A stretch of 64,000 bases of DNA from Halobacillus litoralis (GTDB lineage: Bacteria; Bacillota; Bacilli; Bacillales; Halobacillaceae). The stretch lies in NCBI RefSeq assembly GCF_020524085.2, contig NZ_CP129016.1, forward strand, positions 1,234,001-1,298,000, in the 5' to 3' direction. The first letter of the stretch is position 1. Each line of letters begins with the position of its first letter. Positions 1-64,000 of this stretch are shown here, piece after piece. Under the pieces are notes generated by a model. It saw only the letters and a program-made list of their open reading frames with translations. It searched no databases and was not told the DNA's origin. The position numbers were made by a program, and so were the translations under genes.

Positions 1-360
1 ACCAGCCACGTCTTAGAAGAGTTGAAAAATAAATTGAGTGAGGTTCGCTATGAAGAGAATGATGTAATCATTACCGTCAAAGGAAGATCGCTGACCTATG
101 CAGAAACTCAACAAGTGCTGGACTTGATCTACTATTACGGAACCGATTACCCGGCCCATACCTTAGTACAAGTGCTTGCTGGAAAAGCAACCAACAAACT
201 TAGGCAACTCCACCTGCATGAAACACGATGGTTTGGCATCCTTTCCAGTTGGCCTGAAAAACATATTCAAAAACTTTTCAACCAGCTTGAAAAACAAGGA
301 TGGCTTATGAAACAACAAAAAGGCTATTCCATCAGCGACTACGCAGAAGAGGTCATGTAA
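1..360 (+). CDS. C-terminal part of a helicase-like protein (RQC-like winged helix), cut by the window edge
   Basis: The reading frame is open from base 1 to the TAA at 358-360, so this is the last 119 codons of a gene that starts outside the window; the TTG at 22 is not a convincing start because the frame continues upstream. The region around VLAGKATNKLRQLHLHETRW, then WFGILSSW and LFNQLEKQGWL, resembles the RQC winged-helix that ends RecQ and some UvrD-like helicases, where it binds the duplex at the fork. The helicase motor itself would lie to the left and is not visible, so naming the parent protein (RecQ-like or YjcD-like) is inference. Another winged-helix DNA-binding protein is possible. 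A terminator lies downstream at 524-550. Confidence 0.5.
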   Translation, partial: TSHVLEELKNKLSEVRYEENDVIITVKGRSLTYAETQQVLDLIYYYGTDYPAHTLVQVLAGKATNKLRQLHLHETRWFGILSSWPEKHIQKLFNQLEKQGWLMKQQKGYSISDYAEEVM

Positions 361-523
361 TTCTGTTTTGTGAAGGGTAGAGCTTCAGGTCGGCATGCAT
401 ATTCTTGAGTTTGTTTGTGCACCTTAGCGGTTAATGTCACGAAGGTCTCTGCCCCCAGGTACAACATCAGATGAATACCGTAAACGGTTTTTAGCTTCTT
501 CACTAATCACAAATACAAGCATA

Positions 524-550
524 AAGACCTGCTGAAAGGCAGGTCTTATT
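524..550 (+). terminator. Rho-independent terminator after the helicase-like gene
   Basis: Nine-base perfect stem (AAGACCTGC / GCAGGTCTT) with a six-base loop, followed by a short T-rich run. The rest of 361-714 holds no gene that I can support: only this terminator and the promoter with inverted repeat at 561-600. Confidence 0.75.
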
Positions 551-560
551 TAATCGCAGG

Positions 561-600
561 TGTAATGGAAAGCGGTTACTTATGCTATAATGCCATTACA
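561..600 (+). promoter_or_regulatory. Putative extended -10 promoter framed by an 8-bp inverted repeat, upstream of DUF4166-kynA
   Basis: TATAAT at 586-591 is preceded by TG one base upstream (TGCTATAAT), an extended -10; no good -35 is visible. The perfect inverted arms TGTAATGG (561-568) and CCATTACA (593-600) flank the -10, a layout typical of a repressor or MerR/LysR-type operator. The leader to the start at 775 would be about 175 nt. Which regulator binds is unknown; a tryptophan- or kynurenine-responsive one would fit the downstream kynA. Confidence 0.5.
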
Positions 601-774
601 TCCATTAAAGAAAATAGGTTTCTAAATAAAACCATATTCTGTTTTGAATCCGTTCATACCTTTTTTATTAACCCTTTTTAAATAGGGACATTACATAAGC
701 GGCACGGGGCAAACATGATAGAACCATCCATAAAAAACATGGATGGAAACTTGTTTTGGGAGGAGTTTTTTTCC

Positions 775-1419
775 ATGAAATCGATTTTTCATCGAGCACT
801 GGGTGAGCAATTCCATAATCTTCATCCAGAGCTTCAAAAGAAGTACGGATTAACGAGTAAACAAAATCTAATGATCCTTGGACAAGGGAGAATGACTGAA
901 ATCAGAGGGACACATCCATTACTGCGACCTTTCCTTCAGGTGGGAACAAAAGATCATCTTGTGTTTGCAGAACGAGGGAAAGATGTGCCATTCACCCTTG
1001 AGAATTATATCTATGTAGATGAAAGAGGACGAGAGACGATCAGTTGGATTCGAAGGTTTTTCTTCCCTTACTCTATTCGAGGTTTTGATGCAGCAATGCG
1101 ATTCGATGAAGAGAAAGGTTGTATCGTTGATGATCTCGGAAAGACAGGGCTTCTACAAACAGAGCTCGACATCCATGTCACTGCAGAAGGCGGACTTTAT
1201 ATGGAGTCTAAAGCAATGAATCTAGATGGACTCATGTCTATGGCCAATCCGACGACCAGTGTATACGAGCATTATGATGAAGAGGAAGGAGCTTTTCGGG
1301 TGCATGTACACACGGAGCACCCGCTCTTAGGAACGCTTCTCATGTATGAAGGGACAGTCCATACGGAATTTTTACCAATGACTTTTAACAATATACCTGA
1401 ACGCGGCGTCTTAGACTGA
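775..1419 (+). CDS. DUF4166 domain-containing protein
   Basis: I place the start at the ATG at 775 because GGGAGGAG lies nine bases upstream (758-765); the longer frame from 715 has no ribosome site. The 214-residue product opens with [20 protein letters not shown], which matches the start of the DUF4166 family, and keeps the family's beta-rich character to the end. No signal peptide or membrane segment is seen. The family is uncharacterised and I assign no reaction. It sits 13 bp before kynA on the same strand with no terminator between, so the two are probably co-transcribed. Confidence 0.75.
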
Positions 1420-1432
1420 AGGAGGGACAGCA

Positions 1433-2269
1433 GTGACAAATCATAAAAATGATGGAAACGAGAACATTCATACTGATTTTTCAAGCCGGATGACCTATGG
1501 TGAATACTTGAATTTGAATGAACTGCTATCTGCCCAAAATCGGCTATCCTCCCATCATGATGAGATGCTCTTTATTATCATTCATCAAGTCAGTGAACTA
1601 TGGATGAAGTTGACGTTACATGAACTTCAAGCAGCTATAGAAGCCATCAGGGAAGACCAAATGCAGGCGGCTTTTAAGATGCTGGCACGCGTATCCAGCA
1701 TTCAGAAACAGATTATTCAAGCGTGGGATGTACTTTCGACATTGACCCCGTCAGAATATATGGAGTTCCGTGATCATCTTGGACAGGCTTCCGGATTCCA
1801 ATCCTATCAGTACAGAATGATTGAATTTGCACTGGGGTATAAAACCCCTCACGTATTAAAGATCTACGCAAAAGATCCTGATCTGCATCATCGACTTGAT
1901 GGGGCTTATCGTGCACCAAGCCTTTACGATGCTGCCATTGAGAAGTTATCGGATTCTGGTTTTCCGATTTCAGAGAAATTGTTGGACCGCGATTACACAC
2001 AGCTTTATGAAAAGGACTCGAGCGTAGAAGTTGCCTGGACGAATGTCTATAAAGATGTGGAGCAATATTGGGACTTGTACCAATTAGGGGAGAAGCTTGT
2101 TGACATTGAAGACAGTCTCCAGCAATGGCGTTTCCGTCATATGAAAACCGTCGAACGGATCATCGGTCACAAAAAAGGCACGGGCGGATCTTCGGGTGTC
2201 GGCTACTTAAAGAAAGTCCTCGACCACCGCTTCTTTCCCGAACTATGGGACGTCCGCACCAACATCTAG
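1433..2269 (+). CDS. kynA: Tryptophan 2,3-dioxygenase
   Basis: Heme enzyme that opens the indole ring of L-tryptophan to N-formylkynurenine, first step of the kynurenine pathway; cytosolic tetramer in the family. The 278-residue protein has the usual full length. Visible family blocks are [13 protein letters not shown] (about 20-32), [16 protein letters not shown] (42-57), [20 protein letters not shown], and near the end [11 protein letters not shown] with [11 protein letters not shown]. The His of [11 protein letters not shown] (about residue 236) is the expected axial heme ligand. The start is GTG at 1433, served by AAGGAGGG at the end of the preceding gene. The next two pathway genes, kynU and kynB, lie 43 kb away at 44.7-46.6 kb. 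A terminator follows at once. Confidence 0.97.
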
Positions 2270-2300
2270 AACTTTCCTTTTGGGAGAGTTCTTTTTTTTA
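2268..2300 (+). terminator. Terminator after kynA
   Basis: Stem GAACTTTCC / GGAGAGTTC (one mismatch) at 2269-2291 with a five-base loop, then a run of eight T. Confidence 0.85.
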
Positions 2301-2310
2301 TGCCGTTTTA

Positions 2311-2560
2311 TGGCAGGATTCTTGAAGGCTCAGTTTCGAGATGTTCTCGGGAATCGCTGCCTGGGTTAAGCGTCAGTGGAGGCTGGGAAGCTACTGAATT
2401 CCTGCGGGGATGACGGAGAGCCTCCTATGGGGTGTGCGGGAAAGTTGAGAACCCGGAAGGCTGAGCCTGAGGAGGCTCAGGGCCCGCCCCATGGAAGCGA
2501 ACCTTTTCCCGAATTGCCTAAAATCACACAGACGCCTCGATACTGAGTATTCCACAATTG
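2311..2560 (-). repeat. Dispersed B-module repeat, diverged single copy (locus 1)
   Basis: GC-rich non-coding block with the end signatures of the repeat family: CAGTTTCGAGATG near 2331 and CCTCGATACTGAGTATTCC near 2536, which are inverted relatives of each other. Inside, GAGGCTGGGAAGCTACT and CCTGAGGAGGCTCAGG match B modules elsewhere but diverged. It is in the orientation of the locus at 61986, opposite to those at 7735, 27259 and 50244. It fills most of the 2300-2685 gap; no gene is seen there. Confidence 0.7.
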
Positions 2561-2685
2561 GGAGCGTTCAAGAAATAGGGGGGTTGTTGAATTAACTTAA
2601 TTTACTGAATATATCGAAGTAATTAAGTCATTGTTACATTTGTGTTACAATAGATTGTGTGACTATGAGATAAAGAGGGAAAATC

Positions 2686-4068
2686 ATGAGACAACCGATT
2701 ATATATACCATTTTGTTTGTTTTGTTGACGGCGTCCGGCTGTTCTTTCATTGCAAATGCTAATGAAGAGTCGGGAGAGAAGACGGGTAATCAGGAAATGT
2801 ATAAAGTGAGTATAGAAACAGATATCAATGAATACGAAGAGTATCACATGACTGCGCATTATCCACAAACACCGAATAACCAAATTGACCAAACTATTAT
2901 AGATTATGTGAATCAGCAGAAAGCTTTGTTTAAACAAGAAAGCTATAAAAGTAAGCAAAAAAATGATGGAAGCCAGTCGCATGAACTGCACATTGATTTT
3001 GAAGTCATTCATCAAAACCAACGTTTTTTTGTTGTGAGGTTTATAGAAACCATGGACCTTGGTGAAGACGGCGTCATGACCAACCAAACCATCATGAATT
3101 TCGATAAGAAAAATGGCAAAGCTTTGTCGCTGGAAGAATTATTCAAAGAAGACATCTATTATGTTGATCGTCTTCACTCCTGGACGAAAGAGAAATTGAT
3201 AGATGCCGGTGAAGAACACTCGAAGATTCTGGATAAGCTTGAGGCTAAACCTGAATTCTACGAAAATATCGCTATGACGGGTGAAGGAGTCCTTGTATTT
3301 TTAGATGATCCAGCTAATGGGGAACCATTTCGTGTGATGATCGAAAAGGATAAAGTATCTAAACTTCTTCGTTCAGAGTACAAAGATGCCATTAAAGAGA
3401 CGCCTGAAGCAACGTCTGATCCCACTACCGAGGATCAGGGAAGCGATATGAAATACCAGGATTTTTCTTTAGAAAACCATCTGCATGAGGAAGGGAAAGA
3501 AGTGGCATTAACCTTCGATGATGGTCCTCATCCGGAAGTGACTAGAAAAATCCTTGATGTACTGGACAAGTATGAAGCGAAAGCCTCTTTCTTCATGATC
3601 GGAAAACGTGTGGGTTACTATCCCGAAGTGACTCAGGAAGTGAGTGAACGCGGGCACGAAATTGGCAACCATACGTGGAATCACCCCCGTTTGAGTCGCT
3701 TGTCTGATGACCAAATCCATCAGCAGATCTCATCGACTCAAACGATTTTGGAACAAGTGACCGGACAGAAGGTAGATTTACTGCGATTACCTTTTGGAAA
3801 CATGCCTTCTGCCAGCTATCAAGGAGAAGGTAATGTTGTTCCGTGGACCATCTATTCTGAAAAATGGGAAGACCTAAAACCGGAAGCGGTAGCTGAAGAT
3901 ATTCTTTCTGAAGTAGAAGATGGTTCCATTATTTTGCTTCATGACCTTCAACTTTCTACAGTGGAAACCGTAGATCTTTTATTGGAAAAACTGACAGCTA
4001 AAGGATATAAAGTCGTTCCTGTCAGTCATTTTAGTGATAAACAAGAAAACCGTTCCGTTTTGGATTAA
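2686..4068 (+). CDS. Lipoprotein polysaccharide deacetylase, PdaC-like (DUF4163/DUF3298-like N part plus NodB domain)
   Basis: Predicted extracellular, membrane-anchored carbohydrate esterase (CE4) that removes acetyl groups from cell-wall glycan. A short signal with lipobox LTASGC (Cys at about 19) makes it a lipoprotein. Residues 40-240 resemble the DUF4163/DUF3298 region found in PdaC of Bacillus subtilis. The NodB domain follows: TFDDGP (about 275-280, catalytic Asp and metal Asp), HTWNHP (about 328, metal His pair), RLPFGN in place of the usual RPPYG, and LLHD near the C-terminus. The retained motifs predict an active enzyme. The start ATG has AAAGAGGGAAA upstream. The gene stands alone; its stop codon lies inside the terminator hairpin. 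Confidence 0.88.
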   Translation: MRQPIIYTILFVLLTASGCSFIANANEESGEKTGNQEMYKVSIETDINEYEEYHMTAHYPQTPNNQIDQTIIDYVNQQKALFKQESYKSKQKNDGSQSHELHIDFEVIHQNQRFFVVRFIETMDLGEDGVMTNQTIMNFDKKNGKALSLEELFKEDIYYVDRLHSWTKEKLIDAGEEHSKILDKLEAKPEFYENIAMTGEGVLVFLDDPANGEPFRVMIEKDKVSKLLRSEYKDAIKETPEATSDPTTEDQGSDMKYQDFSLENHLHEEGKEVALTFDDGPHPEVTRKILDVLDKYEAKASFFMIGKRVGYYPEVTQEVSERGHEIGNHTWNHPRLSRLSDDQIHQQISSTQTILEQVTGQKVDLLRLPFGNMPSASYQGEGNVVPWTIYSEKWEDLKPEAVAEDILSEVEDGSIILLHDLQLSTVETVDLLLEKLTAKGYKVVPVSHFSDKQENRSVLD

Positions 4069-4090
4069 AAACGGAACGGTTTTTATTTTG
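4047..4090. terminator. Bidirectional terminator between the deacetylase gene and metX
   Basis: Arms AAACCGTTCCGTTTT (4047-4061) and AAAACGGAACGGTTT (about 4067-4082) overlap the stop codon of the deacetylase gene, with T runs reading out on either strand. It can also serve the converging metYX transcript. Confidence 0.85.
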
Positions 4091-4122
4091 CTTATACGGG
4101 TGGAAGTGTCATCGACAGGGAA

Positions 4123-5175
4123 TTATTTTAATTGTTCTTCCACCCATTTGCCCCAACGGTCGAACTCTACGAGAAATCCATCATGACCATAGTCGGTGGA
4201 TATGTGATGGTGCTTCCCTTTATTGCAGGAGATAGAGAAGGGGTGGATCAAGGCTTCCGGATAAAGAAGGTCGTGTTCAAAGCTGAAGGTATGAACCTCT
4301 GCTTTGTATTGCTTAGCTGCTTGTGCCCACCCATTTCTTCCTCGTCCGATGTCATGGTTGTTCATCGCCTCTAGAAGATAAAGATAGCTGTTGGCATCAA
4401 AGCGTTCTTTGATCTTATCGCCTTGATAATCCAAATAAGATTGGATTTCATAAGAGGTATCGGCGTGATAGGACCGGTCGAACCTTTTTTCAAATAAGGT
4501 ACTGCTTCTGTACGTGACCATCCCTGTCATCCGGGCAATTTCGAATCCCTTTAGATCTTCATTGGAATGATAGTCTCCATTTCGGAAGTGGGGGTCACTC
4601 TTGATGGCACGAGCACCGATATGATTAAAAGCGATGCCGTAATCACTTAAATAAGGAGTCGCTGCGAGAATGAATAGTTTTTTCATAAAATCAGGGTAAA
4701 GCAGACCCCATTCGTACGTCTGCATACCTCCAAGCGATCCGCCTGCTATCGCATGGACATGAGTGATGTCTAAGCGATGTAAAGCTTTATATTGAGCGTG
4801 GACCATGTCCCGAATGGTAACTGTCGGAAAGGTTTGACGGTATGGTTCGCCTGTGTCTGGATTCATGCTCGCAGGCCCTGTAGATCCGTGACATCCACCA
4901 AGAACATTGAAGGTGATCACTTGATAGCGATTGGTGTCGATGGGACAATCTTCACCGATTAAACCGGCCCACCAGCCACGTTCATCCCTTGAACCGACGG
5001 CGAGCTGGTTGCCCGTTAATGCGTGGCATACGAGGATGACGGGAGCATTTGTCGGCCCGTATCTTTCGTAGGCAAGTTCGACATTCGAAAGTTTCTCACC
5101 AGACTCGAAGGTGAAAGCGCCGATCGATATCGATTGATTGGTTCTTGGGTGGCTGGTGGGGTTTTGTAATGACAT
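4123..5175 (-). CDS. metX: Homoserine O-acetyltransferase
   Basis: Alpha/beta-hydrolase that transfers acetyl from acetyl-CoA to L-homoserine, making the substrate of MetY. Nucleophile elbow GGSLGGMQ (Ser at about 147), a preceding oxyanion region HALTGNQ, the acid in FEHDLLYP and the catalytic His in DYGHDGFL are all visible, so the triad is intact. The product has 350 residues from the ATG at 5175, where AAAGGAG lies ten bases upstream; a GTG at 5199 and an ATG at 5184 are in frame but badly spaced. It directly follows metY, forming a two-gene operon under the SAM riboswitch. Strictly, acetyl versus succinyl specificity is inferred from the MetY partner. Confidence 0.94.
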   Translation of the reverse strand: MSLQNPTSHPRTNQSISIGAFTFESGEKLSNVELAYERYGPTNAPVILVCHALTGNQLAVGSRDERGWWAGLIGEDCPIDTNRYQVITFNVLGGCHGSTGPASMNPDTGEPYRQTFPTVTIRDMVHAQYKALHRLDITHVHAIAGGSLGGMQTYEWGLLYPDFMKKLFILAATPYLSDYGIAFNHIGARAIKSDPHFRNGDYHSNEDLKGFEIARMTGMVTYRSSTLFEKRFDRSYHADTSYEIQSYLDYQGDKIKERFDANSYLYLLEAMNNHDIGRGRNGWAQAAKQYKAEVHTFSFEHDLLYPEALIHPFSISCNKGKHHHISTDYGHDGFLVEFDRWGKWVEEQLK

Positions 5176-5198
5176 GCTTTTCATGCTCCTTTCTTTCA

Positions 5199-6917
<1,719 letters not shown>

Positions 6918-6950
6918 CTAGGGCATCCACTTTGTAGAAGAGGGAAAACG

Positions 6951-6987
6951 AAAAGCCCTCTTCTGTAAGTAAGAAGAGGGCTTTATG
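6951..6987 (-). terminator. metY: Terminator stem of the metYX SAM riboswitch
   Basis: Reading the minus strand, AAAGCCCTCTTCT pairs with AGAAGAGGGCTTT across a short loop and runs into a T-rich stretch. It is the expression platform of the riboswitch immediately upstream. Confidence 0.85.
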
Positions 6988-6997
6988 TATCTCATAC

Positions 6998-7112
6998 CTC
7001 CCCTTATCTTTCAGATCATGTGATCTGTAGGATGTAGCACCTTTTCAAGGTAATACCTTGAAGGTTGCCGGGCGTCGTAGGGCCTAGTCCCTCTGCCGCT
7101 CTCGATAAGAGT
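6998..7112 (-). ncRNA. SAM-I (S-box) riboswitch
   Basis: On the minus strand the leader reads CTCTTATCGAGAG, then GGCAGAGGGACTAGGCCC, then CGACGCCCGGCAACC, then a hairpin, then GGTGCTACATCC and a closing GATAAG that pairs with CTTATC at the 5' end. These are the conserved S-box blocks in order, with the four-way junction and kink-turn. When SAM binds, the downstream terminator at 6951-6987 should form and block metY-metX. Confidence 0.95.
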
Positions 7113-7144
7113 TGTTTTTATTCAATTTTTCTGACTTGTTTGAA

Positions 7145-7173
7145 ATTATAAAGGCGTCTTTTCTCATTGTCAA
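7145..7173 (-). promoter_or_regulatory. Sigma-A promoter of the metYX leader
   Basis: On the minus strand TTGACA (7173-7168) and TATAAT (7150-7145) are separated by exactly 17 bp, a perfect match to the vegetative consensus; the transcript would start about 20 bp before the riboswitch. Confidence 0.93.
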
Positions 7174-7246
7174 ACAATTTTGATACGTTTGAACCCTCCT
7201 AGCTGTGGGAATGGATAATTAAGTCTATGAGATAGGAGTGAAGTTC

Positions 7247-7444
7247 ATGAAACAATATAGTGTTGTACCTAATAAAGATGTAACCGGCTGGTTTGTAAAA
7301 ATTGAAGATGTCGCTCCGACAGATCTTTATGATGAGCGTGATACTGCGGTTGCTAAAGCAGAAGAAATCGCAAAGGAAAACAAACCGAGCAAACTTCAAA
7401 TCTTGGATCAAAACCATGAAGTTGAAGAAGAGCGCACCTACTAA
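7247..7444 (+). CDS. DUF2188 domain-containing small protein
   Basis: The start is the ATG at 7247, six bases after AGGAGTG; the in-frame GTG at 7238 overlaps that site and is less likely. The 65-residue product (MKQYSVVPNKDVTGWFVKIE, then a helix rich in Ala and Glu) matches DUF2188: a beta hairpin with the GW signature followed by a helix. The function is unknown. It is a single gene, divergent from metYX, followed by a strong terminator. Confidence 0.8.
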   Translation: MKQYSVVPNKDVTGWFVKIEDVAPTDLYDERDTAVAKAEEIAKENKPSKLQILDQNHEVEEERTY

Positions 7445-7446
7445 CT

Positions 7447-7473
7447 AAAACTCCCCACCGCGGGAGTTTTTTT
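7447..7473 (+). terminator. Terminator after the DUF2188 gene
   Basis: AACTCCC / GGGAGTT stem around a short GC-rich loop (CACCGC), followed by seven or more T. Confidence 0.85.
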
Positions 7474-7508
7474 ATGTGCAATTATCTATAATCAGTTATT
7501 AAAGTATA

Positions 7509-7716
7509 TGGCAGGATTGTTGAAGGCTCAGTTTCGAGATGTTTGTGTGCGTTTAGGGGCTCCGGGAAACCGTTCGCTTTCCATGGGGCGGGCGGTGAGC
7601 CTCCTCGGACTTCGTCCTGCGGGGTCTCACCTGTCCCACACGTCCCATAGGAGTCTCACCGTTTCCCTCCGCCCCTTGGCCGTATGAGTGTCTCGAAACC
7701 ACTTCTAGAATATGCA
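7509..7716 (+). repeat. Dispersed A-module repeat (locus 2)
   Basis: Non-coding, GC-rich, able to form a long hairpin. Ends CAGTTTCGAGATG (near 7528) and GTCTCGAAACCACTTC (near 7689) are inverted relatives. Internal blocks GAGCCTCCTCGGACT, GGGGTCTCACC and AGGAGTCTCACCG recur in the A modules at 26988, 49908 and 62443. Confidence 0.85.
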
Positions 7717-7734
7717 GTTATTTAGCTTGATACA

Positions 7735-7997
7735 GGGCGCTTTATGCTTATAACAGTAGTATAGTGGAAGACAATCCAAATGGGTAAAGGGGTTCGTTTC
7801 TCACATTCATCGAATGGGGTGGTTGGGAAGCTGCGAGACTCCCGCGGGAATGGATTGGCTGGCTAGACCCCACAGAGCGGAGCTGGAGGAGGCTTGCCGT
7901 CATCCCCGCAGGAAAGCGAGCGGCTTCCCAACCACCCCTAGCGCTTATTATGGCAACGAACCACGGAAACATCTCGAACTGAGTCTCCAACTGAAGG
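7735..7997 (+). repeat. Dispersed B-module repeat (locus 2)
   Basis: Begins with GGCGCTTTATGCTTATAAC, shared with the B modules at 27259 and 50244, and ends ACATCTCGAACTGAGTCTCC. In between, GGTTGGGAAGCTGCGAGACT near 7820 faces its inverse AGCGGCTTCCCAACC near 7919, giving a large imperfect hairpin. An open frame starting at 7814 runs through this repeat into the next gene and is not a valid start. A and B together fill the 7445-8065 gap. Confidence 0.85.
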
Positions 7998-8065
7998 GAG
8001 CTTATCTACAACTGACCACTCTAGAGTTTTCGTGGTACTCCAGTTATGATGGAGGTAAACGATAC

Positions 8066-9304
8066 GTGAAGGTGTGTGCAATCATGAATGCTCATTATGA
8101 TGTCATTATCGTCGGTGCACGTGTAGCCGGCGCAAGTTTAGCTATATTGTTAGGAGAAATGGGGAAGAAGGTCCTCCTTGTTGATAAAGCCAGTTTTCCA
8201 AGTAATACATTATCCACTCATTTTATGTCCCACACAGGATTCTTAGAAAAATTAGGCGTGCTTAAGCAACTCGAAGAGTCGGGTTTGAGAAAAGTAACGA
8301 GAATGAGGACCTATATTGGGAGCAGTTTCGTAGAAGGACCAAGGACGTCCTATACCATCATTCCAAGAAGAGACAAGCTCGACTCCATGCTGATTGATCG
8401 AGCGGTCACTTTCCCATCCGTCCATTTCAAACCCGATACCGCGGCACGAGAATTGATCTGGGAAGAGGAGAAGGTCGTTGGCGTCAGTCTAATAGAAAAA
8501 GGGAGCCCACAAGATTTCTATGCTGATTTGATCGTTGGGGCTGATGGGAAAAACTCGAACATTGCTCATTGGACAGGTGCAGAGAAGTATGAAGAAACCA
8601 AGCCTTTGCGCCCGGTCGTCTACGGGTATTTTGAGGGGGTAGAGCCTTTACCGGAACCTGCTACAGAGATCTTTCTTCATGAAGGTCGAATTGGCTTTGT
8701 TTTTCCAATGGAGCCCAACCGAGACTGCCTGGGCATAGAAATCCATCCAGAAGAATTCAAATCGATGATGAAAAACCCGGAAGAATCGTTTAAACAAACG
8801 TTTGATCAAATGTACGGAATGAAGGAAAGAATGAAAGGTGCCAAGCTTCAAGGGAAGATCATTGGAACACCAGGCATGCCGAACTTTTTCCGAACGGCGT
8901 ATGGTGATGGCTGGGCATTGATCGGAGATGCTGGCCACAGCAAAGACCCGAGTACAGGGTTAGGGATCAATGATGCATTTATGCAGTCATTCTTATTGGC
9001 CGATGCCTGCTTGAAGATCGATGAAGGAGTAACGGTGGATGAAGCAATGGAGGAGTTCGCAAGGAAGAGGGACGAGCAGCTTTTCCCTGGTTTCCAAATG
9101 ACCCTTCATTACATCCAGTCCTTAAGAAAATGGACAGATAATGAATTGGCTTTGTTTCAATCGATGGCAGCAAATCCAATGGTATGGAACAAACTGGTCC
9201 CCAATTTATCCCGTCATTTAGAAAATGATGCTGCAGATTTTCCTCTTCTTCATACAGCGATGCAAATGGAAGCAGAACAGTTCGGATTTAAAAAGGAATC
9301 CTAG
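8066..9304 (+). CDS. FAD-dependent oxidoreductase, aromatic-ring hydroxylase / geranylgeranyl reductase-like
   Basis: Predicted flavoprotein monooxygenase or reductase, substrate unknown. Start: GTG at 8066 with GGAGG ten bases upstream (8051-8055); the ATG at 8084 is the alternative, and the longer frame is repeat sequence. The product has 412 residues. N-terminal Rossmann motif VIIVGARVAGASLA (GxGxxG variant GARVAG) followed by DKASFPS, and the second FAD block WALIGDAGHSKDPSTGLGIN, both typical of the p-hydroxybenzoate hydroxylase fold. No membrane segment is seen. A gene of unknown function follows 36 bp downstream on the same strand, probably in the same transcript. Confidence 0.82.
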   Translation: MKVCAIMNAHYDVIIVGARVAGASLAILLGEMGKKVLLVDKASFPSNTLSTHFMSHTGFLEKLGVLKQLEESGLRKVTRMRTYIGSSFVEGPRTSYTIIPRRDKLDSMLIDRAVTFPSVHFKPDTAARELIWEEEKVVGVSLIEKGSPQDFYADLIVGADGKNSNIAHWTGAEKYEETKPLRPVVYGYFEGVEPLPEPATEIFLHEGRIGFVFPMEPNRDCLGIEIHPEEFKSMMKNPEESFKQTFDQMYGMKERMKGAKLQGKIIGTPGMPNFFRTAYGDGWALIGDAGHSKDPSTGLGINDAFMQSFLLADACLKIDEGVTVDEAMEEFARKRDEQLFPGFQMTLHYIQSLRKWTDNELALFQSMAANPMVWNKLVPNLSRHLENDAADFPLLHTAMQMEAEQFGFKKES

Positions 9305-9340
9305 CGATAAAAGTAGAATGTAGGTAATGAGGTGATCAAG

Positions 9341-9796
9341 ATGGAATGGACGAAAGAAACCGCATTTACAAAATTGCAGGAAATCTATAATGATAAAGTC
9401 ATGCAGGATGAAAAACGGAGAGTTTTCCAACAGGTGCACAACCATTTGCAACAACATCTCGATGATTTGGCTGTCCAATCGGGTTTGAAGGAAAAAGCGC
9501 AGGAACAGCTGAAGTTCTTTAAGGAATATACGTTCATGCCAGGAGACAACTTGTTTCAGTCGATGCGCTACGTGTTCTTAATTGCCCGTGGTGAAAAAGA
9601 AAGAGATCCTGAAGAGACACGTCAGCATTTGAACCGCATCTACCGTTCACTTTACCAGCCGGCAGGGCTTAAAAACCCTTATATTCCTGATTCCTTTTGG
9701 GAAACCCCGCTTGGTGTAGCTTGTTTAGTCGCAGAAGAAGGCGTAGAAGCTGTCTATCCAATTCTCGATGAAGTACTAGAAGCAGAACGTGTATAA
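9341..9796 (+). CDS. Hypothetical protein, helical
   Basis: Not recognised. The 151-residue product (from the ATG at 9341, AGGTGAT upstream; the GTG at 9332 overlaps that site) is acidic and almost all helical, with no signal peptide, membrane segment or Cys cluster. The C-terminal third reads GVACLVAEEGVEAVYPILDE. It lies 36 bp behind the flavoprotein gene and ends at a clear terminator, so the two probably form one operon, which is the only clue to its role. Confidence 0.7.
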   Translation: MEWTKETAFTKLQEIYNDKVMQDEKRRVFQQVHNHLQQHLDDLAVQSGLKEKAQEQLKFFKEYTFMPGDNLFQSMRYVFLIARGEKERDPEETRQHLNRIYRSLYQPAGLKNPYIPDSFWETPLGVACLVAEEGVEAVYPILDEVLEAERV

Positions 9797-9798
9797 CA

Positions 9799-9830
9799 AA
9801 AAGCTCAGGCCAGATGCCTGAGCTTTTTAT
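9799..9830 (+). terminator. Terminator after the flavoprotein operon
   Basis: AAAAGCTCAGGC / GCCTGAGCTTTT, five-base loop, T run; it can also serve the converging tetR-type gene. Confidence 0.87.
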
Positions 9831-9856
9831 ATAACCATAGAATTGGGAGACTCTTT

Positions 9857-10702
9857 TTATAATTGATAGTATTTTTTGATGCTGGCGATCGTTTCGGTGT
9901 AAAGTGAGGAACCTTCGAGGTTTGCCATCATTCCCTTTAAAATGGCAGATCGAGGCTGTTCCTTCTTCATCTCTTCAGTCAGGACATGCACCGTATCTTT
10001 AATCTCCTGGTCTCCTTCGTTGGCTAGTTCCTCTAAACTAGATAGCAATCGCTCTTTTTCTTTTCCATAGAAGGTAGCAGGTAAGAGCTGGCGCATGGTT
10101 CCTTCCGTTATGACTGGTTGGTCACCACTCTTTTCAAAACCTTCGACAATGTAGTCTGTTCTGCGTAACATCGCTTCCGTTAGGGCCTCGAGGTCTAAAT
10201 CAGCCCCTTCAATAATGATTAGATCCATATACCCTTTGAACATTCCCTGCAGGATCAGGCTGACCTCCCATCCGGTTTCACTCACCCGCTCCTGATAGAT
10301 GTTTTGCAAGTGGGTTTTGTAGAAAAGATAGGAGTTCACACGCATCTGAGTGAGGAATTGTTCAATGTTTTCATTAAAGGGAATGGCTTGTTCACGGATT
10401 TGCATAATGATGAATTCACGGTGATCGGCTAGTTCTTCGAATGTGACCTGCAATTGTTTCTTAAACTTAGTACGATCATCAGCATCGAGCTTTTGAATTT
10501 CGTCAATGCGCGTCTGAATCCGTTGATAATAATAATTGAAAATGTCGAGCAGCAAAGCATCTTTCGATTTGAAATGGAGATAGAATGCTCCTTTGGATAT
10601 TCCGCATGCACTTGCGATTTCCTGAACGGAAGTAGAGCTGAATCCTTTTTTGGCAAACAGTTTGATGGACTGTTCGATAATATATATTGATTTTTGTTCC
10701 AT
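9857..10702 (-). CDS. TetR/AcrR family transcriptional regulator
   Basis: A helix-turn-helix at residues 20-48 (GFSSTSVQEIASACGISKGA, then FYLHFKSKDALL) is the standard TetR DNA-binding domain; the remaining 230 residues are a helical ligand-binding part. At 281 residues it is longer than a typical TetR (about 200), with an additional C-terminal helical stretch. It is transcribed divergently from an RND efflux gene across 115 bp that contain two TGACCA-type palindromes, so it is very likely the local repressor of the pump and of itself. The inducer is unknown. Start ATG at 10702 with GGAGCGAC upstream. Confidence 0.88.
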   Translation of the reverse strand: MEQKSIYIIEQSIKLFAKKGFSSTSVQEIASACGISKGAFYLHFKSKDALLLDIFNYYYQRIQTRIDEIQKLDADDRTKFKKQLQVTFEELADHREFIIMQIREQAIPFNENIEQFLTQMRVNSYLFYKTHLQNIYQERVSETGWEVSLILQGMFKGYMDLIIIEGADLDLEALTEAMLRRTDYIVEGFEKSGDQPVITEGTMRQLLPATFYGKEKERLLSSLEELANEGDQEIKDTVHVLTEEMKKEQPRSAILKGMMANLEGSSLYTETIASIKKYYQL

Positions 10703-10743
10703 GGTTGTCGCTCCTTCAAACTTGGAGAAGTTGATGTTTTCTC

Positions 10744-10798
10744 TTGACCTCTGACCAGTTGGTCATTTATATTTTATAGTGTTATGACTAACTGGTCA
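10744..10798 (+). promoter_or_regulatory. RND pump promoter with two TetR-type operators
   Basis: TTGACC (10744-10749) and TATATT (10768-10773) form a promoter with an 18-bp spacer. The perfect palindrome TGACCAGTTGGTCA (10752-10765) lies inside the spacer, and a second copy TGACTAACTGGTCA (10785-10798) lies at the start of the transcript. Their centres are 33 bp apart, about three helical turns, so two dimers would sit on the same face and block polymerase. Confidence 0.82.
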
Positions 10799-10817
10799 AT
10801 AAAGGGGAGAGTTGAGT

Positions 10818-13800
10818 ATGAAACGAATCATCGATTTTTCGATGAACAACAAATTTGCAATTTGGCTGATGACAATCCTCATTACCGCTGCAGGTTTATA
10901 TGCTGGATTGAATATGAAGCTTGAAACGATACCAGATATCGAGCCACCGATCATTACGGTGACAACGACGTATCCAGGGGCTACACCAGAAGAGGTGGCT
11001 GATCAAATATCAGAACCACTTGAACAGCAAGTGAGCAATTTAAGTGGAGTGAAGACAGTCAGTTCTTCATCTTTTCAAAATGCTTCTTCGCTTCAGTTGG
11101 AATATAGCTTTGATAAAAGTTTAGATGAAGCAGAGGATGAATTGCAAGAAGCCGTCAATCAAGTGACTTTGCCGGAAGGAGCAGAAGAGCCTTCCGTATC
11201 TCGTCTGAACTTCAACGCTTTTCCTGTCGTGAGCTTGAGTGCCATCAATGGAGATGGGTCTCTTGAACAATTGACGACAACAGTAGAAGAAGAGATTGTG
11301 CCTTCTCTTGAGGGGCTTGAAGGTGTTGCGGATGTGCAGGTTTCCGGGCAGCAGCTTGAAGAAGTCCGGATTGATTTGAATGAAGAAGTATTGAATGAAC
11401 GGGGTCTCGACCAAGAAACCATTACAAGTTTCATTCAAGGGTCGGATGTTTCCTTCCCGCTAGGTTTGTACACGTTTGATGATACTCAGAAATCTGTCGT
11501 CATTGATGGAAACCTTACAAGTGTAGAAGAATTGAAAGAATTGAAGATCCCTGCTATTCCTTCTGCAGGAGGGGCTCAGCAAGGTCAACAAATGCCTTCG
11601 CAAGGAGCAGAGCAAATTCCTCCAGAAGCACAGCAAGGAGGTCAGGGACAGGGAGCGACGACCGGTGACATGCCAGCAATGGATGGCATTCCGACGGTCA
11701 CCCTGGGCGAAATTGCTGATGTAGAGGTCGTTGGAGAGGCTGAATCCATTTCCCGTACGAATGGAGAAGATTCCATTTCCTTGCAGATTGTCAAATCACA
11801 AGAAGCGAATACGGTTGATGTCGTAAACCTTGTAAAAGAAGAAACAGAATCTTTCCAGTAAGAGCTGGATGGGGTAGAGTTTGTGTACTCCTTTGACCAG
11901 GGCGAGCCGATTGAAGAGTCTGTCAGTACCATGCTTAATAAGGCATTGTTTGGTGGAATATTTGCTGTCCTCGTCATCTTATTGTTCTTACGCAACATCA
12001 AGACGACACTGATCTCTGTCATTTCCATTCCGCTATCCTTATTGATTGCCATTCTATTCTTGAACTGGATGGACATCACTTTGAATATCATGACCCTCGG
12101 AGCCATGACGGTTGCGATCGGACGTGTGGTGGATGACTCGATTGTTGTTGTTGAGAACATATACAGACGGATGTCGTTATCGGAAGAGAAGTTAAAAGGA
12201 AAAGCACTGATTCGTGAATCGACGAAAGAGATGTTCATGCCGATCCTTTCATCGACGCTTGTAACGATCGCTGTGTTCCTGCCGCTGGGCCTTGTGGAAG
12301 GTACAGTCGGTCAAATATTCTTACCGTTTGCACTAACCGTAGTTTTTGCCTTGTTAGCCTCTTTGCTTGTGGCTGTTACCATTGTCCCGATGCTGTCTCA
12401 TTCTCTATTAAAAGAATCGAAGATAAAGGGACGTACACATGAAGAAGGGGCAGGAAAACTCGCTCTTTTCTATAAAAAGGTCCTGAATAGTACGCTGAAC
12501 CATAAAATCATTTCCAGCATCATCGCTGTCTTGGTTCTTGTCGGAAGTATCGCTCTTCTTCCACTTGTGGGAACAAGTTTTCTTCCTGAACAAGAACAGA
12601 AAATGGTCGTTGCAACCTTCAGTCCTGAACCGGGGCAGACATCAGACGATGTGGAACGTATCGCTGAAGATGCACAGCAATTCTTTATGGACCGTGATGG
12701 AGCGGAAACGGTTCAATACTCTGTCGGTGGCGAAAACCCGATGAACCCTGGCGCTTCCAATCAAGCCATGTTTTACGTGGAATATGCCGATGATACCGAA
12801 GAATTTTTGGAAGAAACGCAAGCCGTCATAGACAGCTTGAATGAACAAACCGAAAACGGCGAATGGATGAGTCAGGATTTCTCTGGAGCAGGATCAAGCA
12901 GTGGACTTGAACTGCGTGTGTACGGAGATAATACAGAAGAAATCAAACCAGTCGTAACTGAAGTTGAAGAACTTCTTGCAGAAGAAGAGAATTTGAGAAA
13001 CGTCGATTCCAGCCTTTCAGAGTCCTACGAGGAATATACGCTTGTAGCCGACCATGAACGTCTTAGTGAATTAGGTCTTACAGCTGCCCAAATCGGCATG
13101 GAGCTCGGGCAAAATCGTCAGGAGCCCGTAATCACGACGATTGAACGGGATGGAGAGGAACTGAATGTCTATCTCGAAGTTGAAAAAGAAGACATTACTG
13201 GAATTGAAGACTTAACTGAGAAAGAAATCACATCTCCAACGGGTCAGACAGTCGCCATCAGTGAACTTGTCGAAATCGAAGAGGGGACAACAGCTGATAC
13301 AATTACACGGAGAAATGGACGTGTGTATGCAAGTGTCAGTGCGGAAATTACAGTAGATGACGTGGGTGCCGTTTCTCAAGATGTCAATGAAAAAGTACAG
13401 GACATTGACACGCCATCCGGTGTTGAAATTACTCAAGGCGGGGTAGCGGAAGATATTAATGAATCGTTCTCCCAATTAGGTATAGCCATGCTTGCGGCTA
13501 TCGCAATCGTGTACTTGATCCTTGTTGTTTTCTTTGGCGGAGGACTTGCGCCACTAGCAATTCTATTCTCTTTACCGTTTACCATTATCGGAGCGGTTCT
13601 TGGATTATTGATCAGTGGAGAAACGCTTAGTATTTCTGCCATGATCGGTGCATTGATGCTGATCGGAATTGTTGTGACCAATGCGATCGTTCTCGTCGAC
13701 CGTGTCATTTATAAAGAAAAAGAAGGCTTCTCTACACGCGAAGCGCTGCTCGATGCTGGAATGACTAGACTCCGCCCGATCTTGATGACAGCTCTTGCCA

Positions 13801-13985
13801 CAATCGGAGCCCTGCTTCCGCTGGCGCTTGGATTTGAAGGTGGTTCAATCATCAGTAAAGGTCTTGGAGTTACGGTTATCGGAGGGTTAGCGAGTTCCAC
13901 ACTCCTAACACTACTCATCGTACCGCTGGCGTACGAAACATTAATGAAGTTCCGTAGACAGAAAAAGACAGAAACTGCGAAATAG
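10818..13985 (+). pseudogene. RND-family efflux transporter (SwrC/AcrB-like), interrupted by an in-frame TAA
   Basis: Inner-membrane, proton-driven exporter of drugs or surfactants. From ATG 10818 (AAGGGGAG eight bases upstream) the frame reads 1055 codons, the full RND length, but codon 348 is TAA (11859-11861); the same frame continues without any shift into ELDGVEFVYSFDQGEP. First part: TM1 then the porter loop with PGATPEEVADQISEPLE. Second part: MTVAIGRVVDDSIVVVENIY with the proton-relay Asp pair, TM segments, then the repeated half with ITQGGVAEDINESF and GIVVTNAIVLVDRV. A Gln/Gly/Pro-rich insert (about residues 253-287) is unusual. The stop differs by one base from GAA, CAA or AAA. Read as one gene this is a functional-looking pump; as written it is broken. 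Confidence 0.88.
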
Positions 13986-13998
13986 ATTTTGGTAGAAT

Positions 13999-14034
13999 AA
14001 GAACATCCTCACATGATGAGGGTGTTCTTTTTTT
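13999..14034 (+). terminator. Terminator after the RND gene
   Basis: AAGAACATCCTCA / TGAGGGTGTTCTT (G-T pair) followed by seven T. Confidence 0.88.
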
Positions 14035-14111
14035 CTAAACATGTAAGAAGATATCGTTTTATTTATATGGCAGTGGGAATGGACTATAAATCGTTGAATG
14101 GAGGGGTTCGG

Positions 14112-15077
14112 ATGGATCATTATGAAATTACGATCATAGGTGCGGGACTGGCCGGCATTACAGCAGCACGGAGATTAAAGAAACAAGGCAGAAGTAATCT
14201 CTTGTTAACAGATAAAAGTAAAAGTGTCGGTGGACGACTCGCCACAAGAAGAGTAGCAGATGGAAGGGCCGATCACGGAGCACAATTTTTCACCGTACGA
14301 ACAGATGAATTAGAAGAAGAGGTGCAGGGTTGGCTCGATCAAGGATGGATTAAACAATGGTTTGGAGAGAAATACCCTCGCTACACCGCTGTACAGGGCA
14401 TGAACGGCCTTGCGAAGCAGTTAGCTTCAGGTCTTCCCACTTCCCTACATACGAAAGTAGTCAAACTGCTTGAAGTAGAGGGAGGATATCGCCTTTATAG
14501 TGAAGACGGAAAAGAGTGGCAATCAGATAAAGTACTTCTGACAATGCCATCACCTCAGATCACTGAATTATTGAAGAATAGTGAAGTGGAGGTTGAAGAA
14601 GAAGAACTGAAGCAACTTAGGGGCATTTATTTCGAACCAACGTATGTTGGCATTTTCCATTTCAAAGAAGAGACGGAACTACCGGAAGATGGCCATGTAG
14701 ATGTGGGCCTGCCTGAAGGGATGGAACGGATGGTCGATCATCGAAAAAAAGGGATATCAGATGATACGATTGTGAGCGTCTATATGGAAGCGGACTGGTC
14801 ACGGAAACATTATGGTGAAGATTACGTGATGTCATTAATTAAAGAAAAGGCAGCGGGTTATCTGAACTGGAAACAGCTGGAGTCCGAACAGTTGAAACGT
14901 TGGAGGTACGCCCAGGCCAAAAAAGTGATGCGGCAGCCTTATGTCGATCTCTCAGGAGATGGACGTCTCGTAGTCGCCGGTGATGCATTTTTGAGACTAA
15001 ATGATGAAGCCGGACGCACGAGGTTTGAAAGTGCTTATCTCTCAGGGAAAGATGCGGCAGCTTATTTGAGTTGGTGA
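14112..15077 (+). CDS. Renalase-like FAD-dependent oxidoreductase
   Basis: Predicted flavoprotein amine oxidase-fold enzyme. The start is ATG 14112 with GGAGGGG five to seven bases upstream; the longer frame from 14013 begins inside the terminator. The 321 residues open with ITIIGAGLAGITAARRL (FAD Rossmann fold), then KSVGGRLATRR (GG doublet and Arg), then ADHGAQFFTVR, the signature seen in the renalase/NAD(P)-binding family. The C-terminal FAD block is RLVVAGDAFLR. Members oxidise abnormal NAD(P)H isomers, but the substrate here is inference. No membrane segment; the gene stands alone between terminators. Confidence 0.82.
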   Translation: MDHYEITIIGAGLAGITAARRLKKQGRSNLLLTDKSKSVGGRLATRRVADGRADHGAQFFTVRTDELEEEVQGWLDQGWIKQWFGEKYPRYTAVQGMNGLAKQLASGLPTSLHTKVVKLLEVEGGYRLYSEDGKEWQSDKVLLTMPSPQITELLKNSEVEVEEEELKQLRGIYFEPTYVGIFHFKEETELPEDGHVDVGLPEGMERMVDHRKKGISDDTIVSVYMEADWSRKHYGEDYVMSLIKEKAAGYLNWKQLESEQLKRWRYAQAKKVMRQPYVDLSGDGRLVVAGDAFLRLNDEAGRTRFESAYLSGKDAAAYLSW

Positions 15078-15083
15078 GCTTAT

Positions 15084-15102
15084 GTTAGGCGGTCTGCCTA
15101 AC
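15084..15102 (+). terminator. Short hairpin after the renalase-like gene
   Basis: GTTAGGC / GCCTAAC with a five-base loop, no T run. It is the first of three successive hairpins in the gap before rarD; termination is uncertain. Confidence 0.4.
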
Positions 15103-15105
15103 AAA

Positions 15106-15158
15106 GCGAAAGGTCATCCGTTTTGAGGATGACCTTTCGCGCCAAAGGAGCCAGTAAA
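15106..15158 (+). repeat. Hairpin followed by one 21-bp unit (single-copy relative of the array at 37295)
   Basis: A 14-bp perfect stem GCGAAAGGTCATCC / GGATGACCTTTCGC with a seven-base loop (15106-15140) runs straight into CGCGCCAAAGGAGCC and GTAAA (unit 15138-15158). The array at 37329 has the same arrangement with an equivalent stem ending GGATGCCCGTTCGCGC, a seven-base loop and the unit CGCGCCAAACGAGGCC. There is no T run after the stem, so it is not a standard terminator. Confidence 0.7.
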
Positions 15159-15194
15159 AAGGTTGGGGGCCATGCATGGCCCCCAACCTTTTTT
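15156..15194. terminator. Bidirectional terminator, renalase-like gene / rarD
   Basis: Perfect palindrome: AAAAAGGTTGGGGGCCATG followed directly by its reverse complement. A and T runs at both ends let it act on either strand; the rarD stop codon is at its right edge. Confidence 0.88.
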
Positions 15195-16098
15195 AACTTG
15201 CTTTCGCTTCATATTTTTTCAATCGTTTCATTCTTGTGACGGTATAAACCGCGAGTCCTGCCCATATGAGGGTGAAGGATACAGCGTGAACATCCGTGAA
15301 AGGCTCATCATATAGGAAGATACCTATAATCAGCATGATGGTGGGAGCGAAATACTGAAGGAACCCCACCATTGATAAGGGAATTCTTTTTGCCCCTGCC
15401 GAGAACAAGAGGAGGGGGATCGCTGTGACGATTCCGGCGCCGAAAACGATGGCCGTCGTCCACGACCAAAAATCTATCGTGGACCATTGGCCGGTCTGTT
15501 GTTGGAGAAGAAAGACCAGAGCGATTGGAGTGACAATCAACGTTTCAATCGTCAAACCGAACATGGCATTCAAAGGGACAAGTTTTTTCAAAAGTCCGTA
15601 TGATCCAAAGCTGAAGGCGAGCAGCAAAGCAAGCCACGGGACGGAACCGAAGTTGACTGTCATATACATAACCCCTAACCCTGCTAGTAAGAAGGCGAGC
15701 CATTGGGCTTTTGAGAATTTTTCTTTTAACACAATCATGCCGAGCAGAATACTGACGAGCGGGTTGATGTAATAACCGAGACTTGCTTCAACGACGTGAC
15801 CCGTGTTGACCGCAAGTATATATGTAACCCAGTTGATGCTGATTGTGATGGAGGCAAGGGTGATGCCAATCAACTGTTTCTTATTTTTTACGATTTGCCG
15901 GCATTCCCGCATAAACTCTTTCTGTTTCCTTGCCATTAAGATTACGAGTCCCATGAAGAGGAAGGACCAGACGATGCGGTGAGCCAGGATTTCAAAAGCG
16001 GGAATCTCTTGAATCATCTTCCAGTAAATGGGGAGCACACCCCACAGGATGTAAGCACCGGCCGTATAGATAACACCTAGTTTGTGTTCATTGATCAT
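15193..16098 (-). CDS. rarD: RarD/EamA-family DMT permease
   Basis: Membrane protein of the drug/metabolite transporter superfamily, 301 residues, ten hydrophobic segments in two EamA halves. The first begins GVIYTAGAYILWGVLPIYWK, which is the RarD subfamily start; the second begins near residue 145 (GSVPWLALLLAFSFGSYGLL). Family members are named for a chloramphenicol-sensitivity phenotype; the true substrate is unknown. Start ATG at 16098 with AAAGGGTCC upstream. A TATAAT -10 (minus strand, 16148-16143) is visible, the -35 is weak. Single gene. Confidence 0.88.
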   Translation of the reverse strand: MINEHKLGVIYTAGAYILWGVLPIYWKMIQEIPAFEILAHRIVWSFLFMGLVILMARKQKEFMRECRQIVKNKKQLIGITLASITISINWVTYILAVNTGHVVEASLGYYINPLVSILLGMIVLKEKFSKAQWLAFLLAGLGVMYMTVNFGSVPWLALLLAFSFGSYGLLKKLVPLNAMFGLTIETLIVTPIALVFLLQQQTGQWSTIDFWSWTTAIVFGAGIVTAIPLLLFSAGAKRIPLSMVGFLQYFAPTIMLIIGIFLYDEPFTDVHAVSFTLIWAGLAVYTVTRMKRLKKYEAKAS

Positions 16099-16171
16099 GG
16101 TGAGGACCCTTTCGTATGTCGGGATATTTGTTCATCCGATTCATTATATCACCGTTCGAAAGGCGAAGCTT

Positions 16172-16204
16172 GAAAAATGCATGGCCCATAAGACGGGCCA
16201 TGCA
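16172..16204 (-). terminator. Terminator after the FAD/Rieske gene
   Basis: On the minus strand TGCATGGCCC / GGGCCATGCA with a seven-base loop, followed by TTTTTC. Confidence 0.85.
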
Positions 16205-16206
16205 CA

Positions 16207-17797
16207 TTAAGGTTGTTCACCGTGTTCTTCTGCGTTACTTTCTCCTAGTGGAGCGTGGTGATCCGGTTGCCCTTCTAATGCAATTTTCATCAGAGGCTTG
16301 TCAGCAGGGCCTTCGACAACCGCCCCATCATAGGAAAAACGGGACCCGTGACATGGACAATCCCACGTATGTTCACCACTATTCCATTCGACTTCACACC
16401 CCATATGTGTGCAGGTCGTGTCGAGGACATGCAGTTTGCCTTCGTCATCTCTGTACGCACCGGCTCTTTCTCCGCGCCACTGGACGACCATCCCTTCCCC
16501 CTTTTTTGAGAGAGTTCGGGCGTTCGGCTACAAGTTCCAGTTTCCCTTCGACCAGGTGTACAGCGACATCAAAATTCTGGGATAAAAATTGCTTCATGCT
16601 AGGGTCTGACTTGAAGCGTGTAGGTTTGAATAGTTCGTGAAAAAGAGATTCCTCACCAAGGACATAATCACTAATCAGTTTAGCTGCGAGCGTCCCGTTC
16701 GTCATGCCCCATTTACGGAAACCTGTAGCGATGAATACGCGATCGTTGTTTCGTGTGATTGGGCCGATATACGGTACTTTATCAAGTGTGGTGAGATCTT
16801 GTGCTGACCATTGGAACAGTTTCTCTTTTATGCCGAACGTCTGGGCAGCGAATTCTTCCAGCGCATTGTAATGGAACGATGTATCCAACCCTTGACCTGT
16901 CTTGTGACTTTCCCCACCGATCAACAACACAGGTTTTCCATTGTATTCAGCCGTGCGGATGGAACGTTTCGGCTCATCGATCGACAAATACATCCCTTCA
17001 GGTACTTCTTTTTCAGGTTCAATGGCAAGGAGGTAGGAACGCTCGGCATACATGCGGCTGAAATAAAATCCTTTTCCATCATAAAAAGGGAAATGGCTGC
17101 ATGAAACCAACTTCTCGCAGGCAAGCATATGCCCATCTCCTGTTTGGATTTCAATGCGGTCCTTTTCTTTTACATCTGTGGCTTTCGTGTGTTCAAAAAT
17201 CTCTCCACCCAGAGTCACGAATTCTTCAATGAGTGCAGCTAAGTATTTGAGGGGGTGGAAGCGCGCTTGATTCTTCATGCTGAGTGCTTTCGTTGCTTCC
17301 ATGTCAAAAGGGAGGGCATCAACCGTGCCACCTGGAATGCCGAGCTTTTGATAGGCCTCATATTCATTTTTCAGTTTATGCGCACCCTTTTTCGTAGTAG
17401 CGAAGAGGTAAGCATCCTCTTTCACCCAGTCGCAATCGATTTGATACTTGTCAATCCATTCCTCCATGGACTGCAGGGCACTCATTTGGGCCTGATAGTA
17501 TAGTGAAGCTTCCTCTTCACCAAAGTGTTTTAATAATTCATGGTAGATCAATCCGTGTTGAGCCGTTACTTTTGCCGTCGTATGACCTGTCGTACCATTC
17601 AACAGTTCATCCGCTTCCATAAGGGTAACTTTTTTTCCTGCTTTTGCTAAAAGGTAAGCGGTCGTAATCCCGGTGATTCCGCCACCGACAACAGCCACCT
17701 CTGTCGTTGTATCCTCTTTCATAGCTTCAAAAGTCGGCAATGACATATTTTCTCGCCATAAAGGTTCTGGTTGAGTCCAATTCTCGTGTTGTTCCAT
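16207..17797 (-). pseudogene. yhfW: YhfW-type FAD oxidoreductase with C-terminal Rieske domain, split by a +1 frameshift
   Basis: Two frames together give one protein of about 529 residues, the architecture of Bacillus YhfW. The N-terminal 430 residues are a DadA-type FAD oxidoreductase: VAVVGGGITGITTAYLLAKA (residues about 35-54) and near the end FIATGFRKWGMTNGTLAAKL. The C-terminal part is a Rieske [2Fe-2S] domain, CTHMGC and CPCHGSRF supplying the Cys2His2 ligands. The break is at a run of five G after six A on the coding strand (plus-strand 16497-16507); taking out one G gives KKGEGMVVQWRGE and restores the fusion. The shift needed is +1, so it is not the common -1 slippage signal. Function unknown, possibly amine oxidation. 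Start ATG 17797. Confidence 0.85.
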
Positions 17798-17857
17798 GAG
17801 TTTCCCTCCTGAAATGACTCGTTTCTTTCAGTCTTTCCCTCTACAAAGGTTTCATGT

Positions 17858-17903
17858 ATTTTTCCATGGAAAAATTAACAACATTTAGGCTTTGTAGTAT
17901 ACT
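17858..17903 (+). promoter_or_regulatory. Promoter of the EAL-HDOD gene abutting an 18-bp palindrome
   Basis: TTAACA (17875-17880) and TATACT (17898-17903) are separated by 17 bp. The perfect palindrome ATTTTTCCATGGAAAAAT (17858-17875) sits at its upstream edge, between this promoter and the divergent yhfW-type gene, and could be an operator for either. Confidence 0.65.
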
Positions 17904-17943
17904 TGAACAAGATGGTAAGAAACGCATGAAGGTGGTAAGCAGG

Positions 17944-19200
17944 ATGGAAGTATTCGTGGCGCGGCAGCCGATTTTGACAGTCGAGAATGATGTATATGCC
18001 TATGAACTACTGTATCGGAACAGTGAAGAAAATCGGTTCGTACCGATGGATGGGAGCCAGGCAACCTCAGAAGTTTTGATGAACAGTTTTGTTACGATCG
18101 GCTTAGAGCGCTTGTCACACAACAAGCCATGTTTTATCAATTTCACGGAAGATCTTCTGCTCGAACAAGTCCCTGAATACTTCAATTCTGAACAGCTGGT
18201 CGTTGAGATCCTTGAACACGTGTCGTTCAGCCTCGACCTCATTAGAGTTTGCAGAACCTTGAAGGAAAAAGGATATCTGATTGCTCTTGATGATGTTATT
18301 GATATCGATCGCCCGTCCGTATATGAACTTCTTCATTATGTGGATATTTTAAAAGTGGATATTCGGGAAGTGACGGATGAGAATCGGACGAAAATCATTC
18401 AGTTAGGGGAAGAGTATGGGGTGACGTTGTTAGCTGAAAAAGTGGAAACCCACGAAGAGCATCAACGTTGCATAGAGGAAGGATTTTCGCTCTTTCAGGG
18501 GTTTTATTTCAGTAAGCCGGTAATCGTGAAAGGAATGGATATCCCATTTCTTTCCTCGACCTATTTTCAAATGATTAAAGAGCTTACAGCTACGGATGAA
18601 GAGATTAATATTGAAAAAGTAACGGAAATCATGGAACAGGATTTAGCCCTTACTTACAAATTGCTGCGTTTGATCAACTCCTCTCAGCAACGGACAAAAG
18701 TACCGATTCAATCGATCAGACAAGCCGTCATGCTGTTAGGTACTGAGGGCCTGAAAAAGTGGTTATACGTATTATCGGTTGAACAAACGACTTCGGTCAC
18801 CTCGACACAATCGCAACTTGTCATAAAAACAAGTCTTGTTCGTGCCAAATTGTGTGAACAGATGGCCGTCAGAATCAGAGCAGAAAAAAAGGCGGACGGA
18901 TATTTCCTGACCGGATTCATGTCGTTAATCGATGTAATCACTCAACGACCTGCCCATGAAGTCATTGATTCATTGCCTCTCGACGAAGAGATAAAGAAAG
19001 CTTTAGAAGGGCAGCAGAATACGTATCGACTCGTTTTGGATATGGCTGTTGCGATGGAAAAAGCGGATTTTGAGTGGTTGGAAACTCACTTGGCTGAGTG
19101 GGGCTTGTCCTATTCGGAAGTGTTTGAAGTATACGGCCAAGCCATCGCGTGGTCCGAACAGCTCTATCATGAACACTTTACCAATAAGGTGACAAAATAG
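17944..19200 (+). CDS. EAL-HDOD domain protein (YuxH-like)
   Basis: Predicted cytosolic signalling protein. From ATG 17944 (AAGGTGG upstream) it has 418 residues. Residues 1-210 are an EAL-type domain: VFVARQPIL and YAYELLYRN at the start, VVEILE, ALDDV, ILKVDIRE and LLAEKVET follow the EAL motifs in order but the signature Glu-Ala-Leu is ELL and the EGVE motif reads EKVE, so cyclic-di-GMP hydrolysis is doubtful. Residues 215-415 are an HDOD domain (YKLLRLINSS, IRQAVMLLG). The same two-domain layout is seen in YuxH of B. subtilis, function unclear. Monocistronic, followed by a terminator. Confidence 0.88.
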   Translation: MEVFVARQPILTVENDVYAYELLYRNSEENRFVPMDGSQATSEVLMNSFVTIGLERLSHNKPCFINFTEDLLLEQVPEYFNSEQLVVEILEHVSFSLDLIRVCRTLKEKGYLIALDDVIDIDRPSVYELLHYVDILKVDIREVTDENRTKIIQLGEEYGVTLLAEKVETHEEHQRCIEEGFSLFQGFYFSKPVIVKGMDIPFLSSTYFQMIKELTATDEEINIEKVTEIMEQDLALTYKLLRLINSSQQRTKVPIQSIRQAVMLLGTEGLKKWLYVLSVEQTTSVTSTQSQLVIKTSLVRAKLCEQMAVRIRAEKKADGYFLTGFMSLIDVITQRPAHEVIDSLPLDEEIKKALEGQQNTYRLVLDMAVAMEKADFEWLETHLAEWGLSYSEVFEVYGQAIAWSEQLYHEHFTNKVTK

Positions 19201-19237
19201 TATAAATGGAACCATGTATGTTATGATCTTTTAAGAT

Positions 19238-19264
19238 GCTCTCGTAAAGAGAGCCCTTTTTTTG
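19238..19264 (+). terminator. Terminator after the EAL-HDOD gene
   Basis: GCTCTC / GAGAGC with a five-base loop, CC, then eight T. Confidence 0.8.
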
Positions 19265-19272
19265 TTAAGAAT

Positions 19273-19286
19273 GTTACCTAGGTAAC
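19273..19286 (+). promoter_or_regulatory. 14-bp palindrome, probable MarR operator
   Basis: GTTACCTAGGTAAC is a perfect palindrome, 17 bp before the marR-type start codon. MarR proteins usually bind such 14-18 bp palindromes near their own promoters. Confidence 0.65.
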
Positions 19287-19303
19287 GAAAGGAAGTGTCC
19301 ATC

Positions 19304-19726
19304 ATGAGTTTGCTTTTTCACCATATTCAACAATTATCGAGAAATGTAAACCAATTTTTGAATGAAGGATTGCAGGACGAAGATATTTATATGTCTCACT
19401 GGGCGGTATTATTTCAATTGCACAGCCATGGAGGATCGATGACACAGGCAGAGCTTAAAGACCGCTTGAATATTGAAGCACCCCCATTATCAAGGGTCAT
19501 TGCTAAACTGGAGGCTCTTGGGTATATCGAAAAAAACAAGAGCACTGATCAGCGCACGAATGATATCACGTTGTCGAAAGCAGGAAGAGAACGTTATCCG
19601 ATTTGGCAGCAGGCCATACAAAATGCAGAAGCGCGTTTACTGGAACGTTTAGGCGAGCGAAGGGAAACCGTATTGGAAGAGCATGTACTTACGCTCTCCA
19701 ACCTGATTGAAGAAGAAAGGGGGTGA
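19304..19726 (+). CDS. MarR family transcriptional regulator
   Basis: The product has 140 residues from ATG 19304 (AAAGGAAG eight bases upstream). A winged helix-turn-helix spans residues 45-105: MTQAELKDRLNIEAPPLSRV (recognition region), then the wing DQRTNDITLSKAGRE with the conserved Asp-Arg pattern of MarR. It overlaps the start region of the MFS gene that follows, so it is almost certainly the repressor of that pump, acting through the palindrome just upstream. Ligand unknown. Confidence 0.9.
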   Translation: MSLLFHHIQQLSRNVNQFLNEGLQDEDIYMSHWAVLFQLHSHGGSMTQAELKDRLNIEAPPLSRVIAKLEALGYIEKNKSTDQRTNDITLSKAGRERYPIWQQAIQNAEARLLERLGERRETVLEEHVLTLSNLIEEERG

Positions 19727-19731
19727 AGCTG

Positions 19732-20927
19732 ATGGAGAGACAACCACGTTTATGGACGGGTAGTTTTCTTAATGTATGTGCGAGCAACTTCCTCGTATTT
19801 TTAGTCTTTTATCTTCTGTTCGTCACTATGCCGATCTATACGATGGAATCCATCGGAGTGGCCGAAGGGGAAGCAGGACTGATTATTACGGTCTTCTTGC
19901 TTGCAGCCATTCTTATACGCCCACTCTCAGGGCAGTGGGTGGAATCCTTTGGACGGAAGCCTGTGGTTGTGATTGCTTTAAGCATATTTTTAGGGAGTTC
20001 TTTTTTGTATCTATGGTTTGACTCCTTTTCTACGCTTCTCATCATTCGCTTTATACAAGGAATCGGTTTCGGGATGGGCACGACAGCTCTAGGGGCTATT
20101 GCTGCAGACGTTATTCCGGATCAAAGAAAAGGGGAGGGACTCGGTTATTTTGCGATGTCGATGAACTTCGCGATGGTCATTGGTCCTTTTCTGGGTCTTA
20201 CTTTGATACAGAATGCAGGCTTCACCGTAATGTTCTACGTATGTGTCGCTCTTGCTGTTTTGGCTTTGCTTACAGGACTTGTCATTCGCGTAGATGCCCT
20301 TGCCGCACCCGCAAAGAAAAGCTTAGTCCCAAGCATGCACAACCTTTTAGAAAAACCTGTAATCCCTATAGCTTTAACCGGTGCCGTCATGGCGCTTGCC
20401 TACGCGGGGGGTTTTATCTTTTGTTTCCGTCTATGCAAACCAGCTCGGCCTTGCCCAGGCGGCTAGTTACTTCTTCGTTGTTTATGCTCTTGTGCTACTT
20501 GTCTCCCGGCCATTTACAGGAAGGTGGTTTGATCAATATGGAGAAAATGTGATTGTCATTCCATCTATCCTTACCTTTGGTGCAGGGATGCTGATCCTCA
20601 GCTTTGCCAACACGGCTTTTGTTCTATTGTTGGCTGGTGGGTTGATTGGGCTTGGGTGGGGCACCCTCGTTCCAAGTATGCAGACCATCGCTTTGAAAAA
20701 AAGTACCAGATCGAGCAGGCTCAGCTACAGCCACTTTCTTTACAATTTTTGATATAGGAATTGGAGTAGGATCCTATGTTGTGGGAGCGATTGCTACAGG
20801 CATCGGATTTTCCTCTTTATATTTTAACAGTTCTTTTGTCGTATTCGGTGCGGTCTTCCTTTATATTCTCTTGCATGGAAGAAAGGTCCGCTCGAACGCC
20901 AAGCAGAGGATTGAATATAGTAGTTAA
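19732..20927 (+). pseudogene. MFS drug-type exporter, broken by two +1 frameshifts
   Basis: A 12-TM major facilitator exporter, 397 residues when both shifts are removed. Frame 1 covers residues 1-225: FLVFLVFYLLFVTMPIYTME, then motif A-like GQWVESFGRKPVVV, then FIQGIGFGMGTTALGAIAAD. It breaks at six G (20406-20411); without one G it reads on as AYAGVLSFVSVYANQLG. The second break is at seven A (20696-20702); without one A the frame gives KKVPDRAGSATATFF and ends RIEYSS at TAA 20925-20927. Start ATG 19732 lies 5 bp after the marR stop, with AAAGGGGGTG upstream. As written the gene cannot give a full protein; both lesions are homopolymer insertions, so sequencing error is likely. Confidence 0.87.
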
Positions 20928-20953
20928 GAAGGAGGTCTTTTTCTCCTTCTTTT
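20926..20953 (+). terminator. Terminator after the MFS gene
   Basis: AAGAAGGAG / CTCCTTCTT with an eight-base loop; the T run is short. It overlaps the stop codon and the promoter region of the next gene. Confidence 0.6.
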
Positions 20954-20980
20954 GTTACAATTAATTGAAAACGCTTACAA
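20953..20980 (+). promoter_or_regulatory. Extended -10 promoter with a downstream CcpA cre site
   Basis: TGTTACAAT (20953-20961) is an extended -10 without a clear -35. Four bases later TTGAAAACGCTTACAA (20965-20980) matches the Bacillus cre consensus at every position. A cre just downstream of the start point usually represses, so glucose should switch off the lyase gene that follows. Confidence 0.85.
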
Positions 20981-20999
20981 AGTGAGGGGGAAGGCCGTT

Positions 21000-22184
21000 T
21001 TGAAAAACAAAGAGAAACGGATTGAAACAGCAATGATCCATAATCATGAAAAAGCAGAGAAATATGATGGAAGCTTGACGACACCAATCTTTCAAACTTC
21101 TACTTTTTCTTTTTCTTCTGCCGCTGAGGGCGAACGGAGATTTGCGGGGGAAGAGGAAGGATACATTTATACGAGACTTGGTAACCCGACGGTACGAACA
21201 TTAGAAGAGCGTATTGCCACTCTGGAGGGTGGAGAACGGGGGCTTGCTTTCGCCTCAGGTATGGCTGCTGTATCGGCGGTTTTAATAGCACTCACAAAAG
21301 CTGGTGATCATGTTTTGTGCTCAAATGGTCTTTACGGCTGTACTTATGGTTTACTGCAGATGTTTGAAGAAAAATATGCAATCACCCATGATTTCAGCTA
21401 TATGGAAACAGAGGAGGATGTGAGGGAGAAGATCACTCCTGAAACCCGCTGTATCTTTATTGAAACCCCCATTAATCCGACAATGAAAATCATTGACCTG
21501 GCTATGGTGGCACGGGTGGCGAAAGAACATGACATCCCCGTCGTTGTCGATAACACTTTTTGCACCCCTTATCTTCAGCGCCCGTTGGATCTTGGGTGTG
21601 ATATTGTTCTGCATAGTGCCACCAAATACATCGGTGGACACGGCGATGTCATTGCTGGACTTGTCGTAGGGAACAAAGAATTCATGGATGAGTTAGCCAT
21701 GTCTCAACAGAAAGATATCGGTGGTGTCCTATCACCATTTGATGCCTGGCTTTTACTGAGAGGTTTAAAGACCCTCCATGTACGTATGGACCGCCACAGC
21801 ATAAACGCTTATGATCTGGCGAAAAGGCTGGATCACCATCCCAAAGTCAAACAAGTGTATTACCCAGGGATGGAAGGAAACGAGCAATATCATATTGTTC
21901 AAAAGCAAATGAGAACAGGTGGAGGCGTGCTTGCCTTTGAAATAGAAGGGGATAAAAAAGAGGCGCAGCAATTCATGGACCGGCTGAAGCTGATTCAAAT
22001 TGCCGTCAGCCTCGGAGATGCAGAAACACTGATCCAGCATCCGGCTACCATGACTCACGCAGTCGTCCCCGAAGAAAAGAGGCAGGAAATGGGGATTACG
22101 GATACACTCATCCGGCTATCCGCCGGGCTGGAATCCGTTGAAGATCTTTGGGAAGATCTCCATCAGTCTTTGAAAAAAGTATGA
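21000..22184 (+). CDS. mdeA: Methionine gamma-lyase-like PLP enzyme
   Basis: Cys/Met metabolism PLP enzyme. From TTG 21000 (GAGGGGG about ten bases upstream) the product has 394 residues, the usual size. Seen: YTRLGNPTVRTLEERIA, SGMAAVSAVLIAL, NTFCTPYLQRP and the PLP Lys in HSATKYIGGHGD. NGLYGCTYGL carries the Cys that marks methionine gamma-lyases rather than cystathionine synthases, and GGVLSPFDAWLLLRGLKTL also fits them. It would split methionine into methanethiol, 2-oxobutyrate and ammonia. The cre site in its promoter suits a catabolic role. Cystathionine gamma-lyase or homocysteine lyase activity cannot be excluded from sequence. Single gene with its own terminator. Confidence 0.85.
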   Translation: MKNKEKRIETAMIHNHEKAEKYDGSLTTPIFQTSTFSFSSAAEGERRFAGEEEGYIYTRLGNPTVRTLEERIATLEGGERGLAFASGMAAVSAVLIALTKAGDHVLCSNGLYGCTYGLLQMFEEKYAITHDFSYMETEEDVREKITPETRCIFIETPINPTMKIIDLAMVARVAKEHDIPVVVDNTFCTPYLQRPLDLGCDIVLHSATKYIGGHGDVIAGLVVGNKEFMDELAMSQQKDIGGVLSPFDAWLLLRGLKTLHVRMDRHSINAYDLAKRLDHHPKVKQVYYPGMEGNEQYHIVQKQMRTGGGVLAFEIEGDKKEAQQFMDRLKLIQIAVSLGDAETLIQHPATMTHAVVPEEKRQEMGITDTLIRLSAGLESVEDLWEDLHQSLKKV

Positions 22185-22193
22185 TACACAATC

Positions 22194-22226
22194 AAGAGCT
22201 CTATGCAAAAGCATAGAGCTCTTTTC
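22194..22226 (+). terminator. Terminator after the methionine gamma-lyase gene
   Basis: Perfect 13-bp stem AAGAGCTCTATGC / GCATAGAGCTCTT with a four-base loop and T run. Confidence 0.9.
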
Positions 22227-22366
22227 ATATTCACAAGAGAGTCTTCAATAATCGTTAACTTATATGTGTTTATCCATCATCACATGGGGAAAAGTATTAC
22301 CAGTGTGAAGAGAAATAAAAGTTCAAGCTTGTCGCATAAAAAAAACATAGAAGGGACGATGGAGTT

Positions 22367-22864
22367 ATGTTGAAAAAACTGTTTGGTAACAATAAGAGTG
22401 TGGAGGAACAGATTGTCGCTCCGGTAAATGGAAAAGTGGTTCCTCTGGATGATGTGGACGACCCTGTATTTAGTCAGCGGATGATGGGGGACGGCGTAGC
22501 TATTGAACCGACTGATGGAAAAGTAGTGAGCCCTGTATCCGGAGAAATCGTCCAACTTTTCCCTACTAACCACGCCGTAGGAATTAAAACGAAGTCAGGT
22601 GTGGAAGTTCTTGTACACATTGGCCTTGAAACGGTTTCTATGGAAGGGGAAGGTTTTGAAGGGCATGTCACCACTGGAGATAAAGTAAATGCCGGCGATC
22701 ATTTGATTACGTTTGACATGGACCTCGTTAAAGAAAAAGCGAAAAGCACGATCACGCCTGTAGTCATTACAAACTATGATGATATAGTCGAAAACTTCGA
22801 TCCATCCTATAGCGACGGCGCCAACGCCGGCGAATCTACCATCGCTACACTGAAAACGAAATAA
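22367..22864 (+). CDS. PTS glucose-type EIIA domain protein
   Basis: Single-domain EIIA of the glucose family (165 residues), which carries phosphate from HPr to a membrane EIIBC partner. The phosphorylated His lies in VLVHIGLETV (about residue 84), and the second active-site His in NHAVGIKT (about 67). The fold-defining start IVAPVNGKVVPL and the later VSPVSGEIVQLF are intact. No EIIB or EIIC is encoded next to it, so it must serve permeases elsewhere; B. subtilis YpqE is a comparable stand-alone protein. ATG 22367 has GATGGAG upstream. Flanked by terminators on both sides. Confidence 0.92.
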   Translation: MLKKLFGNNKSVEEQIVAPVNGKVVPLDDVDDPVFSQRMMGDGVAIEPTDGKVVSPVSGEIVQLFPTNHAVGIKTKSGVEVLVHIGLETVSMEGEGFEGHVTTGDKVNAGDHLITFDMDLVKEKAKSTITPVVITNYDDIVENFDPSYSDGANAGESTIATLKTK

Positions 22865-22872
22865 TTAAACCC

Positions 22873-22911
22873 AGAAAGCCTGAGGTACCCTAGTACTTCA
22901 GGCTTTTTCTT
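22873..22911 (+). terminator. Terminator after the EIIA gene
   Basis: GAAAGCCTGA(G)GTAC / GTAC(T)TCAGGCTTTTTC with one internal mismatch and a short loop, then a T run. Confidence 0.87.
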
Positions 22912-22958
22912 AACGTATGATCCAAAAAGAGAATATTTATAAGACGTTAATAAGATTT

Positions 22959-23084
22959 ATCAGTGGGTTTTAAGCATATATCGGTGGGTGGCTGGTACTT
23001 ATCAGTGACTTCCGGCCTTTTATCGGTGCCTTTCACACATTTATCAGTGACTTCAATGATTTAACCAGTATCAGCAACCAGTCC
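22959..23084 (+). repeat. Imperfect tandem repeat with an exact 21-bp period (five to six units)
   Basis: ATCAGTG or ATCGGTG starts at 22959, 22980, 23001, 23022 and 23043, exactly 21 bp apart, and the A and G forms alternate. A weak sixth unit (ACCAGT) starts at 23064. The conserved heptamer is followed by a variable CTT/GTT-type stretch. It lies between the EIIA terminator and the remnant repeat before sacA. Purpose unknown; the spacing puts every heptamer on one face of the helix. Confidence 0.8.
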
Positions 23085-23100
23085 CTAAATGGTCACCATG

Positions 23101-23190
23101 CGCCCGTGGAAAGCGAGTGATTGCTCCGATCTTTAAAAGCTAGCAAATATAATGGAAACTCTCTGGATATCTCGAGACTTAGTCTTCAAG
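23101..23190 (+). repeat. Decayed remnant of a B-module repeat
   Basis: CCGTGGAAAGCGAGTGATTG resembles CCACAGGAAAGCGAGTAGCT of the B modules, and ATCTCGAGACTTAGTCTTC (near 23169) resembles their right end ATCTCGAAACTGAGTCTTCC. The middle is lost. Together with the 21-bp array it fills the 22865-23279 gap. Confidence 0.55.
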
Positions 23191-23279
23191 AAGAGATCTT
23201 TCATGGCGGAGGACGGTGGGATGTTTTATAATGGGGCAAGAAAGAAGACGGATAAGGAAGAAAAAGGAGGAGAAGCGTT

Positions 23280-24737
23280 ATGTCTAAGCGTGATTCAGAG
23301 CTGCGTAAGAAAGTGGAAACAGAAATACAAGAACATAAGCAAACTGTAGAAGCGGACACGTATCGTCAGCATTACCATCACATGCCGCCTGTCGGTTTGA
23401 TGAACGACCCGAATGGATTCATACAATGGAATGGGACGTACCATCTTTTTTATCAATGGATGCCATTCTCTACAGCTCATGGGGCAAAATACTGGGGACA
23501 CTACACATCTGAAGATCTTGTGAATTGGAAGCATGAGTCTGTCGCTTTGACTCCATCTGATTGGTATGACAAGGACGGTGTTTATTCGGGCAGCGCTGTT
23601 GTTCATAATGATCAATTGCACCTTTTCTACACGGGGAACATTGAAGGTGAAGATGGACCAGAGGCAGAATATCAATGTCTTGCTGTATCTCGGGATGGGT
23701 TACAGTTTGAGAAAAAAGGCGTCATCATTGAAACACCCAAAGGTTATACGGGTCATTTTAGAGACCCGAAAGTATGGAAAAAGGGTGACCAATGGTACAT
23801 GGTGGTTGGAGCACAAACAGAAGACAAGCAAGGGAAGGCTGTATTGTTCCGTTCGACGGACCTTCACACATGGGAGCACGTTGGTCCCATCGCTGGGAGT
23901 AAAGAAGGGAAGCTGGGCGAGTTCGGTTACATGTGGGAATGTCCGGATTTATTCGAGTTAAATAATGCAGACGTGCTCATGGTCTGTCCACAGGGGCTTG
24001 AGGCTGATGGAATGGACTATGCGAATACATATCAGAGTGGGTATTTTATCGGGCAATGGAACGAGACCGGTGAAACGTTCCAACATGGAGAATTTCGCGA
24101 GTTGGATCGAGGCTTTGAGTTTTATGCTCCTCAAACCACCCAGGATGAAAAAGGAAGAAGGATACTCGTCGGCTGGATGGGTGTTCCGGAGCAATATGAA
24201 CAAGCACACCCGACTGTTGAACATGGGTGGGTTCATTGCTTGACGATTCCGCGTGAATTGAAGTGGGATGGTGAAAGAATCATTCAAGCTCCCCTTCCTG
24301 AGCTAGCCGACATGCGTGGACCCGTTTTAATGCATTCATCGATTACGATTGAAAATGATCAAAAAGCGGTGAGAGGGGTGCAGGGGAGATCGATTGAGTT
24401 GAACCTCGATTTTGAATCACTGGAAGACATGTTCGCCATCGAGCTTTTTCAGTATGCCTCATTAAGTTACAAAGACCATGTCGTCACATTATCCAGACCG
24501 CACTTAGAAGACCGTTCCAAAACGGAGTTCCGTCGAGTGAAATTGGACGAGGAGTTGAAGGACCTTCGTTTGTTTATCGATCAGTCATCAGTTGAAATTT
24601 TCATTAATGGTGGGAAAGAAGTATTTACTTCTAGGATTTATCCTCAAGCGGAAGAAGAACATATCCTCTTTACGTCTTTAGGATCCACAACTTTCTCCAT
24701 TGAAAAATGGGACTTGAAAGGTTATGAGTACTCTTAA
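23280..24737 (+). CDS. sacA: Sucrose-6-phosphate hydrolase / GH32 beta-fructosidase
   Basis: Cytosolic glycoside hydrolase that splits sucrose-6-phosphate, or a related fructoside, after PTS uptake. The 485-residue length is standard. NDPNG at 42-46 gives the nucleophile Asp, FRDPKVW near 160 the transition-state Asp, and MWECPDLF near 220 the acid/base Glu. A five-bladed propeller part is followed by a beta-sandwich ending SSVEIFINGGKEVFTSRIYP. No signal peptide, so an intracellular enzyme rather than a secreted levanase is favoured. Start ATG 23280 has AAAAAGGAGGAG upstream. No sucrose PTS permease or regulator is adjacent, which is unusual for sacA. Confidence 0.92.
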   Translation: MSKRDSELRKKVETEIQEHKQTVEADTYRQHYHHMPPVGLMNDPNGFIQWNGTYHLFYQWMPFSTAHGAKYWGHYTSEDLVNWKHESVALTPSDWYDKDGVYSGSAVVHNDQLHLFYTGNIEGEDGPEAEYQCLAVSRDGLQFEKKGVIIETPKGYTGHFRDPKVWKKGDQWYMVVGAQTEDKQGKAVLFRSTDLHTWEHVGPIAGSKEGKLGEFGYMWECPDLFELNNADVLMVCPQGLEADGMDYANTYQSGYFIGQWNETGETFQHGEFRELDRGFEFYAPQTTQDEKGRRILVGWMGVPEQYEQAHPTVEHGWVHCLTIPRELKWDGERIIQAPLPELADMRGPVLMHSSITIENDQKAVRGVQGRSIELNLDFESLEDMFAIELFQYASLSYKDHVVTLSRPHLEDRSKTEFRRVKLDEELKDLRLFIDQSSVEIFINGGKEVFTSRIYPQAEEEHILFTSLGSTTFSIEKWDLKGYEYS

Positions 24738-24818
24738 TGGGGAGTGGGGCTCGCTTTCTGAAAACCTTATTGTTGTGGTAAGATAATTTTATGTAAATTG
24801 CACGGAGGGGTCATGTCT

Positions 24819-25361
24819 ATGAGTCAATCTTCAAAGAAAATGAAAGCGAATGAACGAAGAGAGTTTATCCTTGCTTTATTAAAACAAAAAGGTGCTCCTG
24901 TGACAGGTAGTTCTCTTGCGGAGGAAATGAACGTGACCCGGCAAGTCATTGTCGGTGATGTCTCCCTGCTGAAAGCAAAGAATGAACCGATCGTCGCCAC
25001 AAGCCAAGGGTATATGTACATGATGGATGGAAAAGAAGAATTGCCCTATCAACGTACGATTGTATGCAAGCACCAGGGGGACGAAACAGAACAGGAACTC
25101 AATATTCTGGTTGATCATGGTGTTCATGTCCAGGATGTCGTTGTCGAACACCCTATTTATGGTGATTTAACGGCCAGACTTACCATTTCGAATCGCCGTG
25201 ATGTAAAGAAATTCATCGAGAAAGTGAACAGCACCAAAGCCTCTTACTTACTCGAATTGACAGGCGGCATCCATACGCATACCATTGCGGCGGACAGCTA
25301 GGAAGCCCTCGACGAGGCGGAGACGGCATTGGAAGAAGCAGGTATATTGATGACGAAATAA
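24819..25361 (+). pseudogene. niaR: NiaR-type (3H domain) transcriptional repressor with in-frame amber codon
   Basis: Repressor of NAD synthesis and niacin uptake genes. Residues 10-65 form the helix-turn-helix (ERREFILALLKQKGAPVTGS, VTRQVIVGDVSLLKA); the C-terminal 3H domain with conserved His residues follows (VVVEHPIYGD, ELTGGIHTHTI). The frame meets TAG at 25299-25301 right after IAADS, then continues in frame as EALDEAETALEEAGILMTK to TAA at 25361. Read through, it has 180 codons, the length of the B. subtilis protein, so the amber is a one-base change from GAG, CAG or AAG. The protein made without readthrough lacks the last 20 residues. ATG 24819 sits eight bases after GGAGGGG; the ATG at 24813 is too close. 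Confidence 0.85.
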
Positions 25362-25373
25362 CCATGATATCTT

Positions 25374-25422
25374 GAAAAGAGATAGGCATTCTTTAAAGGA
25401 GGGCTTATCTCTTTTTACTTTT
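25374..25422 (+). terminator. Terminator after niaR
   Basis: AAAAGAGATAGGC pairs with GCTTATCTCTTTT (one mismatch) across a loop of about 17 bases, followed by a T-rich stretch. Confidence 0.7.
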
Positions 25423-25524
25423 TTCATAGAAAGACGACAGGCCAGGCATGTCGTAATCAACGAATGGAAGGAATATGATATATTTATATCATGATTTCTT
25501 GTTAGAAAAAGGAAGGTGGCCACG

Positions 25525-26967
25525 TTGAACATCCTGCCGATTTTTGTGAGTATCATTCTGACCTTGAACGTGTTGCTTGCTTTAGCCATCATCTTCCTTG
25601 AGCGAAGAGATGCCAGTGCAACATGGGCGTGGTTGATGGTTTTACTATTTATCCCTGTCGCAGGTTTCTTTCTTTATCTGATCTTCGGACGCCGACTCAG
25701 CAATAAAGAAATATTCACCTGGGACAAAAAGAGTCGTCTTGGACTTCTTGCTGCGGTCCAAGAACAATTGACAGCCATCAAGAATAACGAATTGAAAGTC
25801 CAACATGAAGATATCATTCCATATGAAGATTTAATTTATATGCATCTGAAAAACAATGATGCGCTATTATCGCAAAATAACCAAGTTGAAATATTTACGG
25901 ATGGGCAAAAGAAGTTTCATGCACTTATTGAAGATCTTGAAAAAGCAGAAAATCATATTCACTTGCTTTATTATATTTTAAGAGACGATAACCTGGGGCA
26001 CCGTCTTGCTGATGTACTGAAAAGGAAAGCGATGGAAGGTGTGGAAGTCAAACTCTTGTATGATGACATGGGTTCAAGATTATTGAAGCGTTCCTATAAG
26101 CGGAGCCTGAAAGAAGCTGGCGTGCAAGTCGAGTCGTTTTTCCCTTCCTTTATCCCTAAAGTAAATATGAAGATTAACTACCGGAACCATAGAAAGCTTG
26201 CGATTATTGACGGTGAAATCGGGTACATCGGAGGTTTCAACATCGGTGACGAATATTTGGGCTTTAATAAAAGGTTTGGATATTGGCGGGATACCCATTT
26301 ACGCGTGGAAGGAGAAGCGGTGAGCAACATGCAAACACGCTTCATCCTTGATTGGAACCATGCTTCACGCAGAGATATTGTCTATGAGCAGAGGTATTAC
26401 CAGGCTAAACCGAAAGGCGATGTCGGCATGCAGATCGTCTCCAGTGGTCCTGATTCGGAATGGGAACAAATCAAGCATGGCTATTTGAAAATGATCCTGT
26501 CCGCTAAAGAGTATGTGTACATTCAAACTCCATACTTCATTCCTGATGACAGCTTGCTTGATGCGCTTCGCGTAGCGGTCCTGTCAGGAGTGGACGTGCG
26601 TATCATGATTCCTAATAAACCGGACCATCCATTTGTGTACTGGGCAACATTTTCAAACATTGGAGATATGTTAAAAGCAGGTGCCAGCATTTATGTGTAT
26701 CAAAAAGGTTTCTTACACGCCAAAACCATTGTCGTTGATGGCAAAATCGCTTCCGTAGGTACAGCCAATATTGATGTCCGAAGCTTCCGGCTGAACTTTG
26801 AAGTGAACGCCTTTTTGTATCATCCACAAGTCGCGCAGTCATTAGCCGATCGTTTCCATGAGGACATTGTAGAGTCGACAGAGCTGACATTCAAACTCTA
26901 TCAATCCAGAACAAAATGGATCCGTTTCAAAGAAGCCATCTCAAGGCTATTATCACCAATCCTATAA
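25525..26967 (+). CDS. cls: Cardiolipin synthase
   Basis: Membrane phospholipase-D-family enzyme that condenses two phosphatidylglycerols to cardiolipin and glycerol, important in salt-stressed membranes. Two N-terminal membrane helices (LPIFVSIILTLNVLLALAII and the stretch with ATWAWLMVLLFIPVAGFF) are followed by two HKD motifs: NHRKLAIIDGEIGYIGGFN near residue 220 and LHAKTIVVDGKIASVGTANI near 400. Both are complete, so the enzyme looks active. I prefer the TTG at 25525, seven bases after GGAAGGTGG; the GTG at 25516 overlaps that site. The product has 480 residues. No terminator follows directly; the paired repeat starts 20 bp downstream. Confidence 0.93.
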   Translation: MNILPIFVSIILTLNVLLALAIIFLERRDASATWAWLMVLLFIPVAGFFLYLIFGRRLSNKEIFTWDKKSRLGLLAAVQEQLTAIKNNELKVQHEDIIPYEDLIYMHLKNNDALLSQNNQVEIFTDGQKKFHALIEDLEKAENHIHLLYYILRDDNLGHRLADVLKRKAMEGVEVKLLYDDMGSRLLKRSYKRSLKEAGVQVESFFPSFIPKVNMKINYRNHRKLAIIDGEIGYIGGFNIGDEYLGFNKRFGYWRDTHLRVEGEAVSNMQTRFILDWNHASRRDIVYEQRYYQAKPKGDVGMQIVSSGPDSEWEQIKHGYLKMILSAKEYVYIQTPYFIPDDSLLDALRVAVLSGVDVRIMIPNKPDHPFVYWATFSNIGDMLKAGASIYVYQKGFLHAKTIVVDGKIASVGTANIDVRSFRLNFEVNAFLYHPQVAQSLADRFHEDIVESTELTFKLYQSRTKWIRFKEAISRLLSPIL

Positions 26968-26987
26968 TTATTTTACTCTTCAAGATT

Positions 26988-27175
26988 GTAGAAGACCCAG
27001 TTTCGAGACTTTTGTTGAGTGGATGGGGGCTGCGGGGAATAGCTCGCTTTCCGCGGGAGCGCGGTGAGCCTCCTCGGACTGCGTCCTGTGGGGTCTCACC
27101 ATGCACTTTTTTCCCGCAGGAGTCTCGCCATTCCCCTCCGCCCCTTTGCCAAATAAGTATCTCGAAACCACTTAT
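26988..27175 (+). repeat. Dispersed A-module repeat (locus 3)
   Basis: Best-preserved A copy: CCCAGTTTCGAGACTTTTG at the left, GTATCTCGAAACCACTT at the right, and GCTCGCTTTCCGCGGGAGCG, GAGCCTCCTCGGACTGCGTC and CGCAGGAGTCTCGCCATTCC inside. Nearly identical, in reverse, to 62443-62640. Confidence 0.9.
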
Positions 27176-27258
27176 GAAAAAAACTGTTTTTATGCACATG
27201 GTAATTAGACAGTAATGAACTCCTAAGGACGCTATTCTGCATGCGAAAAGCTTGTTGT

Positions 27259-27524
27259 AGAGCGCTTTATGCTTATAACACCAGGATAGTGGAAGGCACA
27301 TTCCCACTGTAAAGGGGTTTGTTTCTCACATTCATGGAATGGGGTGGTTGGGAAGCTGCGAGACTCCCGTGGGAGAAGGAGACAGGCGAGATCCCGCAGG
27401 GCGGTAGCCCGAGGAAGCTCGGCGCTCCCCCACAGGAAAGCGAGTTGCTTCCCGACCAACCCTGATACTTAACTCAGCAACGAACCCCAAAGCACCTTGA
27501 ATTCGATTCTTCCAAAATCTTGCC
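27259..27524 (+). repeat. Dispersed B-module repeat (locus 3)
   Basis: Starts AGAGCGCTTTATGCTTATAA, contains TGGTTGGGAAGCTGCGAGAC and CCACAGGAAAGCGAGTTGCT, and ends with a diverged ACCTTGAATTCGATTCTTCC. Open frames across it are repeat artefacts. With the A module and terminator it fills the gap 26968-27749; 27577-27749 shows nothing recognisable. Confidence 0.87.
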
Positions 27525-27541
27525 AAATAGTTGAATAGATT

Positions 27542-27576
27542 AAAAAGCCCTGCGCATCTTGCGCAGGGCTTTTTGA
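27542..27576. terminator. Bidirectional terminator downstream of the locus 3 repeat
   Basis: AAAAAGCCCTGCGCA / TGCGCAGGGCTTTTT with a three-base loop. It can stop both cls readthrough and the converging htrB transcript. Confidence 0.87.
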
Positions 27577-27749
27577 GAGAGGTTGTTTTGGTATTGGTTT
27601 TCCTTTGTAACACGAGAAAGGCTGAAGGGAATTGTTTAATCTAATAGCTATTTGGAGGGGGGATCGATCGTATCTATTGGATGTCGAATCCCCATCAGCG
27701 TTTCCACTTTACAATCTTTCTTCATCACGTATTCTTCATATCTGTTCAA

Positions 27750-28900
27750 TTATCGAGAGGTTAGCGTAATTTGGACGGTGGTTGGTTTGCCGTCACGGTA
27801 AACTTCAAGCTCGGCTGTATCTCCGTCTTGTGCTTGGTTGTAGAGATACTGTCGCAAGCTGATGAGTGACTCGATTTCATTTCCGTCGATGGCGGTGATG
27901 ACATCGTACTTTTCAAGTCCTGCTTCATCAGCAGGGGAGCCTTTTTCGACGCCTTGGACGAGGACGCCTTCAGTCACTTTTTCTGGCAACCCTAGTTCAC
28001 GTTGTAACACAGGGTTAGGGATTTGGTTCAAGTCTTGCAGGGAAACTCCCATGTAAGGACGCTCAACTTCGCCGTTCGTCTCTAAATCTTCAATGACAGG
28101 TTTAGCAACGTCCATTGGGATAGAGAATCCTATTCCTTCAACTTCGGCTTTTGCGATTTTCATAGAGTTGATTCCGATGACTTCGCCTTGCAGATTGATG
28201 AGCGCACCGCCACTGTTACCTGGGTTGATGGCTGCATCGGTTTGAAGGACTTCGGTTTGCCAATCTGGCTGTTGATCACCGTTAATATCGACTGGAATAT
28301 TACGGTTCAAACCACTGACAATTCCTTTCGTTACGGATCCTGCGAATTCCATGCCCAGCGGGTTACCGATGGCAATGGCTGTTTGCCCGACCTCTACGTC
28401 ACTGGCTTTACCTAATTCAGCAACCTTTTGCACATGTTCGCTATCTATTTGTAAAACGGCTCCAGGTCTGTTAAAGGGTCACTGCCTTTTAGTTCGGCTT
28501 TCACTTTTGTTCCATCACTCAGAATAACTTCAAGTTCAGAAGCATTCTCGATGACGTGATGGTTGGTGGCAACAAAAGCTTTTCCGCCTTCTTCCTTATA
28601 AATGACCCCGGAACCTGTACCGGCTTTTTTAGCACCTTGTCCTGTATTTTGGACATTACTAATTCCTACAACCGCTTCGGAAGCTTCGTTGACTGCTTGA
28701 GTCACTTCCTCCTGGTTTTTCCCGAGATTCAGTTCGTTGGCTTGTGCTGTCGGCTTTTCAGTATTGATATCTATTGAAATGCCCTGCCACTGAAAAACGG
28801 TGGTAACTAGAAAAACAGCTGCAATGGCTCCTAAAACACTAAAAGCTATACCGGAACGTTTGTATTGTTTCTTATCATTTCGCTTCTGCTCATCAAACAT
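27750..28900 (-). pseudogene. htrB: HtrA/DegP-like membrane serine protease (HtrB), frameshifted
   Basis: Membrane-anchored quality-control protease on the outer face of the membrane. About 382 residues when the two frames are joined. N-terminal cytosolic stretch, one membrane helix (SGIAFSVLGAIAAVFLVTTV), then the trypsin-like domain with His in TNHHVIENA, Asp expected in GSDPLTDL, and Ser in NPGNSGGAL; a PDZ domain closes it (KGSPADEAGLEKYDVITAID). The frame breaks at coding CTGGAGCC (plus-strand about 28459-28466), directly after GSDPLTDL; dropping two bases gives the family sequence DLAVLQID. The start is ATG 28900. Divergent to cssRS, as at the B. subtilis htrB locus, so CssR should activate it under secretion stress; a TATAAT -10 with a poor -35 lies at 28927-28922. 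Confidence 0.88.
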
Positions 28901-29092
28901 TAGAGAAACGACGCCCCTTTCATTATAATTCGCTGTTGATCTGTGGTGTTTCCCTCTGACAATTCTTATTCTACGACAGAGATATGGAATGACTTTGGTG
29001 TAATTGTGGAAAAAGTGTGGAATGTAGGAGTAATCCATAAAAATATGAGAGAATAAAACAAAAGCAGATGTGGATAGAGGAGGAGACCATCT

Positions 29093-29779
29093 ATGAATCA
29101 GATGATTGGACTTGTAGAAGATGATCCGAATATTCGAGATATTGTAGAAGGTTATTTAAATAAAGAAGGGTACCAGGTTATAGCTGTCGATACGGCAGAA
29201 AAGGCCTGGGATATTTTTCAGGAACAGACCCCTGACCTTTGGGTGCTGGACATCATGCTTCATGGAATGGATGGGTATGAGTTTTGTAAAAAAATACGCC
29301 AGACTTCAGAAGTTCCGATTATTATTATATCAGCCAAAGATGAAGAGGTAGATAAAATACTGGGTTTGGAACTCGGTGGGGACGATTACTTAACCAAACC
29401 TTTCAGCCCAAGAGAGTTGGTGGCCAGGGCAAAGCGTCACTTGAAGCGTTGGCAGGCCATGAAGCCGACTGCTGACGAGGAGCAGGACACCATCGTAGCT
29501 GGTGAATTGGAACTGAATGATGCGGAGAGACAAGCTTACTTCCAGGGGGAAGAGATTGAAGTGACAACGAAAGAATTTGAAATGCTGAAGATCTTAGCTT
29601 CTCAAGAGAACCGTGCCTTTGCGCGTGAAGAACTGCTGATCAAGGTAGGGGGAGAAGATTATTACGGGAGTGATCGTGCGGTCGACGACCTGATCAAGCG
29701 ACTACGCAAAAAGATGAAAGATCTTCCGATAGAAACGGTTTGGGGACACGGATATCGATTGAAGGAGAAGCGTACATGA
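29093..29779 (+). CDS. cssR: Response regulator CssR-like (OmpR family)
   Basis: 228 residues. Receiver domain at 1-120: acidic pocket VEDD, phosphoacceptor Asp in LWVLDIMLHGMDGYE (about 53), Thr/Ser in IISAKD and Lys in LTKPF. C-terminal winged helix at 135-228 ending PIETVWGHGYRLKEK. The string ELLIKVGGEDYYGSDRAVDD resembles CssR, where VWG is normally found; here the Trp is Gly, a one-base change (TGG to GGG). Start ATG 29093 with GAGGAGGAG upstream. The stop overlaps the kinase start by four bases (ATGA), so the two are translationally coupled. Position opposite htrB supports the secretion-stress role. Confidence 0.92.
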   Translation: MNQMIGLVEDDPNIRDIVEGYLNKEGYQVIAVDTAEKAWDIFQEQTPDLWVLDIMLHGMDGYEFCKKIRQTSEVPIIIISAKDEEVDKILGLELGGDDYLTKPFSPRELVARAKRHLKRWQAMKPTADEEQDTIVAGELELNDAERQAYFQGEEIEVTTKEFEMLKILASQENRAFAREELLIKVGGEDYYGSDRAVDDLIKRLRKKMKDLPIETVWGHGYRLKEKRT

Positions 29780-31107
29780 AGCTTTTGTATCAATTGAATG
29801 CCGCGTTTGCAACATTAATTATCGTCATCATGTCCATCACTGCATTTTTTATCTACTCGCTCCTCATGGACATGCTGATACAGGATGAACAGCGCCAGCT
29901 AGAGGGGAGAGCAGATCTTCTTGTGGATATTATCAGTGACCAAGACCCAGAGCGCAGCCCTGAACTTTCCCAGCTATTGCAGGACCGTAATTACCCGATC
30001 GTATTATTTGATCGGGAAAGCAACGAAATTTTATTCCGTACCATGCCTGCGGTCGTTGCGTATTCATGGGTGGAGCGTTATGAAGAGGAACTCATCGATC
30101 AGGAAGTTTGGGAAACGATGGGGGAAAAATACGTTGCTTACGATTTTCCTGTGAGTAGAGACGAGAATCAAGTCCTTGTCATGGCGACCCCTCTTAATGA
30201 CTTGCAGGCCGTCCAATCCGTTTTTGCTTCACGGATGATTGTCGTATTTCTCATTGGTCTATTGCTTGCCATCGTCCTCAGTTATGTATTGACGTGGCGT
30301 CTCGTAACCCCTCTTACCAAACTGAAAGAAGAAGTGAAGAAAATAGAGAAGCGTCAGTTTTCTGATGTGAAAAAAGTGCAGGCTGCCGGTGAGATTGGAG
30401 AAGTTGAACAAAGCCTCAGGCATATGGCTGCAGAGCTATCGAGGTACATACACTCCCAAAAGCAGTTCTTTCAAAATGCTTCCCATGAACTTAAAACCCC
30501 GTTGATGTCCATTCAGGGATACGCGGAGGGAATCAGGGATGGAATCTTTGAAGGAGAAGCGGCAGAAAAGGGTTTGAATGTGATGGTAAGCGAGACCGAG
30601 CGTTTGAAAAAGATTGTCAATGAAATGATTCTGTTAGCCAAGCTCGACAGCAGTGAAGACGTGTATAACCCCGAGGGAACGGAGATATCCGAAGTGATAA
30701 GTCAGGCGAGGGATCGGTTGTATCCACTTGCAAAGGAAAAGAGAATTGAATTGAGAACGGAAGATATACATCCGTATCATGCATTCGTTGACAGGGAAAG
30801 AGTGCTCCAGGCGATGATCAATATTTTAAGCAATGCGGTCAGACATGCGGAGAGTACAGTAACCGTGACAACGGAAAGAGAGAGGGATCTATATAGAGTG
30901 AAAGTAATCGATGATGGTCCTGGCATTCCAGAAGAGCTTCTTCCTCAACTTTTCGAACGTTTCATTAAAGGAAAAGAAGGGGAAACAGGGCTTGGGCTTG
31001 CTATATCCAGGGCAATCATTGAACGGAGTGGCGGGGAAATCCATGCCTATAATCGGAAAGACACGTCGGGTGCAGTTTTTGAAATTGTGTTAAGTGAAAA
31101 AGAGTGA
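29776..31107 (+). CDS. cssS: Sensor histidine kinase CssS-like
   Basis: Membrane sensor of misfolded secreted protein, partner of CssR. 443 residues from ATG 29776 (GAAGGAG upstream). TM1 near 10-30, an extracellular sensing loop of about 120 residues, TM2 near 150-172 (MIVVFLIGLLLAIVLSYVL), a HAMP linker, then the kinase: H-box ASHELKTPLMSIQGY, N-box NILSNAVRHA, G-boxes DDGPGIPEELL and GETGLGLAIS. All catalytic boxes are present. Overlaps cssR by four bases. Confidence 0.92.
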   Translation: MKLLYQLNAAFATLIIVIMSITAFFIYSLLMDMLIQDEQRQLEGRADLLVDIISDQDPERSPELSQLLQDRNYPIVLFDRESNEILFRTMPAVVAYSWVERYEEELIDQEVWETMGEKYVAYDFPVSRDENQVLVMATPLNDLQAVQSVFASRMIVVFLIGLLLAIVLSYVLTWRLVTPLTKLKEEVKKIEKRQFSDVKKVQAAGEIGEVEQSLRHMAAELSRYIHSQKQFFQNASHELKTPLMSIQGYAEGIRDGIFEGEAAEKGLNVMVSETERLKKIVNEMILLAKLDSSEDVYNPEGTEISEVISQARDRLYPLAKEKRIELRTEDIHPYHAFVDRERVLQAMINILSNAVRHAESTVTVTTERERDLYRVKVIDDGPGIPEELLPQLFERFIKGKEGETGLGLAISRAIIERSGGEIHAYNRKDTSGAVFEIVLSEKE

Positions 31108-31172
31108 GATATACCAAACATGGTATAATAGAAGGCAGAGAACGATTCCATAAAGAAGTGAGGGAATACAGC

Positions 31173-31694
31173 ATGGAAGCAAAACCTTGTATCGATTCAT
31201 TAACGGTAAAAAGTTCACACGTTTTACCACCGGATACCAATAGTCATGGTACGTTATTTGGTGGGAAACTAATGGCTCACATTGATGATGTAGCAGCGAT
31301 TGCAGCTGTCAGACATGCCAGAAAGCCGGTTGTGACGGCATCTACTGATTCTGTCGATTTCTTACAGCCTGTTTTTGAGGGAGACACCATTTGCCTGGAG
31401 GCATTCGTAACATGGACACATAACACGTCCATGGAAGTGTTCGTCAAAGCAACGACTGAAAACCTTTTGACTGGAGAAAGAAAGGTTTGTACAACAGCTT
31501 TTCTATCTATGGTAGCTGTGGACGAAAAGAATGAACCTTCACCTGTGCCAGGGGTGTATCCTGAATCAGACGAAGAAAAGTGGCTGCATGAGAACGCGCA
31601 GAAGCGTCATGAACATCGGAAGAATAGAAGGAAAGAATCCAAGGAACTTGCGGAGAAGTTTGGTACCAGCCTTCCTTGGAAACGCGATTGCTAA
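31173..31694 (+). CDS. Acyl-CoA thioesterase, hotdog fold
   Basis: Cytosolic thioesterase that hydrolyses acyl-CoA. 173 residues from ATG 31173; the frame open from 31104 has no ribosome site there, whereas AAGTGAGGGA precedes the ATG. DTNSHGTLFGGKLMAHIDD is the typical N-terminal hotdog motif with the active-site Asn/His/Asp region, and STDSVDFLQPVFEGD the next strand. The C-terminal 40 residues are a highly charged helix (KRHEHRKNRRKESKELAEKF). Similar to YkhA of B. subtilis. 65 bp after cssS; may be read through from it. Confidence 0.88.
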   Translation: MEAKPCIDSLTVKSSHVLPPDTNSHGTLFGGKLMAHIDDVAAIAAVRHARKPVVTASTDSVDFLQPVFEGDTICLEAFVTWTHNTSMEVFVKATTENLLTGERKVCTTAFLSMVAVDEKNEPSPVPGVYPESDEEKWLHENAQKRHEHRKNRRKESKELAEKFGTSLPWKRDC

Positions 31695-31734
31695 AAAAGC
31701 TTGGCTGCCATTATAGGTAGCCAAGCTTTTTTCT
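31693..31734. terminator. Bidirectional terminator, thioesterase / fbpC
   Basis: AAAAAAGCTTGGCT(G)CC / GG(T)AGCCAAGCTTTTTT with a six-base loop between convergent genes. Confidence 0.9.
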
Positions 31735-32455
31735 ATTTGAGCCGGACGAGCTCAGGTTGACGCACCTCTTCTTCAGCACGGGTTGTTGTACAAAGGGAGT
31801 CCCAATCGTGGGCAGCTCCGTCTCTCATTGTAATAATACGATCAGCAATGGCTCTCGAGTCTTCACGGTCGTGAGTGACGAAAATAGAGGTCGTACCTGT
31901 TTGTTTTATGATTTCTTTCAATTCACTTCTAATTTTGATTTGAAGGTCTGCATCTAAATTACTGAACGGTTCATCCAAAAGAAGAAGGGAAGGCTCAGGT
32001 GCAAGGGAACGAGCCAGAGCGATTCTCTGCTGCTGTCCGCCACTTAATTCGTGAGGGTATCTCTTTGCATAGCTACTCATGTTTACCAATTCAAGCACTT
32101 CGTGTACGCGATTCTTTCTATCTTTTCGTTTCCAATGCTTTAAACCGAATTGAACATTTTCGTAAACCGTCATGTGGGGGAACAGGGCATAGTCTTGAAA
32201 GACCATGCCAATCCCTCTTTTTTCGGGAAGGACAAAGGTCCGTTCATCAGTCATTGTCTCACTGCCGATTTTTATGGTTCCTTTGGATGGCGTCTCAAGA
32301 CCACACAATAGTCGGAGCACGGTACTTTTCCCACTGCCACTTTCACCAAGAATGGAGATGATTTCTCCTTGTTGAATATCGAGGTTGAAATGGTGAATCG
32401 TTAAATTTTTTGCGTTTTTATAACCGAAACAGAGATCTTTGATTTGAACGTACAT
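31733..32455 (-). CDS. fbpC: Iron(III) ABC transporter ATP-binding protein
   Basis: Cytosolic ATPase of the importer. 240 residues: Walker A GESGSGKST (about 37-45), Q-loop MVFQDYALFP, signature LSGGQQQRIALARSLA, Walker B LLLLDEPFSNLD, switch His in FVTHDRED. It is shorter than many FbpC/PotA-type subunits because the C-terminal regulatory (OB-like) domain is absent. It starts one base after the stop of fbpB and ends at a shared terminator; last gene of fbpABC. Confidence 0.9.
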   Translation of the reverse strand: MYVQIKDLCFGYKNAKNLTIHHFNLDIQQGEIISILGESGSGKSTVLRLLCGLETPSKGTIKIGSETMTDERTFVLPEKRGIGMVFQDYALFPHMTVYENVQFGLKHWKRKDRKNRVHEVLELVNMSSYAKRYPHELSGGQQQRIALARSLAPEPSLLLLDEPFSNLDADLQIKIRSELKEIIKQTGTTSIFVTHDREDSRAIADRIITMRDGAAHDWDSLCTTTRAEEEVRQPELVRLK

Positions 32456-32456
32456 A

Positions 32457-34106
32457 TCAATTCGACTCCTTTTCTAAAACTTGATGAAAAACAAAAACGG
32501 CAATGGCACTGATGACAACGATAATGATGGAGGCGAGAGCAGCCTCATGGATTTGCTCATCACTAGCGTATTTAAAGGCATTCGTGGAAAGTGTTCCAAA
32601 GTTAAAGGGCCTTAATATTAAGGTGAGCGGCAATTCTTTAATGATTTCGATAAAAGCGAGCAGGAACCCACTGATGAGCGGAGCTTTTATCATTTTCAGA
32701 TCGACTTTGAAAAAGGTGCGTGTCATATTCATGCCGAGCATCCTTGAAGCTTCCGTGTATTTATTGCCGATTTTATCAAAACCAGATTCGATGGAATTGT
32801 ATCCGATGGCAAGGAAGCGAATGATGTAGGCAGAGATTAAGATGACCAAACTCGTACTCAAAAATAGGCGGCTTTCCAAACCAGTAGATTCATAAAAGCT
32901 TGAAAGACCACTATCCAAACCAATAAAGACGGTACTGATTCCGACCGCGATGACGGCTCCCGGAATGGAATATCCTAAGATGGTCACTTTTGCTGCCGAC
33001 TTTGATAAAGCGCTCTGATGCATTCTGGAAAAGTTAGCGATAATTACAGCAAACAAGACAATTAGTAAGGCACCCACGAAAGAGACAAGAAGTGAATTCC
33101 ATATGAGTGTCGTAAATTCGGGAGATGCAATTTTTTCAAAAGTTAATAACATCCAGTCGACGAGTTGCACGAATGGAATGAGAAATCCTAATAAGAAAAT
33201 AAACAGACAGTATCCAAAAGCCCCCCATGCTTTCCATCCTTTTAACTGGGTAGGGTGGAGGGGACGAGCTTTAGCTGTTGTCGATGCATATTTTTTACGG
33301 CCTCGGAGCACTTTTTCTAAAGTAAGGATGGCAAACACAATAAACATGAGCGTCGCCGATAGTTTGATGGCTGAATTGAGATCATTCATCCCAAACCATG
33401 TTTGAAAAATCGCTGTACTGAAAGTTGGTACACCGAAATATTGAACCACCCCATAATCATTTAATACTTCCAAAAGCACAAGACTCACGCCACCGACAAT
33501 CGCTCCACGGGAGATAGGGAGTACCACTCTGAAAAAGATATCTACTGGAGAGCGGCCGAGGAGTCTGGCATTTTCTATGAGTGATGCGGACTGGTTAGCT
33601 AGAAAAGCTCTTGTGATCGTGTATACATAGGGAAAGAGAAAGAGCGTGAATATAAAGACGGCCCCCGGCAGGTTGAGAATATTGAAGTAGACTTGATCCA
33701 CCTCAATGTCCCAGTTGTTCCTTAATGTCGTTTGAAGGACGCCTGTATAATTCAAGATCCCATTGTATGTGTAACCCGCAATATAAGGGGGGATGGCCAG
33801 TGGCAGAATCAGCCCCCATTTAAAGAACTTTTTCATAGGAAACTCATAGGCTGACACGATCCATGCTAAACTCGTACCGATGATGATGGTTAAAAATCCT
33901 GTGAAAACAATAAGCAAGCCTGTATTTTTTAATAAATCCGGCAAGATGTATTCATGGATGTGATTCCAGTTTTCAGCCTTTTGTGTAAAAAAGTTGAAGA
34001 GGATCGTTATGTTGGGAATGAGAATCAGAATGACAATCACCAGGCTGAGGATCGACCAAATATTCATGTACCCAGGAAGCTTACGTAACAAATTCAAGCG
34101 TGACAC
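32457..34106 (-). CDS. fbpB: Iron(III) ABC transporter permease
   Basis: Membrane channel of the importer: 549 residues made of two fused binding-protein-dependent transport domains, each with about six TM helices and an EAA-type loop (NARLLGRSPVDIFFRVVLPI near residue 180, EASRMLGMNMTRTFFKVDL near 455). The two-domain build is typical of FbpB/SfuB iron permeases. It follows fbpA on the same strand after a 154-bp gap that contains an internal terminator and a second hairpin. Confidence 0.92.
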   Translation of the reverse strand: MSRLNLLRKLPGYMNIWSILSLVIVILILIPNITILFNFFTQKAENWNHIHEYILPDLLKNTGLLIVFTGFLTIIIGTSLAWIVSAYEFPMKKFFKWGLILPLAIPPYIAGYTYNGILNYTGVLQTTLRNNWDIEVDQVYFNILNLPGAVFIFTLFLFPYVYTITRAFLANQSASLIENARLLGRSPVDIFFRVVLPISRGAIVGGVSLVLLEVLNDYGVVQYFGVPTFSTAIFQTWFGMNDLNSAIKLSATLMFIVFAILTLEKVLRGRKKYASTTAKARPLHPTQLKGWKAWGAFGYCLFIFLLGFLIPFVQLVDWMLLTFEKIASPEFTTLIWNSLLVSFVGALLIVLFAVIIANFSRMHQSALSKSAAKVTILGYSIPGAVIAVGISTVFIGLDSGLSSFYESTGLESRLFLSTSLVILISAYIIRFLAIGYNSIESGFDKIGNKYTEASRMLGMNMTRTFFKVDLKMIKAPLISGFLLAFIEIIKELPLTLILRPFNFGTLSTNAFKYASDEQIHEAALASIIIVVISAIAVFVFHQVLEKESN

Positions 34107-34131
34107 GTCCTTTATCCTACCAATCGCTCAG

Positions 34132-34171
34132 CCTTGAATGAAAAAAGCCGGAAAACTTTCTTCATTCAAGG
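34132..34171 (-). promoter_or_regulatory. Second hairpin in the fbpA-fbpB gap
   Basis: Long stem CCTTGAATGA(A)AAAG / CTTTC(T)TCATTCAAGG, just ahead of fbpB. It may protect the fbpB mRNA end or act with the terminator above to set subunit ratios. Confidence 0.55.
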
Positions 34172-34214
34172 TTGAGTCCGCTTTAATGATAACAGTTCTC
34201 AACTGTTTTGTATA

Positions 34215-34250
34215 GAAAAAAACCGCATCATGGAAGGCCATGATGCGGTT
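34215..34250 (-). terminator. Partial terminator after fbpA
   Basis: On the minus strand AACCGCATCATGG / CCATGATGCGGTT with a four-base loop and seven T. It lies inside the operon, so it probably lowers fbpBC relative to the binding protein. Confidence 0.85.
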
Positions 34251-34260
34251 ACTAAACGTA

Positions 34261-35376
34261 TTATTTCCAACCGACTTCATTCATGATTTGAATCGCACGG
34301 TCGTTATTCTCACCAAGTTCATTCAGACGAATGTCTTGTTCTTTGAACTCTCCCCAGCTTTGTAGAAGCTCAGAAGGCTCTACATTAGGGTTGACCGGGT
34401 ATTCATAGTTTGCTTCAGCAAATTGTTTTTGTGCTTCCTCTTTAGAAAGGAACTCAATGAACTTCTTCGCGTTTTCCGTGTTTTGGCTGCTGGCTGTTAC
34501 ACCAACACCACTGATGTTTACGTGAGTACCTGTTGTATCCTGGTTGGGGAACATGATTTCTAACTGTTCAGCAACTTTAACTTCTTCTTCATCTTCAGAA
34601 TTCAACATTTTACCCATGTAGTAGGTATTCATAACGGCTACATCACCTTCACCGGCAGCTACCGCTTTCGCCTGGTCACGATCTCCGCCTTGAGGATCAC
34701 GGGCCATGTTGTCCACGATGCCTTGTGCCCATTCTTTCGCAGCTTCTTCACCTTCAGTAGCGATCATAGAAGCGACAAGGGACTGGTTGTAGATGTTAGA
34801 AGATGAACGGATCAAGACTTTGTCCTGCAACTCATCTTTTGTTAGATCCATATAAGTTTGAACGTCTTCTTCATTTACACGTTCTTTGTGATAAGCAATA
34901 ATACGAGCGCGTTTCGTCAATCCGAACCAGTTGTTGTCTTCATCACGGAATTTCTCCGGAATGTTTTCACTTAATACATCACTTTCAATCGGCTGCAGAA
35001 GCTCTTGGGACTTCGCACGGTGCAGACGACCAGCATCCGCTGTAATCAGAAGGTCAGCTTCAGAAGCTTCGCCCTCACGGTCAAGACGTGCAATCAACTC
35101 ATCGTCTTTACCTTCAATGACGTTGACTTTAATACCTGTTTCTTCTTCGAACTTGTCATAAAGTTCTTGGTCAGTGTCATAGTGACGGCCTGTGTAAAGG
35201 TTAACCTCTCCACCCGTTTCTTCTGACGCGTTTTCTTCGCTGTTTTCTTCTGTGTTCGTTGTTTCTTCTTCATTCGATTCCGATGTTTCTTCCTGATCGT
35301 CTCCGCCGCAAGCTGCGAGAACGAACATAGAAAGGATAAGGATGAAGCTCATTAAAAACCATTTGTTGTTTCTCAT
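34261..35376 (-). CDS. fbpA: Iron(III) ABC transporter substrate-binding lipoprotein
   Basis: Extracellular, lipid-anchored binding protein. 371 residues from ATG 35376, eight bases after AGAGGTGG; the frame from 35409 is only an extension. Signal peptide with lipobox VLAACGG; then about 45 residues rich in Glu/Ser/Thr/Asn as a flexible acidic tether; then a type-II periplasmic-binding fold starting VNLYTGRHYDTDQELYDKFE. The Tyr pair in MNTYYMGKML is the usual iron ligand of FbpA proteins. First gene of fbpABC behind a Fur box. The extreme acidity agrees with a salty habitat. Confidence 0.93.
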   Translation of the reverse strand: MRNNKWFLMSFILILSMFVLAACGGDDQEETSESNEEETTNTEENSEENASEETGGEVNLYTGRHYDTDQELYDKFEEETGIKVNVIEGKDDELIARLDREGEASEADLLITADAGRLHRAKSQELLQPIESDVLSENIPEKFRDEDNNWFGLTKRARIIAYHKERVNEEDVQTYMDLTKDELQDKVLIRSSSNIYNQSLVASMIATEGEEAAKEWAQGIVDNMARDPQGGDRDQAKAVAAGEGDVAVMNTYYMGKMLNSEDEEEVKVAEQLEIMFPNQDTTGTHVNISGVGVTASSQNTENAKKFIEFLSKEEAQKQFAEANYEYPVNPNVEPSELLQSWGEFKEQDIRLNELGENNDRAIQIMNEVGWK

Positions 35377-35412
35377 GTTCTTTCCACCTCTTATGTATAA
35401 TTTTATCAACCA

Positions 35413-35431
35413 TTGATAATGATTTTCATTC
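35413..35431 (-). promoter_or_regulatory. Fur box upstream of fbpA
   Basis: TTGATAATGATTTTCATTC is a near-palindrome matching the classic GATAATGATAATCATTATC well in the left half and with a few mismatches in the right. About 40 bp upstream of fbpA, so iron-dependent repression is expected. Confidence 0.82.
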
Positions 35432-35546
35432 CAGATTCAATTTTAATAGAATCAGCATAGAAGTCAAGTGAATATTGAGAATTTTTTTCATTTAGACATA
35501 ATTGGCTTTCATACATGATTACACCATGGGGTAGGAGGGGGGGACT

Positions 35547-35665
35547 TGATTCCGAGATGTGTTAGGGTCATACCTGCGTTGGCCGTTAAGGTTGTTTAGG
35601 AAGCGATTCATCCCCCGTGCCGCGATCTGTTCATCAAAAGTCCGGAAACTAAGTCTTACATAATA
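35547..35665 (-). repeat. Decayed remnant of a dispersed B-module repeat
   Basis: GATTCCGAGATGTGTTAGGG, then GTTGGCCGTTAAGGTTGTTT and GGAAGCGATTC follow the order of the B module at 61986 (CGAGATG, GTTGAGCGTTAGGGGTGG, GGAAGCTACTC), and CGGAAACTAAGTCTTAC near 35642 resembles the repeat's right end. In the 35432-35822 gap nothing else is recognised apart from the Fur region. Confidence 0.5.
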
Positions 35666-35822
35666 TGGAACGATAGCATAGTAGAGGTTTCATTAAATGG
35701 AAGTAGAGGGTAGAGTTGCAGATGTGGTAAAATAGTTGAGTTCTTGTAGTTGTGTGTTTGTTAGCAAGCGATTATGGGAAAAGACTTAAAATGGAAAATA
35801 TTACTTAAAAGAGGTGAAGGTT

Positions 35823-37245
35823 ATGGTGGAAGATATACTTACTTTTCTGAACGATTGGATGTGGGGGGACCATTCTCGTTGCCGCCTTGCTTGGCTTAGG
35901 GTTATGGTTTTCGATTAAACTGAATTTTGCCCAGTTCACATACATACCAGAAATGTTCCGCGTTCTTTTTGATAAGCGATCGATTTCTGCAGAGGGCAAA
36001 AAGGGAACCTCTCCCTTCCAGGCATTTGCCATCAGTACCGCATCCCGTGTCGGTACAGGAAACCTGGCAGGTGTAGCCGCCGCAATTACGGTTGGTGGTC
36101 CCGGCGCTGTTTTCTGGATGTGGATTGTAGCTGTTCTAGGCGGAGCTTCAAGCTTTATCGAAAGTACGCTGGCACAAATCTACAAAGTTCCTGAAAAGAA
36201 TCAGTATCGAGGCGGTCCGGCCTATTATATTGAAAAAGGGTTGAAGAACAGAGGACTGGGAATTGTTTTTGCAATAACCATTACATTTACGTATGGGTTG
36301 GTTTTCAGCTCCGTGCAATCCAATACCATCCGTCTAGCTTTTGAAAATTCCTTTAATATGGATAAATGGTTGCTTGGTGGAATTCTTACTTTTATTGTAG
36401 CTCTTATTATTTTTGGTGGGTTAAAACGAATTGCTCAAGTAACTCAGTTCATCATTCCGATTATGGCTATTTTCTATATCATCCTTGCAGCCTACGTATT
36501 GGTTGTGAATCTCGGACAGGTGCCAACGATGTTTGGACAGATCTTCGCTGGTGCTTTCGGTTTTCGTGAAGTTGCTGGAGGTACTTTCGGAGGTATGATT
36601 CTAATTGGAATTAAACGTGGGTTATTCTCCAATGAAGCAGGTATGGGTAGTGCGCCAAACGCTGCTGCTACATCTGAAGTTACGCACCCGGTCAAACAAG
36701 GTTTGATTCAAACATTGGGTGTATTCACAGATACGTTGCTTATTTGTAGTGCTACTGCCGTCATTATTCTCTTTGCTGGCGATTATGTAGGCACAGACCT
36801 TGACGGGATCCAACTGACCCAGGAAGCGTTTGAGTCCGAACTTGGCTCATGGGCGGCCATTTTCATTGCGATAGCGATCTTTCTTTTCGCATTCAGTTCG
36901 ATCATCGGAAACTATTACTATGGAGAGACGAACATCGAATTCATCAAAACAAGCAAACCAGCGATCTTTATTTACCGCTTAGCTGTGTTGTTTATGGTTA
37001 TGTTCGGTGCGATTGCTGAGTTTGGTCTTGTATGGTCACTGGCTGATTTGACGATGGGGATCATGGCATTAATTAACTTGTACGCGATTTTCCGATTGTC
37101 ATCTGTGGCCTATGCTGCTTTGCAAGACTACCGTAAGCAAAAGAAAGCAGGAAAAGATCCGGTCTTTTATCAAGATCATCTCCCTGGCGTCGAAGGGATG
37201 GAATACTGGAGAAGAGATCAATCCTCAGAGAAAGAACAAGGGTAA
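35823..37245 (+). pseudogene. Sodium:alanine (AGCS) symporter with N-terminal frameshift
   Basis: Membrane Na+/amino-acid symporter, 473 residues once repaired. True start ATG 35823 after AGAGGTGAAGG gives VEDILTFLNDWMWG; the frame breaks at six G (35863-35868). Removing one G continues TILVAALLGLGLWFSIKLNF, the normal AGCS beginning. The remaining frame (open from 35887) carries the signature GTGNLAGVAAAITVGGPGAV and about ten TM helices, with GLFSNEAGMGSAPNAAATSE further on. As written, only an internal start could be used and the first TM segment would be lost. Again a homopolymer insertion. Strong terminator downstream. Confidence 0.88.
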
Positions 37246-37252
37246 CAAACAT

Positions 37253-37290
37253 AAACAGCCTCAGGATTTCTTTCCAGAGGCTGTTTTTAT
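37253..37290 (+). terminator. Terminator after the AGCS gene
   Basis: AAACAGCCTC / GAGGCTGTTT with a 14-base loop that can pair further, then a T run. Confidence 0.83.
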
Positions 37291-37294
37291 TATT

Positions 37295-37333
37295 GCGCGA
37301 ACGGGCATCCATTTATAGGATGCCCGTTCGCGC
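37295..37333 (+). repeat. 16-bp-stem hairpin at the head of the 21-bp array
   Basis: GCGCGAACGGGCATCC (37295-37310), seven-base loop, GGATGCCCGTTCGCGC (37318-37333). The last bases of the right arm are the first bases of array unit 1. No T run follows. The equivalent structure at 15106 has a 14-bp stem and a seven-base loop. Confidence 0.85.
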
Positions 37334-37616
37334 CAAACGAGGCCTGAATCGCGCCAAACGAGGCCTGAATCGCGCCAAACGAGGCCTGAATCGCGCCAAA
37401 CGAGGCCTGAATCGCGCCAAACGAGGCCTGAATCGCGCCAAACGAGGCCTGAATCGCGCCAAACGAGGCCTGAATCGCGCCAAACGAGGCCTGAATCGCG
37501 CCAAACGAGGCCTGAATCGCGCCAAACGAGGCCTGAATCGCGCCAAACGAGGCCTGAATCGCGCCAAACGAGGCCTGAATCGCGCCAAACGAGGCCTGAA
37601 TCGCGCCAAACGAGAG
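37329..37616 (+). repeat. Perfect 21-bp tandem array, 13 full units plus a partial 14th
   Basis: Each unit begins CGCGCCAAACGAGGCC and ends TGAAT; 13 units from 37329 to 37601 look identical, and a partial unit changes to GAGAGCC at 37611. Because 21 is a multiple of three, long open frames appear on both strands (about 100-130 codons of a seven-residue repeat), but none has a ribosome site or a natural composition, so I do not call a gene. There are no spacers, so it is not CRISPR. It sits in the 37246-37693 gap between the AGCS terminator and yfmR. Confidence 0.95.
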
Positions 37617-37693
37617 CCGAGACGCTACATCGCTCTACACCTTCTCAGATGTGATATGATGGACAGAGATATTCAGTAAAAGGAATGAGCGGA

Positions 37694-39589
37694 ATGAGTT
37701 TACTATCAGTCAATCAATTGAGTAAAAGTTATGGAGATAAAGATCTTTTTGATGACCTTACTTTCACAATATCCAATCAACAGCGAATCGGCCTTATTGG
37801 AGTGAATGGTACGGGGAAATCCACACTTATGAAGATTCTCGCAGGCTTAGAGAGTGGAGATTCAGGAGAGATGGATCATGCGAAGGACTTTACCGTGGAA
37901 TATTTGCCTCAGGAACCGGTATTAGATGAGAACAATACCGTTCTTGAACAAATCTATCATGGAGATGCGGAGATCATGGTCGTCATGAGAGCCTATGAAA
38001 AAGTTCTACTGGAGTTAGCAGCTCACCCCGAGGATCCGCTTGTCCAAGAACGTATGTTGGACCTTCAGCAGAAGATGGATGAGAAGGGGGCCTGGGAAGC
38101 CAACACGGTGGCCAAAACGGTTCTGTCCAAGTTGGGAATCGAGTTTTTTGACAAGAAAGTCAGCGAACTTTCCGGGGGACAGAAAAAAAGGGTCGCTATT
38201 GCGAAAGCTCTGATTCAGCCGGCTGACTTGCTTTTGCTCGATGAGCCTACAAACCATCTTGATAATGAAACCATCGAGTGGCTGGAAGAGTATCTAGCTT
38301 CCTATAAAGGATCACTCGTCGTCGTCACCCACGACAGGTACTTCTTGAATCGTGTGACGAATTTGATCTATGAGCTGGATAAAAGCCGCTTGTATATCTA
38401 TGAAGGAAACTATGAAACATTCCTCGAGAAAAAAGCGGAAAGAGAAGAGTGGGAGCGTCAGGCAGAACAAAAACACCAAAATACACTCCGTAGAGAGCTT
38501 GCCTGGTTGAAAGCTGGTGTGAAAGCGAGAACCACAAAGCAAAAGGCTCGTAAACAACGTGTGGAGGCCATGAAGGAAGAAACCTTTGATACGAAGAAGG
38601 AAAACGTGGATATGGCGATCGGTTCCACGAGATTAGGAAATCAGGTCATAGAGTTAGAGGGAATCACCCACAGCTTTGGGAGTAAACCGCTCATCGATGA
38701 TTTGGATTACCTTGTCGTGCCGGGAGAAAGACTCGGCATCATCGGTCCGAATGGGTCCGGAAAAACGACATTGCTTAATATCATGGCTGAGCGCATCCAA
38801 CCGGATACCGGGAGTGTCCATATTGGTTCGACCGTGAAAATAGGCTATTATACGCAGGATCACGGAGAGCTTGATGAAAGTCTGAAAGTCATTGAATATA
38901 TCAAAGAAGTAGCGGAAGTCATCACGACAGCCGATGGAGATGAAATTACAGCGGAACAGATGCTTGAGCGTTTCTTATTCCCACGCCCGCAGCAGTGGAC
39001 GTATATTAAGCGTCTTTCTGGAGGAGAGCGCCGTCGTTTGTATTTGCTTAGAGTTCTAATGAGCGAACCGAATGTTCTGTTCTTAGACGAACCGACCAAC
39101 GACCTCGACACGGAGACGCTGAGTGTGTTGGAAGACTATTTGGAACAGTTCCCAGGTGTCGTCATCACGGTTTCACACGACCGTTATTTCATGGATCGTG
39201 TCGTTGACCGCCTTTTAGCTTTTGAAGGAGATGGCGGCGTCCGGAAGTTTTACGGCAATTACACGGAATATCTTGAAAAGAGAAAAGATGAGAAGAAAGT
39301 GGCACAGGTAAGCAAAAAGCCTTCTACTCAGGAAGATACACGACGAGCAAATCGAAAGCGTAAGTTATCCTATCGAGAAAAGCAGGAGTGGGAAACGATT
39401 GAAGACGAAATCGCCGCTTTGGAGGAGAAGGTTGAGCTTCTTGATGAAAAACTCGCAGCAGAAGCGACGAACTATGATCGTGTCCAGGAACTTTCGAAGG
39501 AAAAAGATGAAACTGAATCTGAATTGGAAGCGAAAATGGAACGGTGGGAAGAGCTTTCCTTGATTGTTGAAGGGGTAGAAGATGAATGA
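37694..39589 (+). CDS. yfmR: ABC-F family ATPase, YfmR/Uup-like
   Basis: Cytosolic twin-ATPase that acts on the ribosome (translation factor class ABC-F), not a transporter: no membrane segment. Domain 1: Walker A GVNGTGKST (about 39), signature LSGGQKKRVAIA, Walker B LLLLDEPTNHLD. Linker (P-site tRNA interaction motif) at about 245-310, rich in Lys/Arg. Domain 2: Walker A GPNGSGKTT, signature LSGGERRRLYLL, Walker B LFLDEPTNDLD. A C-terminal coiled coil after residue 540 (YREKQEWETIEDEIAALEEK) identifies the Uup/YfmR subgroup. 631 residues. I choose ATG 37694 (MSLLSVNQLSK) with AAAGGA nine bases upstream; 37685 is the alternative. Confidence 0.92.
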   Translation: MSLLSVNQLSKSYGDKDLFDDLTFTISNQQRIGLIGVNGTGKSTLMKILAGLESGDSGEMDHAKDFTVEYLPQEPVLDENNTVLEQIYHGDAEIMVVMRAYEKVLLELAAHPEDPLVQERMLDLQQKMDEKGAWEANTVAKTVLSKLGIEFFDKKVSELSGGQKKRVAIAKALIQPADLLLLDEPTNHLDNETIEWLEEYLASYKGSLVVVTHDRYFLNRVTNLIYELDKSRLYIYEGNYETFLEKKAEREEWERQAEQKHQNTLRRELAWLKAGVKARTTKQKARKQRVEAMKEETFDTKKENVDMAIGSTRLGNQVIELEGITHSFGSKPLIDDLDYLVVPGERLGIIGPNGSGKTTLLNIMAERIQPDTGSVHIGSTVKIGYYTQDHGELDESLKVIEYIKEVAEVITTADGDEITAEQMLERFLFPRPQQWTYIKRLSGGERRRLYLLRVLMSEPNVLFLDEPTNDLDTETLSVLEDYLEQFPGVVITVSHDRYFMDRVVDRLLAFEGDGGVRKFYGNYTEYLEKRKDEKKVAQVSKKPSTQEDTRRANRKRKLSYREKQEWETIEDEIAALEEKVELLDEKLAAEATNYDRVQELSKEKDETESELEAKMERWEELSLIVEGVEDE

Positions 39590-39720
39590 CTGAACGGAGA
39601 GTGGAGACCCTTAGTGCTCCGCTCTCTTTTTTTATCATGATGTTGGGCTTATTTTTGTAGTTCTGTGCGTTTTATGGAATAATGAATACGGATACAAGCA
39701 TTGACAGGAGGAATGTAATC

Positions 39721-40970
39721 ATGAAAATGCCAAGCAAAGAAAACTTGGAAAAATATGCGGAATTAGCCTTGCGCACAGGTGTCAATTTGCAAAAGGATCA
39801 ATTGCTAATGATTAATTCTACGATTGCAGGAGCGGACTTCACACGCATCGTCGCACGCAAAGCTTTCGAAATGGGAGCGAAAGATGTACATATTAACTGG
39901 GGTGACGATGAACTGACGCGTATGAAATATGAACATGCTGACCAGGAGACGTTATCAGACGTTCCAGAATGGCAGAAGCAGCAATACACGTACTTTGCGG
40001 AGCAGGGGAGCGGCCATACTATCCATTCGCTCTACAGACCCTGATCTCCTTAAAGGGATTGACGCGAGCAAAGTGGCAGCTGCTACAAAAGCGCGGTCAG
40101 AAGCGATGTCCAAGTTCCGTGATTATACAATGAATGACCGGATCCAATGGTCGATCGTCAGTATTCCGATTCCTAAGTGGGCACAAAAGATCTTCCCCTG
40201 GAGAAGACGAAGATACAGCGGTGGAAAAGCTTTGGGAGCAGATCTTCAACATTGTCCGTGTCGACCGTGAAGATCCAGTAGCCGCATGGGAAGAGCATAA
40301 CCAAACATTGATTAAAGCTCGGGAATACTTGAATAAGAAACAGTACCAGAAGTTGATTTATAAAGCTCCAGGTACGGACCTAGAAGTAGCTCTGCCTGAA
40401 GGACACATTTGGAAGGGCGGACCTTCAAAGACCGTGGAAGGCAATGTCCAATTTAACCCGAATATGCCGACAGAAGAAGTATTTACAGCTCCTCATAAAT
40501 ATGGAGTAGATGGGAAAGTTTCCAGCACGAAACCATTGAACTATGGTGGGAATGTCATCGACAATTTCACTTTGACGTTCAAAGAGGGGAAAGTTGTTGA
40601 CTTCACAGCGGAAGAAGGCGAAGAAACACTCAAGCACCTTTTGGAAACCGATGAAGGTTCACGTAGACTTGGTGAACTGGCGCTTGTGCCGCATGAATCA
40701 CCGATTTCTCAATCTGGTCTGATTTTCTATAACACACTTTATGATGAGAATGCTTCTTGTCACCTTGCCCTCGGAAAAGCTTATCCGAACAACATGACAG
40801 GCGGGTCAGATATGAGCGCAGAAGAACTTGATCAGAATGGTGTGAATGATAGTTTATCTCACGTTGATTTCATGATGGGATCCGGTGAGCTTGATATTGA
40901 TGGTGTACGAGTAGACGGAACGACAGAACCCGTCATGCGTAAAGGAAGCTGGGCCATTTCATTTGAATAA
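39721..40970 (+). pseudogene. M29-family aminopeptidase (AmpS-like), two +1 frameshifts
   Basis: Two-metal aminopeptidase, 415 residues when repaired, the normal size. Frame 1 starts ATG 39721 (AGGAGGAATG upstream) and contains LLMINSTIAGADFTRIVARK. It breaks at four G (40005-40008); without one G it reads EQGAAILSIRSTDPDLL. The second break is at four C (40195-40198); without one C it reads IFPGEDEDTAVEKLWEQIF. The last frame holds metal-binding regions LVPHESPISQSGLIFYNTLY and SLSHVDFMMGSGELDIDG. Both lesions are single-base homopolymer insertions, so the gene is probably intact in the organism. Followed by a terminator. Confidence 0.88.
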
Positions 40971-40978
40971 TACAACGG

Positions 40979-41011
40979 AAACCGGCAGCGTATAAGACGC
41001 TGCCGGTTTTG
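40979..41011 (+). terminator. Terminator after the aminopeptidase gene
   Basis: AAACCGGCAGCGT / ACGCTGCCGGTTT, five-base loop, T run. Confidence 0.9.
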
Positions 41012-41147
41012 TTATGCATAAGTAAAGTGAGTTTTTTCTTCGTGGTATGCCCTCTTTTCCTCCAAGTTTTTCTCTGCTTACGTGAAGAACATTAGATACG
41101 CCTAAAACTTTGGAGATGGGGGAAAAGAAGGGGAGGGAGGTGTGCGG

Positions 41148-42624
41148 ATGATTTATGATGTTGGAGTTGTTGGTGCGGGTTTTGGTGGGCTGGCAGCTGC
41201 CGCTTCTCTCACCAAAAGAGGAATGAAGGTTGCCGTCTTTGAAGCCTCCAACGAACTTGGAGGTAGTGCGGGAAAATTTGAACGAAATGGATACCGTTTT
41301 CAGTCAGGGGCTACCCTCGGAATGGGGTTTGAAGATGGAGGGGTTCTCCGTCGACTCTTTGATCAGTTAGAAATCGATCCTCCTCCCATGACCTTGCTGG
41401 ATACCATCATGGATATCCACATGCCGGATCGAACCATCCATTATTTCCGTAAGCGAAGCCGCTGGTATGAAGAAATTCAACGAGTGTTTCCAACACAATC
41501 CGCTGCTATACAATCGTTCTATGATGAAGTGTATAGAGTGGGGGCGATCGTAGATCGTTTAACGGAAGAACTTCCTGTATTTCCTCCACGAACCTTAAAA
41601 GATTTCATGCATGTCGCCCCTTTAGTAAACAAAGATGCTTTGAAGCTTCTCCCTTTCATGAACAAGACGGTAGAAGATCGGCTGAAAAAGTATGGCCTTC
41701 ATAACAATCGTCTTTTCCTCGTGTTTTTGAATGGCGAGTTAATGGATAGTGTACAGACAAGCGTTGATTATTGCCCTGCGTTTCTGGGGTATGCCGCGTT
41801 ACAAACATTCCATAAAGGCGCTTACGCTGTACATGGGGGGCTTGCGGCAGTTGCCGAACGTTTGGCATCTTTCATTAAGGATTCAGGGAGTGACCTTTAT
41901 TTGCGGCATCCTATTCATAAAGTAGAGAAAAACGGCCAGCATTTCGAGTTTCATACGAAACGTGATCGAGTATTTCGAGCACATAAGGTTCTGCTGAACA
42001 ATTCTGTTCACAACTTCCATGATACGGTATCAAAAGATATGGGTAAACAATCCTATATTAAAGCGTTAAAAGAAGAAAAAAGGGATTCATGGGGAGCGTT
42101 TATCATTCATGGAGGCGTGGACGGGGCAGTTTTTGAGGGAGAAGACGCCGTGTATCATCAGTTTGACCCGCAAAAACCGGACGACCTCCATGATGGGGGG
42201 GCAGTTTTTACTGTCATTATCTGACCCTCATGACCCGACGATGGCGCCTGCGGGAAAGCGTTCAATGACGATTTCTACTCACACATCCATTTCAAAGTGG
42301 TGGAATGCGGAAGAATATGAAGCGGATAAGGAACATATGAAGAACCGACTTCTGAATACGGTGGACTTCTACTTCCCAAGTTTTAAAGAAAAGTTAGACA
42401 TCGTTCTTCCCGGAACGCCGATTACTTTTCAAAAGTGGTTGAGAAGGCAAAAGGGAAAAGTGGGTGGCTATACTCCAACTGGAAAATACAGCTGGCTCAA
42501 CAGTTATTCCATTCGGACCGGGATTCCGGACGTTTATCAGTGTGGGGATACGGTCTTTCCTGGAGCGGGAACACTTGGGGTAACATTGTCAGGAATGACA
42601 GCCGCAAAGGAAATCATGCGATGA
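41148..42624 (+). pseudogene. CrtN/CrtI-type phytoene desaturase family FAD oxidoreductase, frameshifted
   Basis: Flavoprotein of the carotenoid desaturase superfamily; 491 residues once repaired. N-terminal FAD motif VVGAGFGGLAAAASLTKRGM with ASNELGGSAGKFERNGYRFQ; the C-terminal FAD signature is YQCGDTVFPGAGTLGVTLSG. The frame breaks at seven G (42195-42201), after DDLHDGG; removing one G gives QFLLSLSDPHDPTMAP. Start ATG 41148 with GGGAGGGAGGTG upstream; GTG 41142 overlaps that site. No other carotenoid gene is near, so the substrate is uncertain; related proteins also act as isomerases or retinol-type reductases. The zinc-ribbon gene follows 62 bp later, perhaps co-transcribed. Confidence 0.83.
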
Positions 42625-42686
42625 TTAACGAAAAGCGATTAGGGAATAAGAAAAGAAAAGGTGAAAGACAAAGGAGCTGAACTTGT

Positions 42687-42860
42687 ATGTATAACGATGG
42701 AAGTAATGAAATGCCGGGATTTCAAACAAATCCGAACAACTATGATGAGTGCCAGCGTTGTGGCAAACCGCTTCAGATAAAAGAAGAGAGGGAAATCAAT
42801 CTTTGTAAGGAATGTCAAAACAAGCAGGAAGATCATAAGGTGGAGTCCACAGAAGATTAA
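42687..42860 (+). CDS. Small zinc-ribbon protein, 57 residues
   Basis: ATG 42687 to TAA 42860, with AAAGGAG upstream (spacing long, about 11). The product contains CQRCGKPL and, 17 residues later, CKECQNK: two CxxC knuckles that would bind one Zn, in an otherwise charged, soluble protein. Not assigned to a named family. A terminator follows five bases after the stop, which supports a real gene. Similar small zinc ribbons bind nucleic acid or act as adaptors, but no function can be given. Confidence 0.7.
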   Translation: MYNDGSNEMPGFQTNPNNYDECQRCGKPLQIKEEREINLCKECQNKQEDHKVESTED

Positions 42861-42864
42861 TGAG

Positions 42865-42896
42865 AAGCGATCTCTTGCAAGGGATCGCCTTTTTCA
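42865..42896 (+). terminator. Terminator after the zinc-ribbon gene
   Basis: AAGCGATC(T)C and G(G)GATCGCCTT pair around TTGCAA, followed by TTTTTC. Confidence 0.75.
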
Positions 42897-43019
42897 TGCC
42901 ATTCTATATAAAAATCAATTCTCAATGGGATAAAGGATATAGCTTTACACCATAATAATAAGAGTGATAAAGTTGTACATTGTGCATTCCAACACATTAT
43001 GAAATTAAAGGAGACAACT

Positions 43020-44549
43020 ATGGAAAATAAGAACACAGGCCGTATTGACTGGCCGGTATTTGTAATAAGTGGAGGATTATTAGTCCTTTTCGTTATTCTT
43101 GCACTCATTAATATTGATTTGGTTGAAATGATCGTTAGCGATAGTTTCGCATGGTCAGCTAAGTACTTCGGTGCTTTTTGGCAAGTGCTTATGCTTGCTA
43201 CATTCTTTGTTGGGTTATATTTAGCTTTTTCGCGATATGGAAAAATCAGAATGGGAGATATGGAGAAGCCTGAAATAGGATTATACAAATGGTTATCCAT
43301 TATAATGGCCACTCTATTGGCCGGCGGAGGTGTTTTCTGGGCTGCCGCTGAACCAATGTGGCATTTCTTGACTGTGCCCCCATCACAGTCAGGTGGAATT
43401 GAAGCTGGAACAGAAGCAGCGGTTAACCCGGCATTGGCACAAAGCTTTATGCACTGGGGATTCCTTGCATGGGCCATTCTTGGTACGATCAGTGCGGTCG
43501 TTATGATGTATGGTCACTATCATAAAGGGATGCCAATGAAACCTAGAACGTTGCTTTATCCGATTTTTGGTGAAAAATTACGCCACAGCTGGTTAGGTAC
43601 GATTATTGATGCCTTCTCCGTCATTGCTGTAGCGGCAGGAACAATCGGCCCAATCGGTTTCCTAGGTCTGCAAGCGAGTTACGGCCTTCAGGAAATCTTC
43701 GGTATTCCTAATCAGTTCAGCACACAGTTTTCCATTATTTTTGCCGTTGTTATCATCTCGACGATTTCAGCAGTTACTGGTTTGTATAAAGGTATCCAAT
43801 TTTTAAGTAGCTTCAACGTCCGTATGGCCATTGCTTTAATGGCGTTCATCGTTATATTTGGACCTGGTGGTTTCATCATTGATCACTTCTTAGCAGGCTT
43901 CGGGTATTATGTGGATCAATTCATTCCGATGAGTACGTATCGAGGAGATGAAGGTTGGCTATCTCTATGGACTGTATTCTTCTGGGGATGGTTCATCGGG
44001 TATGGACCAATGATGGCGATCCTCGTCAGCCGTATCTCAAGAGGCCGGACAATCAGGGAGATCATCATTGCCGTATCTGTCTTTGCTCCTGTTATTTCTA
44101 CGTTCTGGTTTACGGTGCTTGGCGGATCAGGAATCTTCTTTGAATTGAACAATCCTGGATCTGTATCCAACGCACTGAATGAAGCAGGGAACCCGGCAGC
44201 CATGTTTGCTATAACTGAACAGTTCCCGTTAGCAAGCATAGTTTCTCCATTGTTCTTGTTATTAACGATTCTTTTCGTCGTAACAACAAGTGACTCCATG
44301 TCCTACACGATTGCCATGGCGGTTACAGGAGAAGGAAACCCACAAAGCTGGCTTAGAGTGTTCTGGGCCGTATTGATGGGCGCGATCGCTGTGATTCTGT
44401 TAATCACAGGAGACAGTGGGATTACTCAGTTGCAAAACTTTATTGTTGTCACAGCCGTTCCAGTATCCATCCTTCTGCTGCCAATGATTTGGCTGGCACC
44501 GAAAGTAGCGAAGAAGATGGCTATTGACCAACGAATCACAAAAAAATAA
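43020..44549 (+). CDS. BCCT family transporter (betaine/carnitine/choline type)
   Basis: Secondary, usually Na+-coupled importer of quaternary ammonium solutes, used for osmoprotection. 509 residues, twelve TM helices, intact. The family core FFWGWFIGYGPMMAILVSRI with SRGRTIRE is present near residue 325. Start ATG 43020, six bases after AAAGGAG; 42999 is an upstream in-frame ATG that overlaps the site. The C-terminal tail is short, so osmosensing by a long tail as in BetP is not apparent. Substrate not determinable. It converges on kynB with a terminator and a 28-bp palindrome between. Confidence 0.9.
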   Translation: MENKNTGRIDWPVFVISGGLLVLFVILALINIDLVEMIVSDSFAWSAKYFGAFWQVLMLATFFVGLYLAFSRYGKIRMGDMEKPEIGLYKWLSIIMATLLAGGGVFWAAAEPMWHFLTVPPSQSGGIEAGTEAAVNPALAQSFMHWGFLAWAILGTISAVVMMYGHYHKGMPMKPRTLLYPIFGEKLRHSWLGTIIDAFSVIAVAAGTIGPIGFLGLQASYGLQEIFGIPNQFSTQFSIIFAVVIISTISAVTGLYKGIQFLSSFNVRMAIALMAFIVIFGPGGFIIDHFLAGFGYYVDQFIPMSTYRGDEGWLSLWTVFFWGWFIGYGPMMAILVSRISRGRTIREIIIAVSVFAPVISTFWFTVLGGSGIFFELNNPGSVSNALNEAGNPAAMFAITEQFPLASIVSPLFLLLTILFVVTTSDSMSYTIAMAVTGEGNPQSWLRVFWAVLMGAIAVILLITGDSGITQLQNFIVVTAVPVSILLLPMIWLAPKVAKKMAIDQRITKK

Positions 44550-44558
44550 AACACTCAT

Positions 44559-44594
44559 AAAAAATGCCCAGGAAAGCCTCCTGGGCATTTTTTT
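44559..44594 (+). terminator. Terminator after the BCCT gene
   Basis: AAAAAATGCCCAGGA / TCCTGGGCATTTTTT with a five-base loop. Confidence 0.92.
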
Positions 44595-44610
44595 ATATCA
44601 TCCTTTCCCT

Positions 44611-44638
44611 TTCCTGATAACGACGTCGTTATCAGGAA
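44611..44638. repeat. Perfect 28-bp palindrome without loop
   Basis: TTCCTGATAACGAC (44611-44624) is followed immediately by its exact reverse complement (44625-44638). There is no T run on either side. It lies 40 bp past the end of kynB, between convergent genes. Function unknown: operator, cruciform, or part of the kynB 3' end. Confidence 0.8.
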
Positions 44639-44678
44639 TTTCAACCATACATTAGGGAAATGATTTGGCTGAAGCTGA

Positions 44679-45314
44679 CTAGCATGCATCAGTGCTGCGT
44701 AAGACGGCACGGACGGGGCTGCCGTCGGCTTGTTCCATTTTTAGTGGGAATGCAAAAAGCTCATAAATTCCTTGGGGTACTTGAGAAAGATCAATTCCTT
44801 CAAGAATCAAGATGTCATTCTGATACAGGGTGTGGTGTCCTTTTAACTCTTTACTCGTTTCTGGATCCACAGAAGGAGTATCGATGCCGATGAGGTCGAT
44901 GCCCTGCTGTTTTAAAAATGGGCCTACGTCATCACCGATGACTGTGTATTGATCAGGGAAGCGGGTACGGTCTTTCCAACTCTCCGTATGGAACAAAATT
45001 TTACTTACCTTACTCAAATCTACGTCTTCCAAAAGCTTTTTAGTGATAACCGGTTCATCTTTTACGGACACAATTAGAGCCTGGCCGGAAAATCGATCGA
45101 CGGGAAGGTCTGCAATTTTTAAGCCGGCCGAATCATAGTGGTAAGGGGCATCTACGTGGGTCCCGATGTGATTGCTCCCTTTGAATTGGCCGACATTGAC
45201 CGATCCCGTATCCTCCATGGACCAGGTCAGTTTGTATTCAAATGGCTCGTCTCCTGGACAGGGAGGCGTATCATTGTTCAGTTTCATCGTAATATCAATG
45301 AATTTCATCATCAT
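44679..45314 (-). CDS. kynB: Kynurenine formamidase
   Basis: Metal-dependent hydrolase that turns N-formylkynurenine into kynurenine plus formate. 211 residues, cyclase-family fold. The metal site HIGTHVDAPYHY (HxGTHxDxPxH, about 50-61) is complete, and KGHHTLYQNDILILEGIDL holds later active-site residues. The protein starts at one of three consecutive ATG codons at 45314, 45311 and 45308 after TAAGGAGG; the first is used here. Eight bases after kynU, so they form an operon, probably with recQ upstream. Confidence 0.95.
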   Translation of the reverse strand: MMMKFIDITMKLNNDTPPCPGDEPFEYKLTWSMEDTGSVNVGQFKGSNHIGTHVDAPYHYDSAGLKIADLPVDRFSGQALIVSVKDEPVITKKLLEDVDLSKVSKILFHTESWKDRTRFPDQYTVIGDDVGPFLKQQGIDLIGIDTPSVDPETSKELKGHHTLYQNDILILEGIDLSQVPQGIYELFAFPLKMEQADGSPVRAVLRSTDAC

Positions 45315-45322
45315 AGACCTCC

Positions 45323-46600
45323 TTAAGCGATGGTGTCTCTTTCATTTTTGAACTGCTTTTGTTTGTCATTCTCCATGATGTCTTTCAAGCGTAATACGAC
45401 GTCATACACATCTTCGTAAGACGTATAAAAAGCGATCGGGGCAAGGCGGATGACGTTTGGTGAGCGGAAGTCAGGAATGATGGCTTCTTGTTTTAGAGCT
45501 TTACAGATGCTTGCGGCCTCGTCATGGATTAGACACACATGACTTCCTCGGCGTTCATCATTCAAAGGGTTGCCGATTTTGAACCCGTACCCCGATAGTT
45601 CCTGATGAATGAGATCCATTAGTAAACGAGTGAGCTTCAATGATTTGTTTCTAATCTGTTGAATGCCTGCTTCTTCAAAAAGTTCCAGTGATCCTAGGAG
45701 AGGCGCTGAACTGAGCACATGAGGGGTTCCGATTTGAAAAGCTCCTGCGGATTCTGCAGGAGTTAGTTCGTGACTCATGTCGAACTGCTTGTCTTTATCT
45801 GAACTGAACCAACCTGCAAGTCCCGGGCTTTTTCCAAGATGCTTTTCATTCACATACAGCCCGCCAACCCCGCCAGGCCCACTATTCAAATACTTATACG
45901 TACACCAGACAGCAAAGTCGACGCCCCATTCGTTCAAGCGGTGAGGAAGGGCTCCGATCGAGTGGGCAAGATCAAAGCCGACAATGATCCCATATTCATG
46001 AGCCGCCTTTGTTATTTTTTCAATATCGAGCAGTTGACCACTACGATATAAAACGGAAGGCAGGAGAAGAACAGCAATGTCTTCGTCCATTTCTTTCATA
46101 ATGGTATCTTCAGATAACGTGTAGCCATCCTCGCTTTGCACACGGATCAAGTGCTCTTCCGGAGCTAACCCGTGCCATTTGATTTGGCTCTTCATGGCGT
46201 GAATGTCAGACGGAAAGTTCAGTTCATCAGCCAGGATTTTCGTCCGTTTTCCTTCCGGCTTATAAAAGGTCGCCAGCAACTGATGAATATTCGATGTAAT
46301 GGAACCGGTATTGATGACTTCTTTCGGTTTTGCACCGATAAGAGGCGCGGTCAGAGCCCCGATCTTCTCTGACATGTAAAACCACGGTTCTTCTCCTTCC
46401 GTCCATCCCCCGATGGCATGTTTCTTCCAATCATTTAGTGAGGTGGAGAGGGTTTCTTCAGAACGTTTCGAAAGTAAACCAAGGGAATTCCCATCCATAT
46501 AATAAAAACCTTCCTGGTAAAATTCACGTTTGAATGGTTTTAGCGGGTCTTGTTGGTCCAATGCTTTTATATCTTCTCTTGAGATTAAAGGTTTAGTCAT
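45323..46600 (-). CDS. kynU: Kynureninase
   Basis: PLP enzyme that splits kynurenine into anthranilate and alanine. 425 residues; [14 protein letters not shown] at the start, [29 protein letters not shown] and the PLP Lys in [13 protein letters not shown] (about 228) are typical. Start ATG 46600 with AGGAGGAAG upstream. Only 19 bp separate it from the recQ stop, and no promoter or terminator is seen there, so it may be transcribed from the recQ promoter. The anthranilate made could re-enter tryptophan synthesis or be degraded. Confidence 0.95.
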
Positions 46601-46619
46601 AAATCTTCCTCCTCAACGA

Positions 46620-48762
46620 TCATTCATTAATCAAGTTATGCTTTACAAGGACAGCCTTGATCATAGAGTAGGAATACCCTTCAGGCAGAGACTCTTTCAA
46701 GGGCTTCAATTTTTGATCCTCCATTTGATCATAGGCTTGCAAAATGTGACGTTCTTGTTCCTCATCAAACCATCGGTCCCAATCAATTTCATGCCCTTCT
46801 TCTCCTGCTCGGAAAATATGGTTCTCAATCGTTTGTTTGCCTATACCTCTTTCTTTTGCTATCTCTTTCACATCATTTCCCTGTTCCCAAAGCTCGTAAG
46901 AAATGATGTGACTGGGACGATCATCAAATGGATCTTTCTTTTGAACAGAAGGTTCGGTCGAGCGAGCCGGGGTGGATTTTGTCTCTGTCGCTTCGCCCCA
47001 CGGGCGAGTTTTCTCTAGGAACTGTTCTCCATACTTCTCGAACTTTTGCTCCCCGATCCCTTTGATGTTCATCATCTCTTCTTTGCTTTCCGGGAGATAG
47101 ATGCTCAAGTCCTTAAGGGTGGCATCAGAGAAGATGACGTAAGGGGGGAGGTTGCTTTCATCTGCAATCGACTTACGTAACTGTCGCAACTCTTCGAAGT
47201 ATTCTTCATTGTATTCTGTTTTCTGTTTCTTCGTTGTGGATTCAACAAGCATAAGGACAGGTTGATTTCCTTTGATGACAGAAACAGCTTCATTTGTCAG
47301 TTTTAGTGAAGGGTAACGTCCTTCGCCTGTTGATAGATAGCCTTCCGCCGTTAAAAACTGAATGAATCGAGTCAGTTCTTTTTCTGTATAATTCGGCATG
47401 ATGCCATAGGTCGATAACTGTTGGAAGCGGAACTGCTTCACTTTTTGGTCGGAAGAACCTTTGAGAACCTTTGCTGTCAGGCCTGCTCCGAACCTTTCGC
47501 CCATGCGTTTCACACAGGATAATACCATTTGCGCTTCTTTTGTCATATCCTGCTCTTCACCATCATGGGTGCAATTCGTACATTTACCACAAGGTTCGGA
47601 GTCTGTCGGATCATCAAAATAGTCGAGAATGTATTGCTGCAAACAGGAGTGGGTATGGCAATAGTTCACCATCGCCTGAAGTTTCGTGTACTCATCCTTT
47701 TTCTTTTCTTCATTGGGGGACTGATCGATCAAAAAACGCTGCAGGTTGATATCCTGGCTGGAGAAAAGCAATACACAATCCCCAGGCTCACCATCACGGC
47801 CGGCACGTCCTGCTTCCTGATAATAAGATTCAATATTCATCGGCATGGAATAGTGAATGACATACCGGACGTTTGATTTATCGATGCCCATCCCGAAAGC
47901 ATTGGTTGCAATCATTGTGGTCACCTCATCTTGAACGAAATCCATCTGTGCTTGCTTTCTTTGATGTTCTGTCATTCCTGCGTGATATTTTCCAGCGGCA
48001 AATCCTTTTTTTCGTTAAAAGGTAATGAAGCTGGTCAGCATCTTTTCGTGTGGCCGTATAGATGATACCGGATTCATTAGGAATTTGAGTCAAGTATTCG
48101 CTGATGAATTCACGTTTGTCACGGCCTTTGATAATACGGAAGGATAAGTTGTCCCTGGCGAATCCCGTATTGATTACATTCGTATCCTCGACATCGATTA
48201 ATTCTTTGATGTCTTTGATTACTTCCTGTGTTGCTGTAGCTGTGAGCGCCATAAGGACAGGAAGGTTTGCGACCTTTTTCAAAGTAGGGACAATGGATCG
48301 GTAGCTTGGGCGGAAGTCGTGTCCCCATTGGGAAATACAGTGCGCTTCATCAAAGGCAATCAATGAAAGGGAAATGCTGTTGATAGCAGCCAAAAAGTTA
48401 GGGGAGTCAAACCGCTCAGGAGCGACGTATACAAAGGAATAGCGGCCTTTTTCCATATCCCTAAGCCTTTGTTGCTGCTCTGTATGAGAAAGGGAACTGT
48501 TTATATATGTAGCAGCTACCCCATAAGAGTGGAGAGCATCCACTTGGTCTTTCATCAAAGAAATCAATGGAGATATGATGATTGCAGTTCCTTGCAAAGT
48601 GAGTCCGGGGATTTGATAGCAGAGGGATTTCCCGCCTCCTGTCGGCATGACAGCCAAAGTGTTTTTTTGATCTAAAACATGAGTAATGGCCTCTTTTTGA
48701 CCGGGGCGGAACGAGGAATAACCGTAGTATTGTTGGAGAATTTTCTCGGCCTGTTGAATCAT
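46620..48762 (-). pseudogene. recQ: ATP-dependent DNA helicase RecQ, frameshifted
   Basis: 3'-5' DNA helicase for recombination and replication repair; 713 residues once repaired. Motor part: RPGQKEAITHVL, Walker A MPTGGGKSLCYQIP, DEAH box in IAFDEAHCISQWGHDFRP, TATATQEV. After the break come NAFGMGIDKSNVRYVIHY, EAGRAGRDGEP, then the four-Cys zinc site (CHTHSC ... CGKCTNC), RQC winged helix, HRDC domain (LRQLRKSIADESNLPPYVIF) and an HTH-like tail. The frame breaks at seven A on the coding strand (plus-strand 48006-48012) after YLLTKK; removing one A gives GFAAGKYHAGMTEHQ. Start ATG 48762 (AAAGGATG upstream). Leads into kynU-kynB. Confidence 0.92.
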
Positions 48763-48809
48763 CGTGATCATCCTTTTATACATAATCTTCTTTCTTCCAC
48801 ATCTTATCA

Positions 48810-48825
48810 TGTTTCACGTGAAAAC
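48810..48825. promoter_or_regulatory. parS-like ParB/Spo0J site
   Basis: TGTTTCACGTGAAAAC matches the Bacillus parS consensus TGTTNCACGTGAAACA at 14 of 16 positions, including the full TTTCACGTGAAA core; only the last two bases differ. It lies between the recQ and quinone-oxidoreductase promoters. Confidence 0.6.
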
Positions 48826-48839
48826 TGTGGGGAAAACTA

Positions 48840-48856
48840 TAGAGGTCATACCTCTA
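48840..48856 (+). promoter_or_regulatory. 17-bp palindromic operator candidate
   Basis: TAGAGGT-CAT-ACCTCTA, perfect arms of seven, ends just before the ribosome site of the oxidoreductase gene. Likely bound by an unlinked repressor such as a HxlR- or MarR-type protein. Confidence 0.55.
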
Positions 48857-48874
48857 AAAAGGAGCTATTTTTAT

Positions 48875-49810
48875 ATGAAGGCAATTGTTATTGAGCAATA
48901 TGGAGATCGAGAGCAATTAAAAGAAAAAGACGTGGAGCGCCCGGTTCCAAATGAAAACCAGGTCATCGTGGAATTGCACGCTACATCCATCAACCCTATC
49001 GACTGGAAGCTTCGTGAAGGTTACTTGAAAGAGATGCTGGACTTTAAATTTCCTATCATTTTAGGGTGGGATGCTGCAGGAATCGTTGCGGAGGTTGGTT
49101 CCGCAGTAGATAACTTTAAGGTAGGCGATCGTGTTTTCGCTCGTCCGGATACAACGCGAAACGGAACGTATGCAGAGTACACAGCAGTGGATGAACATCT
49201 TTTAGCCCATCTTCCGGAGAATGTCTCTTTTGAAGAAGCGGCAGCGGTGCCACTGGCCGGTCTTACCGCTTGGCAATGCTTAGTGGATTTTGGTGACATT
49301 CAAGAGGGAGACCATGTACTCATCCACGCAGGATCAGGAGGCGTTGGCCACTATGCCATTCAAATTGCGAAGCAAAAAGGGGCATATGTAGCAGCGACAG
49401 CAAGCGGAAAGAATCAGGAGTGGGTAGAAAAACTGGGTGTCGATCGTTTTATTAATTATAAAGAAGAGGACTTCTCAGAAGTATTGAGTGATTACGATAT
49501 TGTCCTCGATACCCTCGGTGGAGAAATTCAGGAAAAAAGCTTTTCTGTCCTGAAAGAAGGAGGCCGTCTTCCATCCATTGTCCAGCCGCCTGATGAAGAC
49601 CTCGCTGCCAAACATGGAGTGAAAGCAGGATTTGTCTGGCTTGAGCCGAGCGGAGAGAAATTGTCCAAACTTGCTTCCATGATGGAAGAAGGAGATTTAG
49701 TATCCGTCATCGGACACCGCTTTGACCTTAGTGAGGAAGGTTTAAAAGAAGCCCATAGCGTAAGCGAAACCCACCATGCCAAAGGAAAAATCGTTATCAA
49801 CATTAAGTAG
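48875..49810 (+). CDS. Zinc-less NADPH:quinone oxidoreductase-like (MDR family)
   Basis: Cytosolic NADPH-dependent reductase of quinones or enals. 311 residues from ATG 48875 (AAAAAGGAGC upstream; the longer frame from 48764 crosses the parS-like site). N-terminal GroES-like domain (ATSINPIDWKLREGY, GWDAAGIVAEVGSAV, GDRVFARP), then a Rossmann fold with HAGSGGVGHYAIQIAKQKGA. The structural-zinc cysteines of alcohol dehydrogenases are absent. Resembles YogA and similar Bacillus proteins. Alone behind a palindromic operator; strong terminator after it. Confidence 0.87.
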   Translation: MKAIVIEQYGDREQLKEKDVERPVPNENQVIVELHATSINPIDWKLREGYLKEMLDFKFPIILGWDAAGIVAEVGSAVDNFKVGDRVFARPDTTRNGTYAEYTAVDEHLLAHLPENVSFEEAAAVPLAGLTAWQCLVDFGDIQEGDHVLIHAGSGGVGHYAIQIAKQKGAYVAATASGKNQEWVEKLGVDRFINYKEEDFSEVLSDYDIVLDTLGGEIQEKSFSVLKEGGRLPSIVQPPDEDLAAKHGVKAGFVWLEPSGEKLSKLASMMEEGDLVSVIGHRFDLSEEGLKEAHSVSETHHAKGKIVINIK

Positions 49811-49826
49811 GACCTCTCCCTTCGCA

Positions 49827-49872
49827 CCGGACCAGGTCATCCCCCAAACGGATGACCTGGTCCGGTTTTTTT
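49827..49872 (+). terminator. Terminator after the oxidoreductase gene
   Basis: Sixteen-bp perfect stem CCGGACCAGGTCATCC / GGATGACCTGGTCCGG, seven-base loop, run of seven T. Confidence 0.95.
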
Positions 49873-49907
49873 ATCCAAATATGAACTTCGCATAAGCTCC
49901 CTAATGT

Positions 49908-50160
49908 GGCAGATTCAGTTTGGAGACTCTTGTTGAGTGGATGGGGGCTGCAGGGAATAGCTCGCTTTCCGCGGGGCCCCACACGAAGTGGGGTCGTTCG
50001 ATGTTGGCACAGGACGTGCCGAACTTAATCGAACTTCCTCTATTCTTTTGAGCCTCCTCGGACTGCGTCCTGTGGGGTCTCACCAAGCACTTTTTTCCCG
50101 CAGGAGTCTCGCCATTCCCCTCCGCCCCTTTACCATATAATATTCTCCAAACCACTTCTG
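49908..50160 (+). repeat. Dispersed A-module repeat carrying an insertion (locus 4)
   Basis: Left part (TTCAGTTTGGAGACTCTTG, GCTCGCTTTCCGCGG) and right part (GAGCCTCCTCGGACTGCGTC, GCAGGAGTCTCGCCATTCC) match the A copy at 26988. Between them, about 49977-50052, is foreign sequence: a CCCCAC / GTGGGG hairpin, then GTTCGAT ... ATCGAAC enclosing GGCAC-AGGAC-GTGCC. Confidence 0.87.
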
Positions 50161-50243
50161 GAATAAGCTGCTTTCATTCACATGGTAATAAAAAAGGGAA
50201 TCAACTCCCAATGAAGCTATTATGTATGGGGAAGGATTATTAT

Positions 50244-50474
50244 AGAGCGTTTTATGCTTACAAACACCAGGATAGTGAAAGGCACCATCTCCCACGGTGA
50301 AGGGGTTCGTTTCTCTCCTTCTGAAAGGGGTGGTTGGGAAGCTGCGAGACTCCCGTGGGAGAAAGGAGCTCGGCACTCCCCCACAGGAAAGCGAGTAGCT
50401 TCCCAGCCACCCCTGGCGCTCATCACGATAACGAACCCCGAAACATCTCGAAACTGAGTCTTCCATAATCCTTC
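50244..50474 (+). repeat. Dispersed B-module repeat (locus 4)
   Basis: Starts AGAGCGTTTTATGCTTACAA; contains GTGGTTGGGAAGCTGCGAGA and CCACAGGAAAGCGAGTAGCT; ends ACATCTCGAAACTGAGTCTTCC-type signature. It is about 30 bp shorter inside than the copy at 27259. Loci A and B fill most of 49811-50596. Confidence 0.87.
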
Positions 50475-50528
50475 CAGTTACTTTAAGAACTCTCATAAGA
50501 AACGACAATTGTTGTGTAAATTTTCTTA

Positions 50529-50557
50529 CAATTTGTGAGTGAGTAGAGTAAACTAAG
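50529..50557 (+). promoter_or_regulatory. Putative promoter of the ATP-grasp cassette
   Basis: TTACAA and TAAACT separated by 17 bp (TTACAATTTGTGAG onward), about 40 bp before the GTG start. Moderate match to sigma-A. Confidence 0.5.
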
Positions 50558-50596
50558 GGTAAAGGATATGTAGTATGTAGAAATGGAGGAGATGTC

Positions 50597-52057
50597 GTGC
50601 TCACAAATTATCAAACGGGAGTTTATTTTGATGAAATGATGAAACAGGATGGTGCGCCAAAAAGGCATTACCAATGGTTTTATCAACTGGTCAATCAATT
50701 TACAGAACGAGATTTGATGAAAAAGCATGAAACAGCTCAGCTTAACTTTCTTAGACAAGGCATTACATTTACCGTGTATAACCACACGGGAGGCACAGAA
50801 AGAACGATGCCGTTCGACTTTGTTCCGATTATCATTCCGAGACAAGATTGGGAAGAGATTGAAAAAGGGATGAAGCAGCGGATGACCGCGCTCAATCATT
50901 TTTTGGAAGATATTTATCATGATCAGGAAATTATAGAAGCGGGAGTCATCCCGAGAGAGTTGATTGAGAACAATCCATATTACTACAACAAGCAAGTCAG
51001 TGGCATAGATATCCCTTTAAGGAACCATATATTCCTTGCCGGAGTAGATTTAATTAGAGATGAGAAGGGGCAGTACCGGGTATTGGAAGATAATTTGCGG
51101 AACCCTTCAGGGATGTCTTATGTGTTCCAAAATCGTTATGTCATGAGACAAGTCTATCCTGAATTGTTCTTCCAACATTCCATTGAAACATTGGAGCATC
51201 AGTTGTCAGAACTTCACCAGGCGGTAACAAGCCATTTACCGGCCAATGCGAATCCTACTAAAGCGGCGACCGCCGTTTTATTAACGCCGGGGATATACAA
51301 TTCTGCCTATTATGATCATGTCTTTCTTGCTCAACAGATGGGAATTGAACTGGTAGAAGGAAGAGATTTGATTGTCAAAGATGATGTTGTCTACATGAAG
51401 ACCATTAAAGGTTTGAAACGTGTCGATATCATTTATAGAAGAATCGACGATGATTTCCTTGATCCAGAAGCCTTCCGTCCTGACTCTGCTCTCGGAGTTT
51501 CAGGATTGCTCAGAGCTTATCAAAAAGGGAATGTATCGATACTTAACGGGATAGGTAATGGCGTTGCGGATGATAAAGCGATGTATGTTTATGTTCCTGA
51601 TATGATTCGCTTCTACCTCGGGGAAGATCCAATTATCCCGAACGTGGAAACTTATTTCCTCAGTGATCCTGAACGTCTGGATTATGTTCTGGACCACATC
51701 CATGAACTGGTTGTGAAAAATGTAGGGGCTTCAGGCGGGTATGACATGTTGATTGGTCCGCAGTCGGAAGAAAGTGAACGTGAAGAATTTAAGAAGAAAA
51801 TTATTGAAAATCCTCATCAGTATATCGCCCAACCGACCATTAAATTATCAAGGGCTCCTGCGTATCAGGAAGGTAGATTTTATCCATGTCATGTAGATTT
51901 GCGCGTGTTTGTCATGAATGGAGAAAAGACGAATGTACTTCATGGAGGGTTATCACGAGTAGCTCTCAAAGAAGGCTCTCTTGTTGTGAACTCCTCACAA
52001 GGTGGGGGAGGAAAAGATACTTGGATCTTGACAGAAAGTGGTGATCAACATGCTTAG
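50597..52057 (+). CDS. Circularly permuted ATP-grasp protein (DUF404/DUF407-type)
   Basis: Predicted ATP-dependent carboxylate-amine ligase of unknown substrate. 486 residues. Family blocks: YDEM-type start (GVYFDEMMKQDGAPKRHYQW), VPIIIPRQDWEEIEKGMKQR, LNHFLEDIYHDQEII, LRDEKGQYRVLEDNLRNPSG-like region (VLEDNLRNPSGMSYVFQNR), and late ATP-binding residues in VKNVGASGGYDMLIGPQ and HVDLRVFVM. Start GTG 50597 with GGAGGAGAT upstream. It overlaps the alpha-E gene by eight bases. In many bacteria this protein, an alpha-E protein and a transglutaminase travel together and are predicted to build or tag a peptide; no product is proven. Confidence 0.9.
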   Translation: MLTNYQTGVYFDEMMKQDGAPKRHYQWFYQLVNQFTERDLMKKHETAQLNFLRQGITFTVYNHTGGTERTMPFDFVPIIIPRQDWEEIEKGMKQRMTALNHFLEDIYHDQEIIEAGVIPRELIENNPYYYNKQVSGIDIPLRNHIFLAGVDLIRDEKGQYRVLEDNLRNPSGMSYVFQNRYVMRQVYPELFFQHSIETLEHQLSELHQAVTSHLPANANPTKAATAVLLTPGIYNSAYYDHVFLAQQMGIELVEGRDLIVKDDVVYMKTIKGLKRVDIIYRRIDDDFLDPEAFRPDSALGVSGLLRAYQKGNVSILNGIGNGVADDKAMYVYVPDMIRFYLGEDPIIPNVETYFLSDPERLDYVLDHIHELVVKNVGASGGYDMLIGPQSEESEREEFKKKIIENPHQYIAQPTIKLSRAPAYQEGRFYPCHVDLRVFVMNGEKTNVLHGGLSRVALKEGSLVVNSSQGGGGKDTWILTESGDQHA

Positions 52058-53012
52058 TCGTGTAGCAGATTCTCTATACTGGATGTCGCGCAACATAGAA
52101 CGATCCGAAAACAATGCAAGGGTACTCAGTGTACAGCTCATTCATATGTTGGAGGCACAAAATCAAGAGGCCTCAGATCGCGACTGGGAAGAGATTGTGG
52201 AAGTCTGTGCTTCCGCGAAAGATTATTACAGTCTGTATGATCGTTTAGACAGGGAAACATTGATCCAGTACTTGACCATCAGTCCATTTAACGTCAACTC
52301 TCTTATGAATTGTATGAATTATGCCCGAGAGAATGCTCGTTCAACAAGGGATATCCTTCCTGAAGAACTTTGGGAAGTTTTAAACGCATTTCATTTGGAC
52401 CAAAAAGAGTGGCAGGAGCTGCCGAATACGAGGCAGCATACCCAGGATTACCTGGATCGTGTAATTAAAACTTCCATGACATCACAAGGTGTTATTGAGT
52501 CCAGTATGAGCCGTGGCACTCCTTATACTTTTATTAAAGTAGGGAAATGGCTGGAGCGCGCTGAGAAAACGGCAAGAATATTGAATGTGACCTGTGAAAA
52601 AAACAGAAAAGAAGCCGATGTTCCGACGGACCACTACTATTACTGGCTGACAGCTCTGCAGTTTTTGAATGGTTATGATGCGTATATTAAAGAACATCCA
52701 CCTACAATGGAGTCGAAGCACGTCCTTAGTTTTTTAATTAAAGAAGGGACGTTCCCTCGGTCGATTCGTTATTGCATGGACCATGTCTTTGAAGCCGTCA
52801 ACAAGCTTGAAGATGGGAAAATCTCTCATTATTCCGAGGACCTTTTTCAAATGCTCGAGCTCATTCAAGATGAAATTACCAGGACAAACATAGAGGAAAT
52901 GGATATGAATGAGCTGATGTCATTTCTTGATCATTTCCAGGATCGGTGCATGACGCTCAGTCGAATGTTCTCACAAACCTATTATTTAATTGAACCCGTT
53001 CACGTCAAGTAA
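52050..53012 (+). CDS. Alpha-E domain protein (DUF403)
   Basis: 320 residues, all helical, no membrane segment. LSRVADSLYWMSRNIERSEN is the diagnostic alpha-E opening; FIKVGKWLERAEKTARIL is the later repeat of the same motif. The biochemical role is unknown; it always accompanies the permuted ATP-grasp protein. The start is ATG 52050, inside the end of the upstream gene (overlap 52050-52057), preceded by GGTGAT; the GTG at 52038 is less likely. Middle gene of a three-gene operon. Confidence 0.9.
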   Translation: MLSRVADSLYWMSRNIERSENNARVLSVQLIHMLEAQNQEASDRDWEEIVEVCASAKDYYSLYDRLDRETLIQYLTISPFNVNSLMNCMNYARENARSTRDILPEELWEVLNAFHLDQKEWQELPNTRQHTQDYLDRVIKTSMTSQGVIESSMSRGTPYTFIKVGKWLERAEKTARILNVTCEKNRKEADVPTDHYYYWLTALQFLNGYDAYIKEHPPTMESKHVLSFLIKEGTFPRSIRYCMDHVFEAVNKLEDGKISHYSEDLFQMLELIQDEITRTNIEEMDMNELMSFLDHFQDRCMTLSRMFSQTYYLIEPVHVK

Positions 53013-53035
53013 AGGCTATCCAGGAGGAATACACA

Positions 53036-53887
53036 GTGAAGTTCCAAATTGAGCATACGAACACCTTTTATTATGATAATTTTGTCGATCAGAGCATGAA
53101 TCATATCCGCTTGAAACCAAGGACGGATGAATGTCAGAGGCTATTGGCTTACCGGACTGAAATCACTCCAGGTTCGATGACGAAGGAACATATTGACCTC
53201 TGGGGAAACCATGTGGAAACATTCTTTATTCCCGAGAAGCATGAACACTTAACGTTGAAGACGACGTCAACGGTCAGTATCCAAAAAAGCCCATTCATCC
53301 GAATGATTGAATGTTCGGATGAGATGCAGACTATTTTTCATTCAGAGCTTTTTCGTCACCACTATCTGGCTTACTTGAACGAAACACCTTATACTTTCCT
53401 GTATAAAGAACAACACGAAGAGATTATCAATGAAGTCGGAGACGCAAAGGACCCTATACGCTTTTCTTTAAGGTTAATGGAGTATATCCACCAATTGATC
53501 AGATATGATACAACGACGACTCAGGTCAATACCAAGGCCTACGAATCATGGCCATTAAGGTCTGGGGTGTGCCAGGATTTTGCCCACATTATGATTGGTG
53601 TCTTAAGGGCCCAGGGTGTACCTGCCCGCTATGTGAGTGGTTACCTTTATGTTGGAGAAGATTCAGCGCTTGTGGGGGATGCAGCCACACATGCGTGGGT
53701 GGAAGTGATGGTGCCTGGAATCGGATGGATCGGTTTGGATCCTACCAACAATGTCGAAGCATTAGAACAGCACATTAGAATTGGTACAGGAAGAGATTAT
53801 GCTGATGTCAGCCCACTTCAAGGAGTATATCGAGGCGGCGGCCAGAACCTTGATGTGAAAGTCAGCGTGACACTTCTAGACCATTAA
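53036..53887 (+). CDS. Transglutaminase-like cysteine peptidase/ligase of the ATP-grasp cassette
   Basis: 283 residues. An N-terminal beta domain (bacterial transglutaminase N: MKFQIEHTNTFYYDNFVDQS) precedes the papain-like core, with Cys in RSGVCQDFAHI (about 179), His in ATHAWVEV and Asp in WIGLDPTNN, a complete triad. It has no signal peptide, so it acts in the cytosol. GTG start at 53036 with AGGAGGAA upstream, 23 bp after the alpha-E gene. Likely cleaves or cross-links the product of the partner ATP-grasp enzyme; the last statement is inference. Confidence 0.9.
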   Translation: MKFQIEHTNTFYYDNFVDQSMNHIRLKPRTDECQRLLAYRTEITPGSMTKEHIDLWGNHVETFFIPEKHEHLTLKTTSTVSIQKSPFIRMIECSDEMQTIFHSELFRHHYLAYLNETPYTFLYKEQHEEIINEVGDAKDPIRFSLRLMEYIHQLIRYDTTTTQVNTKAYESWPLRSGVCQDFAHIMIGVLRAQGVPARYVSGYLYVGEDSALVGDAATHAWVEVMVPGIGWIGLDPTNNVEALEQHIRIGTGRDYADVSPLQGVYRGGGQNLDVKVSVTLLDH

Positions 53888-53920
53888 AAAAATCCCTCTC
53901 CATAATGGAGAGGGATTTTC
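53886..53920. terminator. Bidirectional terminator, transglutaminase / brnQ
   Basis: AAAATCCCTCTCCA / TGGAGAGGGATTTT with a three-base loop, A and T runs both sides. Confidence 0.92.
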
Positions 53921-53925
53921 ATACG

Positions 53926-55245
53926 TCATCCGTTCTGGAAGCTTTCTTTATGACGTGGTTGTCCTTTGAAGTAATCGATCATTAATCCGATGATTCCACC
54001 AACAATCGCCGGGAAGACCCAACTTAGGTTCAGTTCAAACAATGGCAGTTGACTGATTAATGGTTCGATGGCTGATACATCTGCGCCAAAAGCTACGAGC
54101 CCATCGTAAACCCCAATGAACGCAGTCAATAGAATGGCTCCTCTGTACACATAAGGTGAGTGATTGAAGAGGGGGCTCATGAATGTTAGGGCGACCAGAA
54201 CGATGGTGATCGGATAGACGAACACAAGAACTGGAACAGAATAAGCGATGATTTGGTTTAATCCGATATTAGATATCGCCAAACTAATCAAAGTTACTAT
54301 GATAATGACATGGTGATAAGTCAGCCCAGGAACACGCTTTGAAAAGAATTGGCCACAAGCAACCGTTAGACCTATGCATGTTGTTAAACAGGCTAGTCCT
54401 ACAATGACACCAAGCAATAGTGTCCCTACATCCCCATACATGATTTGTGCAGCACCAGCAAGGATGGCACTTCCATTATCAAAGGAGCCTTCTGTAGCCA
54501 TTCTAGCTCCGATCCACCCAATGGCCACATAGACAGTGGTTAGTCCAATGGCTGTTACTAAACCTGCTTTCAATGTCCGGCGGGTTAATACTTTCGGATC
54601 GGTGACTCCGCGATCACGGAAGGAAGAAACAACGATAATACCGAAAGCTAGAGAAGCGATAGCATCCATGGTCAAATAACCTTCAATAAATCCAGTGAAG
54701 AAAGGTTGGGACTGATATTTCTCACCCGCTGGTTGGATCTGTCCATCCAGCATGAAAAAGCTTCCAATGACGAGGCCTAGAATAGCTAAAAACAATGTAG
54801 GGGTTAAGATTTGTCCCACACGATCCACTAGTTTAGATGGATTACGGCTGAGCCAATAAACAAGTACAAAGAATAAGACCGTAAAAATGAATAACGTCAA
54901 AGACTTACCGTTTGTAAAGGGAACGATGCCTGTTTCAAAGGCGACGTTTGCAGCCCTTGGAATGGCAAAGAAAGGTCCAATCACAAGATAAACCATCGCC
55001 GTAAATAATAATCCGAACATCGGGTGTACACGTCCAGCTAATTGTACAGCGCCGTTACGTACAAGCGATATAGCCGCTACCGTTATAATAGGTAATCCTA
55101 CACCAGTAATTACAAAACCGAAAATAGCCGGAAAATAGGATGTTCCTGATTCAATACCGAGGGAAACAGGATAGATCAAATTTCCAGCACCGAAAAACAA
55201 AGCGAACAACGTGAATCCGATAAAAATTGTGTCTCTTGCTTTCAT
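53926..55245 (-). CDS. brnQ: Branched-chain amino acid carrier BrnQ
   Basis: Na+- or H+-coupled importer of Leu/Ile/Val in the LIVCS family. 439 residues, twelve TM helices. LFALFFGAGNLIYPVSLGIE near the start and GPFFAIPRAANVAFETGIVP are the family hallmarks. Start ATG 55245 with GAGGAGGAGCC upstream. The leader of about 130 nt has a promoter, a CodY-like box and a hairpin with T run, so nutrient control is likely. Confidence 0.93.
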   Translation of the reverse strand: MKARDTIFIGFTLFALFFGAGNLIYPVSLGIESGTSYFPAIFGFVITGVGLPIITVAAISLVRNGAVQLAGRVHPMFGLLFTAMVYLVIGPFFAIPRAANVAFETGIVPFTNGKSLTLFIFTVLFFVLVYWLSRNPSKLVDRVGQILTPTLFLAILGLVIGSFFMLDGQIQPAGEKYQSQPFFTGFIEGYLTMDAIASLAFGIIVVSSFRDRGVTDPKVLTRRTLKAGLVTAIGLTTVYVAIGWIGARMATEGSFDNGSAILAGAAQIMYGDVGTLLLGVIVGLACLTTCIGLTVACGQFFSKRVPGLTYHHVIIIVTLISLAISNIGLNQIIAYSVPVLVFVYPITIVLVALTFMSPLFNHSPYVYRGAILLTAFIGVYDGLVAFGADVSAIEPLISQLPLFELNLSWVFPAIVGGIIGLMIDYFKGQPRHKESFQNG

Positions 55246-55285
55246 ACTGGCTCCTCCTCATAGATGTCTGTATATTTTGCGTAAA

Positions 55286-55316
55286 AAAAGCGCTCTTATC
55301 CAAAAGATGAGCGGCA
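55286..55316 (-). terminator. Attenuator-like hairpin in the brnQ leader
   Basis: On the minus strand GCCGCTCATC and GATAAGAGCGC pair imperfectly around TTTTG, followed by TTTTTTT. It lies between promoter and gene, so it would act as an attenuator; no T-box sequence is seen. Confidence 0.5.
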
Positions 55317-55379
55317 ATAATCAAGACTTCTGCATGATTTTCCTTATTAAAACGTGAATGAGATTAACGCACCGCCGTA

Positions 55380-55426
55380 ATACTATCAATGTCACACCTT
55401 TCTGTCAATTATTTTTTTAGAAAATT
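55380..55426 (-). promoter_or_regulatory. brnQ promoter with CodY-like box
   Basis: On the minus strand TTGACA (55408-55403) and TAGTAT (55385-55380) are 17 bp apart. Just upstream AATTTTCTAAAAAAA (55426-55412) matches the CodY consensus AATTTTCWGAAAATT at 12 of 15 positions. Confidence 0.65.
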
Positions 55427-55493
55427 TAAAAGGTTATGATTACCATACCATTTTTTGTGTGATTCCCTTACAAAATAAGGGTTTATTCAACAC

Positions 55494-55533
55494 ACCCACT
55501 CAACAAAAGTTTCGAAACTGAGTCTTTCACAAT
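55494..55533 (-). repeat. Remnant end of a dispersed A-module repeat
   Basis: CCACTCAACAAAAGTTTCGA then AACTGAGTCTTTC copies the end of the A module at 62443-62640 (CCACTCAACAACAGTCTCGA, AACTGAGTCTCC). No body of the repeat is left. The remainder of 55246-55673 holds the brnQ leader and the ribosome site of the next gene. Confidence 0.65.
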
Positions 55534-55673
55534 CGGAAACTATATTGGAAGAAGGTTTGATGTGAAAGGGAAGTTTTTACAGACAATTTAGTTTACAGAT
55601 GAGGGAGAGGCATATAGAATATGTCTATATTACTTGAGGTTCGTACATACACCTTACAGAAGGAGACTGTTTA

Positions 55674-57532
55674 ATGATAGATTCGTTACTATTGCAACTG
55701 ATGTTAGTGGGGTTTCTCGGCGTAGGTTCGCAATGGGTGGCCTGGCGCTTTCGGTTGCCTGCTATTGTAGTCATGTCCATCGCCGGTCTCTTAGCCGGTC
55801 CTGTACTAGGCCTCATGAACCCTGAGCAGGACTTCGGAGAACTTTATAAACCAATCATATCCTTGGCCGTCGCCGTCATCCTTTTCGAAGGAAGTTTGAA
55901 CCTTGATATGAAGGAAGTGAAAGGTTTAGGTCGCCCTGTGTTCAGGATCGTAACTTTCGGTGCGTTTCTAAGCTGGATATTAGGTTCATTAGCGGCTCAT
56001 TATGTGGCTGGTTTGTCCTGGGCGGTCGCCTTTACGATCGGGGGCTTGTTCATTGTTACTGGACCGACTGTAATCCTTCCTTTATTACGTCAGGCCAAGT
56101 TAAAACCTCGGCCAGCTAAAATTCTGAAATGGGAAGGTATCATTGTCGACCCGATTGGCGCTTTACTAGCGGTATTTGCGTTCGAAATTATCCTTTTTCT
56201 GACCAACAATGATCCTTCTGCATTATTGATGTTCTTTGCAGCTTCCGCCTTTGCTGTCTTTCTTGGCTGGGTTTGCGGAAAAGGTGTTGGCTGGATGTTC
56301 GAAACAGGATATATCCCTGAGTTCCTTAAATCCCCAGCCGTCTTTGCAGTTGTTATTGCTTGTTTTACGATTGCTGATGAAATCATGCATGAAACGGGTC
56401 TATTATCTGTAACAGCTATGGGGATGACCCTTGCAAATATGCACATCTCCTCAATCGCAGATATGCGACACTTTAAAGAGAATATATCCTTATTATTAAT
56501 CTCTACCATCTTCGTCATGCTGACCGCTTCCCTGACGGTCGACACTTTGGTGGAAATCTTCAACATACAAATTATCGGGTTCGTAGCATTAATGTTGTTT
56601 ATCGTCCGCCCACTTTCGATTTTTATATCCACTATGGGGACGGATTTATCTAAATCAGAGAAGCTTCTGGTCGGTTGGATTGCACCAAGAGGGATTGTCG
56701 CACTAACTGTTGCCAGTTATTTTGCGAGTGTCCTTTTGGAGGAAGGATTTGAGGATGCGTCGATTCTCATATCATTGACCTTTGCCTTAGTATTTACAAC
56801 CGTTGTCGCCCATGGATTTTCTATTGGCTGGCTTGCGAAAAAGTTAGGTTTATCAATGGAGGGGCCGCCAGTGGAGTGCTCATCGCAGGAGGAAGTGCAT
56901 TTACAACAGGTCTTGCCAAGACACTGGAGGATCTTAAAATCCCCGTTCTTCTTACGGACTCTTCATGGCAGAGGCTTTCCCGTGCACGTTCTCGAGGGAT
57001 TGAATCCTATCATGGAGAAATTTTATCTGAGCAGACCGAGTATTATTTAGATATGACACCATATGAGTATCTCGTTGCCGCTACGGAACTGGATTCTTAC
57101 AATGCCCTCGTCTGTACGACCTTCGTACCTGAGTTCGGTCGTAACAACTCTTTCCAACTTAGTTTAAGTAATAAAGAGGGGGACGATTTGGAAGACCTTG
57201 TGCATACAATTGGAGGGAGAGTCCTATTTGAAGAAGGGGCTTCATGGGAAGAATTGAATGCTCGAGTGGAAAACGGCTACGTATTCCGCAAAACGACAAT
57301 CACAGAACAATATACTTTCAAAGACTATATGAAGAATATGGATCAACACGCCATGCTTCTATTTGCGAAAAGAGCCTCAGGAAAAGTTGAGTTCTTTACC
57401 CCGGATATGGAGTATAGGGCAGAGAATGGTGATGTCATCGTTTCCTTAATGCCTCCGAGTAAAGAGTTTGAGAAAATCCAGGAAAAACTTGAGGGGCAGC
57501 GAAAAGATAAAGAAAATCAAAAGAAATCTTAA
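55674..57532 (+). pseudogene. CPA1 Na+(K+)/H+ antiporter with C-terminal RCK domain, frameshifted
   Basis: Membrane antiporter for Na+ or K+ against H+, relevant to salt and pH control; 619 residues when repaired. Residues 1-395 form the NhaP-type membrane part with about twelve helices (LFEGSLNLDMKEVKGLGRPV; the ion-binding region WEGIIVDPIGALLAVFAFEI with conserved Asp; IAPRGIVALTVASY). From about 400 to the end is a nucleotide-binding RCK part (VLIAGGSAFTTGLAKTLEDL). The frame breaks at coding GTGGAG (near 56873); adding one G gives PPVGVLIAGGS and joins the parts. This is a base loss, unlike the insertions elsewhere. Start ATG 55674 after AGAAGGAGA. Confidence 0.88.
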
Positions 57533-57536
57533 ACAT

Positions 57537-57572
57537 AAAAAGACGGAGGAAATCAGTTTCCTCCGTCTTTTA
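57537..57572. terminator. Bidirectional terminator, antiporter / SE1832 gene
   Basis: AAAAGACGGAGGAAA / TTTCCTCCGTCTTTT with a short loop between convergent genes. Confidence 0.92.
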
Positions 57573-57755
57573 TTATTGCTCTGTCTGAGCTAACTGCTTA
57601 TTTAGTTCTTTTAACTCTTCTTCCATCCGAGCCAGTTGTTTTTCGGCATTTTGAATATTGCCACCGGCGGCTTCAAGCTTATCTAAATCTCCTTGAATAC
57701 GAATATAATCAGCTTTTAAGAAAGTAATTTGGTCTTGGATTTCTTTTTTTGTCAT
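57573..57755 (-). CDS. SE1832 family small coiled-coil protein
   Basis: 60 residues: MTKKEIQDQITFLKADYIRI, then a heptad-like, Glu/Leu/Lys-rich helix (EKQLARMEEELKELNKQL) and a short tail. This matches the small SE1832 family of Firmicutes. No signal or membrane segment; function unknown. Start ATG 57755 with GGAAGAAT upstream. It shares a terminator with the antiporter. Confidence 0.8.
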   Translation of the reverse strand: MTKKEIQDQITFLKADYIRIQGDLDKLEAAGGNIQNAEKQLARMEEELKELNKQLAQTEQ

Positions 57756-57882
57756 GGTTTATTCTTCCTTTCTTTATGTTGTTCTCCATGTCATTGAGAC
57801 GTATAATGGAAAGAAAAATTCATCTTATTCAGAATTTTATCAAAAAAATGGTTTAAAGCAAAAAGAAAAGGGGTACTCCTAG

Positions 57883-58728
57883 ATGACTATAATTTATGAG
57901 CGTGATCCAATCAAGTTCTATGAACGAGTAGAACCATTGCTGCTGAATAAGGAAGCGGAAAATAATCTGCCTTTGGGGATTTTAGAACGTCTGAAAAATT
58001 CTCAAGGTAAAGAGGCTTGTCACTTAATCAGATTCCAGGAAAATGGAAGAACTACGTTCATGACAATGAGAACACCCCCACATTTATGGATCATTCCTTC
58101 GTTTGATCATTGGGATGCCGCACATATTCGTGCATTTATCCAATATTTAATTAAGGAAGATTTTGATGTCCCTGGGATACTTGGGGAACGGAAAGCGGTG
58201 GAATGTTTCTTGGATGAATGGATAAACCATACAGGACAGAAAGCAGAGGTGCATATGGAGCAAGGAATATTCAGACTGAATCAATTGAAAACGATCCGAA
58301 ACCAAAAGGGTCAGTTAATTGAAGCGGATGCTTCCCATCAATTCATGGTCGAGAATTGGTTGGAACAGTATGGAAAAGAAACAGGAGAGGACCATGTTGC
58401 TGGACGCGCAAAGGAATTGGCTGAAAGTCTGATCAAGGATCAGCGCCTTCACTTATGGATCGTCGAAGGAACAGCCGTTTCCATGGCGAGTCGGGCACGA
58501 ACAACGAAAAATGGAGCGACAATCAATGCTGTGTACACACCTGATCAATATAAAAGAAAAGGATATGCCTCTCAAGCGGTGTGGCATCTAACAGATAAAC
58601 TGCTCAAGAGTGGTTACTCTTTTTGCTCTCTATACACAGACCTTGGCAATCCTACATCGAACTCAATCTATAAAAAAATTGGATATGAAAGAATCGGGGA
58701 TTCAATCGTATATCATTTTACAAAATAA
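57883..58728 (+). CDS. GNAT family N-acetyltransferase
   Basis: 281 residues. The C-terminal 120 residues form the GNAT core: MASRARTTKNGATINAVYTP, then YKRKGYASQAVWHLTDKLL with the acetyl-CoA loop (R/KGYA), then LYTDLGNPTSNSIYKKIGYE. The first 150 residues are a separate alpha/beta part seen in GNAT proteins of this size. The acceptor is unknown. ATG 57883 with AAAAGGGG upstream. Single gene; no terminator evident in the 219 bp before the TRAP operon. Confidence 0.85.
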   Translation: MTIIYERDPIKFYERVEPLLLNKEAENNLPLGILERLKNSQGKEACHLIRFQENGRTTFMTMRTPPHLWIIPSFDHWDAAHIRAFIQYLIKEDFDVPGILGERKAVECFLDEWINHTGQKAEVHMEQGIFRLNQLKTIRNQKGQLIEADASHQFMVENWLEQYGKETGEDHVAGRAKELAESLIKDQRLHLWIVEGTAVSMASRARTTKNGATINAVYTPDQYKRKGYASQAVWHLTDKLLKSGYSFCSLYTDLGNPTSNSIYKKIGYERIGDSIVYHFTK

Positions 58729-58947
58729 GGAATGCGTAATGGTAAAATTGGAGCATTCAGCACCTATGATGAGCTATGTGGAATATATAAGCATCCAACT
58801 ATTACAAGTTTCTTACAAGGTAAAATTTACATAAAATAGACGAAAAATTCTGTTTAAACTGATTTGAGTGAAAGACAACTATTTCGGTATTATGTTTAGT
58901 AATTGACCCAAAAACTACTACACCAATCATTTAGGGGGATTACATAG

Positions 58948-59502
58948 TTGAATGTATTAAAGGTAGTAGACAAAATCATTCTGAAGATCGAAGAGTTCAT
59001 ATTAAGTTACGCTGTCATCATTATTGCTTTGATGGTTGTAGGTAAGGCGCTGAGCAGGGCGCTATTCAGCTATTCGCCACCCTTTGCAGACGAAGTGAGT
59101 CAAATAGCGATTGTGGTAGCCACATTCATGGGGATTAGTTACGCTGCAAGGAAAGGACGCCATATAAGCATGTCTGCTTTTTATGACCTGGCTCCTTTCA
59201 AAGTGAGAAAGGTATTATCTGTATTCATTCCTTTAGTGACCGCTACTGTATTATTTGTCCTTGCCTATTATTCAGGGTTTTACGTCCTCGATGTCTATGA
59301 ATCTGGAAGAGTGACATCCGCATTGGAGATGCCTGCGTACTATTTGTATCTTTTCATCCCCATCGGATTTTTACTTGGTGGCATTCAGTTTCTGAGAAAT
59401 GCATGGATCAATATTAAACACCGGGACGAAGTGTACTTAGGAACGGATGCAAAGGATTATAACGATGAAAAAACAAATGAACTAGAAGGAACGCACTTGT
59501 AA
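58948..59502 (+). CDS. dctQ: TRAP transporter small permease (DctQ)
   Basis: Small membrane subunit, 184 residues with four TM helices (LSYAVIIIALMVVGKALSRA, then AIVVATFMGISYAARKGRHI, the DctQ hallmark). The C-terminal 20 residues are charged and cytosolic. Start TTG 58948 after TAGGGGGAT. First gene of dctQ-dctM-dctP, a Na+-driven importer of organic acids or ectoine-type solutes; the substrate cannot be told. Confidence 0.9.
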   Translation: MNVLKVVDKIILKIEEFILSYAVIIIALMVVGKALSRALFSYSPPFADEVSQIAIVVATFMGISYAARKGRHISMSAFYDLAPFKVRKVLSVFIPLVTATVLFVLAYYSGFYVLDVYESGRVTSALEMPAYYLYLFIPIGFLLGGIQFLRNAWINIKHRDEVYLGTDAKDYNDEKTNELEGTHL

Positions 59503-59531
59503 AAAAATTATGATGAAGAAAGGGTAACGAT

Positions 59532-60797
59532 ATGATAGCGACAATGCTCATAATTATGGTGATCCTTCTTTTATTGAACTTCCCAATGATGATTCCACTG
59601 ATGGTGGCACCATTGGTCATAATGTTCATATACTTTCCGAATTTGGATCCTATGATTTTAATGCAACAGTTTTCTACAGGTATAGAACCTTATGTACTTC
59701 TTGCTGTACCGTTGTTCATTTTTGCAGCGGATATTATGACGACAGGAAAAACATCAAATCGATTGTTAGATTTTATTGGATCTTTTATTGGCCATATACG
59801 AGGAGGTTATGCCGTTACAACTGCAGCTGCATGTACCCTGTTCGGTGCGATATCCGGGTCTACGCAGGCGACTGTCGTAGCCATAGGTAAACCGATGAGA
59901 GAGCGCTTGTTGAAGATCGGCTACAAAGACCCGACAGCGATGGCCTTGATCATCAATTCCAGTGATGTAGCTTTACTAGTCCCGCCAAGTATAGGGATGA
60001 TCATATACGGGTTGGTATCTGGAACATCCGTAGGTGATTTGTTTATCGCAGGAATTATTCCAGGCGTTATTGTCTTCCTGTGCTTTTCCATCTACAGCGT
60101 CATCTACGCAAAAATGGCGGACATTCCATTAGCGAATAAAGCGTCATGGAAAGAAAGACTGCAGATGACTAAAAAAGCCCTGCTTCCATTGGGATTCCCG
60201 GTTTTAATTATTGGGGGAATTTACACTGGGCTGTTTAGTCCGACTGAGGCAGCAGGTATGTCTGTGCTTTATGCATTTGTTCTGGAAGTGCTGGTTTACC
60301 GGTCTGTACATATTAAAGAACTACCGAAAATTGCACGGTCTACCGGTTTAGTGACATCTGCCGTCTTCGTTCTTGTGGCTGGTGGACAAGCTTTCACATG
60401 GGTCATATCATTCGCTCGTATACCACAGATGATTACAGAAACCGTTCTTGGCTCAGATCCTAGTGCTGTTTATGTGCTCTTGATGGTGACGATCTTTTTC
60501 TTCATTGGATGTATGTTTGTGGATCCAATCGTGGTTATCTTGATATTAACTCCGATTTTCTACCCTGCAGCGATGAGCGCAGGAGTAGACCCTATCCATT
60601 TAGGTGTTGTGATCACATTCCAAGCGGCCTTAGGCTCAGCTACGCCTCCATTCGGAGTGGATATATTTACAGCCAGTGCGGTATTCAACAAGCCGTATTT
60701 AGAGGTCATCAAAGGAACACCACCATATATTCTGATGATGTTTGCCATTTCAGTTTTACTAATATTCTTTGAGGAACTTTCACTCTTCCTTCTTTGA
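59532..60797 (+). CDS. dctM: TRAP transporter large permease (DctM)
   Basis: Large membrane subunit, 421 residues, about twelve TM helices. FLNF-type start (MIATMLIIMVILLLLNFPMM), LAVPLFIFAADIMTTGKTSN, TLFGAISGSTQATVVAIGKP and LVPPSIGMIIYGL are the family core that forms the transport pathway; SATPPFGVDIF lies near the end. ATG 59532 has GAAAGGGTAACG upstream. 29 bp after dctQ. Confidence 0.93.
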   Translation: MIATMLIIMVILLLLNFPMMIPLMVAPLVIMFIYFPNLDPMILMQQFSTGIEPYVLLAVPLFIFAADIMTTGKTSNRLLDFIGSFIGHIRGGYAVTTAAACTLFGAISGSTQATVVAIGKPMRERLLKIGYKDPTAMALIINSSDVALLVPPSIGMIIYGLVSGTSVGDLFIAGIIPGVIVFLCFSIYSVIYAKMADIPLANKASWKERLQMTKKALLPLGFPVLIIGGIYTGLFSPTEAAGMSVLYAFVLEVLVYRSVHIKELPKIARSTGLVTSAVFVLVAGGQAFTWVISFARIPQMITETVLGSDPSAVYVLLMVTIFFFIGCMFVDPIVVILILTPIFYPAAMSAGVDPIHLGVVITFQAALGSATPPFGVDIFTASAVFNKPYLEVIKGTPPYILMMFAISVLLIFFEELSLFLL

Positions 60798-60841
60798 TTG
60801 AGAGTGTGAGCTGATATACAAAATATAGGGAGGTCATTGTT

Positions 60842-61909
60842 ATCTTTAAAAAAAATAGTTTATTAACATTCATGTCGTTGGTCATGCTCAGCATGGTTCT
60901 TGCTGCCTGTGGGGGAAGTGACGATGGGGACGGCAATGCCAGTGGCGATGGTGGAGAAACCTACAATTGGAAGTTCGTAACGGAAGAAGTGGATGGACAG
61001 GTCCAATATGAATACGCAGAAGAATTCGCTAAACGGATGAACGAAAAATCTGATGGTGCCGTAAACATTGATGTTTATGAATTTGGCGGACTCGGAAGTG
61101 AAACAGACCAAGTAGAGCAGCTTCAAAACGGAACCGTACAGATGGCGATCATGTCTCCTGGTTTTACGGGGAATATGGTAAAAGAGGGACAAATCTTTGC
61201 TCTGCATTTCCTTTTTCCTGATAGTGTTGAAAAAACACAACAAATCTTGAATGATAGCGAAGCATTGAACACAGATCTACGTGAACTGTATGAAGAACAC
61301 AGCATTTCTCCATTAGCTTACTGGACAGAAGGTGCGATGCAGTGGACGTCCAGTAAGACAATTGAAAAACCTGCCGACTTTGAAAACTTTAAGATGCGTA
61401 CACAAACGTCTCCATTGATTCTAAAATCATATGAGGCGTACGGAGCAGACCCTACTCCAATGAGTTGGTCAGAGCTTTATACAGCATTGGATAGAGGTAC
61501 AGTGGAAGGGCAGGAGAATCCTATCTTCTTCATTGGAGACGCTTCTTTCAATGAAGTACAGGATTACATGACATTATCCAACCACAACAACTATGTAGCC
61601 ATGACGACAGTCAACACAGACTGGTATGCAGGTCTTGATGAAGAAATGAAGACAATGGTTGATGAAACCGTTAAAGAAATGCAGGACTGGGTATACGAAG
61701 AGCAGAAGAAGCAGAATGAAGAGTATCTAGAAACGATTAAAAACGATACAGAAAATCCAACAGAAATTATCGAATTGACAGAGGAACAACGCAAAGCTTT
61801 CAAAGAAAAAGCGCTTCCTGTCCGTGACTTCTACCGTAGTGATGTTTCTACTGTAGACGGAAAAGTCCTCGATAAGCTTCTTGAAGAAATTGAAGCATCA
61901 GGCGAATAA
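60842..61909 (+). CDS. dctP: TRAP transporter substrate-binding lipoprotein (DctP), start codon doubtful
   Basis: Extracellular solute-binding subunit, about 355 residues. Lipobox VLAACGG. The only in-frame ATG (60872) gives MSLVMLSMVLAACGG, which lacks the positively charged head of a signal peptide and has no ribosome site. Upstream in the same frame, ATC at 60842 lies eight bases after GGGAGG and would give MFKKNSLLTFMSLVMLSMVL, a normal lipoprotein signal. So either ATC is used or the base is an error for ATG. Binding-site motifs FKMRTQTSP (Arg for the carboxylate) and PTPMSWSELYTALDRGTVEG, both DctP hallmarks, are intact. Terminator just after. Confidence 0.9.
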   Translation: MFKKNSLLTFMSLVMLSMVLAACGGSDDGDGNASGDGGETYNWKFVTEEVDGQVQYEYAEEFAKRMNEKSDGAVNIDVYEFGGLGSETDQVEQLQNGTVQMAIMSPGFTGNMVKEGQIFALHFLFPDSVEKTQQILNDSEALNTDLRELYEEHSISPLAYWTEGAMQWTSSKTIEKPADFENFKMRTQTSPLILKSYEAYGADPTPMSWSELYTALDRGTVEGQENPIFFIGDASFNEVQDYMTLSNHNNYVAMTTVNTDWYAGLDEEMKTMVDETVKEMQDWVYEEQKKQNEEYLETIKNDTENPTEIIELTEEQRKAFKEKALPVRDFYRSDVSTVDGKVLDKLLEEIEASGE

Positions 61910-61914
61910 AGCAT

Positions 61915-61954
61915 AAAAAATGTCCAGAGCTCACCAGCTCTGGACATTTTTTAT
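61915..61954 (+). terminator. Terminator after dctP
   Basis: AAAAAATGTCCAGAGCT / AGCTCTGGACATTTTTT with a four-base loop. Confidence 0.95.
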
Positions 61955-61985
61955 GCTAACTTTACTTCCACTAAAGCTCCTTTTA

Positions 61986-62366
61986 CTTGGAGACTAAGTT
62001 TCGAGATGTTTTCGGGCTTCGTTGCCCTGGTTGAGCGTTAGGGGTGGTTGGGAAGCTACTCGTCTAGCTCCATCGCCCAGACACTCGCGTCATAAGCAGA
62101 ACAGCAAAGGAATAAAAAAGCACATCCCGTTGTTGTTCTGCTTATGCCAGTCGTGTCTACCAGGGCGATTCCGCATTTGAAGACTTTCCTGTGGGGAGTG
62201 GCGAGCTTCCTCGGGCAAACGCCCTGCGGGATCTCGCCTATCTCCTTCTCCCGCGGGAGTCTCGCAGCTTCCCAACCACCCTGTTCAATGTATGTGAGAA
62301 ACGCCCCCCTTCACCAAGTGAGGTTGTCTTCCGCTATCCCGATTGTTAAAAGTAAAAAACGCTCTG
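61986..62366 (-). repeat. Dispersed B-module repeat, reversed, carrying an insertion (locus 5)
   Basis: Reversed relative to loci 2-4: AGTTTCGAGATG at the left, then GTTGAGCGTTAGGGGTGGTT, GGAAGCTACTCG; after the insertion CTTTCCTGTGGGG, GAGCTTCCTCGG, GGGAGTCTCGCAGCTTCC. The inserted part is 62061-62183. Confidence 0.87.
62061..62183. repeat. Nested hairpin element inside the locus 5 repeat
   Basis: About 120 bp: TCTAGCTCCATCGCCCAGAC at the left, GTGTCTACCAGGGCGAT at the right as imperfect inverse, and a perfect inner pair CATAAGCAGAACA / TGTTCTGCTTATG. The left sequence resembles a dispersed element (GTCTAGCTCCAGCGCC type, with CATAAG) that I recall from other Bacillaceae. Confidence 0.75.
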
Positions 62367-62442
62367 TATCAAGCTTGCAGGATTCTAATACCTGAGCATC
62401 GGAGTTTTATCCTTATACCATCAAACTAATAGCTGATTTTTT

Positions 62443-62640
62443 AGGAAGTGGTTTCGAGACACTGATATAGAAAAGGGGCGGAGGGGAATGGTGAGACTCC
62501 TGCGGGAAAAAAGTGCAGGGTGAGACCCCACAGGACGAAGTCCGAGGAGGCTCACCGCGCTCCCGCGGAAAGCGAGCTATTCCCCGCAGCCCCTATCCAC
62601 TCAACAACAGTCTCGAAACTGAGTCTCCAAGAAACCTGCC
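62443..62640 (-). repeat. Dispersed A-module repeat, reversed (locus 5)
   Basis: AGGAAGTGGTTTCGAGACAC at the left and CAGTCTCGAAACTGAGTCTCC at the right; inside, GGAATGGTGAGACTCCTGCG, GAAGTCCGAGGAGGCTCACC and GCGGAAAGCGAGCTATTCCC, the inverse of 26988-27175. B and A together fill 61955-62670, in the order expected for an inverted A-B pair. Confidence 0.9.
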
Positions 62641-62670
62641 ATATTGTTCAATAATTGGGTATGAAAAATT

Positions 62671-63855
62671 CTATTCTGGAGCTACCCATGGTTCGGTTTG
62701 TTTTCTGTAGTCCAAAATCGTGAGCAGTAAGACGAGAAGGAAAAGGAAGCTGGACAGTTTGAATAGCGTAGCGGTTTCAACGAACTGATAAATAAACCCT
62801 AGAATGAATGCACTTGAGCCGATTCCGAGATCAATCGATGAATAGTACATCCCGTTAGCAATCCCGCTTCGCTCTGTCGTCGTTTTGGAAATGACCCATG
62901 CTTGAAGAGCAGGCATCATGGACCCGAACCCAATCCCGAATATAGCTCCTGCAATGACTAAGTGGATGTTTGAACTAGCTAGAGCGAGCACCCACATGGC
63001 GCTAAACGAAAGAATAGAGCAAATCATGATTAATTTCCACGGGCCGTTTTTATCAAAGTAGCGACCTGTGATTGGTCTCGTTATGGTCGCAAATACAGCA
63101 TTAAAGAAATAGAAGAGAAAAGTCCCGGAAAGTCCTTGTTCGTTGCCGAAAATCACGATATAGGTAACAACAGAGCCATAGCCGAAGGTATTCAAGATTG
63201 TAACGAGTGCCGGATACCAGCTTCTTTTTTCAATGAGGGAGCCAGTAAAAGAAAAGCGTGGAGGATTTTCTTGATTCTTATATACCTGCTCAGGTGTTAC
63301 AAATCTGGTAACAGAGAAAAGAACAATGGCAATAATACCTAAGGCAACAGCAATACCAACGAGTAGGTCGAAGGAATAATTCTGGTAAAGGTAGATACCC
63401 AGGCTCGGAGCCATAATCATCCCTACCGTTACGGAAAGCCCGAAATACCCCATGCCCTCTCCTACACGTCTTCTTGGAACAAGATCGACAGCGGCGGTCC
63501 CGTTTACTGTTGTAGACCACCCCCAGGCAATTCCGTGAATGAAACGAATGATTAAAAGAATCACAACCACTTGGGTAATCGGGTAAAGTGCGGTCATGAT
63601 TAGTAGGGAAGTGGCTCCAATCAAAACAAGGATTTTACGTGGCCGCGTCATCAGCAGGTGGCCGATGAAAGGACGAATGATGATTGCGGCAAAAGCGAAC
63701 GTCGTTGTGATCAGTCCTACTTGTAAACTCGAGCCTCCAATGGATTCAATATAGGGAGGCAGATTTGGAAGAAGCATTTGAAAGCTCATAAATGTGAATA
63801 GGTTGGCTAAGATTAAAAATATGAACGGCCATGTCCAAAGTTTAGGTTGTGGCAT
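62671..63855 (-). CDS. MFS transporter
   Basis: Secondary exporter, 394 residues from ATG 63855 (GAGGAAA six bases upstream; the frame open to 63909 is an extension). Twelve TM helices; opening PKLWTWPFIFLILANLFTFM, motif A-like GHLLMTRPRKILVLIGATSL and IHGIAWGWSTTVNGTAAVDL, then MYYSSIDLGIGSSAFILG late. It is of the same drug-exporter type as the broken gene at 19732 (matching GYFGLSVTVGMIMAPSLG and GYFAMSMNFAMVIGPFLG), suggesting paralogs. No regulator adjacent. It ends next to the locus 5 repeat without a terminator of its own. Confidence 0.9.
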   Translation of the reverse strand: MPQPKLWTWPFIFLILANLFTFMSFQMLLPNLPPYIESIGGSSLQVGLITTTFAFAAIIIRPFIGHLLMTRPRKILVLIGATSLLIMTALYPITQVVVILLIIRFIHGIAWGWSTTVNGTAAVDLVPRRRVGEGMGYFGLSVTVGMIMAPSLGIYLYQNYSFDLLVGIAVALGIIAIVLFSVTRFVTPEQVYKNQENPPRFSFTGSLIEKRSWYPALVTILNTFGYGSVVTYIVIFGNEQGLSGTFLFYFFNAVFATITRPITGRYFDKNGPWKLIMICSILSFSAMWVLALASSNIHLVIAGAIFGIGFGSMMPALQAWVISKTTTERSGIANGMYYSSIDLGIGSSAFILGFIYQFVETATLFKLSSFLFLLVLLLTILDYRKQTEPWVAPE

Positions 63856-63899
63856 TTCTTTTCCTCGCTTTCCGTGTAGTTCGCCTTGTTTGCAAAAAA

Positions 63900-63928
63900 T
63901 GAAACCCACTATAAATAGCGGGCTTCAG
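63900..63928 (-). terminator. Terminator of the gene at the right edge
   Basis: On the minus strand GAAGCCCGCTAT / ATAGTGGGTTTC (G-T and one mismatch) then ATTTTTT. It lies seven bases after the stop codon of the partial gene. Confidence 0.75.
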
Positions 63929-63934
63929 CAGATA

Positions 63935-64000
63935 TTATTCTGGATTCGTTGTTTCTCTTCTTTCCAGCCATACTTCGTAAAAATGACTGATGATGGCTTT
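63935..64000 (-). CDS. C-terminal end of a gene cut by the right window edge
   Basis: The minus strand is open from the window edge to TAA at 63937-63935: the last 21 residues are KAIISHFYEVWLERRETTNP followed by E. A terminator follows directly, which supports a real gene end. Too short to identify. Confidence 0.5.
   Translation of the reverse strand, partial: KAIISHFYEVWLERRETTNPE

Follow-up and report, generated by a model that had tools for sequence, protein, structure and literature searches.

Between an amino-acid symporter gene (sodium:alanine symporter family) and an ABC-F ATPase gene that we take to be yfmR, the DNA analyzed here (a stretch of 64,000 nucleotides, referred to as the window) contains a tandem array whose 5′ end is capped by a REP-type hairpin. 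The hairpin (37295 to 37333, plus strand) has a 16-bp stem formed by GCGCGAACGGGCATCC and GGATGCCCGTTCGCGC around the 7-nt loop ATTTATA. Folded as single-stranded DNA, positions 37293 to 37334 reached −23.5 kcal/mol (z = −9.1), a value equaled by none of 200 shuffled sequences; six array units alone folded no better than shuffles (z = +0.4). The array consists of 13 identical 21-bp units, CGCGCCAAACGAGGCCTGAAT, on the same strand (37329 to 37601), and the first 5 bases of unit 1 are the last 5 of the hairpin. This arrangement had been described in a first-pass annotation and is confirmed here: TRF found a single array (37328 to 37614, period 21, 13.7 copies, 100% matches), an exact recount gave 13 perfect units (starts at 37329, 37350, and so on to 37581), and the right arm of the hairpin runs into them through the 5-base overlap. 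What had been called a partial 14th unit is of full length (37602 to 37622, plus strand), with the same 13-base head and a diverged linker, and differs at 5 of 21 positions. An open reading frame of RAKRGLN repeats runs through the array; it is a by-product, because the unit is stop-free. A role of the unit as a protein repeat was ruled out, since the frame is broken where arrays mix 20 and 21 bp.

Arrays at the yfmR place have 14, 7, 6, 4, 2, and 1 units in six species. The linkers are species specific and, within each species, uniform except in the last unit, as expected from the recent local expansion that the first-pass annotation had proposed. The array is real: separate assemblies of other species carry arrays of other units at the same place, so an assembly artifact is unlikely. 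The element is preceded by the symporter gene's own terminator-like hairpin. On its other side, TATGAT at 37655 to 37660 (plus strand), outside the repeat, is probably the −10 box of yfmR, as read from the sequence. Elsewhere, the window holds two short imperfect repeats of 21-bp period and unrelated sequence (22951 to 23054) and a SAM riboswitch on the minus strand (7001 to 7111).

The repeat family and its two head classes

The array at yfmR is a single representative of an interspersed tandem-repeat family that is specific to a clade within one genus. Its exact 14-base head, with up to 1 mismatch allowed, is restricted in its own genome to the yfmR place, and looser searches of that genome recovered the same kind of head in arrays at other loci. 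The first-pass annotation had made its reading depend on the unit recurring elsewhere, and the head class does recur, both at these other loci and in relatives. Class-A units are 21 bp long and consist of the head CGCGCCAAA(G/C) and a free linker. Class-B units are 20 bp long with the head CGCGCGCAAG, and some arrays are of mixed lengths. The annotation also called the units exact multiples of two helical turns, a description weakened by sister arrays, whose units are 20 bp long or a mixture of 20 and 21 bp.

At least one tandem pair of heads was found in 10 of 22 genus genomes, including G014, G015, and G017 (2, 1, and 8 hits), which lie outside the locus set; at least 15 related genomes of the genus are without the heads. 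Locus counts are lower bounds from G009 on, and those for G000, G012, and G020 are complete for the pattern used. Class-A heads, at up to 3 mismatches, were absent from all 22 other genomes of the family, and in an order-wide sample 5 of 397 genomes matched: four belong to this genus, and the fifth has a single pair. Fifteen sequences were used to build a covariance model of the hairpin and head, which was run under stricter filters. Hits scoring at least 39 bits came from 7 of the 44 family genomes, each a member of this genus; at an E value of 0.01 the model matched 29 of 44, mostly through the apical hairpin alone. The exact 19-mer gave 4 single matches across genome contigs, in other genera, which we read as chance. 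A phage origin was considered and rejected: two scans of viral collections returned 14 single-pair matches for class A, one per contig and with no array, and no hits for class B.

When sorted by flanking sequence, the 73 element loci fetched from seven genomes represent 21 groups of places. In 18 of these, one or more species have an array; the other 3 have only a hairpin. Most arrays have no hairpin. The first-pass annotation had overlooked such hairpin-less sister arrays, as well as the REP-type character of the hairpin and the leading-strand orientation. The family adjoins many unrelated genes, and one group merges two paralogous gene places, bearing class-A and class-B arrays. A sister element lies within the window (15106 to 15150, plus strand, 76 bits): it has the hairpin GCGAAAGGTCATCC..GGATGACCTTTCGC, then one class-A head, and no array. 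Its orthologues are arrays in G001, G004, and G009 and a single head in G020. Several draft contigs break within arrays (the ends of G001:C26 and C41 and of G004:C5, C6, C12, C13, C26, and C27); true copy numbers at those ends therefore exceed those seen. In L178 (G001:C23:63479-63865), two unit types alternate to give a 42-bp higher-order repeat.

Heads vary less than linkers. Among 29 class-A arrays, the mean difference per position was 0.130 in the head (positions 1 to 10) versus 0.403 in the linker (positions 11 to 21), and 0.061 versus 0.271 when internal units only were compared (16 arrays), a contrast that is inflated because the loci were found by exact heads. These means were taken within arrays with at least 2 distinct units (L181, L190, and L195 included), the units having been extended by whole-unit similarity. 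Distal units lose the head. When 1.08 Mb of sequence was oriented in the leading sense, the exact class-A head CGCGCCAAAG occurred five times in that sense, always in elements, and never in the lagging sense; one-mismatch heads outside elements had no strand bias (9 and 11).

The two classes are unevenly distributed between species. With one search pattern, G020 had 10 class-A and 0 class-B loci and G012 had 1 and 7 (Fisher p = 0.00025), and G012 carries single or decayed class-A heads at places that are arrayed in other species. Class A is the expanded class in G000 as well. The place shared by L112, L124, and L131 is occupied by class A in three species and, in G012 (L199), by class B; L173 (class A) is orthologous to L198 (class B). 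Such switching, though few events underlie it, suggests a trans-acting factor that chooses which head expands.

Orientation relative to replication

In the genome that carries the window, dnaA lies on the minus strand of C1 (901604 to 902926). Across 20 sampled stretches, GC skew changes sign twice, becoming positive near 0.9 Mb and negative again between 2.815 and 3.0 Mb. With the origin and terminus placed from dnaA and skew, the yfmR array reads in the leading-strand sense, and all 9 head-bearing elements of the genome are codirectional with the fork: the minus strand carries those at 234610, 398938, 442603, and 684570, and the plus strand those at 918609, 1249102, 1271329, 1338201, and 2659845. 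A tenth head, of class B and found by chance near 2412456, also has the leading sense. Weak headless hits of the covariance model in this genome (218649, 1413401, and 1308492, for example) are directionless symmetric hairpins and were left out of the count.

The same held in relatives. Beside elements of five relatives, GC skew on the element strand was positive in 40 of 40 stretches of 6 to 20 kb. Local skew was positive at 70 of 73 loci and slightly negative (−0.002 to −0.015) at L170, L176, and L194, for which the ori/ter position or an 18-kb stretch is consistent with the leading sense. The three G003 loci, G004:C27, and G012:C22 were without a large skew stretch, and G012:C22 was placed by means of its dnaA. 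The test spans 19 of the 21 groups, giving a p value of about 4 × 10⁻⁶ if orientation were random and 0.004 under a gene-like leading-strand bias, taken as 75%. The tested elements are thus locked to the leading-strand sense, and arrays without a hairpin are locked too. Transcription does not explain this lock, because one group (L182, L202) opposes both of its neighboring genes and two (L170/L176 and L173/L198) sit between divergent genes, although the gene calls beside elements are rough, including small frames by the 234708 group.

Capping hairpins, array uniformity, and RAYT-associated palindromes

Hairpins of this kind occur in 9 of the 21 groups, six of which have arrays in some species. 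The one at yfmR is common to six species, and its stem changes are mostly paired: G001 has a paired A-T to G-C exchange, and G009 has lost one base on each side of the stem. In G012, a broken left arm accompanies a single unit (n = 1). Pairing holds in 95.4% of cells of the hairpin alignment. Changes on both sides affect 8 cells versus 2.5 in shuffles (0 of 500 reach 8); pairs with changes on both sides number 3, a figure matched by 55 of 500 shuffles. Between species, hairpin identity is 0.97 to 0.98 versus 0.65 to 0.82 in the flanks at three places and 0.89 and 0.93 versus 0.51 to 0.82 at two more; at yfmR it is scarcely above the flanks (0.91 versus 0.89).

Arrays headed by a hairpin are more uniform than those without one, and they diverge on one side. 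Among arrays of at least 5 units, the commonest unit made up a median fraction of 0.86 of hairpin-headed arrays (n = 15) versus 0.28 of hairpin-less arrays (n = 20; Mann-Whitney p of about 10⁻⁵, which is optimistic because orthologues are not independent). The more divergent end was the far one in 11 hairpin-headed arrays and the near one in none, with 4 ties; the corresponding numbers for hairpin-less arrays were 13, 6, and 1. Two class-B arrays, L197 and L200, have no detected hairpin and yet are as uniform as hairpin-headed arrays (11 of 13 units). The comparison dropped L130 (register lost) and L183 (one unit) and omits arrays at contig ends or with Ns (L070, L074, L113, L134, L135, L182, and L187) as well as L202.

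RAYT-type genes (PF01797) are present in 17 of 22 genus genomes; the copy in the window's own genome scored 53 bits against the NCBIfam model REP_Tyr_transpos, under its cut-off of 80. Hairpins with the apical sequence GGTCAYCC numbered 13 in 1.08 Mb, whereas permuted octamers, a slightly less degenerate control pattern, averaged 0.035 (maximum, 2). By this count they form a short, dispersed, many-copy palindrome of the REP kind, and two of the 13 are array-type hairpins. Hairpins with the apical core also lie near 9 of 10 RAYT loci examined. At L281 (G010) and L288 (G016), near-identical long hairpins with apical AGGTCATCC..GGATGACCT flank the RAYT gene on both sides, and at L287 (G003) such a hairpin is found on one side only; these three loci have a REPtron-like arrangement. 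A GGTCACCC variant occurs within the stretch at six of the ten loci. No such hairpin stands beside the RAYT gene of the window's own genome (L280), and neither head nor array was found at any of the ten loci.

An apical stem is common to the array hairpins and the RAYT-side palindromes. The GT[AG]G motif is absent 5′ of the foot of the array hairpins, which reads AAGCG, TTGCGCG, and similar. Sharing the core but set on a different foot that lacks GT[AG]G, the array hairpins appear to be members or offshoots of the palindromes found in the genus, and RAYT proteins may have mobilized them. Two further observations concern these features. In three genomes, a RAYT gene lies about 3 kb from one class-A array group (L183, L194, L201), with gene and array at G001:C40:112769/115845, G009:C11:625303/628671, and G012:C18:490806/493859. 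In the window, a hairpin at 49826 to 49866 has an apical GGTCATCC..GGATGACC core and no head or array, and it lies about 110 bp from an Rfam match to the Bacillaceae-1 RNA (49978 to 50044).

Origin of the arrays and relation to known repeats

The family most resembles the STAR elements of staphylococci, which are likewise intergenic interspersed tandem repeats with a conserved motif and a locus-specific spacer. According to the portion of the STAR report consulted, a short GC-rich motif is repeated in tandem, in variable number and at intergenic sites, with spacers alike within a locus and different between loci, and both their origin and their mode of spread are described as unknown (PMC3532100). 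The STAR motif is given there as 14 bp, T(G/A/T)TGTTG(G/T)GGCCC(C/A), with spacers of 40 bp or more; in the searched text the word "orientation" does not occur and no hairpin head was found (PMC3532100). The heads described here, CGCGCCAAA(G/C) or CGCGCGCAAG, are unlike that motif. The family is also tied to REP palindromes. In the sections of two papers that were covered, REPs are short dispersed palindromes, mostly downstream of genes and beside a Y1 (HUH) transposase gene, and the RAYT (TnpA_REP) family acts on single strands, of which the lagging-strand template is one source (PMC6006769, PMC3733652). Unlike REPs, the array hairpins are without the GT[AG]G foot, and the tandem 20- to 21-bp units are not palindromic.

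Other repeats share some of these features. As far as the consulted excerpts go, Borg repeats are perfect, fast-evolving, and tandem and have a replichore-linked bias in composition, which makes them similar to the arrays here; they belong to archaeal extrachromosomal elements, are often in reading frames, and have no common head reported (PMC9879509). Betaproteobacterial BREs and the GGGAATC repeats of Xanthomonas are, like this family, intergenic, interspersed, and tandem, with variable or multiple copies. Unlike this family, which is aligned with replication, BREs are described in the part consulted as not co-oriented with the fork (PMC3110155), and the GGGAATC repeats as preferring neither the leading nor the lagging strand (PMC4692102). 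The arrays do not have the setting of iterons, as no initiator gene adjoins (the neighbors are the symporter and ABC-F genes, and dnaA is about 0.37 Mb away). Compared with CRISPR arrays, whose repeats alternate with unique spacers of regular length and are accompanied by cas genes, the units here are contiguous and their linkers are repeated within the array. Among the open-access texts covered, in part, by our search, none described this repeat or a replication-locked tandem family, and Borg repeats came nearest.

The reading that we favor, to which we give an even chance, is that these are STAR-like, REP-related interspersed repeats that grow by slippage: lagging-strand synthesis would halt at the hairpin foot, slip back, and so add units. 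The array strand would serve as template for the lagging strand, the hairpin lying on the 5′ side of the units. Okazaki synthesis would copy the far (3′) units first and reach the hairpin foot last, where it would stall; the nascent 3′ end could then slip back a unit or more, using the head to pair in register, and recopy what it had passed. Fresh identical units would thus arise beside the hairpin, and divergence would accumulate in the older ones at the far end. Single-strand transposition of the HUH, RAYT type on the lagging-strand template may have dispersed the hairpins and possibly imposed the strand lock as well, and a cellular function would not be needed. Slippage fits the uniformity on the hairpin side, the divergence at the far end, and the greater uniformity of hairpin-capped arrays. 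It leaves the strand lock of hairpin-less arrays unexplained; for these, a lost hairpin, strand-biased insertion, or a function is needed. Also against the mechanism are the uniform hairpin-less arrays L197 and L200, the missing GT[AG]G foot, the RAYT gene without a hairpin in the window's own genome, and the yfmR hairpin that is conserved about as well as its flanks. The low variability of heads relative to linkers fits a binding site also.

Ranked below slippage, and in our judgment doubtful, is a polar array of protein-binding sites, in which a protein would read the head every two helical turns and the direction would serve a fork-linked process such as chromosome organization, translocase orientation, or fork pausing. 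The difference between heads and linkers (in whole arrays and in internal units), the complete strand lock, and the two head classes, each expanded in different species, favor such a protein, but the first of these is inflated by the finding of loci through exact heads, distal units lose the head, and the spacing is 20 or 21 bp, mixed in some arrays. KOPS- or Chi-like motifs are scattered singly over the chromosome. The exact head, by comparison, is found in 1.08 Mb in elements only, and at least 15 related genomes of the genus do without heads. Slightly less probable still is a version in which trans-acting, head-specific fork machinery builds and maintains arrays in the leading sense only, with specificities A and B live or dead according to species; the arrays would then serve as polar landmarks or mark the activity of a replication-coupled amplifier, and would not be passive products of slippage.

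We think it improbable that the element acts as RNA, with the hairpin and purine-rich units transcribed at gene 3′ ends and serving in stability, termination, or the sequestering of a small RNA or protein. In 17 of 21 groups (on rough gene calls), the element shares its strand with the gene 5′ of it, many arrays begin 11 to 60 bases past the stop codon of that gene, and hairpin conservation exceeds that of the flanks at 5 of 6 places. However, replication sense is kept in the group that opposes both neighbors and in the two between divergent genes, the symporter gene already has a terminator-like hairpin upstream of the element, and the arrays themselves are unstructured. A known RNA family was also sought, and Rfam at the gathering threshold gave no match at the array. 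Very improbable is a variable-number switch just upstream of the promoter that tunes yfmR expression, as the first-pass annotation had envisaged. The array does end about 30 bp ahead of the −10-like box and its unit number varies from 14 to 1 across the six species, but the same element stands beside many unrelated genes, and the GATATGAT/AATATGAT/GATATCAT box upstream of yfmR is found in 21 of 22 genus genomes (G021 differs) and hairpin plus head in only 6: the remaining 16 are without hairpin or head at this place, and the box is retained in all but one.

With slippage as the favored reading, the hairpin-capped arrays offer a natural system for studying repeat growth, new copies being apparently added beside the hairpin. 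The family makes single-strand transposition testable as a source of dispersed repeats. Its strand lock, together with the natural contrasts that it provides (presence or absence of the hairpin, head A or B, and six close species), likewise makes it possible to test directly whether repeats grow at a hairpin in the template of the lagging strand.
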